From Crenarchaeota archaeon 13_1_40CM_3_52_17 (GTDB taxonomy: Archaea; Thermoproteota; Bathyarchaeia; 40CM-2-53-6), in contig MNGN01000022.1 in NCBI GenBank assembly GCA_001918745.1, positions 1 to 41,008 on the forward strand: a stretch of DNA of 41,008 nt. Reading direction: 5' to 3'. A program made the translations under genes and the position numbers. The notes under the pieces were generated by a model, which saw nothing but the letters and a program-made list of their open reading frames with translations, did not search any database and was not told the DNA's origin. This document shows, in pieces, positions 1 through 41,008 of this stretch; position 1 is the first letter of the stretch; each line of letters starts with the position of its first letter.

Positions 1-3
1 TAA

Positions 4-861
4 GTGTTAGAGAATCATAGATTAAGCATGGTAGAACGTGTGACTTCGACCATGGAACAGACCCCGGCGCTGGCAATCCTTGAGGATCTTGTTCCCAATG
101 GAATCAGATTTGGAGCAAGCTATCTCGTAGAGTTCGGTCCGGACTCTCCGTGGTACGAAACGTCGCTCACAATAGCTGCAAGCGGGTTGAGAAACGGAGC
201 GCGTACAGAGTACCACACCTACATGCATCCGCCTCACGAGGTTCGAGAATCCCTATCCAGGCTTGGACTAGACGTGAAGGGGTTGGAGCGGAAGGATCAT
301 CTCAGAATACTGGATACTTACGATGTGATGACGGGGCTCGCACACCCCGAAACGCCTGAGGGGATGCGTTCGAAGGGGCGGGAGGCTTACGAACATCAGT
401 CATTCGATCTCAATCACTGGAGCAACAAGGTCGTCAACATGATTCGCGAGGGAGTTGCAGAGGATGAGAAGCAGTGGTTGCACATTGATGACAACACTTC
501 GGTGATGTGTCATTATACCGATGAGAAGTTGATGGTCGATATCTGGAGGACGAGGATCATTCCATACGCAAAGATGCGAGGCCTAGCAATGTTTCATTCA
601 GTGATGATGGGAATCGCCTCTGATTCTTTCTACAAACAGTTCGAATCGCTTTGCGATGGCATCATCGAATTCCGAAGCAGCGACGAGGGAGGGCAAGTCG
701 AGCACTTTGCAAGAGTAAGAACTCTGCGGGGAACGTCCAGTGACAACAGATGGCGACGGCTTCAACTCCACAATGATGGCTCGGTCACGATCGATCCCGG
801 TGGTAAGCCCAGGGAGCTCGGTATCGGAGGCTGGCTTAAGGGTCCTAAGAAATCCCGATAG
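4..861 (+). CDS. KaiC/RecA-fold protein with degenerate P-loop
   Basis: The 285-residue product follows the KaiC/RecA-superfamily layout: a strand plus 'GASYLVEFGP' where the Walker A loop should be (about residues 37-46), then a segment like the KaiC 'glrnGartlY..y.hpp.evre.l..lGldv' region (60-95), then 'LRILDTYDVMTG'. The Walker A consensus GxPGxGKT is replaced by GPDSPWYET, with no lysine, so ATP hydrolysis is unlikely. Thaumarchaeal genomes carry many KaiC-like signalling or regulatory ATPases; a non-catalytic partner or sensor is an inference. A stop codon lies directly before the GTG at 4, so the start is GTG 4 or ATG 28. It converges with the topoisomerase gene, the two stops being 5 bases apart. 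The fold assignment is fairly good; the function is unknown. Confidence 0.6.
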   Translation: MLENHRLSMVERVTSTMEQTPALAILEDLVPNGIRFGASYLVEFGPDSPWYETSLTIAASGLRNGARTEYHTYMHPPHEVRESLSRLGLDVKGLERKDHLRILDTYDVMTGLAHPETPEGMRSKGREAYEHQSFDLNHWSNKVVNMIREGVAEDEKQWLHIDDNTSVMCHYTDEKLMVDIWRTRIIPYAKMRGLAMFHSVMMGIASDSFYKQFESLCDGIIEFRSSDEGGQVEHFARVRTLRGTSSDNRWRRLQLHNDGSVTIDPGGKPRELGIGGWLKGPKKSR

Positions 862-866
862 ATGGG

Positions 867-2405
867 TCAAGATTTCGCTCTGGACGCCCAGAGAAACTTC
901 CGTTGTAGAGTTTTGGGGTAGATGTCCTTCCAGTCGAATTCTGCCTTGTTCGACCAGCTCTTGTAGACTCTTGGATCGATATAGTTCCGAAGAGACGTGT
1001 TCAGATTGTAATCGCGAGTCCGTTTCTGGAGATCCACGTCGAGCCTCAGTTTTCGTATGCGTTCCTCCAGCCTCATTTTCTGCTTGTCCGTTTTGACCTC
1101 TTTTGTCTTTAGCTCGTCCAATCGTTGTTGTTTTTTGAGGAGTGTTCCTTCCCATGTCTTTGGTGGGGTACGTTTGTGATTGCATCTGATCGCTGCTTCA
1201 AGATTCGCGACACGAGCGTGATGCAATTTGACGAACGGTGATTCGCCAGGCTTGAACCCATTGTGCTTTCGCAGGTAGGTCTGAACTGTTTCAGTGGCGT
1301 GGTGCGTTCTGAAAACCTTCGCTGTCAGGCCTCTTACTGCCTTGTTTAGGAAACGATTCACATGCTGAGAAGTGATTCCATCAAAGACGAGGTCATCGGC
1401 TTTCTTTTCATGCGAGAATTCTTGAAGGTTCTTGCGAACGGGGCTATTCGTCCCGTCCACCTTCAGGGTTTTCTGCCAGCGAACGCTGTCTTTCCCTAGA
1501 AAGTCGAACTCAACCGTATGCGGGAGAAACCTGAGGTGCTCAACTCGTAGGGTCGAGGCGCCTACCGTGTCTGCCTCATCCTCCTCCTTCTCGTCGCCTA
1601 CTCTCATCGCTAGATTGTCAATGAGATACGCAACGGTGGCGAGCTTGCGCATCTTCAAGTCCGGAGATAGAAGATTCTTGTCGATAAACTGTCGAACGTC
1701 CGGGAGACGTCGTTGCAGTTTCCGGGCTGCATCATATTTCAGCTTGTCCCGTTCTTGGCGCAGATCCGATATGTCACTTGGCCAGACGTATTTGCGGACA
1801 TTACTGAGCTTGTCAACCCAGTAAGCGATCCAGATGGACTCGTGATCGTGAACAATCTCCTTCCAGTTGCCCGGAGGAGACTCGACATTCTCGGACAGGT
1901 TCAGAACGACATCTTCGGGATGGATTCTCGGCTTCCAACGCCCCCTCATCGGATGGCTACCTCTTCCCATGAAGAGGCTGGATGGTTCTACCATCCAGTT
2001 TGCGACCTCTGTCTTGACTCCATCAATCTCCGCATACCCGTACTTTTCCTTGAGCGAGAGGCGGAGTTGCTTTCGCTGAGCCGCCATTTTCTTCTTGTAA
2101 TCAAGATCCTGTCTCCGCAGCTCTTCCTTTGCCTGATACTCGAAGACGTGGGTGAAGTCGATCTCGGGATACTTTGTGCTTGCAAAGTTTGGGGGAAGAA
2201 GCTTGAGAAAATCTGATAGAAAGTTTGTCTGGAAGACCGGGTCCTGAATGTAGGGCGTGGTCCGTTTTTTCCCCCACGCATAAGCTAGCTCCTCGGCTTC
2301 GGAAGAGAGTTGGACTACCGTGCCATGGATCCGGATAGAGAGTCTTCTAGGCTCGTACGGCGGCGGAAATGCCACGCCGTTGTGCCTCAGCTCTTTCCAT
2401 GCCAT
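867..2405 (-). CDS. DNA topoisomerase IB (eukaryotic type)
   Basis: This 512-residue protein matches type IB topoisomerase from end to end. It relaxes positive and negative supercoils through a 3'-phosphotyrosyl intermediate. Visible signatures are the N-terminal core 'KRTTPYIQDPVFQTNF' (about 47-62), 'LAMRVGDEKEEDEADTVG' with the first catalytic Arg, 'FDFLGKDSVRW' with the catalytic Lys, 'FRTHHAT' with the second Arg, 'HHARVANLEAAIRCNHKR' with the His/Asn region, a charged linker, and the C-terminal active-site Tyr475 in 'SLRNYIDPR'. Length is usual for the archaeal form, which lacks the long eukaryotic N-terminal extension. Archaeal TopoIB is known mainly from Thaumarchaeota and relatives, so it is a lineage marker. 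The ATG start lies downstream of an AT-rich stretch (about 2495-2510) that may hold its promoter. Confidence 0.95.
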   Translation of the reverse strand: MAWKELRHNGVAFPPPYEPRRLSIRIHGTVVQLSSEAEELAYAWGKKRTTPYIQDPVFQTNFLSDFLKLLPPNFASTKYPEIDFTHVFEYQAKEELRRQDLDYKKKMAAQRKQLRLSLKEKYGYAEIDGVKTEVANWMVEPSSLFMGRGSHPMRGRWKPRIHPEDVVLNLSENVESPPGNWKEIVHDHESIWIAYWVDKLSNVRKYVWPSDISDLRQERDKLKYDAARKLQRRLPDVRQFIDKNLLSPDLKMRKLATVAYLIDNLAMRVGDEKEEDEADTVGASTLRVEHLRFLPHTVEFDFLGKDSVRWQKTLKVDGTNSPVRKNLQEFSHEKKADDLVFDGITSQHVNRFLNKAVRGLTAKVFRTHHATETVQTYLRKHNGFKPGESPFVKLHHARVANLEAAIRCNHKRTPPKTWEGTLLKKQQRLDELKTKEVKTDKQKMRLEERIRKLRLDVDLQKRTRDYNLNTSLRNYIDPRVYKSWSNKAEFDWKDIYPKTLQRKFLWASRAKS

Positions 2406-2580
2406 GACAAGTTCCTCCGGTACGGTTCACTCTTTACCAGTATGAATAGCTCGGGTCCGTTGTTCCATCCTTGCCAGCTCTGCAAAGTTGTAGATGAGTA
2501 TTTTTCTTAAAAGCTCTGTCAGAAATCACAAAAGACCGGGATAGACTAAAGAAGGCCAGAAGGATGTGGTCTAGGCCAGA
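2406..2580. promoter_or_regulatory. intergenic region between divergent topIB and membrane gene
   Basis: This 175-base gap separates two divergent genes. Its AT-rich core around 2491-2508 contains 'cttaaaag', which reads as a TATA-like box on either strand (CTTTTAAG on the minus strand). It would leave leaders of about 70-75 bases to each start, longer than most others in this window, so either the promoter or the annotated starts are uncertain. No RNA gene was recognised. Confidence 0.3.
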
Positions 2581-3207
2581 TTGAGCCGGCCAAAGGGCGC
2601 ACCACTGCTGGGGCCAGTAGGCTTCCTCTTTGCCGCCGTAGGGTTCACCATAGCCACTGTCGTGGCAAGATTGTTCGTCGCGGTTGAGGCGAGATGCACT
2701 CAGGCCTGTCCCGTTATCAAGGTTCAGGGATTTCATATTCACCATCTCTACTATGGAGTGATACTGCTTCTAGCCTCGTCAACAATCATGGTCTTTGCAA
2801 CAGATGTCCGCACCCGATGGGACGGTGCCCTGGTTGTTGGAGTGGGCCTCGGTCTAATCGCGGATGAAGTTGGTTTATTGGTTCTCCGTGTCCCCTACTG
2901 GGCCGTCGCTTCCTTAGCGACGATAGCCGTATGCGGACTAACATTGTACCTTGCGACTGCATACAAACTCTGGACAGTTGGACGACGGGACTTCGGATTG
3001 CTGGATCGCTACCAGACCTTGAGCATTTTCGCCGTTGTACTAGCTATGTTGGGTTTCCTGTACTTTGGAAGGCCTCTGAGGGCGATGTACGTGAATGCTG
3101 CGCTGGTTGCATGGGTCTCCGCCTCTATTCTCCTACTGACCTTCGGTAGGAAACATATCCAAGAGATCAGGCGCACACCCTTAAACCCCCTACCGCCCTC
3201 TCCCTAA
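2581..3207 (+). CDS. multi-pass membrane protein with HHxxxG motif
   Basis: The 208-residue protein has about six hydrophobic segments and no signal peptide. After the first segment it carries 'GFHIHHLYYGVILLL' (about residues 49-63), then 'GLGLIADEVGLLVL' in the third segment. This pairing of a His-His-x3-Gly motif and an 'xDE' motif in membrane helices resembles a family of uncharacterised integral membrane proteins also seen in Actinobacteria, as I recall it. Conserved membrane-embedded His and Asp/Glu could bind metal or quinone, but that is inference. The start is TTG at 2581; no in-frame ATG is available. Its stop is in the same frame as the helicase that follows. Confidence 0.6.
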   Translation: MSRPKGAPLLGPVGFLFAAVGFTIATVVARLFVAVEARCTQACPVIKVQGFHIHHLYYGVILLLASSTIMVFATDVRTRWDGALVVGVGLGLIADEVGLLVLRVPYWAVASLATIAVCGLTLYLATAYKLWTVGRRDFGLLDRYQTLSIFAVVLAMLGFLYFGRPLRAMYVNAALVAWVSASILLLTFGRKHIQEIRRTPLNPLPPSP

Positions 3208-3228
3208 CTTAGTAGGCGCAAGGGCAAA

Positions 3229-4791
3229 CTGCAGGTCTCCAAGCCACTCGGTATTGAGGCAAGAGAATATCAGACTTCTATTGCAGAGTCAGCCGCCAAG
3301 GCAAACACACTCGTGGTTCTACCAACTGGGCTAGGCAAGACCATAGTCGCTCTGCTGGTAGCGGTCAAGCGCCTTTCGCAATATCAAGACGACAAGGTCG
3401 TCATCCTTGCCCCTACAAAACCGCTGGTTCTCCAGCATGCCGAGTTTTTCAGAGAACACTTTCCCGACAAGAGTGTTAGATCATCAGTCCTGACGGGACA
3501 AACCCCTCCAGCTACGAGAGTCAATGATTTCGATGGATCTCAGTTGATTTTTGCCACTCCTGAAGTGATTAGAAACGACGTCTCGAGCGAACGGTATACC
3601 CTAACCCCCGTCTGCTTGATCGTCTTTGACGAGGCTCATCGGTGCGTCCGAGACTATGCTTACTCTGAGGTCGCTGAGAACTACAAAAGACAGGCATCGA
3701 ACCCTCTGATACTTGGGTTAACTGCGTCGCCGAGCGCTCGAAAAGAGCGAGTTCAAGAGATCTGCGACAAGCTCGCGATCACCAACGTTGAGATGCGAAC
3801 CGAGGAGGACGAGGACGTTGTTCAGTATGTCAATGACGTGGCGATAAATTGGGAACGGGTCCCACTTCCCTCAGCTTACAAGGAGATTAGCAAGATTCTT
3901 CGAGCCGCGATGGAGGAGAGGACGGAGAAGCTCAGGGCAATGCACCAGTTGCCGTCCGGTGTTCGCGCAAACAAGCGGATGCTACTTGAGCTTGGAGAGA
4001 AGTTGCGAAAGAGTCTGAGGAGAGGAGGGTCCGGGGCTTTGTATGGGGCAGTCATCCTTCAGGCACAGGCGATGTCGTTGAGTCATGCAATCGACGTGCT
4101 CGAGACACAGGGTTTGCACAATCTAACAAGATACCTTGCAAAGCTAGAGACTGCAAGTAGCAAGTCCGGCAAGAGTCTCTCAAGAGATCCTAGGATTCTA
4201 GAGGCTAGGAAGCTGGCATTCTCGATGGAAGAGAGAGAGCACCCCAAGCAGAAGAGGCTTCGAGAGCTTGTCGAGGGGGAGATGAAGTTGAACAAGGATT
4301 CGAAAATCATAGTCTTCACCCAGTACAGAGATACTGTCGAGACACTTGTTGAGAGACTGAACAAGCTCCAGGGCGTCTCCGCCGTCCGCTTTGTAGGTCA
4401 GGCGACTCGGGACGCGGATGACGTTGGCCTAAGCCAGGGTGAGCAGATGGGTATCCTAGAGGATTTTCGACAAGGGCGCAGCAACTTGCTCGTGACAACT
4501 AGCATCGGTGAAGAGGGACTGCACGTTCCAGACGTTGACCATGTGATCTTCTATGAAGCCGTTCCATCCGAGATCCGCCTCATCCAGCGTAGAGGGCGTA
4601 CTGGTAGGACGAGGCAGGGAAAAATGACAGTACTCATGTCAGAAGGAACGATCGACGAGGCATACTACTGGACAAGCCAGAAGAGAGAGCAACAGATGCA
4701 CCGTTTCCTCCAGACCGTGAGGAAGAAAGGAGCGAAGCCTCCATCGAAGACGAAGAGTACCCTAGATGACTGGTCCAGTTCCCAAAAATAA
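3229..4791 (+). CDS. Hef/FANCM-type DEAH helicase (no nuclease domain)
   Basis: This is a superfamily 2 helicase of the Hef/Mph1/FANCM group, which remodels stalled forks and branched DNA. Motifs in order: Q-like 'IEAREYQ' upstream of 3313, Walker A 'LPTGLGKT', 'VFDEAHR', motif III 'GLTASPS', an inserted helical thumb-like region typical of the group, then 'IIVFTQYRDT', 'TSIGEEGLHVPDVD' and 'QRRGRTGR'. The protein ends soon after, so the XPF-like nuclease and HhH domains of euryarchaeal Hef are absent. The first standard start in frame is GTG 3313, but that would drop the Q motif. The open frame runs back to a stop at 3205-3207 with no ATG, GTG or TTG; CTG at 3229 would put the start where the family begins. 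The call is firm; the start is not. Confidence 0.88.
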   Translation: MQVSKPLGIEAREYQTSIAESAAKANTLVVLPTGLGKTIVALLVAVKRLSQYQDDKVVILAPTKPLVLQHAEFFREHFPDKSVRSSVLTGQTPPATRVNDFDGSQLIFATPEVIRNDVSSERYTLTPVCLIVFDEAHRCVRDYAYSEVAENYKRQASNPLILGLTASPSARKERVQEICDKLAITNVEMRTEEDEDVVQYVNDVAINWERVPLPSAYKEISKILRAAMEERTEKLRAMHQLPSGVRANKRMLLELGEKLRKSLRRGGSGALYGAVILQAQAMSLSHAIDVLETQGLHNLTRYLAKLETASSKSGKSLSRDPRILEARKLAFSMEEREHPKQKRLRELVEGEMKLNKDSKIIVFTQYRDTVETLVERLNKLQGVSAVRFVGQATRDADDVGLSQGEQMGILEDFRQGRSNLLVTTSIGEEGLHVPDVDHVIFYEAVPSEIRLIQRRGRTGRTRQGKMTVLMSEGTIDEAYYWTSQKREQQMHRFLQTVRKKGAKPPSKTKSTLDDWSSSQK

Positions 4792-4811
4792 CTAGGACGA
4801 CGTTAGCAAGA

Positions 4812-5805
4812 TTGATTTCTACACCGAGTGATTCATCCAAGCTCTGGTTTGAGCGTCTCTATGCTCGTTTTGGTCTACCATTTTGGGCCGGAGTGCTCCT
4901 CGTAGGATTTCTTCCGCCTCTCATTCTGACTTCGTTAGGATACTACATCTATGGCGTAAAGACAGACTTTACTGGCGATATTTCCCTCGGCGTCCCGCTA
5001 CTCCTAGCTAGCATCGTTTACATCTTGTTCTCGTCCAGTTACGCGCGTCGTCGCGTCGAAAATCTTGAGCGATACGCGTATCGATGGGAGCAGACAAATC
5101 ACGCGTCCAAACCAACTATCTGACCGACTTCCGGCCTATCGTTGCTATGTGGGTCTTTCTCTTGTCGGCGGGCGTGTTGGTTCTGGAACCCATATTCAAC
5201 TCAGGATACTCTTTGCTTCAAAACTTGCTGAGAGAACTTCTCTACAGCTGCACACGTTTACTCCAAGCAACCTTCTCTGGGTCTTCCTTTCATCTATGGT
5301 CGCGATCTACAAAATCGGAAGATTTCCTCTGCGTCTGAGAGTCTTCACTGATGATAGGACATTGGGCCTCAAGCCTTTTGCAAATACTTCTCTGCATCTG
5401 ATAACGATCTACGTCATCGTGATATTGCTGACATTTCCAATTTTTCTCTACCCCAATTTCGCAGTCGAATTGAGCTTGACCATATTCCTTGTTCCAGGCA
5501 TATTTTTCTTCCTAGTTCCACTCTTTGGCCTTCACAAAGAGATGCGGGAGGTAAGAAATGAGAAGTCTGCCCTGGTCGGACTTCGGCATAGCCGGGTCAT
5601 GAGCGAGGTCGAGGCTGGGGGGGCGGCATTGGGTGAAGGACTTGTTAACGGACTCCTGGCGATTGATGCTATCAAACGGTAGATCCATCAGATGCACGAT
5701 TGGCCATTTGACGCTGGTACGGTTGTGCGTCTGGCAGGGATTCTGGGTGCTCCTCTCGTCGCCACTGTCCTAGCAGCTTACCTGATACGTCTTTTCGGGG
5801 TCTAA
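4812..5805 (+). pseudogene. broken multi-pass membrane protein (two frameshifts, one stop)
   Basis: Three reading frames carry consecutive hydrophobic, protein-like pieces that look like one membrane protein of about 330 residues. Piece 1 is from TTG 4812 to about 5100 ('FWAGVLLVGFLPPLILTSLG'). Piece 2, in another frame, covers about 5110-5235 ('DFRPIVAMWVFLLSAGVLVL'). Piece 3, in the third frame, covers about 5250-5679 ('LLWVFLSSMVAIYKIGRFPL', 'RVFTDDRTLGLKPF'). A TAG at 5680-5682 interrupts it, yet the same frame continues with 'DWPFDAGTVVRLAGILGAPL' to a TAA at 5803-5805. Two indels plus a nonsense codon suggest decay or poor base calls. The family is not recognised. Confidence 0.7.
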
Positions 5806-5821
5806 CCCCGTCGCTTGTTGT

Positions 5822-5850
5822 TAGGAATCCTAAGGAAAGCCACTAAATAC
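5822..5850 (+). promoter_or_regulatory. TATA-like box with short palindrome, DUF308 gene
   Basis: 'ctaaatac' at 5843-5850 is a TATA-like box about 34 bases before the TTG start at 5884, consistent with a short leader. Just upstream, 'taggaatccta' (5822-5832) is a perfect 5+1+5 palindrome in BRE/operator position. The promoter role is inference from spacing. Confidence 0.4.
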
Positions 5851-5883
5851 CGATAGCGTAGTCGCATGCGGTAAGGCCCAAAG

Positions 5884-6459
5884 TTGATAGAGAAAAGAAG
5901 TCCCGGTTGGCTGCGCTTTCTTGAGATACTTGCTGGGGTTTTGGTTCTCGCGGTCGCATTTTTCGTATTGGCTGACTCAGCATTCGCCCTAACTGTCCTC
6001 GCATATACCCTCGGTATCGGACTCGTCATTGTAGGGCTCTCTCGAATTTTTGCCGGTGTCTACGGGAGATATTTTGCGCCGTGGTTCCGGGAGATAAACG
6101 CGGGTGGAGGCATAATCGCCTTTGTTCTCGGAATCATTGCAATAATCAATCCACAGTTCGTAATCGGCTTCCTGACTATTCTCGTTGCCTTTGCGCTACT
6201 CGTCGTCGGGATTGTGGAAATCGTAGCAGCAGGATTTGCAAAGCACCCACCGTTCTGGGTGCGAGGACTAATCGGAGTAGTAGGGGTTTTGACCGTCATT
6301 CTCTCCGTTTTCGTAATCCTCGACCCCTCCCTTGGCCAGCTCAGCCTGTCCGTCACAATAGCAATTGTTCTAGTCGCAGTTGGAGTACGAGACATCGCTC
6401 ATGGAATGACCGGGCATGGGCCGGTCAAGATCGACCCCGGCGTCATAACCGAAATCTAG
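5884..6459 (+). CDS. DUF308 / HdeD-like membrane protein
   Basis: The 191-residue protein is made of six hydrophobic helices arranged as repeated two-helix units. Repeats such as 'ILAGVLVLAVAFFVLADSAF', 'GGGIIAFVLGIIAIINPQF' and 'LIGVVGVLTVILSVFVILDP' carry the 'G..gil.gi.ali.P' pattern of the DUF308/HdeD family. HdeD is linked to acid resistance in E. coli, but the molecular role of archaeal members is unknown. The start is TTG at 5884. It is a single-gene unit with its own TATA-like box, downstream of a decayed membrane gene. Confidence 0.75.
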   Translation: MIEKRSPGWLRFLEILAGVLVLAVAFFVLADSAFALTVLAYTLGIGLVIVGLSRIFAGVYGRYFAPWFREINAGGGIIAFVLGIIAIINPQFVIGFLTILVAFALLVVGIVEIVAAGFAKHPPFWVRGLIGVVGVLTVILSVFVILDPSLGQLSLSVTIAIVLVAVGVRDIAHGMTGHGPVKIDPGVITEI

Positions 6460-6523
6460 ACCTGCTCCAACGCATAGAGCCCATGCTATGCTCTTATTCC
6501 AAGACTCGAAGCGTATTCCGCAA

Positions 6524-6736
6524 CTATAGGTGCGGAATCCGGATCTTGGGGATTCTTGCTCCAGACAGAGTCAGGACTAGTCCCAAGAGGATGAAGAAAA
6601 GACCCGAGATCATGTACGCATTCGCCGAGATCGTTGCGCCGTTGTAGGCGACTTTCTCGTTGCTAATGTACAAGCTCTCAGCCACGATTCCAAGCAGGAC
6701 AAATACTGCTCCAATGAGGACCATGAATTTCCTCAT
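6524..6736 (-). CDS. small two-helix membrane protein
   Basis: A 70-residue product with an ATG start. It has two hydrophobic segments: 'FMVLIGAVFVLLGIVAE' near the N-terminus and 'AYMISGLFFILLGLVLTLSG' in the second half. A polar loop 'LYISNEKVAYNGATISA' lies between them and a basic tail (PKIRIPHL) follows. No family is recognised. A TATA-like region (about 6771-6785, minus strand) lies roughly 40 bases upstream. The clean helix-loop-helix pattern and ATG favour a real gene, but it is short. Confidence 0.5.
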   Translation of the reverse strand: MRKFMVLIGAVFVLLGIVAESLYISNEKVAYNGATISANAYMISGLFFILLGLVLTLSGARIPKIRIPHL

Positions 6737-7002
6737 CTTACGACCACAATTGAGAATACAGCGAAACGCCTCTTAAGTCCTGTTTAACCGGAGGTTTGTC
6801 TCCCTAGGATATGCCTTCGAATACTCCTCATTCTCGAGCTAAGCAAAGTGCTTGCATTCAGGTATGGGATCGAATCGAATTCGAAGTGATAGAATTCTCT
6901 TGGAGACCGAGATTCCTTTAGGGACTCAGTCCCAATTCGCTTATTAATCGAATCCTCAACATTAACCTTGAAAGCGACAAGGCATTTGGCCCTCTCGCTC
7001 TC

Positions 7003-7023
7003 CCTGGGCGTTGCTTGCCCAGG
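7003..7023. repeat. perfect 7-bp hairpin with 7-nt loop
   Basis: 'cctgggc' at 7003-7009 and 'gcccagg' at 7017-7023 pair perfectly around the loop 'gttgctt'. It resembles an anticodon-type stem-loop in size, but no surrounding tRNA arms are present. Confidence 0.6.
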
Positions 7024-7222
7024 TCAGCGTTTTGTGGATGCCTCGGTTACCGCGGCTTGTTTCCTTTCTTTTTCCCATTTTCGGTTTTGGACCAAGCCAT
7101 CGGAGTAGAGGATTAAGCCGGCGAGAAACAGAATCGCTGCAAAACCTGAGGACTCCCGGAATGAAAAATAGTGGAAAAGAAGCCAGCATGGAAAGCACTC
7201 CAATCTTTAGCTTCTGGGCAGG

Positions 7223-7300
7223 GCTACCGTTGGTAGCTGTTGGGACTGACAATACGCCCCAAGTAAACTCAGCGAATCGCCAAGTCCCACAGCTACCAAC
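7223..7300. repeat. mutually exclusive hairpins upstream of methyltransferase
   Basis: Segment 1 'gctacc' (7223-7228) pairs with segment 2 'ggtagc' (7232-7237) across a 3-nt loop. A longer segment 2 (7229-7247) pairs with segment 3 (7283-7300), 18 of 19 positions with one bulged base, across a 35-nt loop. Segment 2 therefore has two competing partners, as in attenuators. It ends 48 bases before the GTG at 7349. A regulatory role is inference. Confidence 0.5.
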
Positions 7301-7348
7301 CTCTCGCGAAGCTAGTGACAATGTTACAAGTAAGAACACGAACTCCTA

Positions 7349-8106
7349 GTGGCGAGACTCCTGTTGCTGAGTGATAGTCAGGATGCTTACGGTCATCAAC
7401 TGTACGACTGTTTCAGGGGTAAGAAGGTCGTGGAAGTAGTAGAGAGGGACGACGGTTTCATCCACACCAGCGCGATATACCCTCGATACTACTTTGGCCA
7501 AGTACGAGAACTGGCGGGTACATGAAAAGAAGGCTCTGCGATATGCAGCGGGAAGGACGCTCGATGTTGGATGCGGAGGAGGTAGAATCTCTCTTTACTT
7601 TCAGAAGAGAGGCTTCGATGTCTTTGGAATCGATATTTCGCCTCTTGCGGTGAAAGTCTGCAAGCTGAGAGGCGTGAAGAATGCCCGGGTCGTGTCGATC
7701 ACTGAGGTGAACTCAAAGCTCGGAGTGTTTGACACGATTCTAATGATTGGCTACAATTTCGGGCTGTTCGGCAACCCTGCTAGGGCAAAACGCTTACTCA
7801 GAAAGCTCCGCCAGCTTACGAGCCGGAGTGCGCTAATTATTGCAGAATCCGTCGACCCATACCAGTACCAAGGAACCATTTCATCTAGGTTATCACAAAC
7901 TCAATCGAAGCAAGGGCAAGATGGCTGGTGAGCTGAGAATCCGAGTGCGATACAAGAAGTACGCAACTCCGTGGTTCGACTATCTGATCGTTTCGAAGAA
8001 GGAGATGAAGCAAATGCTCGTAGGCACCGGATGGAAGGTCAAGCGTTTCGTTAGTTCTAAAGGCCCTGTGCATGTCGGGATCATAGAAAAAATATCGAAG
8101 CTATGA
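7349..8106 (+). pseudogene. class I SAM-dependent methyltransferase, two frameshifts
   Basis: One methyltransferase is spread over three frames. Frame 2 from GTG 7349 encodes 'DAYGHQLYDCFRGKK..VVERDDGFI' and runs to about 7498. Frame 3 then carries 'YENWRVHEKKALRYA' and the SAM-binding motif I 'LDVGCGGGRISLYF', 'GIDISPLAVKVCKLRG' and 'LGVFDTILMIGYNFGLFG' to about 7870. Frame 1 carries the C-terminus 'KEPFHLGYHKLNR..GKMAG', 'RVRYKKYATPWFDYLIVS' to TGA 8104-8106. Both shifts are +1, as if one extra base were present near 7499 ('ggccaag') and near 7875-7882 ('ccaagg'). As given, no full product can be made. The family is common in TACK archaea; its substrate is unknown. Confidence 0.82.
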
Positions 8107-8157
8107 GGCCCAGATCGCAAGCGACAAGTTATCGGCAGGGGCTCTGAGCCGGGGAAG

Positions 8158-9258
8158 CTACCCTATCCAGGAAACGCCGATTTCCGTTCCCACTTGTCTC
8201 ATCGCTTCAACAACCTTGGGACTGAGTGGAATACCCTCTCTCTGGAACTTTTCCATTCTTGCATGGCTCTTTTCGCCGTGAACGTAGATTCGTGATTGGC
8301 CTTCCGCCTTCGGGGAGTCCTTCAACTCTCGGGATAGCCTGTTCATGTCTCTCTTGAAGTCGTCCAGTGGCCGGAATGCGGCTGGGTCCAACGCCATGAA
8401 AAAGTGACCGACATTCGGCTTTTCCTTGTCAACATCAACGCCAAGACCCGTGGCCGAACCACTCAAGACTCCACTAAGAACATCCACCATCAGGGCCAAA
8501 CCATACCCCTTGTGGCCGGAGTGCTCTTCTCCCTCGCCCCCTAGCGGCAGAATTCCGCCGCCCAGTCTCTTCGACAAGGCGTCAAGAACTGAATGCGCGT
8601 CTTCTGTTCCTCTTCCCGTCTTATCCACTGCCCATCCTAGGGGTACCTTCTTCCCTAGGCGGTCGTAGACCTCAAGCTTTCCGCGGGGGACCACAGAGGT
8701 TGCCATATCCAGGACGAAAGCCCCCTCCTTTCCAGCGGGTGCGGTCAGGCTGATGGGGTTAGTGCCGAGGACGGCATTTCTACCGAAGGTGGGAACCACG
8801 AGCGGAGCGGCGTTGGTCATGCTCATCCCTATCAAATCGTGTTCCAATGCCATCAGGCCGTAGTAGCCTGCTATTCCGTAGTGGTGAGAATTCCGGACGG
8901 AAACAATTCCGACCGCAGTCTCTTTGGCCTTCTTGATGGCCAACTCCATTCCTCTGTGTCCAACCACTTGGCCCAAGCTTTGCCCGCCGTCAATCATCGC
9001 CGTAGCCTTGGTTTCTTTCACAATCTTGCTCTGGTCTGTGGGCTTTGTCCAGCCATTCTTGAGATCCGCGTAATACCTAGGAAGACGCGCGACCCCATGC
9101 GACTCGATCCCGCGAAGATCAGCGAGCACGAGGACATCCGTTGTAATCTTGGCATCATGTGCCGGGACGCCCAGCTTCATCCATACCTTGTTGCAGAAGT
9201 CCTTCAGTTTTGCTTCTGATACAACAACTTGCTTCTGGACAGTGACCTGGTCAACCAT
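8158..9258 (-). CDS. Ldh2/malate dehydrogenase-family NAD(P) oxidoreductase
   Basis: This 366-residue protein belongs to the malate/L-lactate dehydrogenase 2 family (COG2055), unrelated to classical Rossmann LDH/MDH. It probably oxidises a 2-hydroxyacid with NAD(P). Typical blocks are visible: 'DLRGIESHGVARLPRY' with the conserved SHG (about 48-63), 'NSHHYGIAGYYGLMAL', 'NAAPLVVPTFGRNAVLGTNP', 'LDMATSVVPRGK' and 'HKGYGLALMVDVLSGVLSG'. Length is normal. Relatives act on malate, lactate, sulfolactate or ureidoglycolate; the substrate cannot be told here. The start is ATG. It diverges from the nitroreductase gene across an 88-base gap with an AT-rich core usable as a promoter in both directions. 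Confidence 0.9.
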   Translation of the reverse strand: MVDQVTVQKQVVVSEAKLKDFCNKVWMKLGVPAHDAKITTDVLVLADLRGIESHGVARLPRYYADLKNGWTKPTDQSKIVKETKATAMIDGGQSLGQVVGHRGMELAIKKAKETAVGIVSVRNSHHYGIAGYYGLMALEHDLIGMSMTNAAPLVVPTFGRNAVLGTNPISLTAPAGKEGAFVLDMATSVVPRGKLEVYDRLGKKVPLGWAVDKTGRGTEDAHSVLDALSKRLGGGILPLGGEGEEHSGHKGYGLALMVDVLSGVLSGSATGLGVDVDKEKPNVGHFFMALDPAAFRPLDDFKRDMNRLSRELKDSPKAEGQSRIYVHGEKSHARMEKFQREGIPLSPKVVEAMRQVGTEIGVSWIG

Positions 9259-9304
9259 GATTGATTTCCCTAGACCTCTATTCGATCAGAGCGTTCAGGG
9301 AGAC

Positions 9305-9313
9305 ATTTTTTAA
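9305..9313. promoter_or_regulatory. AT-rich core promoter between divergent genes
   Basis: 'attttttaac' around 9304-9313 lies about 34 bases before the nitroreductase ATG (9347) and about 47 bases before the dehydrogenase start on the minus strand (TTAAAAAA). It is the only AT-rich block in the gap and may serve both genes. Confidence 0.4.
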
Positions 9314-9346
9314 CTTAGGCCTATTCTCGGATACACTCTGAGAGAA

Positions 9347-9868
9347 ATGGATACCCATCAAGCAATTCTGACTAAACTGGACGTTAGACAATACAGCCCG
9401 AAGAAGGTCCCGTCCGATGTGAAGATAAAGGTCCTTGAAGCGGCGCGAGCCGCCGGAACGGGAAATAACCAGCAACACTTGAGATTCATACTCGTCCAAA
9501 ACAAGGAATCGATAAAGAAGCTGGCGGAGGATAGTACAAGTGGTCCTTGGGTCGCCGGCGCTGACTTTGCGGTTGTACTCTTGACAGACCCCAAACTCGG
9601 GTTCCACCTCATCGATACAGGACGCGCGGTCCAACAAATGCAGCTGTCTGCGTGGAACAACGGAGTGATCTCCGGAGTCTATACGGGAATCAAGGAAGAA
9701 GCAATGCGGCGAGATTTTGGATTCCCCAGCGATATCAAGCCCACAATGGTGGTAGGTTTTGGCTATCCAGTCAAAAAGATAATTGGGAAAAAGAATCGCA
9801 TGCCCATTTCGGAGATAGCCTTCATCGACAAGTTCGGCAACAAATTCGATCCAAAGAAACTCGGCTAG
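9347..9868 (+). CDS. nitroreductase-family FMN protein
   Basis: The 173-residue protein fits the small NADH-oxidase/nitroreductase fold that binds FMN as a dimer. N-terminal 'KLDVRQYSPKKVPSDV' has the family's R-x-(F/Y) FMN-phosphate contact, followed by 'AARAAGTGNNQQHLRFILV' corresponding to the 'a..APs..N.Qpw.f' block. 'DTGRAVQQMQLSAWNNGV' and 'VVGFGYPV' complete the core. Length is at the short end of the family. The start is ATG close to a TATA-like box, implying a short leader. The physiological substrate is unknown; members reduce quinones, nitro compounds or flavins. Confidence 0.87.
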   Translation: MDTHQAILTKLDVRQYSPKKVPSDVKIKVLEAARAAGTGNNQQHLRFILVQNKESIKKLAEDSTSGPWVAGADFAVVLLTDPKLGFHLIDTGRAVQQMQLSAWNNGVISGVYTGIKEEAMRRDFGFPSDIKPTMVVGFGYPVKKIIGKKNRMPISEIAFIDKFGNKFDPKKLG

Positions 9869-9939
9869 GGTAGTCGTCGACCAGCGAAACTCTGCGACGA
9901 CCCTAGAGTTACCCCTTATCGAGCGCCTGTCATTAAGCG

Positions 9940-10422
9940 GTGAGAGACTGGTTGGATTTTACTGAGATCCTCGCTAACGAATTGTGGGTGGGCGCGGCAC
10001 CTTCGCTGGCAGATCTGGAAGCGATCAAGAAACACAGCGGGGGTAAGGCGGTAATTGTCGACCTCACGAGAAATCCTCGGGAGGAGGAGTGGTCCAAGAA
10101 ACTAGGCTTGCAATACGAAGATCGGACCCCCAAGGTTGAAGAAACCTTTTCCGCAGTTCCGGTAAGCCAGCTCCGACTCGTCTCCCGACTCATCGAGCAA
10201 CACATCCGTGGAGGGAGAAAAGTTTACCTTCATTGCAAAATGGGGCTCGGCAGGAGCCCGACATGCGCGGCAGCCTACCTCGTATATTGTGGGATTCCCC
10301 TTCGGGATGCGAGAGAGCTCATATTGAGCAAACGTTCGGTTTGGAATGGTGAAGATGGAAATTATGCGAGTGGCTTGGAGGACTTTGCCAAAATGTTGGA
10401 AATAGCAAGACTCTCGGAATAA
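9940..10422 (+). CDS. dual-specificity protein phosphatase
   Basis: A 160-residue cysteine phosphatase with the P-loop 'HCKMGLGRSPT' (about residues 98-108). Cys99 is the expected nucleophile and Arg105 the phosphate-binding arginine of the CX5R motif. The N-terminal 'ILANELWVGAAPSLADLEAI' matches the start of compact DUSP domains, and the helices after the P-loop follow the family. No other domain is present. It likely dephosphorylates Ser/Thr/Tyr residues in the cytoplasm. The start GTG 9940 fits the fold's N-terminal strand. It stands alone after the nitroreductase with a 71-base gap. Confidence 0.88.
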   Translation: MRDWLDFTEILANELWVGAAPSLADLEAIKKHSGGKAVIVDLTRNPREEEWSKKLGLQYEDRTPKVEETFSAVPVSQLRLVSRLIEQHIRGGRKVYLHCKMGLGRSPTCAAAYLVYCGIPLRDARELILSKRSVWNGEDGNYASGLEDFAKMLEIARLSE

Positions 10423-10465
10423 CCCAAGTCTGACCCCTCGTATGTTCGCGGAGACGAGTTTCTAA

Positions 10466-10852
10466 CTATTTCTTGAGAATTGAGCTCTTTAGGACCGTCT
10501 TTACCAAGTCTGGTTCCTTTAGAAGGTAGTAGGTAGCCCGCCTGGTTCTCATGTTTATCTTGGCGATGCCCTCTATCACGAGCTTCAGGACACGGGTAGG
10601 GTGCATCTCGATATCGCTCCACTGCCATCCTTGATACGACGGATTTCCTAATCCTTCTTCCTCACTTCTGGCAGCCAACCACAGGGCCTTCCTATAGTCT
10701 GGAAACCTCGCGAGGAACTGATCCACATAATTCTCCTGTGGACTTGGTTTTGACGCCTCTACAGTGGGTTGGGATAGTATTGTGGCTCGGGAGGAGTGTT
10801 GTGACGGGCTTGTTCTTGACACGGGGCTCGCCTTCTTCAGAAGGACCCTCAA
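10466..10852 (-). CDS. conserved-looking hypothetical protein
   Basis: The 128-residue frame has a low-complexity Ser/Pro/Thr-rich N-terminus (about 1-40). It is followed by a compact basic domain: 'NYVDQFLARFPDYRKALWLA', 'SYQGWQWSDIEMHPTRVLKL' and 'EGIAKINMRTRRATYYLLKE'. The last part resembles a small winged-helix or helical DNA-binding module, but I recognise no family. Start is TTG 10852, or GTG about nine codons inside. The next gene on the same strand upstream is the HTH_42 protein, 150 bases away, so it could be co-transcribed. Protein-like composition in the C-terminal 90 residues supports reality. Confidence 0.5.
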   Translation of the reverse strand: MRVLLKKASPVSRTSPSQHSSRATILSQPTVEASKPSPQENYVDQFLARFPDYRKALWLAARSEEEGLGNPSYQGWQWSDIEMHPTRVLKLVIEGIAKINMRTRRATYYLLKEPDLVKTVLKSSILKK

Positions 10853-11002
10853 AACAGGTAATGGAGAGACCGGAGATTTATTCAGCGCGTTTTCCTCGGA
10901 CCGGCAAGTAGGTTACAAAAGGCTCCGTGAATACAAAATCCGAGAATATCGAGATTCAATACTTGAGTACGCTCAGCCCCAGGATCCTTGCTATCTCTGA
11001 GA
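10853..11002. other. 150-base intergenic gap, nothing recognised
   Basis: The gap lies between two minus-strand genes. The frame of the downstream gene stays open partly into it without a standard start codon. No clear promoter, hairpin or RNA gene was seen. Confidence 0.3.
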
Positions 11003-12253
11003 CTAGTGAAGAGAGCCTTGCCAATACTTCGGAACCTTGCGTGAGTAGACCACTTCCTTCGCTCCGAGAAATTCTGAAAGCTGTTCGACGCTCTCTCGTA
11101 TCTCTCTTGACGTATCCCTGTCTTTGGGCGCGTGTGGTTCAGCGTATACTGCGTTGATGATGAGTTTCCCGTTTTTCCTGTCCATCACCGGGTCGATACG
11201 CCCTATGAATTTGTCGCTGTACAGTATTGGGAGGACGTAGTATCCGTACTTGCGCTTGCTTTGGGGAGTGTAGATCTCGATTGTGTAGTCGAAATTGAAC
11301 AGAAGCTTGGTTCTGGCCCTATCGCAGAACAGATTGTCGAAGGGGGAGAGCAGTGAGATCCCCGGTTGCCATTCTCCCGATTGTAACTCTTCCAGATGTT
11401 CGACGTCGTCTGAGTGAATGTATCGTTCGCCCTTCTCGACCGGGCCGTCCGTGACATCGACTGGAATGATCTTTTCGTCTGCCACTAATTGTTTCAATGT
11501 TGCCTTCAGGTTTGGATAGCGTTTACGGAAAAAGTGCCAGCTTATCTCGGACGAATTTGCGATTCCGAGGGCGCGGAGTGATCTCTGGGCCGAAAGATAC
11601 TCGACCTCGTCCGCCGACAACTCCTTCTTTGAAATCCAGGATGGCAGGAAATCTTCTGAGAGACCGTAGAGTTTCTGCTTGCCTTCACGGCCAACTACCA
11701 TTACTTCTCCTTTCAAAAATAGATGGAACATCATCCGTGAGACATCTCCCCAGCTGCCCCAGCCCAAACTACCTTTTACTCTGGTCTTGTCCTCGAACTG
11801 GCGCGAGAGTAGAGGGCCTTTCTTTCTAAGTTCGCTCAAGATATGATTTCTCAACTTCGTGTGCGCATTCAGCCATTTGTCGATTCTCTGTCTCCAAACC
11901 GATCCTTGACTTGCGAGCATGTCAGGATGTCTTCGCATTAGAGAATAGTAGAGGGGATAGTCTTCCATCATTACTATCGATGCTTGATGGGCCCAGTATT
12001 CGAAGAGCTTCTTGTCACGCCACAACAACTTGTCCAAGTCTGTTGTGTCGAAGTTTCCAAGTCTGCTCCAGAGGACGATGAGATGACTGGGGGCAACCGT
12101 ACTGATCGGATCAAGCTGGAGGCAACCTAGGTCTCGTGTCACTCCCAGAATGTCATCGGAGTTTGGTTTGTCGGGCCGTATTCCAGCGAGATGTTGTTTG
12201 GCAACTGCGAGACGTCTAGCGTTCTCTAGAGTCGTTGTAATTTTCTTGGGCAC
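11003..12253 (-). CDS. HTH_42 / YcaQ (AlkX)-like DNA glycosylase
   Basis: The 416-residue protein matches the winged-helix HTH_42 family (COG3214), whose bacterial members YcaQ/AlkX and AlkZ unhook DNA interstrand crosslinks as glycosylases. Family blocks seen: N-terminal 'ARRLAVAKQHLAG', 'DLGCLQLDPISTVAPSHLIV' (about 41-60), 'LLWRDKKLFEYWAHQASI', 'SWGDVSRMMFHLFLKGEVMV', 'LLSPFDNLFCDRART' and 'IGRIDPVMDRKNGKLIINAV'. The Gln46-x-Asp48 pair in 'LQLDPI' corresponds to the catalytic Q-x-D of YcaQ rather than the Q-x-Q of AlkZ. Length is usual. The start is ATG. Crosslink repair is inferred from the family; the window also holds Hef-like and Hel308 helicases, which act on related lesions. Confidence 0.85.
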   Translation of the reverse strand: MPKKITTTLENARRLAVAKQHLAGIRPDKPNSDDILGVTRDLGCLQLDPISTVAPSHLIVLWSRLGNFDTTDLDKLLWRDKKLFEYWAHQASIVMMEDYPLYYSLMRRHPDMLASQGSVWRQRIDKWLNAHTKLRNHILSELRKKGPLLSRQFEDKTRVKGSLGWGSWGDVSRMMFHLFLKGEVMVVGREGKQKLYGLSEDFLPSWISKKELSADEVEYLSAQRSLRALGIANSSEISWHFFRKRYPNLKATLKQLVADEKIIPVDVTDGPVEKGERYIHSDDVEHLEELQSGEWQPGISLLSPFDNLFCDRARTKLLFNFDYTIEIYTPQSKRKYGYYVLPILYSDKFIGRIDPVMDRKNGKLIINAVYAEPHAPKDRDTSREIRESVEQLSEFLGAKEVVYSRKVPKYWQGSLH

Positions 12254-12407
12254 GTAGGAGAATTTGTCTTGGCTGTTTCATAAGGGATTCGAACTTGACT
12301 CTTCCTAGTTGACTTCAAACAAGAACCTAGGGCAAATTGTGCATGCTTTGCATCGAGTAAGACTGTCAATAGAAAGAGCTAAGGTGTGACTGTCGAAGAA
12401 TGGTTGG
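12254..12407. other. 154-base gap between divergent genes
   Basis: It lies between the glycosylase-like gene and the channel-like gene and must hold their promoters. No convincing TATA box was picked out. 'gggattcgaac' at 12284-12294 resembles a tRNA T-loop but has no matching arms. Confidence 0.25.
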
Positions 12408-12821
12408 TTGCTCATGACCGAAGGAGGTATCGCTAGACTAGTTCGGCATCCTCTATCTCCCTTCAAGAAGAGAGCGTTCTTCTCAATCGTAATTCTTGGC
12501 TTAGTGATGGCTATCGGAACCATTGGGATGATGGTCTTGGAAGGCTGGGACCTAGTGACCTCGTTCTATTTCATGTCCCTACTCGCAACGGCTGAAGGCC
12601 CCGCACAATCGCCCATGACCGTTGGGGGCAAGATCTTCGCGTCTTTCATGGCCTTTCTCTCGATCGGCGCAGCAATATCCGCGATCACGTTCGCCTTCGG
12701 ACCCTTGTTTGGCTCGGTAGTGAGAGAGGGCTTCGCGTATGTCGAGAGAGAAGAGGACAAACTGAAGACAAGACTAGAGCGCAAAGACAAGGCTCACTCC
12801 TCTAGTGGCCCGGAGAGCTAG
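12408..12821 (+). CDS. two-helix ion-channel-like membrane protein, degenerate filter
   Basis: The 137-residue protein has the TM-pore-TM plan of Ion_trans_2 channels. An N-terminal basic stretch precedes TM1 'SIVILGLVMAIGTIGMMVLE'. Then comes a pore-loop-like 'SFYFMSLLATAEGPAQSPMT', then TM2 'ASFMAFLSIGAAISAITFAF', and a charged coiled tail 'VEREEDKLKTRLERKDKAH'. In potassium channels the loop reads T-x-G-Y-G-D; here it reads ATAEGPAQ, so potassium selectivity is unlikely. It lacks a C-terminal RCK domain. Start is TTG 12408 or ATG 12414. It is followed after 3 bases by a VOC gene, so the two may be co-transcribed. Ion specificity is unknown. Confidence 0.65.
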   Translation: MLMTEGGIARLVRHPLSPFKKRAFFSIVILGLVMAIGTIGMMVLEGWDLVTSFYFMSLLATAEGPAQSPMTVGGKIFASFMAFLSIGAAISAITFAFGPLFGSVVREGFAYVEREEDKLKTRLERKDKAHSSSGPES

Positions 12822-12824
12822 GAC

Positions 12825-13181
12825 TTGCCAAAACTCATCAGCGACATCGGTCATATCATCCTTCAAGTCGGAGATATGGACAAGGCGCTCAAGCTATACT
12901 GCGAAACGCTGGGATTCGAACTCAAGGAACACTCGCCTGAATGGAGCGTCATCGCCACCAAGCTCGGCGAGCTGACCCTCTACAAGACCCCGAAGATCAC
13001 ACCGCTAGTTCTGCGAGGCGCCGATGTAACCCCAATTAGCCTTCACGTCAAAAGCTTCGAAGAAGCAGCTGATCAATTGGAGAAGAAAGGATACTCAGTC
13101 AAACGGAAAGGCAAGAACTCGGGAACGCTTAGGGACCCGTGGGGAAACATGATCGAACTCCACGATCATCGGAAAGCTTGA
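12825..13181 (+). CDS. VOC/glyoxalase-superfamily protein
   Basis: The 118-residue protein is a single vicinal-oxygen-chelate domain of two beta-alpha-beta-beta-beta units. 'DIGHIILQVGDMDKALKLYC' opens unit one with a possible metal-ligand His, and 'TPISLHVKSFEEAADQLEKK' opens unit two. 'LRDPWGNMIELHD' is the closing motif, with Glu as the usual fourth ligand. VOC members include glyoxalase I, dioxygenases and antibiotic-binding proteins, so function is open. The start is TTG 12825, 3 bases after the channel-like gene. Confidence 0.85.
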   Translation: MPKLISDIGHIILQVGDMDKALKLYCETLGFELKEHSPEWSVIATKLGELTLYKTPKITPLVLRGADVTPISLHVKSFEEAADQLEKKGYSVKRKGKNSGTLRDPWGNMIELHDHRKA

Positions 13182-13229
13182 ATCTTTTCGATTCAGGATT
13201 TGCGATCAGGTACCCGATGGATGTACGGA

Positions 13230-14552
13230 TCACTTTTTCATGAAAGGCATGCCTTTCATCATGGGTCCACGTCGTTTCATCTGCTTCATCATTTTCCGCA
13301 TCGTAAAATACTGGTTAACTAATTCTCGCACTTCGCGCTCCGGCCGACCAGCACCTCGCGCGATTCTCTTCGACCTAGAGCTGTCTACCAATCGAGGCTC
13401 CTCCAGCTCCTTCTTGGTCATTGATTGAATAATCACTCTCCACGCTTTCATCTTCTCCTCCGCCACTCCTAATTGCTCCTCAGGAAGACTCACGCCACCC
13501 GGAATCATCTGCAACACTTTTCTCAATGGTCCCATCTTGCGAAGGTTCTCCATCTGATCGTACATGTCCTTCAGAGTGAAACGGCCTTCCATGAACTGTT
13601 TGACTTTCGCCTCGGGAACTTGCACCTCCGCGTCCTTCACTTTCTCCAGAAGCGCGTTCAGATCGCCCATTCCCAAGAGCCGTCCGACAAAATCCGTCGG
13701 GACGAACTGCTCCAAATCCTCAACTCGTTCTCCAGTTCCGATGAATTTCACCTTGGAACCAGTCCCTGCAACAGCTGAGAGCGCTCCTCCTCCCTTGGCG
13801 GACCCGTCCATCTTTGTCAGAAGCACGGACCCGATAGGCGTTGCTTCGTGGAACGCGCGGGCTTGAGTAATCGCCTGCTGTCCAATTGTGGCATCGATTG
13901 CCAACACGATTTCGTCGGGCTTCACGGCAGAAGCAATTCTCTTCATCTCATCCATCAGGTCCCGCTCATTCCTATGCCTTCCTGCAGTATCGATAATCAC
14001 CAAGTCGGTTTTCTCCTTCCGGTAGTGGTCGAGACCATGCTTCGCGATGTCCTCGGGCTTCTTATTGCCCGGCTCACCGTAAACCGGAATCTCAACACTG
14101 GCCGCTAACTGCTTCAATTGTTCCAGTGCACCAGGACGGTAAGTATCAGCGCCAACGACGCCCACCCTCAATCCTCGCTTCTGGAAAAACCGCGCCAGTT
14201 TCACCGAGCTAGTCGTCTTTCCCGTTCCCTGAATTCCGACAAGCATGAGCTTGCGAAACACGCCTGGTTGAACTTCGACTTTGGCGGGGTCTTGGCCGAC
14301 AAACTTTGTCATTTCTTCGTACAGGACTTTGACAACATGCTCGCGTCTGGTAATACCCGGGGGAAGCTTCTCCTTCAGCGAACGATCTTCGACTGCCTTG
14401 GATAGTTGGAGGACAAGCTCGACGTTCACGTCCGCCTGCAATAGTGTCCTCTGGAGGTCTTTCACAAGCTCCTTGATCGCCTTCTCGTCGACGTTCGGCA
14501 TCCGCAACAGCTTGCGGACCGCGTCCGTCAAAGAACGGCCAACCGTTTCCAA
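13230..14552 (-). CDS. srp54: signal recognition particle protein SRP54
   Basis: The 440-residue SRP GTPase binds SRP RNA and signal sequences and delivers ribosomes to the membrane receptor FtsY. The N domain (1-90) leads to the G domain with 'GIQGTGKTTSSVKLARF' (G1), 'GVVGADTYRPGALEQL', 'IIDTAGRHRNERDL' (G3) and 'LTKMDGSAKGGGALS' (G4 and closing loop). The C-terminal M domain (about 300-440) is Met-rich, ending 'KQMKRRGPMMKGMPFMKK', as needed for signal-peptide and RNA binding. Length is normal for archaea. The start is TTG 14552, 2 bases after the DHS stop, so it is the last gene of an aIF5A-DHS-SRP54 unit. Confidence 0.97.
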   Translation of the reverse strand: METVGRSLTDAVRKLLRMPNVDEKAIKELVKDLQRTLLQADVNVELVLQLSKAVEDRSLKEKLPPGITRREHVVKVLYEEMTKFVGQDPAKVEVQPGVFRKLMLVGIQGTGKTTSSVKLARFFQKRGLRVGVVGADTYRPGALEQLKQLAASVEIPVYGEPGNKKPEDIAKHGLDHYRKEKTDLVIIDTAGRHRNERDLMDEMKRIASAVKPDEIVLAIDATIGQQAITQARAFHEATPIGSVLLTKMDGSAKGGGALSAVAGTGSKVKFIGTGERVEDLEQFVPTDFVGRLLGMGDLNALLEKVKDAEVQVPEAKVKQFMEGRFTLKDMYDQMENLRKMGPLRKVLQMIPGGVSLPEEQLGVAEEKMKAWRVIIQSMTKKELEEPRLVDSSRSKRIARGAGRPEREVRELVNQYFTMRKMMKQMKRRGPMMKGMPFMKK

Positions 14553-14554
14553 GA

Positions 14555-15469
14555 CTACTCTCTTAACGTTCTCGCGCGCTTCTTAACCTTCCCAAGAACA
14601 GCTGCGATTATCAGCGGGAAGCAAACGGTTGCATCACCGTACACATCAACGAACTTTCCTCCTTTCCGGATTTTCCTCCAGCTGATCGACTCAGCCAACG
14701 GAGCACCGCTCAATCCTCCCGGCTCAGGCCTATCCGCGGTAATCTGAACCGCGGCATCAACCCCTTCTCGCAGAACACTGGCCAAAAGGGTGTGGTGCTT
14801 GGGTAATCCTCCACCCAGGATCAAGACCCCGAGCTTCTTCGAGGTCATCGCCATTTCTACCATGTTCGTTACATCAGCCATCGGATTCAATTGCAGCAAT
14901 TCTGTCTGGGAGAAACTCCAGAGACTAAGACCGAGGATCGAGTCCAGCAGCCCTGGCGAGAAAATCTTGACCTTGTTTCGGGCAGCTTTGTAGAGAATCG
15001 AATCCTTGTCCCCAAGGAGGACGCCAATTTTTTCCAGGATGTCCGAGAATGCCACTCCTCGTCTCTGATCAGCTGGAATTTTTCCAAGAAGCCTTCGAAC
15101 TGTCTTGTCTAGAATCTGGAATGATTCTTCTTTGACAAAGATGTCTGCGATCCGACTGTACCCTTTCTTGATCAGGAGACGGTCGTCAACCTGGAAAGTG
15201 CCCTGGTAGTGGTGAAGGCCAAGGGCCTCGATCACATCATGGGTCAAGTTCGCCCCCGAGGTCACGATCGCATCGAGAAACCCTCGATCGATCAGGTCCC
15301 CAATGAGCAACCTAAACCCTGAAGGAACCATCGGGCCGGCGAGCGTCAGGAAATTGGTGAAATCCTTCCCTCGGAACATCTCCTCGACAACATCGGCGGC
15401 GGCCCCGATTCGGCCTCCACCCAGGACCCCGGTCGCGCCCATCTCTTGAACGAGAGCGGTCGCGGTCAT
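14555..15469 (-). CDS. deoxyhypusine synthase
   Basis: Deoxyhypusine synthase transfers the butylamine group of spermidine to a lysine of aIF5A using NAD. The 304-residue protein has 'EMGATGVLGGGRIGAAADV' at the start, 'FLTLAGPMVPSGFRLLIGDL', 'DAIVTSGANLTHDVIEALG' (NAD site), 'LGGGLPKHHTLLASVL' and the active-site region 'ESISWRKIRKGGKFVDVYGD', where Lys266 is the expected imine-forming lysine. It is slightly shorter than most archaeal forms at the N-terminus. The start is ATG. Its substrate protein is encoded 58 bases upstream on the same strand, and SRP54 follows after 2 bases. Confidence 0.96.
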   Translation of the reverse strand: MTATALVQEMGATGVLGGGRIGAAADVVEEMFRGKDFTNFLTLAGPMVPSGFRLLIGDLIDRGFLDAIVTSGANLTHDVIEALGLHHYQGTFQVDDRLLIKKGYSRIADIFVKEESFQILDKTVRRLLGKIPADQRRGVAFSDILEKIGVLLGDKDSILYKAARNKVKIFSPGLLDSILGLSLWSFSQTELLQLNPMADVTNMVEMAMTSKKLGVLILGGGLPKHHTLLASVLREGVDAAVQITADRPEPGGLSGAPLAESISWRKIRKGGKFVDVYGDATVCFPLIIAAVLGKVKKRARTLRE

Positions 15470-15527
15470 TCCCGGCCAGAGCCGTAGGTGTCTTACTCTT
15501 GAAGGATTTTTACTCGTGATGGATTGC

Positions 15528-15923
15528 TCAGCCCTTTCGGCGAACGACCATGTTCCGTCCCATGACGCTCCAGTACTCGACTTCGATTCCGGAAGTCATC
15601 TTGTTCTTCAAGTCCTCGTCATCAGGCATAGGTGTTTCGAATGTCTGATAGTTCTCCATATCCATCACTTGGAGAAGATTTCCGGAGATGGAAAGAACTT
15701 GTCCGGTTCGCTTGTCTATGAGCGGGACCTCGGCTTTACCGTCAACAGGGCTGATGAGGTTCTTCTTCTGGCCTGTGAACGCGCTTATCGCAACGATCCT
15801 TGCCTTTGCGGATCCGTGCTTGCCGGGCTTGGATTTCTCGAACTCTACAATCCTGCACGGTTCACCGTCAATGAGGACGTACTGGCCAATCTTCAAACTG
15901 CCAACTTCGACCGGCTTGCTCAT
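15528..15923 (-). CDS. translation factor aIF5A (hypusine-containing)
   Basis: The 131-residue protein is aIF5A, the archaeal counterpart of eIF5A and EF-P that relieves ribosome stalling. The KOW-like N domain contains the hypusination loop 'KSKPGKHGSAKARI', with Lys35 between PG and HG as the modified residue. The OB-fold C domain follows ('GQVLSISGNLLQVMDMEN', 'EVEYWSVMGRNMVVRR'). A longer frame starts at 15962, but ATG 15923 matches the family's 'MSKPVEVGSLK' N-terminus and lies downstream of a TATA-like box, so I chose it. It is the first gene of a unit with DHS, its modifying enzyme. Confidence 0.96.
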   Translation of the reverse strand: MSKPVEVGSLKIGQYVLIDGEPCRIVEFEKSKPGKHGSAKARIVAISAFTGQKKNLISPVDGKAEVPLIDKRTGQVLSISGNLLQVMDMENYQTFETPMPDDEDLKNKMTSGIEVEYWSVMGRNMVVRRKG

Positions 15924-15960
15924 GAAACTGCGTCCCGACCGCGAGCAGTCCAAGGACTGC

Positions 15961-15969
15961 ATCTAAAAG
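15961..15969 (-). promoter_or_regulatory. TATA-like box of the aIF5A-DHS-SRP54 unit
   Basis: On the minus strand 'CTTTTAGAT' lies 38-46 bases before the ATG at 15923. Transcription would start near 15937, giving a leader of about 14 bases and placing the box inside the longer alternative frame, which argues for the shorter start. Inference from spacing. Confidence 0.45.
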
Positions 15970-16047
15970 ACTTCGCGTGATTCAAGGGCTATTCCTAGAG
16001 AATTCTTTTCAACTGGTCCATTCCCGTTCTCCACGATCTGGAAAGCC

Positions 16048-16887
16048 ATGCCCAAGGCAGTCGGCATCCTAGCCAAGAAAGGTTCGAAAGAAATCCTCAC
16101 CGAGGCAAAGAGGATTCACAAAATAATTGATCAGCACGGCTTCAGATCTGTTCCCGACCAAGATCTAGGCGTATCGGCGAGGATTCCGGGGAGCAGGCCT
16201 CTCAAGCGAATGGACATCGCGCTCCTAGTAACGCTAGGAGGAGATGGGACGGTACTGAAAGCAGCTAAGGAGATGTTGAAACCAAAAACCCCGATCCTAG
16301 CGGTAAACATGGGCCGCAGAGGCTACCTCACCGAGGTCGAGCCTTCCGAGTTCGAAACTGCCTTCACTAAGTGGGAGAAAGGCCGCTATGAGCTGGAGGA
16401 GCAATGGAAACTCCTAGTGATTCACAAGAATCAAGTTGCAGGGGAAGCGCTTAATGAGGCACTCCTACTCCCCACCATTCCAGCGAAAATGCTCAACCTC
16501 AATCTAACCCTCCGGGGCAAACAGGTTTTCCAGGCTCGCGCCGATGGAATCATCGTCTCGACTCCAACCGGCTCGACAGCACACTCCTTCTCGGCTGGAG
16601 GACCAGTTCTCGAAACCTCAATGGATAACCTATCACTAACGCTGATAGCCCCTCTCCAGCCAGTCAAGTCAATCGTAGTACCGGTGAAGGCAGCCGTCCA
16701 ACTGCGGGTGGCAGAACCGGGTCCAAGCGCTAACCTGGTGATAGACGGCCGCCTTGAACGAGAAATAGGAATTGGGCAATCGCTATCGTTCAGAAAATCC
16801 CCAAACAGTACGTTTTTCGTCAGGTTCGGCGACTCATTTCTCCAGAGGAGTCTCAGGAGATTATCCTCCGAAAGGGAAAACGGTTGA
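16048..16887 (+). CDS. nadK: NAD kinase
   Basis: The 279-residue enzyme phosphorylates NAD to NADP using ATP or polyphosphate. It has the diagnostic 'LVTLGGDGTVLKAAKEM' GGDG motif (about 71-87), 'PILAVNMGRRGYLTEVEPSE' and 'ADGIIVSTPTGSTAHSFSAGG', all conserved in PpnK/NadK. The end 'VIDGRLEREIGIGQSLSF' fits the C-terminal beta domain. Length is normal for archaea. ATG start. It overlaps the next gene (Nob1) by 4 bases (TTGA), implying co-translation, and diverges from aIF5A. Confidence 0.96.
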   Translation: MPKAVGILAKKGSKEILTEAKRIHKIIDQHGFRSVPDQDLGVSARIPGSRPLKRMDIALLVTLGGDGTVLKAAKEMLKPKTPILAVNMGRRGYLTEVEPSEFETAFTKWEKGRYELEEQWKLLVIHKNQVAGEALNEALLLPTIPAKMLNLNLTLRGKQVFQARADGIIVSTPTGSTAHSFSAGGPVLETSMDNLSLTLIAPLQPVKSIVVPVKAAVQLRVAEPGPSANLVIDGRLEREIGIGQSLSFRKSPNSTFFVRFGDSFLQRSLRRLSSERENG

Positions 16888-17438
16888 AAGTGCTCGTCCT
16901 GGATACGTCAGCCTTCATCATGGGCTTCAACCCAACCCGGCCTGGTGAGGCGTACACGGTCCCAGCTGTAGAGGACGAGCTGTTGAGGGGGACGATGACA
17001 CAGCTACGATTTCACGTGAACAAGGAAAAGGGTAAGGTGATCCTCAGGTTCCCATCTTCCCGCGCTATGGAAACAGTTCAAGCAGTCAGCACCAAAGCAG
17101 GTGAGAAGGGCCATGTTTCACAAGCCGATCGAGAGGTCGTCGCTCTCGCCCTAGACCTGAAACAAGATGGACAAGACCCCGTAATAGTAAGCGATGACTA
17201 TGCGGTGCAGAACATGGCTGAGCATCTTCATCTCAACTACGGATCGCTGGCAAATTTTGGGATCGCCCACAAGTTCAACTGGATAATGTACTGCCCAGCA
17301 TGCCATCGAAGATCCACAGGACCCGAAAAGACTTGTAGAGTGTGTGGGACCGAGCTCAAGAGAAAGGTGTTATCTCGATCCAAAATATCTCAGGCTAATT
17401 CAGTGGAGATGAATCCTCACGACAAAACAGAATCCTAA
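16884..17438 (+). CDS. nob1: Nob1 ribosome-maturation endonuclease (PIN + Zn ribbon)
   Basis: The 184-residue protein is the archaeal Nob1, which cuts the 3' end of 16S rRNA precursor in the small subunit. The PIN domain starts 'VLVLDTSAFIMGF' with the catalytic Asp7, includes 'AVEDELLRG', 'VSQADREVVALALDL' and 'VIVSDDYAVQNMAEHL' with further acidic residues, then a zinc ribbon 'CPACHRRS..CRVCG' (two Cys-x2-Cys pairs). The order PIN-ribbon separates it from VapC toxins. Start TTG 16884 overlaps the NAD kinase stop by 4 bases. Confidence 0.94.
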   Translation: MKVLVLDTSAFIMGFNPTRPGEAYTVPAVEDELLRGTMTQLRFHVNKEKGKVILRFPSSRAMETVQAVSTKAGEKGHVSQADREVVALALDLKQDGQDPVIVSDDYAVQNMAEHLHLNYGSLANFGIAHKFNWIMYCPACHRRSTGPEKTCRVCGTELKRKVLSRSKISQANSVEMNPHDKTES

Positions 17439-17514
17439 ACACCACGAGTCAGGTCCTACCCGGGTCACAGGGATTGGTGGGGTATTCTTCAAGGCCAAAG
17501 ACCCTGGAAAACTG

Positions 17515-17856
17515 ATGTCATGGTACACAACCCATCTGGGCGTCAAACCTGAAAGCGAAGGATCAAGCACGACCATGTTTCAATGGCTAGAGAAGGATGA
17601 TACGAAGCAAGTCGGTTACACTGTCTGGTCGATTTTTCCGCATGACACGAAGTATTTTGATCCGAGTGCCTCGCCTTTCATGATCAACTTTCGAGTCAAG
17701 GATCTTGACAGACTATTGGATCAGCTGAAGCGAGAAGGCGTGAAAGTCGACGAGAAGAGACAAGAATACCCTTACGGCAAGTTCGGATGGATCCTCGACC
17801 CAGACGGTAACAGGATCGAGCTTTGGGAGCCGAAGGGAGAGCCTCCTCCAGAATGA
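17515..17856 (+). CDS. VOC/glyoxalase-superfamily protein, 5' end uncertain
   Basis: The annotated 113 residues form a VOC domain: 'MSWYTTHLGVKPESEG', 'FMINFRVKDLDRLLDQLKRE', and the closing 'ILDPDGNRIELWEPKG' with the ligand Glu. However, the frame continues upstream without a stop from 17413 and encodes 'VTGIGGVFFKAKDPGKL' just before the ATG, which is the normal first beta strand of this family. No ATG, GTG or TTG lies there, so the true start must be rare, or an indel hides it. Function within the VOC superfamily is unknown. Confidence 0.8.
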   Translation: MSWYTTHLGVKPESEGSSTTMFQWLEKDDTKQVGYTVWSIFPHDTKYFDPSASPFMINFRVKDLDRLLDQLKREGVKVDEKRQEYPYGKFGWILDPDGNRIELWEPKGEPPPE

Positions 17857-17934
17857 TTACTCTGGTACTGGCATGTGAGGCATTTTCAGAAGAATTAAAT
17901 CCAGTAGCCAGCCGAGCGTGGGATTGATACAGCG

Positions 17935-18672
17935 TTGCTGAAGACAGAGACCAATCTTTACGATGACATGTCGAAAGGGCATGTTGACCCTTCGAAATGG
18001 AAGATTCTCAGCTTCCCAATGGGCAATGGCGAGAACTGGGTCTGGGAGGAACCAAAAGCCAAGATTTCATCCCGAAATGGCGGTCTCGCGCTGACCGTAG
18101 ATCCATTCACACGGAAGCATGACAAGATCCATATGTTCGACGATCCGAAACAACTGTACGCCTCGACGAGAACCTTTCCAGTATCACGTGATCAGGTGAC
18201 GGTCTTCGAGGCTGAGATGGGGGCGGAGACTTATCGAAGCAATGCTGAGGATTTGCAGGACGCGTTCGCGGGCCTCATACTCATGGACTTCTCGACCGGT
18301 ATGATATTCGACTTCATTACAACCGGAAAGAAGATAGGAGCAATCTATGAGCGTCTACTAATTCCTGGAGTGACAGACCAGAAGACTGCATTCACCTATG
18401 TGATTGAGTCACCGTTTTCGGGGGTTCGTACGAAGCCCGAAATGATGCACCGTTACACGGTTAGAATAGATGCGCAGAAAAAGAGAGCGGAATGGATCGT
18501 CGATGGAAAGGAATTCTTCAAGACAGAAAGCCTCCCAGTATCTCCCAAGGACATTCTCGTAGGCTGGGGACTCTTCACACTCAAGCCTGTCGACCTAGAG
18601 AAGGGCAGCACGTCAATCCATGGCCAAGGCGCGACTGGGATCTGGAAGAACTTCAGATACTCGATCCCCTGA
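17935..18672 (+). CDS. beta-sandwich protein, DUF6081-like
   Basis: The 245-residue protein is rich in beta strands with no membrane segment. Features such as 'LYDDMSKGHVDPSKWKI', 'GGLALTVDPFTRKHD', 'VFEAEMGAETYR' and the end 'GIWKNFRYSIP' are reminiscent of concanavalin/glucanase-like jelly rolls and, from memory, of DUF6081 proteins. No catalytic glutamates of the classical glycoside hydrolase 16 motif are seen, so enzyme activity is not claimed. The start is TTG 17935. It stands alone between the VOC gene and the convergent FAD oxidoreductase. Confidence 0.65.
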   Translation: MLKTETNLYDDMSKGHVDPSKWKILSFPMGNGENWVWEEPKAKISSRNGGLALTVDPFTRKHDKIHMFDDPKQLYASTRTFPVSRDQVTVFEAEMGAETYRSNAEDLQDAFAGLILMDFSTGMIFDFITTGKKIGAIYERLLIPGVTDQKTAFTYVIESPFSGVRTKPEMMHRYTVRIDAQKKRAEWIVDGKEFFKTESLPVSPKDILVGWGLFTLKPVDLEKGSTSIHGQGATGIWKNFRYSIP

Positions 18673-18708
18673 GAAAACACGGGCGACTCGATGGCCCCGG
18701 ATACCTTC

Positions 18709-20052
18709 CTAGGCTATCACTTTCGGCGCGTCGTTAATCATACTGGTGACCAACTCATAATCCCAAGGACCCTTGGACCTGATCGACGTCCTTTGCTTGA
18801 GATTGATGTACCCTATATTGCCTAGCTTCTGAACCAGCCAAGCAGCGTAAGCCGGTGACCCCGTAGCCCCTGGAGAGTTGTAGTTGGTAATGTGGTAGGA
18901 CAAGGGGCCCTTGACCTCGATAGCTTCTTTGATGAAGTTCCCATGTCGATCGATTACTTGAGCACGGACTCCTGCAATGCCAGGTTTGACCAGATAGTCT
19001 AGTTTGAGTTCTGGAATAAACTCCTGCGCCCTTCTGGCCATTTCCGACTTGAAAATGGACGATTTCCATTCTTCGCCCGCTAGTGTCAGGAAATCCTTGT
19101 TGTAAAGGAGAGCGATCTTGTTCATCATCGGCGGCTCCAGAAGCTTCTCCAAGGCTTGTATCGGGTTTTTGAAAAAGCCCTTGTAAGTGTAGGGTCCGGC
19201 AACAGGGACGGCGTTAGGTCCTATCTCTCGACGCCCATCGGCGCGGCATATCCAGTGGGGATCAAGGAAGGGCAGTTCGGGATGTTGCGCCACAGTGTAG
19301 ATATTTCTCGTGGCAAGGTATCTCCATTCCTCTCCGATTTCCCAGTATTCTCCACGGAAGTTGAGATCGGCGTATTCTCTTCCGACGCCTAGCATGTGGG
19401 CTATGCGCATTGAGTTTCCTCCAGCGCAGTTCACCAGAAGCCGAGTCCGTATCGGCTCAGCTCCATTTTTCGGCTGAATCTCCAAGAGATCTTTGGTTAC
19501 TTGGATCGATTTGACTTCGAAACCGAGAATGAACCTGACTCCTTCTCGTTCCGCGTCTCCCTGCAACGATCGCGTGAACGAGGGATAGTCGACTGAGGTG
19601 TCCGTCTTCGACCATATTGCCCCGTGAGACCTTACATGGGGCTCAAGTCCGCGCACGTCCTCCGCGGATAGAATTTCCAGCTCGTCCTCTCCCATCCCGT
19701 TCTCCAGACCCCAGTGATAGTACTTCTCCACACGGTTCATATCCGCATCTCGTGTCGCCGCCTCCAATGTTGTCACTGGCGACCAGGGCAGGCCTCGCTC
19801 TTTCGCGTATGATTTCCACATTCCATAGGCTGCTTGGGACGATCGCGCGAAGACTCGGCGTTTGACCGGGTCTAGGTAGAAGGGGCGATGGACGACTCCA
19901 GTATTCCTCTTGGAAGTGTGAACCGCAACCTGCTGCTCTTTCTCAATGACTGCGATTCGGCCTTCATACTGGTTCCCCAGCCAGTAGGAAAGAGATGTCC
20001 CGAGAATTCCCCCGCCAATGATAGTCACGTCCCACGGTTCCAGCGATGCCAA
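18709..20052 (-). CDS. FAD-dependent oxidoreductase (DAO / L-2-hydroxyglutarate oxidase-like)
   Basis: The 447-residue flavoprotein has the dinucleotide-binding motif 'DVTIIGGGILGTSLSYWLG' (about 8-26) and 'IAVIEKEQQVAVHTSKRNTG', then 'RLLVNCAGGNSMRIAHMLG' and the C-terminal 'PGATGSPAYAAWLVQKLG'. The block around 'TSKRNTGVVHRPFYLDPVKR' resembles the 'S.RNSGVvH.G.yy.P' signature of L-2-hydroxyglutarate oxidase LhgO and relatives. It probably oxidises a 2-hydroxyacid or related compound; the exact substrate is open. The start is TTG 20052, with a TATA-like 'GAATATAGC' about 40 bases upstream on the minus strand. Confidence 0.82.
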   Translation of the reverse strand: MASLEPWDVTIIGGGILGTSLSYWLGNQYEGRIAVIEKEQQVAVHTSKRNTGVVHRPFYLDPVKRRVFARSSQAAYGMWKSYAKERGLPWSPVTTLEAATRDADMNRVEKYYHWGLENGMGEDELEILSAEDVRGLEPHVRSHGAIWSKTDTSVDYPSFTRSLQGDAEREGVRFILGFEVKSIQVTKDLLEIQPKNGAEPIRTRLLVNCAGGNSMRIAHMLGVGREYADLNFRGEYWEIGEEWRYLATRNIYTVAQHPELPFLDPHWICRADGRREIGPNAVPVAGPYTYKGFFKNPIQALEKLLEPPMMNKIALLYNKDFLTLAGEEWKSSIFKSEMARRAQEFIPELKLDYLVKPGIAGVRAQVIDRHGNFIKEAIEVKGPLSYHITNYNSPGATGSPAYAAWLVQKLGNIGYINLKQRTSIRSKGPWDYELVTSMINDAPKVIA

Positions 20053-20125
20053 GAGGACACCAAGTGGAAAGATGTTCAGTATGCTATATTCGGGTTATGC
20101 ATTACTTTCCTGAAACCGACAAGAA

Positions 20126-21052
20126 TCACATTCTAGCGAGTTGGAGGTACTCGGCTTCTATCTTTCCCCCGGTTTTTAGGTAGAGGAGGGCCCCCGGAGC
20201 CAAACTGTCCAAGTAGGAGAACGTGTAAACAACCATCTTGCTCTGGCCGAGGTTTTTCGCAATTTTTGAGATCTCGAACATCAAAGCGGACCCGATTCTC
20301 TTTCCTCGATGCTCAGGATCAACAAAGGCTCCTCGGAACCAGGCCACGCCCGATTCATAATAGTCTGGAATGATCCCGACTAGCCCCGCAGGCTCCTTGT
20401 CCAAGCTAGAGAGAAACCATCTAGCTCTACGCGATCCGTCTTCCTTGATTGCATTCGCAACCGTGGCAATGCCGCCCTCTTCCTCTGTCCTCCAGTCCCA
20501 ATAGGGGCTCAAGGCTCGGAGGTACAAGTTACTGGCGCGATCAATCGTTTCCTCAGTGACTTCTTGGGTTTCTAGCCGGGCGTCTCCGATATCTGGTATC
20601 TCATTTACTTTCCAGACTATCCGAAAGTCTCGTCGCAGCGGTTTGAACCCGAACTTCCGGTAAGCGTCAACGTAAGGCTGAATTGCCGGAGTAGTTGCTC
20701 GCAGGAATTCTGGTTTCTTCGATTCTACATGTGTGATCGCTCTGGCAAGAAGGCTCTCGACTAGGGAAGTTCTGTGCGTCGCGCGTCTAACGCTGAGGTA
20801 TCTTATCACAAACCACTTGTCTCGGGGAAGAAGTGTCGCAGCCACCCATCCGATGGGCACACCATTCTCTTCAGCGACGAAGCAACCATCAGAGTCGAAT
20901 CGGGGTGAGGATAGGGCGGCCCGTGTCCGTTGGGCATCTGCAAAGCTGCCGAGGGCATCGTTCAGAACGTCTAGTAACGATGACTCTTCGCCGCTAGAGA
21001 AGTGTCTGATCAAGACGCCTGATGGTTTTTCGGTGTGGACCGTCTCGGCCAT
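20126..21052 (-). CDS. tandem GNAT acetyltransferase
   Basis: The 308-residue protein consists of two GNAT folds. The N-terminal half (about 12-145) has 'GCFVAEENGVPIGWVAATLL' and 'VIRYLSVRRATHRTSLVESL', where the acetyl-CoA P-loop (Q/R-x-x-G-x-G/A) is degenerate. The C-terminal half (about 160-308) has 'FRGAFVDPEHRGKRIGSALM', an intact CoA-binding loop. Only the second half is likely to bind acetyl-CoA well. The target is unknown. The start is ATG. It ends 73 bases before the FAD oxidoreductase start and begins 2 bases after the stop of the ABC-2 permease upstream, so it may be the tail of that operon. Confidence 0.83.
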   Translation of the reverse strand: MAETVHTEKPSGVLIRHFSSGEESSLLDVLNDALGSFADAQRTRAALSSPRFDSDGCFVAEENGVPIGWVAATLLPRDKWFVIRYLSVRRATHRTSLVESLLARAITHVESKKPEFLRATTPAIQPYVDAYRKFGFKPLRRDFRIVWKVNEIPDIGDARLETQEVTEETIDRASNLYLRALSPYWDWRTEEEGGIATVANAIKEDGSRRARWFLSSLDKEPAGLVGIIPDYYESGVAWFRGAFVDPEHRGKRIGSALMFEISKIAKNLGQSKMVVYTFSYLDSLAPGALLYLKTGGKIEAEYLQLARM

Positions 21053-21054
21053 TT

Positions 21055-21867
21055 TCAGGGTTTTCCGTTGAGTCTAATGTTTCTGAGAATAGTCCAATAT
21101 GCGAGGGCTCCCAAGACCGCGAGCAGAAGAGAAGTGGCGAGAAGATTCGCTAGGACACCGGCGTCCAGGGGATTCCCGCCAAAGGCAGAAGTTCGAAGGA
21201 CTCCGGCCGCGAGGCTGAGAGGATTATACTCAGCTATCGTAGCCACGGGCGCGGGAAGATACTGCGCTATCGTTTGCGCAGGGTAGAAGACAGTGCTGAT
21301 CGTAATCATAGATACCTGAAGGGCTTGCGCGTAAACCCAGTAGATCTCACCTCGTCGGGACACGCTGGCGAAGAAGGCTGCCAGACCCGCGATCCCTGTC
21401 GCGAGGACGAAAAGGAAGGGAATGAGCAGGAGGGCGTACGCGATTCCCTGAACGGGTATTGCTGTGGGTCCTAGGAATGACAGTGCAACATACGCTATCG
21501 CTAGCAGCGCGCCGGAATATACTATGCCCCCGAGGCCTCCTGATATGATGTAAGCTCCCACTAAACCACGTGTTCGGATTGGAAGTGTGAGGTAGTATTG
21601 GACGACCCCTTCTCGAAGCGCGAGCCAGATTCGTCTCCCGGTATCCGTGGCAGCGGAAAACAAGCCCACTACGACGATCCCGGGCACGAGAAACTGAAAA
21701 TAGGTAAGCCCTGCGAACCTTGTAGGGATCAATCTCCCGTAGACAAGTCCCACGACTAGCATGTCAGAGAGGCTGAGGCTTATCAACACCGCCATCAACC
21801 ACTTGGTCCGGAAAAAGTAGGAGAAGTCTGTCCGTGCTATTCGTACCAGCCGTGAGAGATGACTCAA
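21055..21867 (-). CDS. ABC-2 type transport permease
   Basis: The 270-residue membrane protein has six hydrophobic segments and the ABC-2 layout: cytoplasmic N-terminus 'RLVRIARTDFSYFFRTKWLM', then 'YFQFLVPGIVVVGLFSAATD' (the 'lvPGil' motif), and late segments 'AEYNPLSLAAGVLRTSAFGG' with the NPls motif. It likely pairs with the second permease and the ATPase upstream to export a lipid, drug or polymer. Its start overlaps the upstream permease stop by 4 bases (ATGA), showing tight translational coupling. Confidence 0.88.
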   Translation of the reverse strand: MSHLSRLVRIARTDFSYFFRTKWLMAVLISLSLSDMLVVGLVYGRLIPTRFAGLTYFQFLVPGIVVVGLFSAATDTGRRIWLALREGVVQYYLTLPIRTRGLVGAYIISGGLGGIVYSGALLAIAYVALSFLGPTAIPVQGIAYALLLIPFLFVLATGIAGLAAFFASVSRRGEIYWVYAQALQVSMITISTVFYPAQTIAQYLPAPVATIAEYNPLSLAAGVLRTSAFGGNPLDAGVLANLLATSLLLAVLGALAYWTILRNIRLNGKP

Positions 21868-22628
21868 GCCGCTTTCACACCTTCAATGACTTTGTCAACG
21901 ATTCTCGCACTCAACGAGAGTGTTCCGACGGCTACAGCGGTCACGACCGCCGCCGCTAAGACTGGGTCTAGCAGGAAGTTCGGGTCGAAGCCTAGAACCC
22001 ATCTGGTCAAGTCCGCGCCGTAGGTTAGAGGACTGAAGATCGAAATCGGAGAGTAGAAGCTTGGCATGAAGATCAACGGGTAGAAGGCGGTGCTGAACCG
22101 GACGATCAACGCTGATAGCCCGGCGAGGAATGCGCTGTAAATGTCCACGGACTTGAACGCAATGAACGACATTGAAACCATTATTCCCGTGATTCCCAGT
22201 CCGAGAAGAAACATCGAGATCAACGCAAATACAGCGCCTTGAATTGTAAGATCGCCAACAAACCATAGAACCCCGATTAGGGGCGGGAGAACCTTGATCA
22301 TCGTGTTCGCGACCCCATAGATCGCTTGAGCTGCTAGAAATCCTCCTCGAGAGACCGGGAGAGAGAGGAAGTATGGCAATTCTCCCTCATGCGCATGTTC
22401 GACTAAGTGTCGGCCCACATCTGCTCCAGAATCGAATACTGTGATGACCATTAGTCCAATCGCATAGAAGAAGAAGTAATTCGGGACTGCTGTCGATACT
22501 AGCTTTGACATCAGGGACCCGTAGACCGCTATCTGTAACCCGAATAGCGCCCAAGCGAGAACGAACCACGTCCGCTCCGATAGTAGGATCCTGACGTTGT
22601 AGGCGGCGAGAATCAGCACACGATTCAT
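21864..22628 (-). CDS. ABC-2 type transport permease
   Basis: The 254-residue membrane protein has about six helices and the same general plan as its neighbour: 'ILAAYNVRILLSERTWFVLA' at the N-terminus, 'YFFFYAIGLMVITVFDSGAD' in the position of the ABC-2 signature, and 'ISIFSPLTYGADLTRWVLGF' near the C-terminus. It overlaps the ATPase stop and the next permease start by 4 bases each. Two different permeases with one ATPase suggest a heteromeric exporter. The substrate is unknown. Confidence 0.87.
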   Translation of the reverse strand: MNRVLILAAYNVRILLSERTWFVLAWALFGLQIAVYGSLMSKLVSTAVPNYFFFYAIGLMVITVFDSGADVGRHLVEHAHEGELPYFLSLPVSRGGFLAAQAIYGVANTMIKVLPPLIGVLWFVGDLTIQGAVFALISMFLLGLGITGIMVSMSFIAFKSVDIYSAFLAGLSALIVRFSTAFYPLIFMPSFYSPISIFSPLTYGADLTRWVLGFDPNFLLDPVLAAAVVTAVAVGTLSLSARIVDKVIEGVKAA

Positions 22629-23569
22629 GGTTGATCCGCCAGGGCTTTGCCCGTGAAGTGGAGGAAGACATCGTCGAGGGACGGCTCGGTAATCCTGATA
22701 GATGCGATCTTCGCACCTGCCACATAACTAGCGGATGTCATCTTTGGAACCCAGTCTTCCGCTCTCGAAACCTTCGCCCGCAACTGATTGCCCTCCGGTG
22801 ACATCGAGACCTCGCCCCCGAGTCCATTGAGGCTATCCACTAGCTTCTCGGAAACAGGGTCTTCGAAATCCACTTCAACAATATCTCCACCAGCGATCGC
22901 GTCCTTCAGCTTTGGAATGGTATCGCACACGACCCTTTGGCCCTGGTGCAGGATCGTGACCCTGTCGGCAAGGTATTCCGCCTCTCGAACCTCGTTCGTC
23001 GCAACTATGATCGTGGACCCCTGATCTCGCAACTCGCGGATCTTGTCCCAGATCTTCCTCTTCCCCCGAAGATCCACCTGGCTCGTCGGCTCGTCGAAGA
23101 TAGCTAGCTTTGGCCGTTGAATGAGGACCTTGGCGGTTTCCAGCCGTTTTGCTTGGCCGCCTGACAGGTGCATGAACAACTTGTCACGCGACTCCCACAA
23201 TTCCAAGTCCTTCATCGTGCGCTCGATCAAATCCTGCCGTTTCGCGGGGTCGATATCGAACATGGAAGCGTGAAACCTCAGGATTGAAGAGGGCTTGTGA
23301 CGCCAGAAACCTCTCGCTTCCTGGAAGGCTATTCCCATGACCTCTCGAACCTTGGTCCCGTCTTCAACAACGTCAATTCCGACAACCTTGGCAGTGCCTG
23401 AGGTCGGCTTTAGAATCGTGCAGAGAATCATCAGAAGAGTGGTCTTGCCCGAGCCATTTGGGCCTAGAATTACCATTATCTCGCCCTCGTTGACTGTGAA
23501 GTTCAAGCCGCGAAGGGCGTCGGTTTTTCCGTACCTCTTCGAGAGGCTTAGCGTTTCTACTGCAAACAA
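22625..23569 (-). CDS. ABC-2 exporter ATP-binding protein
   Basis: The ATPase shows Walker A 'LGPNGSGKTTLLM', Q-loop 'GIAFQEARG', signature 'LSGGQAKRLETAKVL', Walker B 'KLAIFDEPTSQVD' and a C-terminal domain ending 'RITEPSLDDVFLHFTGKAL', typical of daunorubicin-resistance-like exporters. The signature is LSGGQAKR, close to the usual LSGGxxRR. The longest frame starts at ATG 23632, but a TATA-like box at 23602-23609 lies inside that extension, and TTG 23569 ('LFAVETLSLSKRYG') fits the family's N-terminus, so I place the start there. First gene of a three-gene operon, possibly with the GNAT gene behind. Confidence 0.92.
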   Translation of the reverse strand: MFAVETLSLSKRYGKTDALRGLNFTVNEGEIMVILGPNGSGKTTLLMILCTILKPTSGTAKVVGIDVVEDGTKVREVMGIAFQEARGFWRHKPSSILRFHASMFDIDPAKRQDLIERTMKDLELWESRDKLFMHLSGGQAKRLETAKVLIQRPKLAIFDEPTSQVDLRGKRKIWDKIRELRDQGSTIIVATNEVREAEYLADRVTILHQGQRVVCDTIPKLKDAIAGGDIVEVDFEDPVSEKLVDSLNGLGGEVSMSPEGNQLRAKVSRAEDWVPKMTSASYVAGAKIASIRITEPSLDDVFLHFTGKALADQP

Positions 23570-23601
23570 GCTTGGGGAAACGTTTGTTCGTGGAGATGGG
23601 C

Positions 23602-23609
23602 GATAAAAA
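23602..23609 (-). promoter_or_regulatory. TATA-like box of the ABC-2 exporter operon
   Basis: The minus strand reads 'TTTTTATC' 33-40 bases before TTG 23569, which would give a leader of roughly 8 bases. It overlaps the extended frame to 23632 and so favours the shorter start. Confidence 0.45.
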
Positions 23610-23649
23610 TGTTGAACCAGCGCAATGGTCATAGGAATGTTATCAACAA

Positions 23650-23656
23650 GAGGTGA
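23650..23656 (+). promoter_or_regulatory. strong Shine-Dalgarno for LLM oxidoreductase
   Basis: 'gaggtga' is fully complementary to the archaeal 16S 3' end consensus and lies 12 bases before ATG 23669, supporting that start. Most other genes in the window lack such a clear site. Confidence 0.5.
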
Positions 23657-23668
23657 ATTGCTTGCGAT

Positions 23669-24556
23669 ATGAAATTCGGCGTATGTGTCCCAAACTATGG
23701 CGAATCATCCACGCCCGATGCGCTCCGCGCGATAGCTCTGGAAGCCGAACATGCTGGCTGTGACTCGCTCTGGACCACCGACCACGTCCTGATGCCGAGA
23801 AACAGTGGAACTCCCTATGAGAGAATCTTCGACAGCGTAACAACCCTCTCTCATCTCGCTGCAATTACCAAGCGCGCAAATTTGGGAATCTCGTCGCTTA
23901 TCACAGCGATGCGGAACCCCGTCGTCGTCGCCAAACAACTCGCCACTATCGACAACCTTAGCAACGGAAGACTAATGCTGGCAACAAGCGCCGGTTGGAA
24001 CGAGAAAGAGTTCACCCATCTCGGATCGAACTTCCACAACAGAGGCAGAAGGCTTGACGCGTCGATTCGACTGATAAGAGCGCTCTGGAAAGGAGAGACA
24101 AGTTTCAAGAGCCGCATTCTCGGGATCGAATTCATCGACGCCGTCTTCGAACCCCGTCCGATTCAGAAGCAACTCTCGATTTGGGTTGGTGGAACGAGCA
24201 AAGCCGCCATGAAACGCGCCACATCCATTGGGGATGCTTGGCATCCCAACGTTCAACCCCTCGACCAATTCACAAAGCTCGTCGCTGATTTCAGAAGCAT
24301 CTCGCCTGAAGCCAAAACGAAAGAGATCTGCGTCCGAATCGCAATAAACACAAACGAGGATCAGTCGGAATACAAGTCGCCGCAAGGAGAAAGACGAATA
24401 ATGCTATCGGGAGACGAGGCTCAGAACAAAAAGATACTCTCCGGTCTAGAACAACTCGGAGTTTCCTACATCGTCGCAGTGCCGAGCCCGGACGGAAGAG
24501 CAAGCGTATCAACCCAGGTGGATGCTATCAGGACACTGTCGAAACTGCTTCAGTGA
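23669..24556 (+). CDS. LLM-class (F420/flavin-dependent) oxidoreductase
   Basis: The 295-residue protein belongs to the luciferase-like monooxygenase superfamily. It has 'MKFGVCVPNYGESSTPDALR' at the N-terminus, 'EHAGCDSLWTTDHVLMPRN', 'ITKRANLGISSLITAMRNPV' (cofactor-binding bulge region), 'VAKQLATIDNLSNGRLML' and 'GWNEKEFTHLGSNFHNRGRR'. This set is typical of F420-dependent TIGR03619-like members found in archaea and actinobacteria. It probably uses F420 or FMN to oxidise or reduce an unknown substrate. Length is normal. A good SD precedes the ATG. Confidence 0.9.
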   Translation: MKFGVCVPNYGESSTPDALRAIALEAEHAGCDSLWTTDHVLMPRNSGTPYERIFDSVTTLSHLAAITKRANLGISSLITAMRNPVVVAKQLATIDNLSNGRLMLATSAGWNEKEFTHLGSNFHNRGRRLDASIRLIRALWKGETSFKSRILGIEFIDAVFEPRPIQKQLSIWVGGTSKAAMKRATSIGDAWHPNVQPLDQFTKLVADFRSISPEAKTKEICVRIAINTNEDQSEYKSPQGERRIMLSGDEAQNKKILSGLEQLGVSYIVAVPSPDGRASVSTQVDAIRTLSKLLQ

Positions 24557-24628
24557 TCAGCAAATCTTCCTCTTGCATATCCAAAGTGCTTTAACCCCAC
24601 TCAAATCCAAGAGAGTCCTGCTACGAGA

Positions 24629-25099
24629 ATGCTCCCTACCGCCGGCGTAAACCGCGTCTTCGGCTTACTAGATCTTTTGAAAGCTTACAATGGAAAGACG
24701 GACATTGCCAACCTGACGATCGATCTCCGCATCGACCTTGACGAGCTTCTTCCGATAATCGATACAGCAGAATACCTCGGTCTCGTCGCCGTCAAAGAAG
24801 GCGAAATCTCTCTGACAGAGCTTGGCACCAAAGCTCTCAACAGCAGGATAGCTGAACGGAAAAAGCTCGTCCACCAACGCCTGGAAACACTCGAGCCCTT
24901 CTCCGACATCACAAAGCTCCTCAAAGAGCAGGGACAAGTCACAAGGTTCACCCTGGCCCGTTTCATCAGCGCCAAGTATGGCCCCACCCTCGACATCCCA
25001 ACGCTGATCAGCATAATCATCAGCTGGGGAGTCTTCACAGGCCTATTCGGCTATGATGGACAGTCAGAGCGGTTACTGCCGAAGACCCATGTTCACTAG
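24629..25099 (+). CDS. stand-alone AAA-associated C-terminal domain protein
   Basis: The 156-residue protein matches the AAA_assoc_C domain that is normally fused behind the ATPase of nitrate/sulfonate-type ABC importers: 'VFGLLDLLKAYNGKTDIANL', 'DLDELLPIIDTAEYLGLVAV', 'EISLTELGTKALNSRIAERK', 'LISIIISWGVFTGLFGYDGQ'. It has a winged-helix-like character. Here it is a separate gene, convergent with exactly such an ATPase, and the two stop codons share CTAG at 25096-25099. It may regulate or complete the transporter in trans; that is inference. ATG start at 24629. Confidence 0.85.
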   Translation: MLPTAGVNRVFGLLDLLKAYNGKTDIANLTIDLRIDLDELLPIIDTAEYLGLVAVKEGEISLTELGTKALNSRIAERKKLVHQRLETLEPFSDITKLLKEQGQVTRFTLARFISAKYGPTLDIPTLISIIISWGVFTGLFGYDGQSERLLPKTHVH

Positions 25100-25857
25100 C
25101 TGATTTTCGAGATTATCCGGTCCGCAAGATCGTACAATACAGGGTCACGAGGGCTCCTCGGCCGCTCAAGGTCGATCTTAACATCATCAACCATTTTCGC
25201 CGGCCTGGCGCTCAACACGATTACCCTGTCAGCCATTTCTACGGCCTCCTGAACATTGTGCGTTACCATTATCACCGAGCCGGTAGGGTACGCAGGATCC
25301 CTCCAAATATCCAAGACCTCCCTCCTCAGATTCTCTGCCGTCAACGCGTCAAGGCTGGAGAACGGCTCGTCCATCAACAACACCTCCGGCTGAAGCGCGA
25401 GAGCCCGAGCTATCCCGACCCGCTGCTTCATCCCACCAGATAATTCCTTTGGGTAGGAAGACTCGAACCCCTCCAAACCAACATCCTGAATATACTTCTG
25501 CGCGATCTTCAGCTGTTCCTCCTTCTGAATGGACGCGGATGAAATCGCCATCAACACGTTTCCAAGAACCGTCTTCCATGGTATGAGGGCGAATGTCTGG
25601 AAGATCACCCCGATCTTCGGGCTCGGACTCGTGATCGGTTGGCCGTGAAAAAGCACTTGACCGCTAGTCGGCTTGTCAAGTCCATCTATAATCCGGAGAA
25701 GGGTGCTCTTGCCGCAGCCTGAAGGCCCGACAATACACAAGAACTCTTTGTAGATATCAAATGAAAGATGGTCCAGCACCGTCGTGCTCTTTCCCTCACC
25801 GGGATAGATCTTCGCAATATCCTTGATCTGGAGTATAGGTTCAGGGAGCTGGCTCAA
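25096..25857 (-). CDS. nitrate/sulfonate/taurine-type ABC importer ATPase
   Basis: The 253-residue ATPase has Walker A 'VGPSGCGKSTLLRI', Q-loop 'GVIFQTFALIPW', signature 'ELSGGMKQRVGIARAL', Walker B 'VLLMDEPFSSLDALTA' and H-loop 'MVTHNVQEAVEMADRV'. The 'LIPWKTVLGNV' text after the Q-loop is typical of NrtD/SsuB/TauB-like importers. It ends right after the nucleotide-binding domain, so the accessory C-terminal domain is absent from this chain and present in the convergent gene instead. The start codon lies 3 bases after the permease stop. Confidence 0.93.
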   Translation of the reverse strand: MSQLPEPILQIKDIAKIYPGEGKSTTVLDHLSFDIYKEFLCIVGPSGCGKSTLLRIIDGLDKPTSGQVLFHGQPITSPSPKIGVIFQTFALIPWKTVLGNVLMAISSASIQKEEQLKIAQKYIQDVGLEGFESSYPKELSGGMKQRVGIARALALQPEVLLMDEPFSSLDALTAENLRREVLDIWRDPAYPTGSVIMVTHNVQEAVEMADRVIVLSARPAKMVDDVKIDLERPRSPRDPVLYDLADRIISKIS

Positions 25858-25860
25858 CTG

Positions 25861-27708
25861 TTATGCCTCGAACTTGTACCTATCCGCTTTCCGTAGCAAA
25901 CGCCTCCAGACCAGCCGGTTAATGATAAGAACCGTTGCCGTCATTACAAGAAGAGAAGCATAGATCTCAACAGCTCCCAGTGCAGGATTTCTTAATGAGG
26001 CCTGAACTAGAAACGAGCCCAACCCCGGGACACTGACATTGGGCCCGATAGACTCAGAGACTATGAGCGCGTTCCAGCCCCCGCCCCAAGCCTGTATGCT
26101 TCCAATGAGGATTGCTGGAAAAGATGCCGGGATCAGGATCTCTTTAACAAAACGTCGTCCTCGAATTCGATAGGCTGCAGTTGCTTCCAATATGTCATTC
26201 GGAACGCCATTTACTGCTCCAACGATGTTGAACAGCAAGTACCACTGCATCCCAGTGAGAATTAGGAGCACCGAAGCTAGGTTCAAGGTGAACCCGAGAT
26301 AAGGAGAGTTCTTGAACGGATCAACGAGCAGTAATATGACAAACGGGAACAAGGCCGTTGCAGGGATAGATTGTCCGATGTCGAAGATGGGCACGAGCAA
26401 CCGAGACAGTCTTTGACTTCTAGCTATCAATATGCCAGCACCGAGCGTCCACGAGAGGGCAATAGCGTACGCGATAACCAACCTTGACAAGGATAGAAGA
26501 GTAATTGCGACAAGCTCGAAAGCTGTAACATCAGTCGCGAGCAGAGAAATGCCGCTCTCAATGGATTGGGATCGCGACATAATAGTAACGGTCAGGCCGA
26601 TGATAAGAAGTCCAATGAATATCGCGTAGCTGACGAGCCTTCCCCATAATGGTATTCTGGTGATCCGCTCTGGAAACCTCAGCCTCTCCGTTATGTGGCG
26701 TATCCGTTTCAGGCGAGTGATTTCCAGAACTCGTGCTGCGTAGGACCGCTCCGACTTGAAGAAGGTGAGTACAGGTGAGACCAGACGATCCTCGTATCTT
26801 CTCACTCCCGCAACTACGCTACTCTGCCGCGTTGCAGTTGTCCTGGGAGCGGCGACTGTTTCGTACTTGTACTTCTCCGCCCTCACGCCCAGCGGTTTCC
26901 ATATCAAACGGTCAATAGCAAGTATTATTCCCACGAGGACTAAGAGCCCAAATAGCGCTAGTCCTAGATCCGCTTTCAAGGCAGCGAGCGCGATGTACCT
27001 GCCTATCCCGGGAAGGTCCACCCGGGTTTGACTGGGGGGTTGCCCGAAGGACAGGTGCTCTTCAACAGGTATGAGATACCATCCTCCCCCCCATGCGAGA
27101 ATGCTGCTCCACACCAATTCAGGGAATACTGCGGGGAGAACGATCTGTCGTAGGTAGCGGGTGCCGCGCATTCCGTAGGCTTGGGCTGCTTCCTTGATGT
27201 CTGTTGGGATCGCGTTTATTCCTGCTATAACCCCAAAGGTCGGGGCCCAAGCCATCGCAGTGAAGATCAGAATAATGGAAGCAACTTCTTGGTTGAACAC
27301 GGGTGGAGGAGCAGTCCCTGTCCCCGTTCCCAAGATGATCAGGAACACTACAGGTACTACCCCAAGAACAGGAACAGACTGGAAGATGTCCAGCAAGGGC
27401 AAGAGCACGTGGGAGGCCCGATGGCTCATCGCCGTCGCGATTCCATATGCTAGGGCAAAGGCGAGCGCGAAAATGTATGCGATCATCATTCGGGTGAGAG
27501 TTCGAACAGCATACCCCGGAACACACAGTGGATCCAGAGGATTATTCTGACAGTCCGGAGCCAACCCGCCTATTAGTAGTTCGGTTATGACAGCTCCCAT
27601 CGCTACCACAGCGACTCCGACCAGTGTTATCCTGGTCAAAAGCGAAGCTCTCTTTCCGGCCGAGGATGAGATCACCCGTCTTCTAAGGCTCGGCCTTGGA
27701 ACATGCAA
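25861..27708 (-). CDS. fused double ABC importer permease
   Basis: The 615-residue protein is two BPD_transp_1 permease domains in one chain, each with about six helices. The first EAA loop reads 'EAAQAYGMRG', the second 'EATAAYRIRG', each followed by '..ILIPA.FP.' or '..IVLPAVFP.' and an 'AWGGGW' motif, showing internal duplication. A cytoplasmic linker around residues 275-345 joins the halves. Such fused permeases occur with NrtD-like ATPases in archaea. No substrate-binding protein is encoded nearby, so the ligand (nitrate, sulfonate, metal or other) is unknown. The start is TTG 27708, downstream of a clear TATA box and operator-like palindrome. Confidence 0.92.
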   Translation of the reverse strand: MHVPRPSLRRRVISSSAGKRASLLTRITLVGVAVVAMGAVITELLIGGLAPDCQNNPLDPLCVPGYAVRTLTRMMIAYIFALAFALAYGIATAMSHRASHVLLPLLDIFQSVPVLGVVPVVFLIILGTGTGTAPPPVFNQEVASIILIFTAMAWAPTFGVIAGINAIPTDIKEAAQAYGMRGTRYLRQIVLPAVFPELVWSSILAWGGGWYLIPVEEHLSFGQPPSQTRVDLPGIGRYIALAALKADLGLALFGLLVLVGIILAIDRLIWKPLGVRAEKYKYETVAAPRTTATRQSSVVAGVRRYEDRLVSPVLTFFKSERSYAARVLEITRLKRIRHITERLRFPERITRIPLWGRLVSYAIFIGLLIIGLTVTIMSRSQSIESGISLLATDVTAFELVAITLLSLSRLVIAYAIALSWTLGAGILIARSQRLSRLLVPIFDIGQSIPATALFPFVILLLVDPFKNSPYLGFTLNLASVLLILTGMQWYLLFNIVGAVNGVPNDILEATAAYRIRGRRFVKEILIPASFPAILIGSIQAWGGGWNALIVSESIGPNVSVPGLGSFLVQASLRNPALGAVEIYASLLVMTATVLIINRLVWRRLLRKADRYKFEA

Positions 27709-27741
27709 AATGAATTCAATCCACCATAATTAGAAAAATGG

Positions 27742-27763
27742 ACGAGTACGTCTCGTTATAAAA
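27742..27763 (-). promoter_or_regulatory. TATA box and operator-like palindrome, ABC importer
   Basis: On the minus strand 'TTTTATAA' (27763-27756) is a good TATA box. Right behind it, 27756-27742 reads ACGAG-ACGTA-CTCGT, an inverted repeat with 5-base arms sitting between the box and the expected transcription start near 27731. That is a common site for archaeal repressors. The start TTG 27708 follows about 23 bases later. Confidence 0.45.
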
Positions 27764-27867
27764 GGGCAACCGGAACGATCATTTCGACAATCTTCTCCAA
27801 CTTCGTGCTGACGTGATCCTCTAGCATATTGGTTGATGGTGGGGCCGGTGGGATTTGAACCCACGAC

Positions 27868-27890
27868 CTCTGGCCCCGATTTCTCGGGGT
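27868..27890 (-). other. tRNA-Pro intron 3 (variable loop, 45/46)
   Basis: 23 nt. The central helix CTGG/CCAG is perfect, the inner helix is CCCCGA/TCGGGG capped by a GAAA tetraloop, and the bulges are CG^A and AG^G. Splicing leaves a normal 5-nt variable loop CGGTC. Confidence 0.88.
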
Positions 27891-27905
27891 CGCCAGCGCC
27901 CCAGG

Positions 27906-27926
27906 TTTACCGTCCAAGATTGGACT
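27906..27926 (-). other. tRNA-Pro intron 2 (anticodon stem, 30/31)
   Basis: 21 nt. The central helix TACC/GGTA is perfect, the inner helix is GTCC/GGAC with a 6-nt loop, and the 3-nt bulges are cut as AG^A and AA^C. Splicing rebuilds the 5-bp anticodon stem CCAGC/GCTGG. Confidence 0.88.
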
Positions 27927-27936
27927 CTGGTATCCT

Positions 27937-27956
27937 CTGGGCGGGGTCAATCCCCT
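27937..27956 (-). other. tRNA-Pro intron 1 (D loop)
   Basis: 20 nt. The 5' bulge CA^A and the 3' bulge AG^A flank an inner helix GGGG/CCCC with loop ATTGA. The central helix TGGT/GCCC has three of four pairs (one G-U), so this is a relaxed bulge-helix-bulge. Splicing gives 'GGTCAAGGAT', the normal D-arm end of tRNA-Pro. Confidence 0.75.
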
Positions 27957-28066
27957 TGACCAAGCTAGACGACGGCCCCTGAGTTCGGAATCTGAATCGG
28001 GCTGCTTTTCTGTGTTATGCTCAGGGCTCGTCAGACAGTCGACTATTAGTGGTACGGAGAAAGGAT

Positions 28067-28492
28067 CTACTGAGACGTGGGAACGGTCACTTGCATGACA
28101 GTCTCTTCGACGGGATATCCTTCCTCTCTCCATCCTTCCATGCCGTCAAGCATCTCCTTCACCCTAAAGCCTAGAGCCGTCAGTTTCGCAGCAGCTTTGG
28201 TTGAGGCGTTACAGAAGATTCCATCACAGTATGTCACTATGACTTTGTCTTGGGGCAGAGAAGAGGTAGTGGTAGAGTCGATGGTTCGGTGGGGGATGTT
28301 GATGCTTCCGGGAACATGTCCTCTGGCGTATGTCTCGGGGCTCTTGCATCGACTGCCACTATTTCAGGGACCTTGTTTGTGATGTCGTGGTAGACGTCTG
28401 AGGGGTCAGTTTCGAATGAGAGCTTCGATCGGAAGTGATTATTGGCGACCGAGGCACCAGCTGGTGGGTTAGCTAGAACTTTAGAGGTCCAT
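28067..28492 (-). pseudogene. rhodanese-like protein with frameshift
   Basis: Minus-strand frames together encode a rhodanese-like domain. One frame gives 'VLANPPAGASVANNHFRSKL', 'SFETDPSDVYHDITN' and 'VPEIVAVDARAP'. The next frame gives 'PETYARGHVPGSINIPHRTI', 'IVTYCDGIFCNASTKAAAKL', 'GMEGWREEGYPVEETVMQVT' to TAG 28069-28067. 'CDGIFCNAS' is the active loop, with Cys in the expected place for thiosulfate or persulfide chemistry. The break lies in a run of four C (28337-28340); a fifth C would restore one frame. The start is also unclear: ATG 28492 is off-frame by one base. Either a pseudogene or base-calling errors. Confidence 0.8.
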
Positions 28493-28561
28493 ATGACTCG
28501 TTTTTCTGGTCCGAAATTACTGTCCGGATTGAGGTAGGATAATTTTCTATTTATTTATTGT

Positions 28562-29092
28562 TTAGACAGAAACTTGTTGTTGCGTCGAAACCGGGATCGG
28601 GTGTGGCCGATACATACGATAGGTTGCGAGGGCTCCCAGTCCGCTGATAACCAGGAGGATTGATATTGGAAAGACCGGGACAACGAGGAGCGTTGCGACC
28701 AGACGGTCAACTGGTATGACTAGAGGTGCGGTGTAGAGCTGGGAGAAGCGGAGCGGAATGGCTTGGAGGCTCGCCGCTTTAGCTGATTGTTCTAGGCCTC
28801 TCGCGAAGAGCACGCCGATGCCGAAGGTGGCCAATCCTCCCAGAATATTGATCGCACCGCCTAAACGAGTGAACCTAGCGAGCATTAGACCGCTTCCAAT
28901 GAGAACTGTGAACGCCACGCTGAGCTCAAGGAGCATTAGGTTCTCGGACTGACCTGAGGCGAAATTGACAGTTGAGGAAAGATTGTAGCCGAACAGAGCC
29001 CAGCCGATGGCGAGAAGACTGGCGAACACTCCTAGCCCACCTGCAAGTAATGATCTTGGATGTCCACCTCGCACGGGGTTTACTTTCGCCAT
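28562..29092 (-). CDS. four-helix membrane protein
   Basis: The 176-residue protein has four hydrophobic segments: 'LAGGLGVFASLLAIGWALFG', 'LELSVAFTVLIGSGLMLARF', 'GGAINILGGLATFGIGVLFA' and 'VVPVFPISILLVISGLGALA'. Short polar loops and a Gln-rich tail (STQQQVSV) complete it. No conserved motif ties it to a known transporter or enzyme family. The ATG start is well placed. It follows the asparagine-synthase-like gene on the same strand with a 49-base gap and could be co-transcribed. Confidence 0.6.
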   Translation of the reverse strand: MAKVNPVRGGHPRSLLAGGLGVFASLLAIGWALFGYNLSSTVNFASGQSENLMLLELSVAFTVLIGSGLMLARFTRLGGAINILGGLATFGIGVLFARGLEQSAKAASLQAIPLRFSQLYTAPLVIPVDRLVATLLVVPVFPISILLVISGLGALATYRMYRPHPIPVSTQQQVSV

Positions 29093-29141
29093 TATTCTGA
29101 TCCGCGCTTACGACGGAGGTCTATCGGATAAATCTTACAGA

Positions 29142-30488
29142 CTATCTTGTAAATGATTCCAGCATCTTGCCGAGGCTCACTCCTCGTCGCTTTGCTTCTT
29201 TCAACAAAACCTTCTGGACACCACTGGAATATTGCACGGCCTTCTTGGGCCGGTCTACCACACTTTCCGGCAGGCTCATGTGAGCAGCAAGTCTTCTCAG
29301 AACATATTTTCGTATCACTTTTCCATTGGAGAGGTTGACTCGGAGAGAAGAAGGCAACCTTAGAGCGTAATTGACTAGTGGAAGGTATGCGAACGGGCAA
29401 CAAAGCTCGAGACCAGCTGCAACAGCGAGCTTGTCGCCGGGATCAAAGTCTTTGACAGAAGCAGCAACAACACTGTCGAACATTTCTCTTCCAAGCGTGT
29501 CGGTCCCGTCTCGTGAAGCGATATCTTCGAACTTTCCGTAACCGCCGAACAGCTCATCGCTGAGCTGGCCAGCCGCAAGATAGCTCAGGCCCATCTCGCG
29601 AGCTCTCTGACAGGCAAAATAGATCGGAACCGAGATTCCTACAACCACTGGATCTGTGGTCTCGATGATCTCGACGACATCTGGCAATGAGTCGAGAATC
29701 TCTGAACTCGACAATTCCCATATGTCGACGTGGAGTCCAAAACTTTTCGCGGTTGTCTTTGCATGGCCTAGTTCTTGTTGACCTTTCAGCCCCACCGAGA
29801 TCAATTCTGGCTCTAGACCTGACTTCTCCGCTACGTAGGCAACGAGGGCGCTGTCTAGCCCGCCGGAGAATGCGATTCCGGAACCTCGCGGCACAACCCT
29901 GCCGACCGCCTCCGTGAACAGCTTGTCCAAGGTCCGAGTTGCATCGGATTCGACTATCGATTCTTCCTCCGGCTGCTTGAGCGAGTAATCATCCAGCGTC
30001 TCGTAACCCCGAGCGGTGGCTCGGATGACTCTGCCCGGAGGAACATGCTCGGGTTCGCGAACGCCGATTGAGACGAGAGGAGACCGAAGGCTCGCAAAAG
30101 CGACAGTTCCGTCTCGTATCTGTCCAAAATAGAGAGGTTTCTGCCCAACAATGTCCCTTCCAGCGATCAGCTGCTCCCGGATCAAAGTCAAGAAAGCAAA
30201 AGCTCCGGGGGTCTGTATGAGACGGCCGAGACCCGCGGGGCCAGTCTTGTCGTGTCCTGTATCGTCGCCGAAGAAAACACCGTCAAGGGCCAATGGCATT
30301 GCTTGCTGAGCAAACGACTGCAAGCCTGTGGAGTCGCAGACTCCAATGACGATTTTTTCGTCGCTGGCGATGCTTTGAGAGAAAGTTTGAGATTCTGAAC
30401 CACGCTTCCGCATCAGAGAGAGGATGCTCTTCGCTTTCGATTCGAGATCGTCCGCTTCTCGTCCTCTGAGGCCGCAGATACCCGCCAT
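29142..30488 (-). CDS. asparagine-synthase-like protein lacking Cys2 nucleophile
   Basis: The 448-residue protein has a reduced N-terminal Ntn-like domain (about 1-165) and a full ATP-pyrophosphatase synthase domain, with 'GIAFSGGLDSALVAYVA' (PP-loop) and 'AGQLSDELFGGYGKFEDI'. In glutamine-dependent AsnB the chain starts M-C-G-I, Cys being the glutaminase nucleophile. Here it starts M-A-G-I-C-G, with Ala at position 2 and Cys moved to 5. The domain is also shorter than usual. It may use free ammonia or amidate or cyclise something other than aspartate; that is inference. ATG start. Divergent from purB with a shared AT-rich box. Confidence 0.85.
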   Translation of the reverse strand: MAGICGLRGREADDLESKAKSILSLMRKRGSESQTFSQSIASDEKIVIGVCDSTGLQSFAQQAMPLALDGVFFGDDTGHDKTGPAGLGRLIQTPGAFAFLTLIREQLIAGRDIVGQKPLYFGQIRDGTVAFASLRSPLVSIGVREPEHVPPGRVIRATARGYETLDDYSLKQPEEESIVESDATRTLDKLFTEAVGRVVPRGSGIAFSGGLDSALVAYVAEKSGLEPELISVGLKGQQELGHAKTTAKSFGLHVDIWELSSSEILDSLPDVVEIIETTDPVVVGISVPIYFACQRAREMGLSYLAAGQLSDELFGGYGKFEDIASRDGTDTLGREMFDSVVAASVKDFDPGDKLAVAAGLELCCPFAYLPLVNYALRLPSSLRVNLSNGKVIRKYVLRRLAAHMSLPESVVDRPKKAVQYSSGVQKVLLKEAKRRGVSLGKMLESFTR

Positions 30489-30514
30489 TATTCCTCTATT
30501 TTGCTTCGGAGTTG

Positions 30515-30522
30515 TTTAATAT
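30515..30522. promoter_or_regulatory. shared TATA-like box, purB and asparagine-synthase-like gene
   Basis: 'tttaatat' lies about 37 bases before the purB TTG (30559). On the minus strand, as ATATTAAA, it lies about 27 bases before the ATG of the divergent gene (30488), which would make that mRNA leaderless. It is the most AT-rich block in the 70-base gap. Confidence 0.42.
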
Positions 30523-30558
30523 GATAGGCTAGGCGTTCCTCTGTTCGGATCGGTAAGT

Positions 30559-31896
30559 TTGCCTATTCTTCCAATTGACACAGGTCGTTATGGCAGTCCG
30601 GAGATGAGGAGAATCTTCGAGGAAGAAAACAAACTCCAACGATGGTTAGACGTAGAGGCGGCGGTTGCCGAAGCGCAAGCTGCAGTTGGAGATATTCCAA
30701 AGGAAGCAGCGGAGGAAATCGGACGAAACGCCAACACGAAAATCGTGACCTTGGACCATGTCAAAGGGATCGAGAAAGACATTCGTCACGATCTTATGGC
30801 AATGGTAGTCGCACTCTCAGAGGCCTGCACGGGTGAGGGACGCAAGTACGTTCACTATGGTCTAACAAGCTACGATATCGAAGATACCGCAACAGCGCTC
30901 CAGTTCAAAGAAGCATTCTCGGTCCTCGAGAAAAGACTAATTGCCCTTGAGGAAATCCTTGGTTCGCGCGTACGTAAGCACAGAGCTCTGTTGATTGTGG
31001 GCAGGACCCACGGACGGCACGCCGGCGTCATCACCCTGGGCCTAAAGTTCGCAGTCTGGCTGGAGGAGGTCCGAAGATACCAACAGAGACTCAAACAGGT
31101 CAAAGAACGAGTTCTGGTCGGCAAGGTTCTGGGAATAGTTGGAAATGGTGCTGGGCTTGGCAAAAACGCGCTGAAGATTCAGGAGAGAGCGCTGGGCAAG
31201 TTAGGGCTCGAACCAGCAGGCCTAGTCACACAAGTCATCCAGAGAGATCTACACGCAGAAACCGTCTGTTATCTCTCGCTACTAGGGTCCAGCCTTGACA
31301 AGTTCGCAACAGAGATCCGGAACCTCCAGAGGAGCGAGATCTCAGAAGTAATGGAGCCGTTTGAGCGAGACAAACAAGTTGGAAGCTCGGCTCTACCATC
31401 GAAGAGAAATCCGGAGCTCAGTGAAAGGGTCTCAAGCATGGCGAAGCTGATGCGAGGACTAGTCATACCTGCCCTCGAGAATATTCCTCTCTGGCACGAA
31501 CGTGACATTTCCAACTCCGCCAGCGAGCGTTTCATCTTTCCAATGTCTTTTATTCTCGCCGACGAAATGCTCCGACTTGTAACGCGTGTCCTAGATGGCT
31601 TGGAAGTCCTGCCCGAGAACATGGAACGAAACCTAGAGCTATCGCAAGGCGCTTTGCTTGCAGAGAGAATTGTGAACCTTCTCGTGGAGACAGGAGTACC
31701 AAGACAGGATGCTCACGAGAGAATCAGAAAAATCTCGATCAAGGCCCTTGACAACAAGATCCTTCTTTCGAAGCTCCTGCTCGAAGACAAGTTCATCTCG
31801 AAAAAGCTCAAACCCAAGGAGATCAAAGAAGCGCTCGACTATCGGACCTACCTCGGCGTGACGCGTGAACTAGTAAACTTGGCTTTGAAGGAATAA
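30559..31896 (+). CDS. purB: adenylosuccinate lyase
   Basis: PurB cleaves SAICAR and adenylosuccinate to release fumarate in purine synthesis. The 445-residue protein has 'YGSPEMRRIFEEENKLQRWL' at the N-terminus, 'YVHYGLTSYDIEDTATAL' (active-site His region), 'LIVGRTHGRHAGVITLGLKF' with the catalytic 'TH', and the fumarase/aspartase signature 'GSSALPSKRNPELSERV' on the flexible Ser loop. The usual GSSAMPYKRNP reads GSSALPSKRNP. Length is normal. The start TTG 30559 fits the family's short N-terminus. Confidence 0.96.
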   Translation: MPILPIDTGRYGSPEMRRIFEEENKLQRWLDVEAAVAEAQAAVGDIPKEAAEEIGRNANTKIVTLDHVKGIEKDIRHDLMAMVVALSEACTGEGRKYVHYGLTSYDIEDTATALQFKEAFSVLEKRLIALEEILGSRVRKHRALLIVGRTHGRHAGVITLGLKFAVWLEEVRRYQQRLKQVKERVLVGKVLGIVGNGAGLGKNALKIQERALGKLGLEPAGLVTQVIQRDLHAETVCYLSLLGSSLDKFATEIRNLQRSEISEVMEPFERDKQVGSSALPSKRNPELSERVSSMAKLMRGLVIPALENIPLWHERDISNSASERFIFPMSFILADEMLRLVTRVLDGLEVLPENMERNLELSQGALLAERIVNLLVETGVPRQDAHERIRKISIKALDNKILLSKLLLEDKFISKKLKPKEIKEALDYRTYLGVTRELVNLALKE

Positions 31897-31969
31897 GGCG
31901 CCCATGTTCGATCATAGAGTAAACTTTTATTTCGCCTCCAATCGCGAGAGCGTCTGAAGGCGGCAAAGA

Positions 31970-32161
31970 TTGAAGGAAGCTATTCTCACCGTTGGAATGC
32001 TCCTCCTCTTCACAGGGTGCATGGGCGCAATTGCCGCCACGACGGCCATGGGCGCTGGCGCTGCGATTACTCTTCCGGCGCTTCAACAACTTCTAGTTGC
32101 TGAGGTCATATCGACCATCATCGCCTTCGTTGGCGGTGCACTGGTAATGCGCAACCGCTAG
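31970..32161 (+). CDS. small two-helix membrane protein
   Basis: The 63-residue product has two hydrophobic segments: 'AILTVGMLLLFTGCMGAIAA' and 'LLVAEVISTIIAFVGGALVM'. A Gly/Ala-rich hinge lies between them and a basic end (RNR) follows. A TATA-like 'cttttatt' at 31924-31931 lies about 38 bases before the TTG start. Its stop overlaps that of the convergent rfcL through a shared CTAG at 32158-32161, the same arrangement as at 25096-25099, which supports a real gene end. No family recognised. Confidence 0.55.
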   Translation: MKEAILTVGMLLLFTGCMGAIAATTAMGAGAAITLPALQQLLVAEVISTIIAFVGGALVMRNR

Positions 32162-33408
32162 GCGGCCAGCTCAGAGTCCAGCGAGAGAATCTCATCTAGT
32201 GGCTCCTTCGCGTCGAGCCACTCTGCAATCTGACGATACTTCTCAGGATTGTGCTCATGGATAAACTGGATCATAGGCAGGTAGAGTTTAGATCCTCTTC
32301 GACTTGATATGTGGGACTTGAAACCGATTAGCGCTCCAACGCCCTTCCGGAGCTCTCTAGTCCCTCGGCTACGGGACATCGAGCTGATTCGCTGCGGGAA
32401 CTTCATTGACACCCAACCTCCAGGGCTAGTCTCCTTCGCCACAGCAACACCCGCAGTCATGAGATCGAGAGCGTAGGACAATAGATGCCACGATTGTGTC
32501 TTTCTGATCCGCGCGAAGTAGAGATCGGCCTCTGCAAGAGCGGACATAGCCGCTTCGAGTTCACGAGGCTTCGGAGTCTGGCTGGGAGTGTTTTCGAGTA
32601 TCCACTGAAAAAGCATTTCATGGTCCACCTCTGACTTGTCCAGAGCTCGTCGAGCTTGAGCGACGGTTCTGCTGTTGAATATGATCCGTAGAACCTCGAA
32701 GACGGATTCTGTCCGGTCTCGGTTTGAAAGCAACGCGGTATCCTCCAATGTTAGAGTCTTCTGGGGCCCAGTTAGGATCTGAAGGTCAGTTATCACTGAT
32801 CGCATGTCGCCACGGTCCCGCTCCATGAGGGACCTGAGCGCTTCCTCGTCCGCAATCACACCCTCCTTGGCGAGGATTCCCTTCATCAATGGAATCCCTT
32901 GCCTCAGTCCTAGTCTCTTCAGCTCGATGAGTAGACAAGCGTCTCGTAGAGGTCGGATCTTTGGATCCCAGGGGTCGTTGGCAGTAAGGACGATTGGAAA
33001 CTGAGATTCTTTGATGACGCGGAGAATCGCGATGATCGCGCCTGAGTCTGTTCTTAGGTTGATACCATCTACCTCGTCCAGTAATATGAGCCTTCCCCTA
33101 CCGAACAGAGGCGATTGTGTCGATGCTAATCCTGCGATTCTGGAGAGAATGTCGCCGCTCCGTTTGTCAGAAGCATTAATCTCAACAAGGTCCCATCCTC
33201 TCTCGCGAGCGACAGCCTCGGCGACCGTTGTCTTTCCTACTCCGGCCGGGCCGTATAGAAGGACGGCGCCCTTGGGAGGTTTGGCTTTGGACCAAGAATC
33301 AAGCCAAAGGAGAATCTTTTCTAGGGCTAGCTTGTTGCCCGCGATTTCACGGGTCGTTTGCGGCCGATACCTAACGGTCCAGGGCTGTGACATGTTCTTC
33401 TCGAACAC
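32158..33408 (-). CDS. rfcL: replication factor C large subunit
   Basis: RfcL joins four RfcS to load the PCNA clamp. The 416-residue protein begins 'PWTVRYRPQTTREIAGN', then Walker A 'LLYGPAGVGKTTVAEAVA', Walker B 'LILLDEVDGINLRTD' and sensor 1 'PIVLTANDPWDPKIRPLRDA', followed by the helical collar domain. It is at the short end of archaeal RfcL, lacking a long charged C-terminal tail or PIP box. Start may be ATG 33408 or the internal Met six codons in. Its start overlaps the end of rfcS by 23-38 bases, so the two are translationally coupled. Confidence 0.95.
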   Translation of the reverse strand: MFEKNMSQPWTVRYRPQTTREIAGNKLALEKILLWLDSWSKAKPPKGAVLLYGPAGVGKTTVAEAVARERGWDLVEINASDKRSGDILSRIAGLASTQSPLFGRGRLILLDEVDGINLRTDSGAIIAILRVIKESQFPIVLTANDPWDPKIRPLRDACLLIELKRLGLRQGIPLMKGILAKEGVIADEEALRSLMERDRGDMRSVITDLQILTGPQKTLTLEDTALLSNRDRTESVFEVLRIIFNSRTVAQARRALDKSEVDHEMLFQWILENTPSQTPKPRELEAAMSALAEADLYFARIRKTQSWHLLSYALDLMTAGVAVAKETSPGGWVSMKFPQRISSMSRSRGTRELRKGVGALIGFKSHISSRRGSKLYLPMIQFIHEHNPEKYRQIAEWLDAKEPLDEILSLDSELAA

Positions 33409-34369
33409 TTCTATGAACCGATGATTGAGCGGCTAAATGGGCCAGCAAGGCGCTTAGCTGGACTTCTTCATCTCCGCCTTGAACCAGCCGGAAGTCTGTG
33501 TCTCCTATGGCCTCGATGAGGCTAATTCGTGACTTCTCTGGAATGGCGAGGCGGAAGACCTCCGAGTGAATCTGGCGTACAATGTCGGAGCCTGACAATC
33601 CGTACTTGACGAGAAGGTTTCGAAGCTCGTCCCGCGCCTTGAGGAAGTCGCCTTTCAAGGCATGATTCAGCATCTCGTGGACGTCAGTCGGCCTTGCTCT
33701 TCCGACCACCTGGTAGACGGTCTCCTCTGAGATCCCCTTTGATATCGAGGAAGCTGCTTGAAGTATGTTGATGGCCTTTCGAAGGTCTCCTTCTGCCACT
33801 TCAACAATGGTCTTCAAGCCTCCCTCAGTGCTCTTTAGGTTCTCATTTTTCGCGATTCGGTGGAGGGATTCGACGACCTTCTCCTCCGGGAGAGGCGTGA
33901 AACGGAACAGGGCGCATCTTGACTGGATTGGCTCAATTATCTTGCCAGAATAGTTGCAGCAGAGAATGAAACGACAAGTGTTAGTGTAATTCTCCATCGT
34001 TCGCCGAAGCGCGCCCTGAGCGTCCCCCGTCATATTGTCGGCCTCATCCAAGACGAGGATCTTGAAGGGAACGCTGGATAGTGAGGCCATCATGGCGAAC
34101 TCTTTCACAGTAGTCCGGACCACATCTATTCCACGTTCATCGCTCGCGTTTAGTTCCTTGAATGCGTCCTGGAATCGCTCTCCGAACAGATCATGTGCTA
34201 GACATAATCCGGCGGTTGTTTTTCCGGTTCCTGGCGGGCCTGCGAACAAGCAGTGGGGCATCGTTCCCCTCTTGACGAAATCTTTGAGCCGCGAAACTAT
34301 CTCCTCCTGATCCATTATGTCATCAAGCCTCTTCGGCCTGTACTTCTCAGTCCAGAGAGCGGCTTCCAA
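33371..34369 (-). CDS. rfcS: replication factor C small subunit
   Basis: RfcS forms four of the five clamp-loader positions. The 332-residue protein has 'LWTEKYRPKRLDDIMDQEEI' at the start, Walker A 'FAGPPGTGKTTAGLCLA', Walker B 'ILVLDEADNMTGDAQGALR' and the arginine-finger SRC motif in 'IIEPIQSRCALFRF', then the collar. No intein is present although RFC genes often carry them. Start is TTG 34369, about 34 bases behind a TATA-like 'CTATATG' (34409-34403). It is first in an rfcS-rfcL operon and diverges from the GINS gene. Confidence 0.96.
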   Translation of the reverse strand: MEAALWTEKYRPKRLDDIMDQEEIVSRLKDFVKRGTMPHCLFAGPPGTGKTTAGLCLAHDLFGERFQDAFKELNASDERGIDVVRTTVKEFAMMASLSSVPFKILVLDEADNMTGDAQGALRRTMENYTNTCRFILCCNYSGKIIEPIQSRCALFRFTPLPEEKVVESLHRIAKNENLKSTEGGLKTIVEVAEGDLRKAINILQAASSISKGISEETVYQVVGRARPTDVHEMLNHALKGDFLKARDELRNLLVKYGLSGSDIVRQIHSEVFRLAIPEKSRISLIEAIGDTDFRLVQGGDEEVQLSALLAHLAAQSSVHRSVREEHVTALDR

Positions 34370-34402
34370 TCAGATCTGACCGAACCATTTGATGTTCTCA
34401 GC

Positions 34403-34441
34403 CATATAGAACTGTTTCATCCACCTCTCTGAGCAAATATC
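34403..34441. promoter_or_regulatory. divergent promoters of rfcS and the GINS-mcm unit
   Basis: Minus-strand 'CTATATG' (34409-34403) precedes rfcS by about 34 bases. Plus-strand 'caaatatc' (34434-34441) precedes the GINS ATG (34470) by about 30 bases. Back-to-back boxes in a 100-base gap would allow joint control of clamp loader and helicase genes; control is inference. Confidence 0.42.
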
Positions 34442-34469
34442 GTGTGATCGATTTGCTTTTCTGTTTAGA

Positions 34470-35084
34470 ATGGTTTTATGGAGCTCACATTTGCTTGGTA
34501 ATTCCCCGGGGGCGAGTGAACTGGAAAAGGAACCGTCTATCGTAGAGATTGTCGACACTGAACTCGAAAACTCGCCTTCACGAATTACTCTCCTTCGCGA
34601 GTTTCCCGAGACCCGGATCGGGGATAGGACCTTAGGCCCATACCGAATGGGACAAGAAGTCGATCTCTCGCTCTGGATCGCTCAGCATTTAGTCGAAATG
34701 GGCTATGCTCGGTTCAAGGATGAAGAACAGCTCACTCTGAACGCTCTGTCAACTACACATTATAGACAGACCCTGCCTGCCTCAAATCAGATTCCGGAAC
34801 TGCCTCGGTCATTCTACTTCCAACTTCGTCGGCTCATCAGGGGTCTCAAGAGCCTTGAAGTGAAAGACCGTACGAAAGCACGGGAGCTAGACAAGGCACT
34901 AGCCTTGGCATGGGACATTGTCAACTTGCGAGTGAAGAAGATCGCCTCCCTGGGGGCTTCTGGAGGGCAAACTACCGAGGTAACGTCCAAACTTACACTT
35001 GAGGAGAAGGCTCTGTTCGAGAAGGTTCGTCAGAACGTGGAATCTTGGAAGAAGGACATTCTTGGCAGTGAAACTACCAATTGA
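34470..35084 (+). CDS. archaeal GINS subunit (Gins23-like)
   Basis: GINS links MCM with Cdc45/RecJ in the archaeal CMG-like helicase. The 204-residue protein has an N-terminal small domain with 'LGPYRMGQEVDLSLWIAQHL' (B-like, about 53-75) followed by a long helical A-like domain ('PRSFYFQLRRLIRGLKSLEV', 'DKALALAWDIVNLRVKKIAS'). B before A is the order of Psf2/Psf3 and archaeal Gins23, which is also adjacent to mcm in Sulfolobus. Divergence of the family makes the subtype tentative. ATG start; its TGA overlaps the mcm TTG by 4 bases. Confidence 0.78.
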   Translation: MVLWSSHLLGNSPGASELEKEPSIVEIVDTELENSPSRITLLREFPETRIGDRTLGPYRMGQEVDLSLWIAQHLVEMGYARFKDEEQLTLNALSTTHYRQTLPASNQIPELPRSFYFQLRRLIRGLKSLEVKDRTKARELDKALALAWDIVNLRVKKIASLGASGGQTTEVTSKLTLEEKALFEKVRQNVESWKKDILGSETTN

Positions 35085-38000
35085 CTTTGCTCGCACCGAC
35101 GGAGACCGCTCTTCCAGAGAACGCTTTCCAGGACTTCTTCCGCTCGTACCAAGCTGACCCAGTCGGGTCCAAATATAGAAAACGTCTCGCAGAGGTGGCA
35201 GTCAACAATGGGCGGTCCCTCGTAATCGATTTCGACGACCTAATCGCATTCGACCCAGTGCTTGCACGGAATGTCGTGCAACACCCGGATGACTTCTTTG
35301 TTTACGCTAGCTCCGCGGCGACCTCTCAGATGCGTGTTGAGGATCCCGAGTACGCTGAACAGGTCGGTCGTATCATTGTGCGATTTCGTCGCCTTCCAGA
35401 AAAAAGGGCTCTCCGAAAGATTGGAGCTGAGGACCTGATGAAACTCGCGTTAGTCGAAGGGATAGTTGTCCGAACGAGCCAAGTGCGACCCATGATTGTC
35501 AAAGCAGTATTTCGTTGTCGGAAATGTGGCGAACTCTCTCGTCAGGATCAAACAGGAGATCTGTTACGCGGGCCTGGCCCAATTTGTTCAAGTTGTAAGC
35601 AGCAGAGCGGCTGGGAGTTGCTAGAAGATCAGTGCGTGTTCAAGAATACTCAGGAAGCTCGCGTCCAAGAACGCCCGGAGGATCTTCCACCTGGAATGTT
35701 GCCTAGATATCTAGACGTCAGACTGGACGACGATCTCGTTGACACGGCGCGCCCCGGCGACAGAGTGGCAATGACTTCCGTGGTGAGAGCTGAGAAACAG
35801 TACGTCGGGGAGAAAGGGAAGCTTAGAACCTTCAACCTGTACTTAGAAGCGAATTTTGTAGATGTTGTCGGGAAAGAGACTGAAATTGTTGAGATTACCC
35901 TTGAAGACGAGAAGAAGATCATCGAAGCCTCGAAACACCCTTTCGTCCATCGAAACCTCATCATGAGCCTGGCACCATCAATCTACGGCTACGATGAGAT
36001 CAAAGAAGGAATACTGTACCTTCTATTTGCAGGAGTTGCAAAACGACTCCCTGACGGCGTTAACATTCGAGGTGACTTAAACTGCCTGATCGTAGGCGAT
36101 CCTGGGTGTCTTATTGGAGACGAGCGAGTTGTTCTGGGTGATGGGACAATCGCCAAGATTGAGGACCTTGGTGATCATCATCTTGAGGACCTGAATATTC
36201 CCGTTCTAACGGGCGGTGGGGAGGCGGAAAAAGACATCGCGACTCGATTCCACATTTACCATAATCAGCCAACGATGGAAATTGTCACAGAATCCGGAAA
36301 GAGCATCAGAGGCACCTACAATCATCCTCTGCTTTCGGTCGAGATTGTCGAGCGAACGCAGATTCGACGCTGGAAGAGATTGGACGAGTTCAGAGTAGGA
36401 GACAGAGTTGCAGTTGTCACCGGATTCCCTTGCTACATTACCGGGCTGGTCAACACTGGTTGGCATCCTCTACCTTATACATTAGGTCCAAAGTTCCGCG
36501 GCCGCCTCCCGACGAAGGTGACTCCCGAACTTGGCGCATTCATGGGTTACCTCCTGGGCGATGGTTGGGTCCAGCGATACCAAGCTGGATTTACCGTCGC
36601 AGATGGAGAGAAGGACGTCCTCAAGATGCTTTGCGCCATGTCAATCAAACTCTTTGGCATTAGCCCCAAGGTTAGTTCCAGAAAGGGGCCCAACCGCAAT
36701 GTCCAGCTCTTTGAGGGAGTAATTCACAGCCAGGACGTCGCGTACAACCTGGCCACCCTAAAAGAGAAGCGCATCCCAGATCTCATCCTGAAGTCGGGAG
36801 ACAGTGTCGTCTCACCATTCCTAAGATGGCTGTACGAAGCAGACGGAACAGTCTTCTCAAGTAAGAGAGGATGCGGAGCCATCGGTCTCAAAGCGAAAAA
36901 CATCGAGCTTCTGCGAGATGTCCAGATTCTTCTCTTACGATTCGGAATACACTCACGAATAATTTCAAATGCCCTTCTAATTAGAAGGGGTGAAAGCATT
37001 CTAGAATTTGCTGACAAGATTGGTTTCGCGTCGATCAAGAAACAGACTCGTCTGGCTGACTTGAGAGCGCGAGCTGCGAGGCTGAAGCGCTTTGGAAGGC
37101 AACACAGTGAACGCATTATATCCGTGTATCACCGAGAGCCCGCCGATGTGTATGACATCGAGGTTCCCCAGAGCCACAGGTTCGTCGCGAACGGAATAGT
37201 CTCTCACAATACGGCAAAGAGCCAGTTGTTGCAGTACGTTTCCAGAATTGCGCCCAGAGGCCTCTACACTTCGGGAAGAGGGACTACCGCTGCTGGACTC
37301 ACTGCAGCGGTCTTGCGCGAGAAAACGGGAGGAATGGTGCTTGAAGCAGGTGCTTTGGTCCTAGCCGACAAAGGAGTCGCTTGCCTTCACCCGGATAGCG
37401 AAGTCTTTGTGGATGGGGTTCAGAGGAGGGTGGCTGATCTGTTCGACGAGGGACGTATTGAACGGGCGCTATCGGGCAGCAATCGGTTGGAATTGTCCCC
37501 TTTGCATCGGTCCGTTGCGAATCTCGATCTTGACAGACTTGCTACGAGGCAGGCAACCGCGACTCTCGTCGCCCGCAGATGGTACAGTGGGCAGATTCTT
37601 CGGGTGAGCATGGAGTCTGGAATGGAACTTCGCCTGACGCCAACTCATCCAGTTCTCGACGGGAAGACATTACGGTGGAAGCCGATAGGTGACTTCAGGC
37701 CCGGGGAGAATATTGTCGCCCTCAAGAAGCTACCGTCCTCCCAGACTCGAGTCGTGCTTCTCGACACACTTCCGGATAACTGGATTATCCAACCTCTCTC
37801 CAGCGAGAAAATGGAGCTCCGCCGTGTTCTAGAGGCAAAGCATCACTCCTTGCGAGCAATCAACAGCTACTACGGATTGAGAAGAGATGCGCTCAATGGT
37901 CGCGGGGCCCTAACGGTTAGGCAATTCAAGGCAATTCTGAAAGACACGGGGATGTACAACGCCTGGGCACAGCGCCCGTTTGCTTTCGGAAGAAAGAAGC

Positions 38001-39835
38001 GCACAGAACGTCTAAAGATTGGCACACTAACAGCGGCACTTGCCTACATTCTGGGGTTTGCTTATGGAGACGGATACGCGCGATCTAGTGCCAAGCATTC
38101 GGCCTTGAGAATCACGCAATCATCAGTCCACGCCGATTATATCAGGCGACTTCAGAGGGCAATGCACCAAGTGTCACACCGCCCTTGGAGTACATATCTA
38201 CGCCCCGCCAAGACGACAAAGTTTGCCAAGAGTTCGGAATGCCAAGTTCTTGTCCGACATTCTAACCTCGTCGTGCACTTGTTCGAATGGTTGACGCGTA
38301 ACGGACTTCAAAACCTTCTTCGTCTCGATGATGCGGCACTCGCTGGATTCATAGCTGGGGCTGTCGATGCTGACGGATGCTTCAGTATCAAGAAGAATCG
38401 GCAATACTCCATGGTCTCCTTTGATCTTCTTCTGTCTAACGATCTTGCATCAAACCGCCGCTTGCTCTGGGCCCTCCGGCGCTTCGACGTGTACGCACGC
38501 ATCAAGAATCTTCAGGGCGTAATGAGCATACAGATTACCTCCAGGCGCGATGTCAGGCGGTTGATGGACCGAATAAGCCCTTATTCAGGGAAAGCGAAGA
38601 ACATTCCTCCCCAGCGAACCCGAATTTCAGCTCGACACGAGGCAGTTCCCGCGTTGCCTCTTCGCGTAGCACTCTCGGGCCTGCGGCCGGTCCCAACCGA
38701 GCTACTCCGCTCCGGCGATTGGAGTACATTCCATTCATACCGCAACGGAAAGCGACAACCATACAAGGCCCCTCTCCAGCGACTCATCCGCGGGCTCCAC
38801 CCCTGGTTGGACGCCTCCTCTCGAGAACGACTCCTCGCGCTCGCTGGGGACGATTATGCCCTCGAAGCAATCCGAACGGTCAATTCGGAGTTCTACACGG
38901 GCTACGTCTATGATCTTCGCGTTCCACTGGGGGAACACTTTGTCACCGAAGGCGTCCTCACTCACAACTGTATAGATGAACTGGACAAGATGAGGCCTGA
39001 TGATAGGGTCGCGATTCATGAGGCTCTGGAACAGCAAACCGTCAGCGTTGCTAAAGGAGGAATTGTGGCCACCCTGAACGCTAGAGCGGCAGTTCTTGCT
39101 GCTGCGAACCCTTCCCTAGGAAGGTATGAGCCACACAGAAACATCAACGAAAACATCAATCTTCCCGTAACTATACTTTCCAGATTTGACTTGATTTTTC
39201 TCGTTAAGGATCTACCCGACCCCGATAGCGATTCTCAAATGTCGTCGCATATTCTGCAACTGCACAGAGCACGACACGGTTCAGAAGAAGCGCCATTCCA
39301 ACCGGACTTTCTACGGAAATACATCAGCTTTGCCAAGAGGATAGTCCCAGTGCTGACTCCGGACGCCGTCAAGGAGCTGCAGGACTTTTACCTGAAAATG
39401 CGTGGGACCACCGGCCGAGAAGCGGCAGTGGCGATCACTCCTCGCCAATTAGAAGCCTTGGTCCGACTATCCGAGGCAAGAGCCCGAGCATTCCTTCGCG
39501 ATCAAGTGACAGTGGAGGATGCGAAGAGCGCCGTAAAAATCATGACGTACGCGTTGCTAGACGTAGGAGTGGACGTAAAAACCGGCAAGATCGATATCGA
39601 CACGATAATGACAGGTAGGCCCGCGACAGTGCGGGACACGCTAGGTCGGGTAATCGACATCGTACGGGAGCTTGAACGGGAAACCGGAGATGTTGATGAG
39701 AAAATCCTGATTGCTGCCATAGTGGACAAGGACAAAGTGACGGATGGGGAAGCTCGGCGGTTCGTCGGGCAGTTGATAAAAGAGGGAATGCTTTACTCCC
39801 CCAAGGAAGGACGCCTGAAGCGCACAGCGGGCTAG
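35081..39835 (+). CDS. mcm: MCM replicative helicase with two inteins
   Basis: The 1584-residue precursor contains a 687-residue MCM, the hexameric helicase that unwinds DNA at forks. The N-terminal domain has a zinc ribbon (Cys-x2-Cys 'CRKCG' and 'CSSCK'). Walker A is split: 'LIVGDPG' at 336-342 and 'TAKSQLL' from 711, with an intein between. Walker B is split: 'LADKGVA' to 767 and 'CIDELDKM' from 1297, again with an intein between. The Arg finger 'SRFDLIFLV' and a C-terminal winged helix follow. Both inteins must leave before the enzyme can bind or hydrolyse ATP. Start TTG 35081 overlaps the GINS stop. Hel308 follows 26 bases later. Confidence 0.96.
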   Translation: MTLLAPTETALPENAFQDFFRSYQADPVGSKYRKRLAEVAVNNGRSLVIDFDDLIAFDPVLARNVVQHPDDFFVYASSAATSQMRVEDPEYAEQVGRIIVRFRRLPEKRALRKIGAEDLMKLALVEGIVVRTSQVRPMIVKAVFRCRKCGELSRQDQTGDLLRGPGPICSSCKQQSGWELLEDQCVFKNTQEARVQERPEDLPPGMLPRYLDVRLDDDLVDTARPGDRVAMTSVVRAEKQYVGEKGKLRTFNLYLEANFVDVVGKETEIVEITLEDEKKIIEASKHPFVHRNLIMSLAPSIYGYDEIKEGILYLLFAGVAKRLPDGVNIRGDLNCLIVGDPGCLIGDERVVLGDGTIAKIEDLGDHHLEDLNIPVLTGGGEAEKDIATRFHIYHNQPTMEIVTESGKSIRGTYNHPLLSVEIVERTQIRRWKRLDEFRVGDRVAVVTGFPCYITGLVNTGWHPLPYTLGPKFRGRLPTKVTPELGAFMGYLLGDGWVQRYQAGFTVADGEKDVLKMLCAMSIKLFGISPKVSSRKGPNRNVQLFEGVIHSQDVAYNLATLKEKRIPDLILKSGDSVVSPFLRWLYEADGTVFSSKRGCGAIGLKAKNIELLRDVQILLLRFGIHSRIISNALLIRRGESILEFADKIGFASIKKQTRLADLRARAARLKRFGRQHSERIISVYHREPADVYDIEVPQSHRFVANGIVSHNTAKSQLLQYVSRIAPRGLYTSGRGTTAAGLTAAVLREKTGGMVLEAGALVLADKGVACLHPDSEVFVDGVQRRVADLFDEGRIERALSGSNRLELSPLHRSVANLDLDRLATRQATATLVARRWYSGQILRVSMESGMELRLTPTHPVLDGKTLRWKPIGDFRPGENIVALKKLPSSQTRVVLLDTLPDNWIIQPLSSEKMELRRVLEAKHHSLRAINSYYGLRRDALNGRGALTVRQFKAILKDTGMYNAWAQRPFAFGRKKRTERLKIGTLTAALAYILGFAYGDGYARSSAKHSALRITQSSVHADYIRRLQRAMHQVSHRPWSTYLRPAKTTKFAKSSECQVLVRHSNLVVHLFEWLTRNGLQNLLRLDDAALAGFIAGAVDADGCFSIKKNRQYSMVSFDLLLSNDLASNRRLLWALRRFDVYARIKNLQGVMSIQITSRRDVRRLMDRISPYSGKAKNIPPQRTRISARHEAVPALPLRVALSGLRPVPTELLRSGDWSTFHSYRNGKRQPYKAPLQRLIRGLHPWLDASSRERLLALAGDDYALEAIRTVNSEFYTGYVYDLRVPLGEHFVTEGVLTHNCIDELDKMRPDDRVAIHEALEQQTVSVAKGGIVATLNARAAVLAAANPSLGRYEPHRNINENINLPVTILSRFDLIFLVKDLPDPDSDSQMSSHILQLHRARHGSEEAPFQPDFLRKYISFAKRIVPVLTPDAVKELQDFYLKMRGTTGREAAVAITPRQLEALVRLSEARARAFLRDQVTVEDAKSAVKIMTYALLDVGVDVKTGKIDIDTIMTGRPATVRDTLGRVIDIVRELERETGDVDEKILIAAIVDKDKVTDGEARRFVGQLIKEGMLYSPKEGRLKRTAG
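36107..37210 (+). mobile_element. intein 1 in MCM Walker A, LAGLIDADG type
   Basis: This spans 368 residues (343-710) from Cys1 'CLIGDERVVLGDG' to 'VANGIVSHN', with Thr as the +1 extein residue. Splicing block B is 'GTYNHPLL' and block F is 'DVYDIEVPQSHRFVANG'; the penultimate His and terminal Asn are present, so splicing looks intact. A homing endonuclease domain has two LAGLIDADG-like helices, 'LGAFMGYLLGDGW' and 'LRWLYEADGTV', with acidic residues kept. It sits between GDPG and TAKS of the P-loop. Confidence 0.93.
37382..38968 (+). mobile_element. intein 2 in MCM Walker B, LAGLIDADG type
   Basis: This spans 529 residues (768-1296) from Cys1 'CLHPDSEVFVDG' to 'TEGVLTHN', with Cys as the +1 extein residue. 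Block B is 'LRLTPTHPVLD' and block F is 'GYVYDLRVPLGEHFVTEG'. The endonuclease helices 'ALAYILGFAYGDGYA' and 'LAGFIAGAVDADGCF' retain the acidic residues. It is larger than intein 1, with an extra basic region between block B and the first endonuclease helix that could be a DNA-recognition part. It splits A|CIDELD of Walker B. Confidence 0.93.
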
Positions 39836-39861
39836 GTCCCTCCCATGAGCTCTGAGTACAA

Positions 39862-41008
39862 GTGAAGATCCAAGACCTCCCAATAGACGCCCAAGTGGCC
39901 GACTTACTATCTCGGGAGGGTCTCGTTGAGCTCTACCCGCCCCAGCAGCACGCTATCGAGGCAGGGGTTCTAGAGGGGAAGAATCTTGTTCTGGCCAGTC
40001 CTACCGCCAGCGGCAAGACGCTGGTCGCAGAACTGTGTATCTTGCAACACGTCCTCGAACATCGGGGCAAGGCAATCTACTTGGCTCCGCTCCGCGCGCT
40101 CGCGAGCGAGAAGTTCAAGGAATTCCAAAGATACTCTGCAATCAAGAAACCCAACGGGGATTACGTTAGAGCGGGGATATCCACAGGCGACTATGATAGC
40201 TCGGACCCATGGCTTGGAAGATACGACATCATCCTCTGCACTAACGAAAAAGCGGACTCTCTCTTGAGGCACAAGGCTCCTTGGATGAGCGAGCTTACCC
40301 TGGTCGTTGCGGATGAGGTTCATCTCCTAACTGAACAGAATAGGGGTCCAACCCTCGAAGTGGTCCTCACTCGACTAACCGAGATCAATCCCAACATTCA
40401 GGTCTTGGCTCTCAGTGCCACAGTTAGGAATGCCGAAGAGGTAGGGTCATGGTTGAAAGCAGGTTCGGTCACCACCGACTGGCGTCCTGTCCCTCTGAAA
40501 GAGGGAGTCTATCACGATAATCAAGTGCAGTTCCGCGATGGAGCAAGCCGAGCGATTGTGAGCGGAACTAAGACGCCGAGCCTCGACATCGCCCTCGATA
40601 TAATGAGCACCGGAGGACAAGCACTGATCTTCACCGAGACGCGACGATCTGCCGTCGAGATGGGCCGCAAAGCCTCGGTGGCAGTGAAGAGCCGCTTGTC
40701 AAAACCTGAGGAGAGAGCGCTGAACACGATTGCCGATCGAATCCTGTCTACTGGAGAGAAAACTCGGCTAAGTGAGGCGCTCGCGATGCAGGTTGCGGGA
40801 GGCGCTGGTTTTCATCACGCGGGTTTAGCAGGAATTCATCGAGGAATTGTTGAGGATGCTTTTCGAGAAGGGAGGATAAAGGTCCTGGCAGCGACCCCGA
40901 CGCTTTGCTTACCTGCAGGCGAGGAGATTTTTGGGAATCCGGCCCCTATTGCAATAGAGAAGCTTTCCAGGCGCGACAGAGTCTTGACTCACGGGAATGT
41001 ATTCGAGC
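39862..41008 (+). CDS. hel308: Hel308-type helicase, 3' end outside window
   Basis: Hel308 is a Ski2-like 3'-5' helicase acting at stalled forks and in repair. From GTG 39862 the frame encodes 'YPPQQHAIEAG' (Q motif), 'VLASPTASGKTLVAEL' (Walker A), 'YLAPLRALASEKF', 'LVVADEVHLLTEQNRG' (DExH), 'LALSATVRN' (III), 'ALIFTETRRSAVEMG' (IV) and 'GGAGFHHAGLAGIHRGIVED', then 'KVLAATPTL' (start of motif V). The normal continuation 'AAGVNLPAR' is replaced by an intein start at Cys349, and the window ends 34 residues later. It follows mcm in the same direction with a 26-base gap. Confidence 0.93.
   Translation, partial: MKIQDLPIDAQVADLLSREGLVELYPPQQHAIEAGVLEGKNLVLASPTASGKTLVAELCILQHVLEHRGKAIYLAPLRALASEKFKEFQRYSAIKKPNGDYVRAGISTGDYDSSDPWLGRYDIILCTNEKADSLLRHKAPWMSELTLVVADEVHLLTEQNRGPTLEVVLTRLTEINPNIQVLALSATVRNAEEVGSWLKAGSVTTDWRPVPLKEGVYHDNQVQFRDGASRAIVSGTKTPSLDIALDIMSTGGQALIFTETRRSAVEMGRKASVAVKSRLSKPEERALNTIADRILSTGEKTRLSEALAMQVAGGAGFHHAGLAGIHRGIVEDAFREGRIKVLAATPTLCLPAGEEIFGNPAPIAIEKLSRRDRVLTHGNVFE
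40906..41008 (+). mobile_element. intein 3 (partial) in Hel308 motif V
   Basis: After 'AATPTL' the frame reads 'CLPAGEEIFGNPAPIAIEKL' and then 'SRRDRVLTHGNVFE', a clear intein block A (Cys1, then 'i..L..rDrVLTH.G'). In all Hel308 proteins TPTL is followed by AAGVNLPAR, so the insertion lies between Leu and Ala of motif V. The rest lies beyond the window, so the endonuclease and the splice end cannot be judged. Confidence 0.87.

What the first reader, a model, noticed from the sequence alone, without database searches (positions are those of the whole stretch)
27837..27979. tRNA-Pro(GGG) split by three short noncanonical introns
Seen: perfect acceptor and T arms and an encoded CCA, but 143 bases between the ends. 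Removing 20, 21 and 23 nt at bulge-helix-bulge positions gives an exact 76-nt tRNA-Pro with anticodon GGG. Two of the three sites have perfect 4-bp central helices (TACC/GGTA, CTGG/CCAG) and cuts after the second base of 3-nt bulges; the D-loop site is relaxed. Introns in the D loop, at 30/31 and at 45/46, all in one gene and none at 37/38, are known mainly from Thermoproteales. Such a gene would be missed or miscalled by a standard scan.
Basis: partly seen in the sequence, partly recalled or inferred. Interest (0 to 1): 0.85.

Follow-up and report, generated by a model that had tools for sequence, protein, structure and literature searches.

The report
tRNA-Pro(GGG) gene with three introns
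A proline tRNA gene of an uncultured archaeon appears to be cut by three tiny introns that must be spliced out before the tRNA can work; the same layout is shared by its close relatives, in a lineage whose tRNA genes look unusually full of introns, including sister genes that read with four.

Summary
Confirmed. On the minus strand, window 27979-27837 is a tRNA-Pro(GGG) gene interrupted in the D loop (about 20 nt), at 30/31 (21 nt) and at 45/46 (23 nt). A search not told the junctions found the same cuts; 0 of 500 shuffles scored as high. The organism is a Bathyarchaeia MAG, not a Thermoproteales. The same three introns are in 15 of the 18 genus genomes held, window's included. G020, without the 45/46 intron, is a natural empty site, and eight class-level homologues lack all three. 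The genome encodes a two-subunit endonuclease with the broad-specificity loop. No other tRNA-Pro(GGG) was found, in an 80% complete genome. The kind is known; my paper searches found no report for this clade. The surprise lies around it: my script counts about 1.8 introns per accepted tRNA gene here and 2.0 in G018, against 0.45 in class relative G042, and two four-intron genes in G018, where passages I read in four papers name at most three. No RNA data were available; splicing is inferred.

The parts
27837..27979 (-). pre-tRNA-Pro(GGG) gene, with encoded CCA at 27837-27839
27957..27979 (-). exon 1 (position 1 to D loop); its end at the D-loop junction is uncertain by 1-2 nt
27937..27956 (-). 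intron 1, D loop, about 20 nt (one of three equivalent registers; 19 or 22 nt not excluded); inner helix GGGG/CCCC, relaxed central helix TTGG/CCCA with one mismatch
27927..27936 (-). exon 2 (end of D loop to position 30)
27906..27926 (-). intron 2, position 30/31, 21 nt; BHB with central helix TACC/GGTA and inner helix GTCCA/TGGAC
27891..27905 (-). exon 3 (31-45), holding the anticodon loop; anticodon GGG at 27900-27902
27868..27890 (-). intron 3, position 45/46, 23 nt; BHB with central helix CTGG/CCAG and inner helix CCCCGA/TCGGGG
   Evidence: naturally absent in the orthologue of G020 (L121)
27837..27867 (-). exon 4 (46-73, T arm, 3' acceptor strand, CCA)

Best explanation
It is the cell's gene for tRNA-Pro(GGG), transcribed from the minus strand as a precursor that holds three short introns. 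Two form textbook bulge-helix-bulge motifs and one a relaxed version. An (alpha-beta)2 splicing endonuclease with the crenarchaeal-type loop cuts them out and an RtcB-type ligase joins the four exons, giving a 76-nt tRNA plus CCA. In both textbook sites the exon strand of the central helix lies in or beside the anticodon stem (T25-C28 for intron 2, C40-G43 for intron 3), so these motifs and the mature anticodon stem exclude each other. Shown: sequence, motif, conservation, presence of the endonuclease genes. Inferred: transcription, subunit assembly, cleavage, ligation and any order of events.
For: A parse not told the junctions gives the same result; 0 of 500 shuffles reach it. Same gene with the same three introns at 17 loci in 15 of 18 genus genomes, 5-7 kb from the RFC small-subunit gene in G016 and G018 as in the window. 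In 11 distinct orthologue sequences exons hardly vary while introns vary in length and sequence yet keep 98.8% of 243 helix cells paired (0 of 500 shuffles as high; slid versions 32-53%). G020 has no 45/46 intron, and its exons meet where the cut is predicted. Eight class-level Pro(GGG) genes have no intron (6) or one at 37/38 (2). Alpha subunit with Tyr/His/Lys triad and a Lys aligned to A. pernix K44; beta without Tyr and His. RtcB fragment near a contig end.
Against: No RNA reads. Energy folding does not give the cloverleaf even for the spliced sequence and does not form the D-loop motif at any stage, so it neither supports the D-loop site nor predicts an order. The D-loop central helix has a T-C mismatch in all 11 orthologues. 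Covariation is slight: 2 of 23 pairs change on both sides, a count that 23 of 500 shuffles reach. RtcB was seen only as 59 of 426 profile positions.
Confidence: 0.95

Rival explanations
1. A decayed or insertion-broken tRNA-Pro pseudogene; the working copy lies in the missing part of the MAG.
For: The MAG is 80% complete in 66 contigs, so absence of a second copy is not proven.
Against: Exons hardly vary across 15 genus genomes and each Pro(GGG) locus sorted there carries the disrupted form (17 of 17); helices of the introns are kept. In the five genus genomes over 90% complete (G005, G013, G015, G016, G017) the places with this T arm and acceptor are the three-intron Pro gene or Trp; a copy with another T arm would not have been seen.
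Confidence: 0.03
2. A tmRNA or other small RNA with a tRNA-like end, as the best Rfam hit below threshold suggests.
For: Rfam tmRNA 30.8 bits, E 7.9e-11 in a 421-base search.
Against: Below its gathering score of 47; it is the acceptor and T arm that align; the rest parses as D and anticodon arms; intronless class homologues are plain tRNA-Pro.
Confidence: 0.005
3. Right gene, but two true introns; the D loop is simply enlarged, or the D-loop insert is removed at other bases.
For: The D-loop motif is relaxed, its register is free and folding does not form it.
Against: The intronless class homologues have D loops of 10 or 11 nt, and a loop of about 31 nt would be far from any tRNA that I know of (recall); the insert varies in loop length around a kept G/C stem.
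Confidence: 0.04

Closest known systems
Multi-intron tRNA genes of Thermoproteales, e.g. tRNA-Pro(UGG) of Pyrobaculum islandicum with introns at 25/26, 37/38 and 56/57 (PMC4090602, passages read)
   Same: Three short introns in one gene; the review lists 30/31 and 45/46 among archaeal noncanonical positions and ties such genes to alpha2-beta2 endonucleases
   Different: Another archaeal class (Bathyarchaeia); another isoacceptor; no intron at 37/38; family members that read with four introns in one gene
tRNA-Thr(GGU) of Caldiarchaeum subterraneum with one or two introns, one form with a single intron at 45/46 (PMC3293823, abstract and passages read)
   Same: 45/46 intron; intron number differs between close relatives
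   Different: Three of 45 tRNA genes hold multiple introns there; here 16 of 25 accepted genes
Noncanonical tRNA introns of Thaumarchaeota, given their own model in tRNAscan-SE 2.0 (PMC8450103, section 26 and passages read)
   Same: Noncanonical BHB introns outside Thermoproteales
   Different: 107 noncanonical introns over all Thaumarchaeota genomes of that survey; here 46 introns, 34 of them not at 37/38, in 25 accepted genes of one MAG (my script)

Membership tests
Archaeal intron-containing tRNA gene (BHB-spliced) | Exons join to a full cloverleaf with invariant bases and a sensible anticodon | tested here: met
Archaeal intron-containing tRNA gene (BHB-spliced) | Junctions lie in a 3-nt bulge, 4-bp helix, 3-nt bulge motif (sites 30/31 and 45/46) | tested here: met
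Archaeal intron-containing tRNA gene (BHB-spliced) | Same motif at the D-loop site | tested here: inconclusive
   relaxed form only, 3 of 4 central pairs, register free
Archaeal intron-containing tRNA gene (BHB-spliced) | Genes for a splicing endonuclease of the type that cuts relaxed and noncanonical sites: two subunits, loop lysine | tested here: met
   two subunit genes; triad in alpha, Tyr and His missing in beta; Lys aligned to K44; assembly and activity not tested
Archaeal intron-containing tRNA gene (BHB-spliced) | Mature spliced tRNA and circular introns in RNA | not testable with these tools
   no reads available
Multi-intron tRNA (three introns) | Three introns are the optimum of the parse | tested here: met
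   score 41.0, 49.0, 59.6 for at most 1, 2, 3 introns and no higher for 4 or 5
Thermoproteales lineage | Organism is a Thermoproteales | tested here: not met
   RFC small subunit 95-97% identical to Candidatus Bathyarchaeota MAGs
tmRNA | tmRNA model at or above gathering score | tested here: not met
   30.8 of 47 bits

The most novel reading that the evidence does not exclude
One family of Bathyarchaeia has undergone a tRNA-intron burst of its own, denser than the published record that I read (about 1.8-2.0 introns per accepted gene by my script, against 71 in 46 genes for Pyrobaculum calidifontis) and passing the stated maximum of three to reach four introns in one gene (Pro(GGG) and Asn(GTT) of G018). 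The loop-bearing endonuclease is also present in a class relative with few introns, so the enzyme permits the burst but did not by itself trigger it.
Probability: 0.65. Interest if true: 0.72.

Novelty: new member of a known kind. Interest (0 to 1): 0.62.

Why it matters
The reviews I read place multi-intron tRNA genes chiefly in Thermoproteales and link them to a broad-specificity endonuclease. Here a separate archaeal class shows one genus with a fixed three-intron tRNA-Pro, two sister genera that differ by single introns at 7/8 and 45/46, and class outgroups with none of these. That offers placed gains and losses, natural empty sites and a test of what drives the burst, since the endonuclease loop is shared with a low-intron relative. 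It also means that ordinary scans can leave the tRNA annotation of such MAGs badly incomplete.

Tried and rejected
tmRNA reading rejected, see rivals. Order of splicing from base-pair probabilities: dropped, because the same method fails to fold the finished tRNA into a cloverleaf. Second tRNA-Pro(GGG) in the genome: the other hit with the same T arm and acceptor (C52, L100/L125) reads as tRNA-Trp(CCA) by eye; the parsers did not resolve it. L029 was labelled Pro(GGG) at score 45.0 by one parser version but Met(CAT) by the other, under the acceptance level, and is set aside. A four-intron reading of the window genome's Asp gene (L027) is not claimed: other runs gave two introns at nearly the same score. 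Placing G020 on a tree to order the 7/8 and 45/46 events: its RFC small-subunit gene was not found, so gain and loss stay open. Pro(GGG) of other families of the same order was not found by pattern or in the listed BLAST hits that I parsed (the BLAST list was cut); their Pro(TGG) reads with one 37/38 intron (6 loci) and one Pro(CGG) with none. Whether this lineage is mesophilic was not tested; some record titles carry depths in cm, and that they are soils is recalled.

Limits of the intron census: own script, not validated against tRNAscan-SE; loci came from Rfam tRNA hits (E up to 10 for the window genome and G018, up to 1 for G042) plus, for the window genome, a T-arm pattern; genes accepted at score 52 and cloverleaf 50. 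Left out: 8 of 33 T-arm candidates in the window genome, 14 of 40 in G018, 4 of 35 in G042; loci without any candidate (such as L013, L124 and L126) are in none of these counts. The window count of 46 includes 4 for the doubtful Asp gene; without it 42 in 24. The covariation and shuffle scores use my own scoring.

Full report
What was checked. The sequence at 27837-27979 reads, on the minus strand, GGGGCCG ... CGGCCCC A CCA with a perfect T arm. ARAGORN as run here finds no tRNA in the window and Rfam nothing at gathering scores. Under loose thresholds the tRNA model gives a short stretch (27840-27900, 17.7 bits) and Rfam a tmRNA (30.8 of 47 bits).

Parse. I wrote a search that removes up to four stretches, each only if it sits in a bulge-helix-bulge-like motif, and scores the remainder as a cloverleaf. 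Best result: 23 nt at 45/46, 21 nt at 30/31, 19 nt in the D loop, with 20 and 22 nt in the D loop 0.3 and 1.7 score units lower; mature form 77, 76 or 74 nt without CCA, anticodon GGG. 0 of 500 dinucleotide shuffles of the interior reach the score. Allowing at most 1, 2, 3, 4 or 5 introns gives 41.0, 49.0, 59.6, 59.6, 59.6.

Which organism. The RFC small-subunit gene of the window is 95-97% identical to records titled Candidatus Bathyarchaeota archaeon BA_24, BA_3, BA_25, BA_22, BA_21 and BA_9 and Crenarchaeota archaeon 13_1_40CM_3_52_10. The window is contig C6 of a 1.78-Mb MAG, 80% complete, 66 contigs.

Relatives. A pattern for the T arm plus acceptor hit 28 of 101 genomes; 19 further places without a locus were fetched. 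Sorting the hits of the family by exon motif: Pro(GGG) with the same three introns at 17 loci in 15 of 18 genus genomes (G002 and G008 had no pattern hit, G011 two Trp-like hits, and one hit of G010, L107, is neither). G020, a further genus, has 7/8, D loop and 30/31 but none at 45/46, and C instead of T before the anticodon. G019 showed only a tRNA 3' fragment. Of eight Pro(GGG) genes read from other families of the class, six have no intron (L090, L091, L094, L095, L096; L254) and two have one at 37/38 (L097, L098). So the three noncanonical introns are absent from these outgroups, and 7/8 and 45/46 come and go inside the family.

Structure kept under change. In 11 distinct orthologue sequences the 23 pairs of the inner and central helices are kept in 98.8% of 243 cells; 0 of 500 shuffles reach this or the covariation score; slid versions give 32-53%. 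Two pairs show changes on both sides, a count that 23 of 500 shuffles reach, so the covariation is slight. Central-helix strands on the exon side cannot vary freely.

Machinery. Two proteins of PF01974. The alpha subunit (L101) matches best 3p1z, E 1.3e-42, which PMC6379350 lists as Aeropyrum pernix EndA; the alignment sets its GIPKPKP loop on that enzyme's loop, with K44 and R46 matched by Lys42 and Lys44 (my count). PMC6379350 and PMC12397907 (passages read) tie the loop lysine to cutting of relaxed motifs. Tyr126, His134 and Lys165 form the triad; the beta subunit has Phe and Gln at the first two and lacks the loop. The loop is also in the alpha subunits of G005, G018, G022 and G042; in G024 one subunit gene was found and my filter did not print it. 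G042 has few tRNA introns, so the loop alone does not account for the burst. RtcB: 59 of 426 profile positions near the end of contig C18.

Census. With one pipeline and one acceptance rule: window genome 46 introns in 25 accepted genes (1.84; 12 at 37/38; two genes intact), G018 52 in 26 (2.00; 12 at 37/38; two intact), G042 14 in 31 (0.45; 18 intact; at most two per gene). Candidates not accepted: 8, 14 and 4. One window gene (Asp) is doubtful; without it 42 in 24. Published figures: 71 introns in 46 genes of P. calidifontis, the most of the complete genomes assessed; 0.84 per gene over Thermoproteales; 0.21 overall (PMC8450103, section 26). The comparison sets my script against another method and drops the genes that failed to parse, so the excess over the record is a lead, not a result. 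A cruder sign agrees: hits over Rfam's cut-off are 14 of 34 in the window genome (E up to 10), 18 of 43 in G018 (E up to 10) and 18 of 36 in G005, against 24 of 32, 28 of 32 and 35 of 38 in G021, G024 and G042 (E up to 1).

Four introns. In G018 Pro(GGG) (L194) scores 48.9 with at most three introns and 60.9 with four; Asn(GTT) (L195) 49.7 and 62.6 (8/9, 30/31, 37/38, 50/51); neither improves with five; 0 of 200 shuffles each reach the score. Taking out the 7/8 insert leaves the same exon sequence there as in the genus genes that lack it. The 37/38 site of the Asn gene is weak (motif score 1.9). Passages in PMC8450103, PMC4033280, PMC3293823 and PMC3218864 name at most three introns. Searches for four-intron archaeal tRNA genes and for tRNA introns in Bathyarchaeota, Bathyarchaeia or archaeal MAGs listed no such report; of their hits I read passages of PMC7714728 and only the listing of the rest. 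The library holds open-licence papers only.

Mechanism. Intron 2 pairs its GGTA with T25-A26-C27-C28, intron 3 its CCAG with C40-T41-G42-G43. Both use strands that the mature anticodon stem needs, and the CCAG of intron 3 repeats exon bases 27-30. This follows from the sequence. That it enforces an order of events is my inference; energy folding could not test it.

Verdict. A well-supported three-intron tRNA-Pro(GGG) gene, new member of a known kind in a clade where my searches found no report of it, with relatives that are more remarkable than the gene itself.

Noticed in passing
G018, loci L194 and L195: Two tRNA genes (Pro GGG and Asn GTT) parse with four introns each.
   Followed up: yes
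L100/L125 (own contig C52, about 3424-3626) and relatives: tRNA-Trp(CCA) that by eye has a long 37/38 intron, a 45/46 intron and a D-arm intron whose place differs between genomes of one genus (25/26 in some, inside the D loop in others); the parsers did not resolve most of these genes.
   Followed up: partly
L089 (G019) 1497-1526 and L107 (G010): Isolated copies of a tRNA 3' end (T arm, acceptor, CCA) without a tRNA body that I could read; possibly attachment-site remnants of integrated elements. In L107 the part before the T arm resembles, by eye, a tRNA-Leu variable arm.
   Followed up: no
window 35081-39835 (+): MCM helicase ORF of 1584 aa with intein splicing and LAGLIDADG domains.
   Followed up: no
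L121 (G020): Pro(GGG) orthologue has C in place of T at position 33 before the anticodon; sequencing error or real is not known.
   Followed up: no
G042, locus L272: Endonuclease alpha subunit with the crenarchaeal-type loop in a Bathyarchaeia genome with few tRNA introns.
   Followed up: partly
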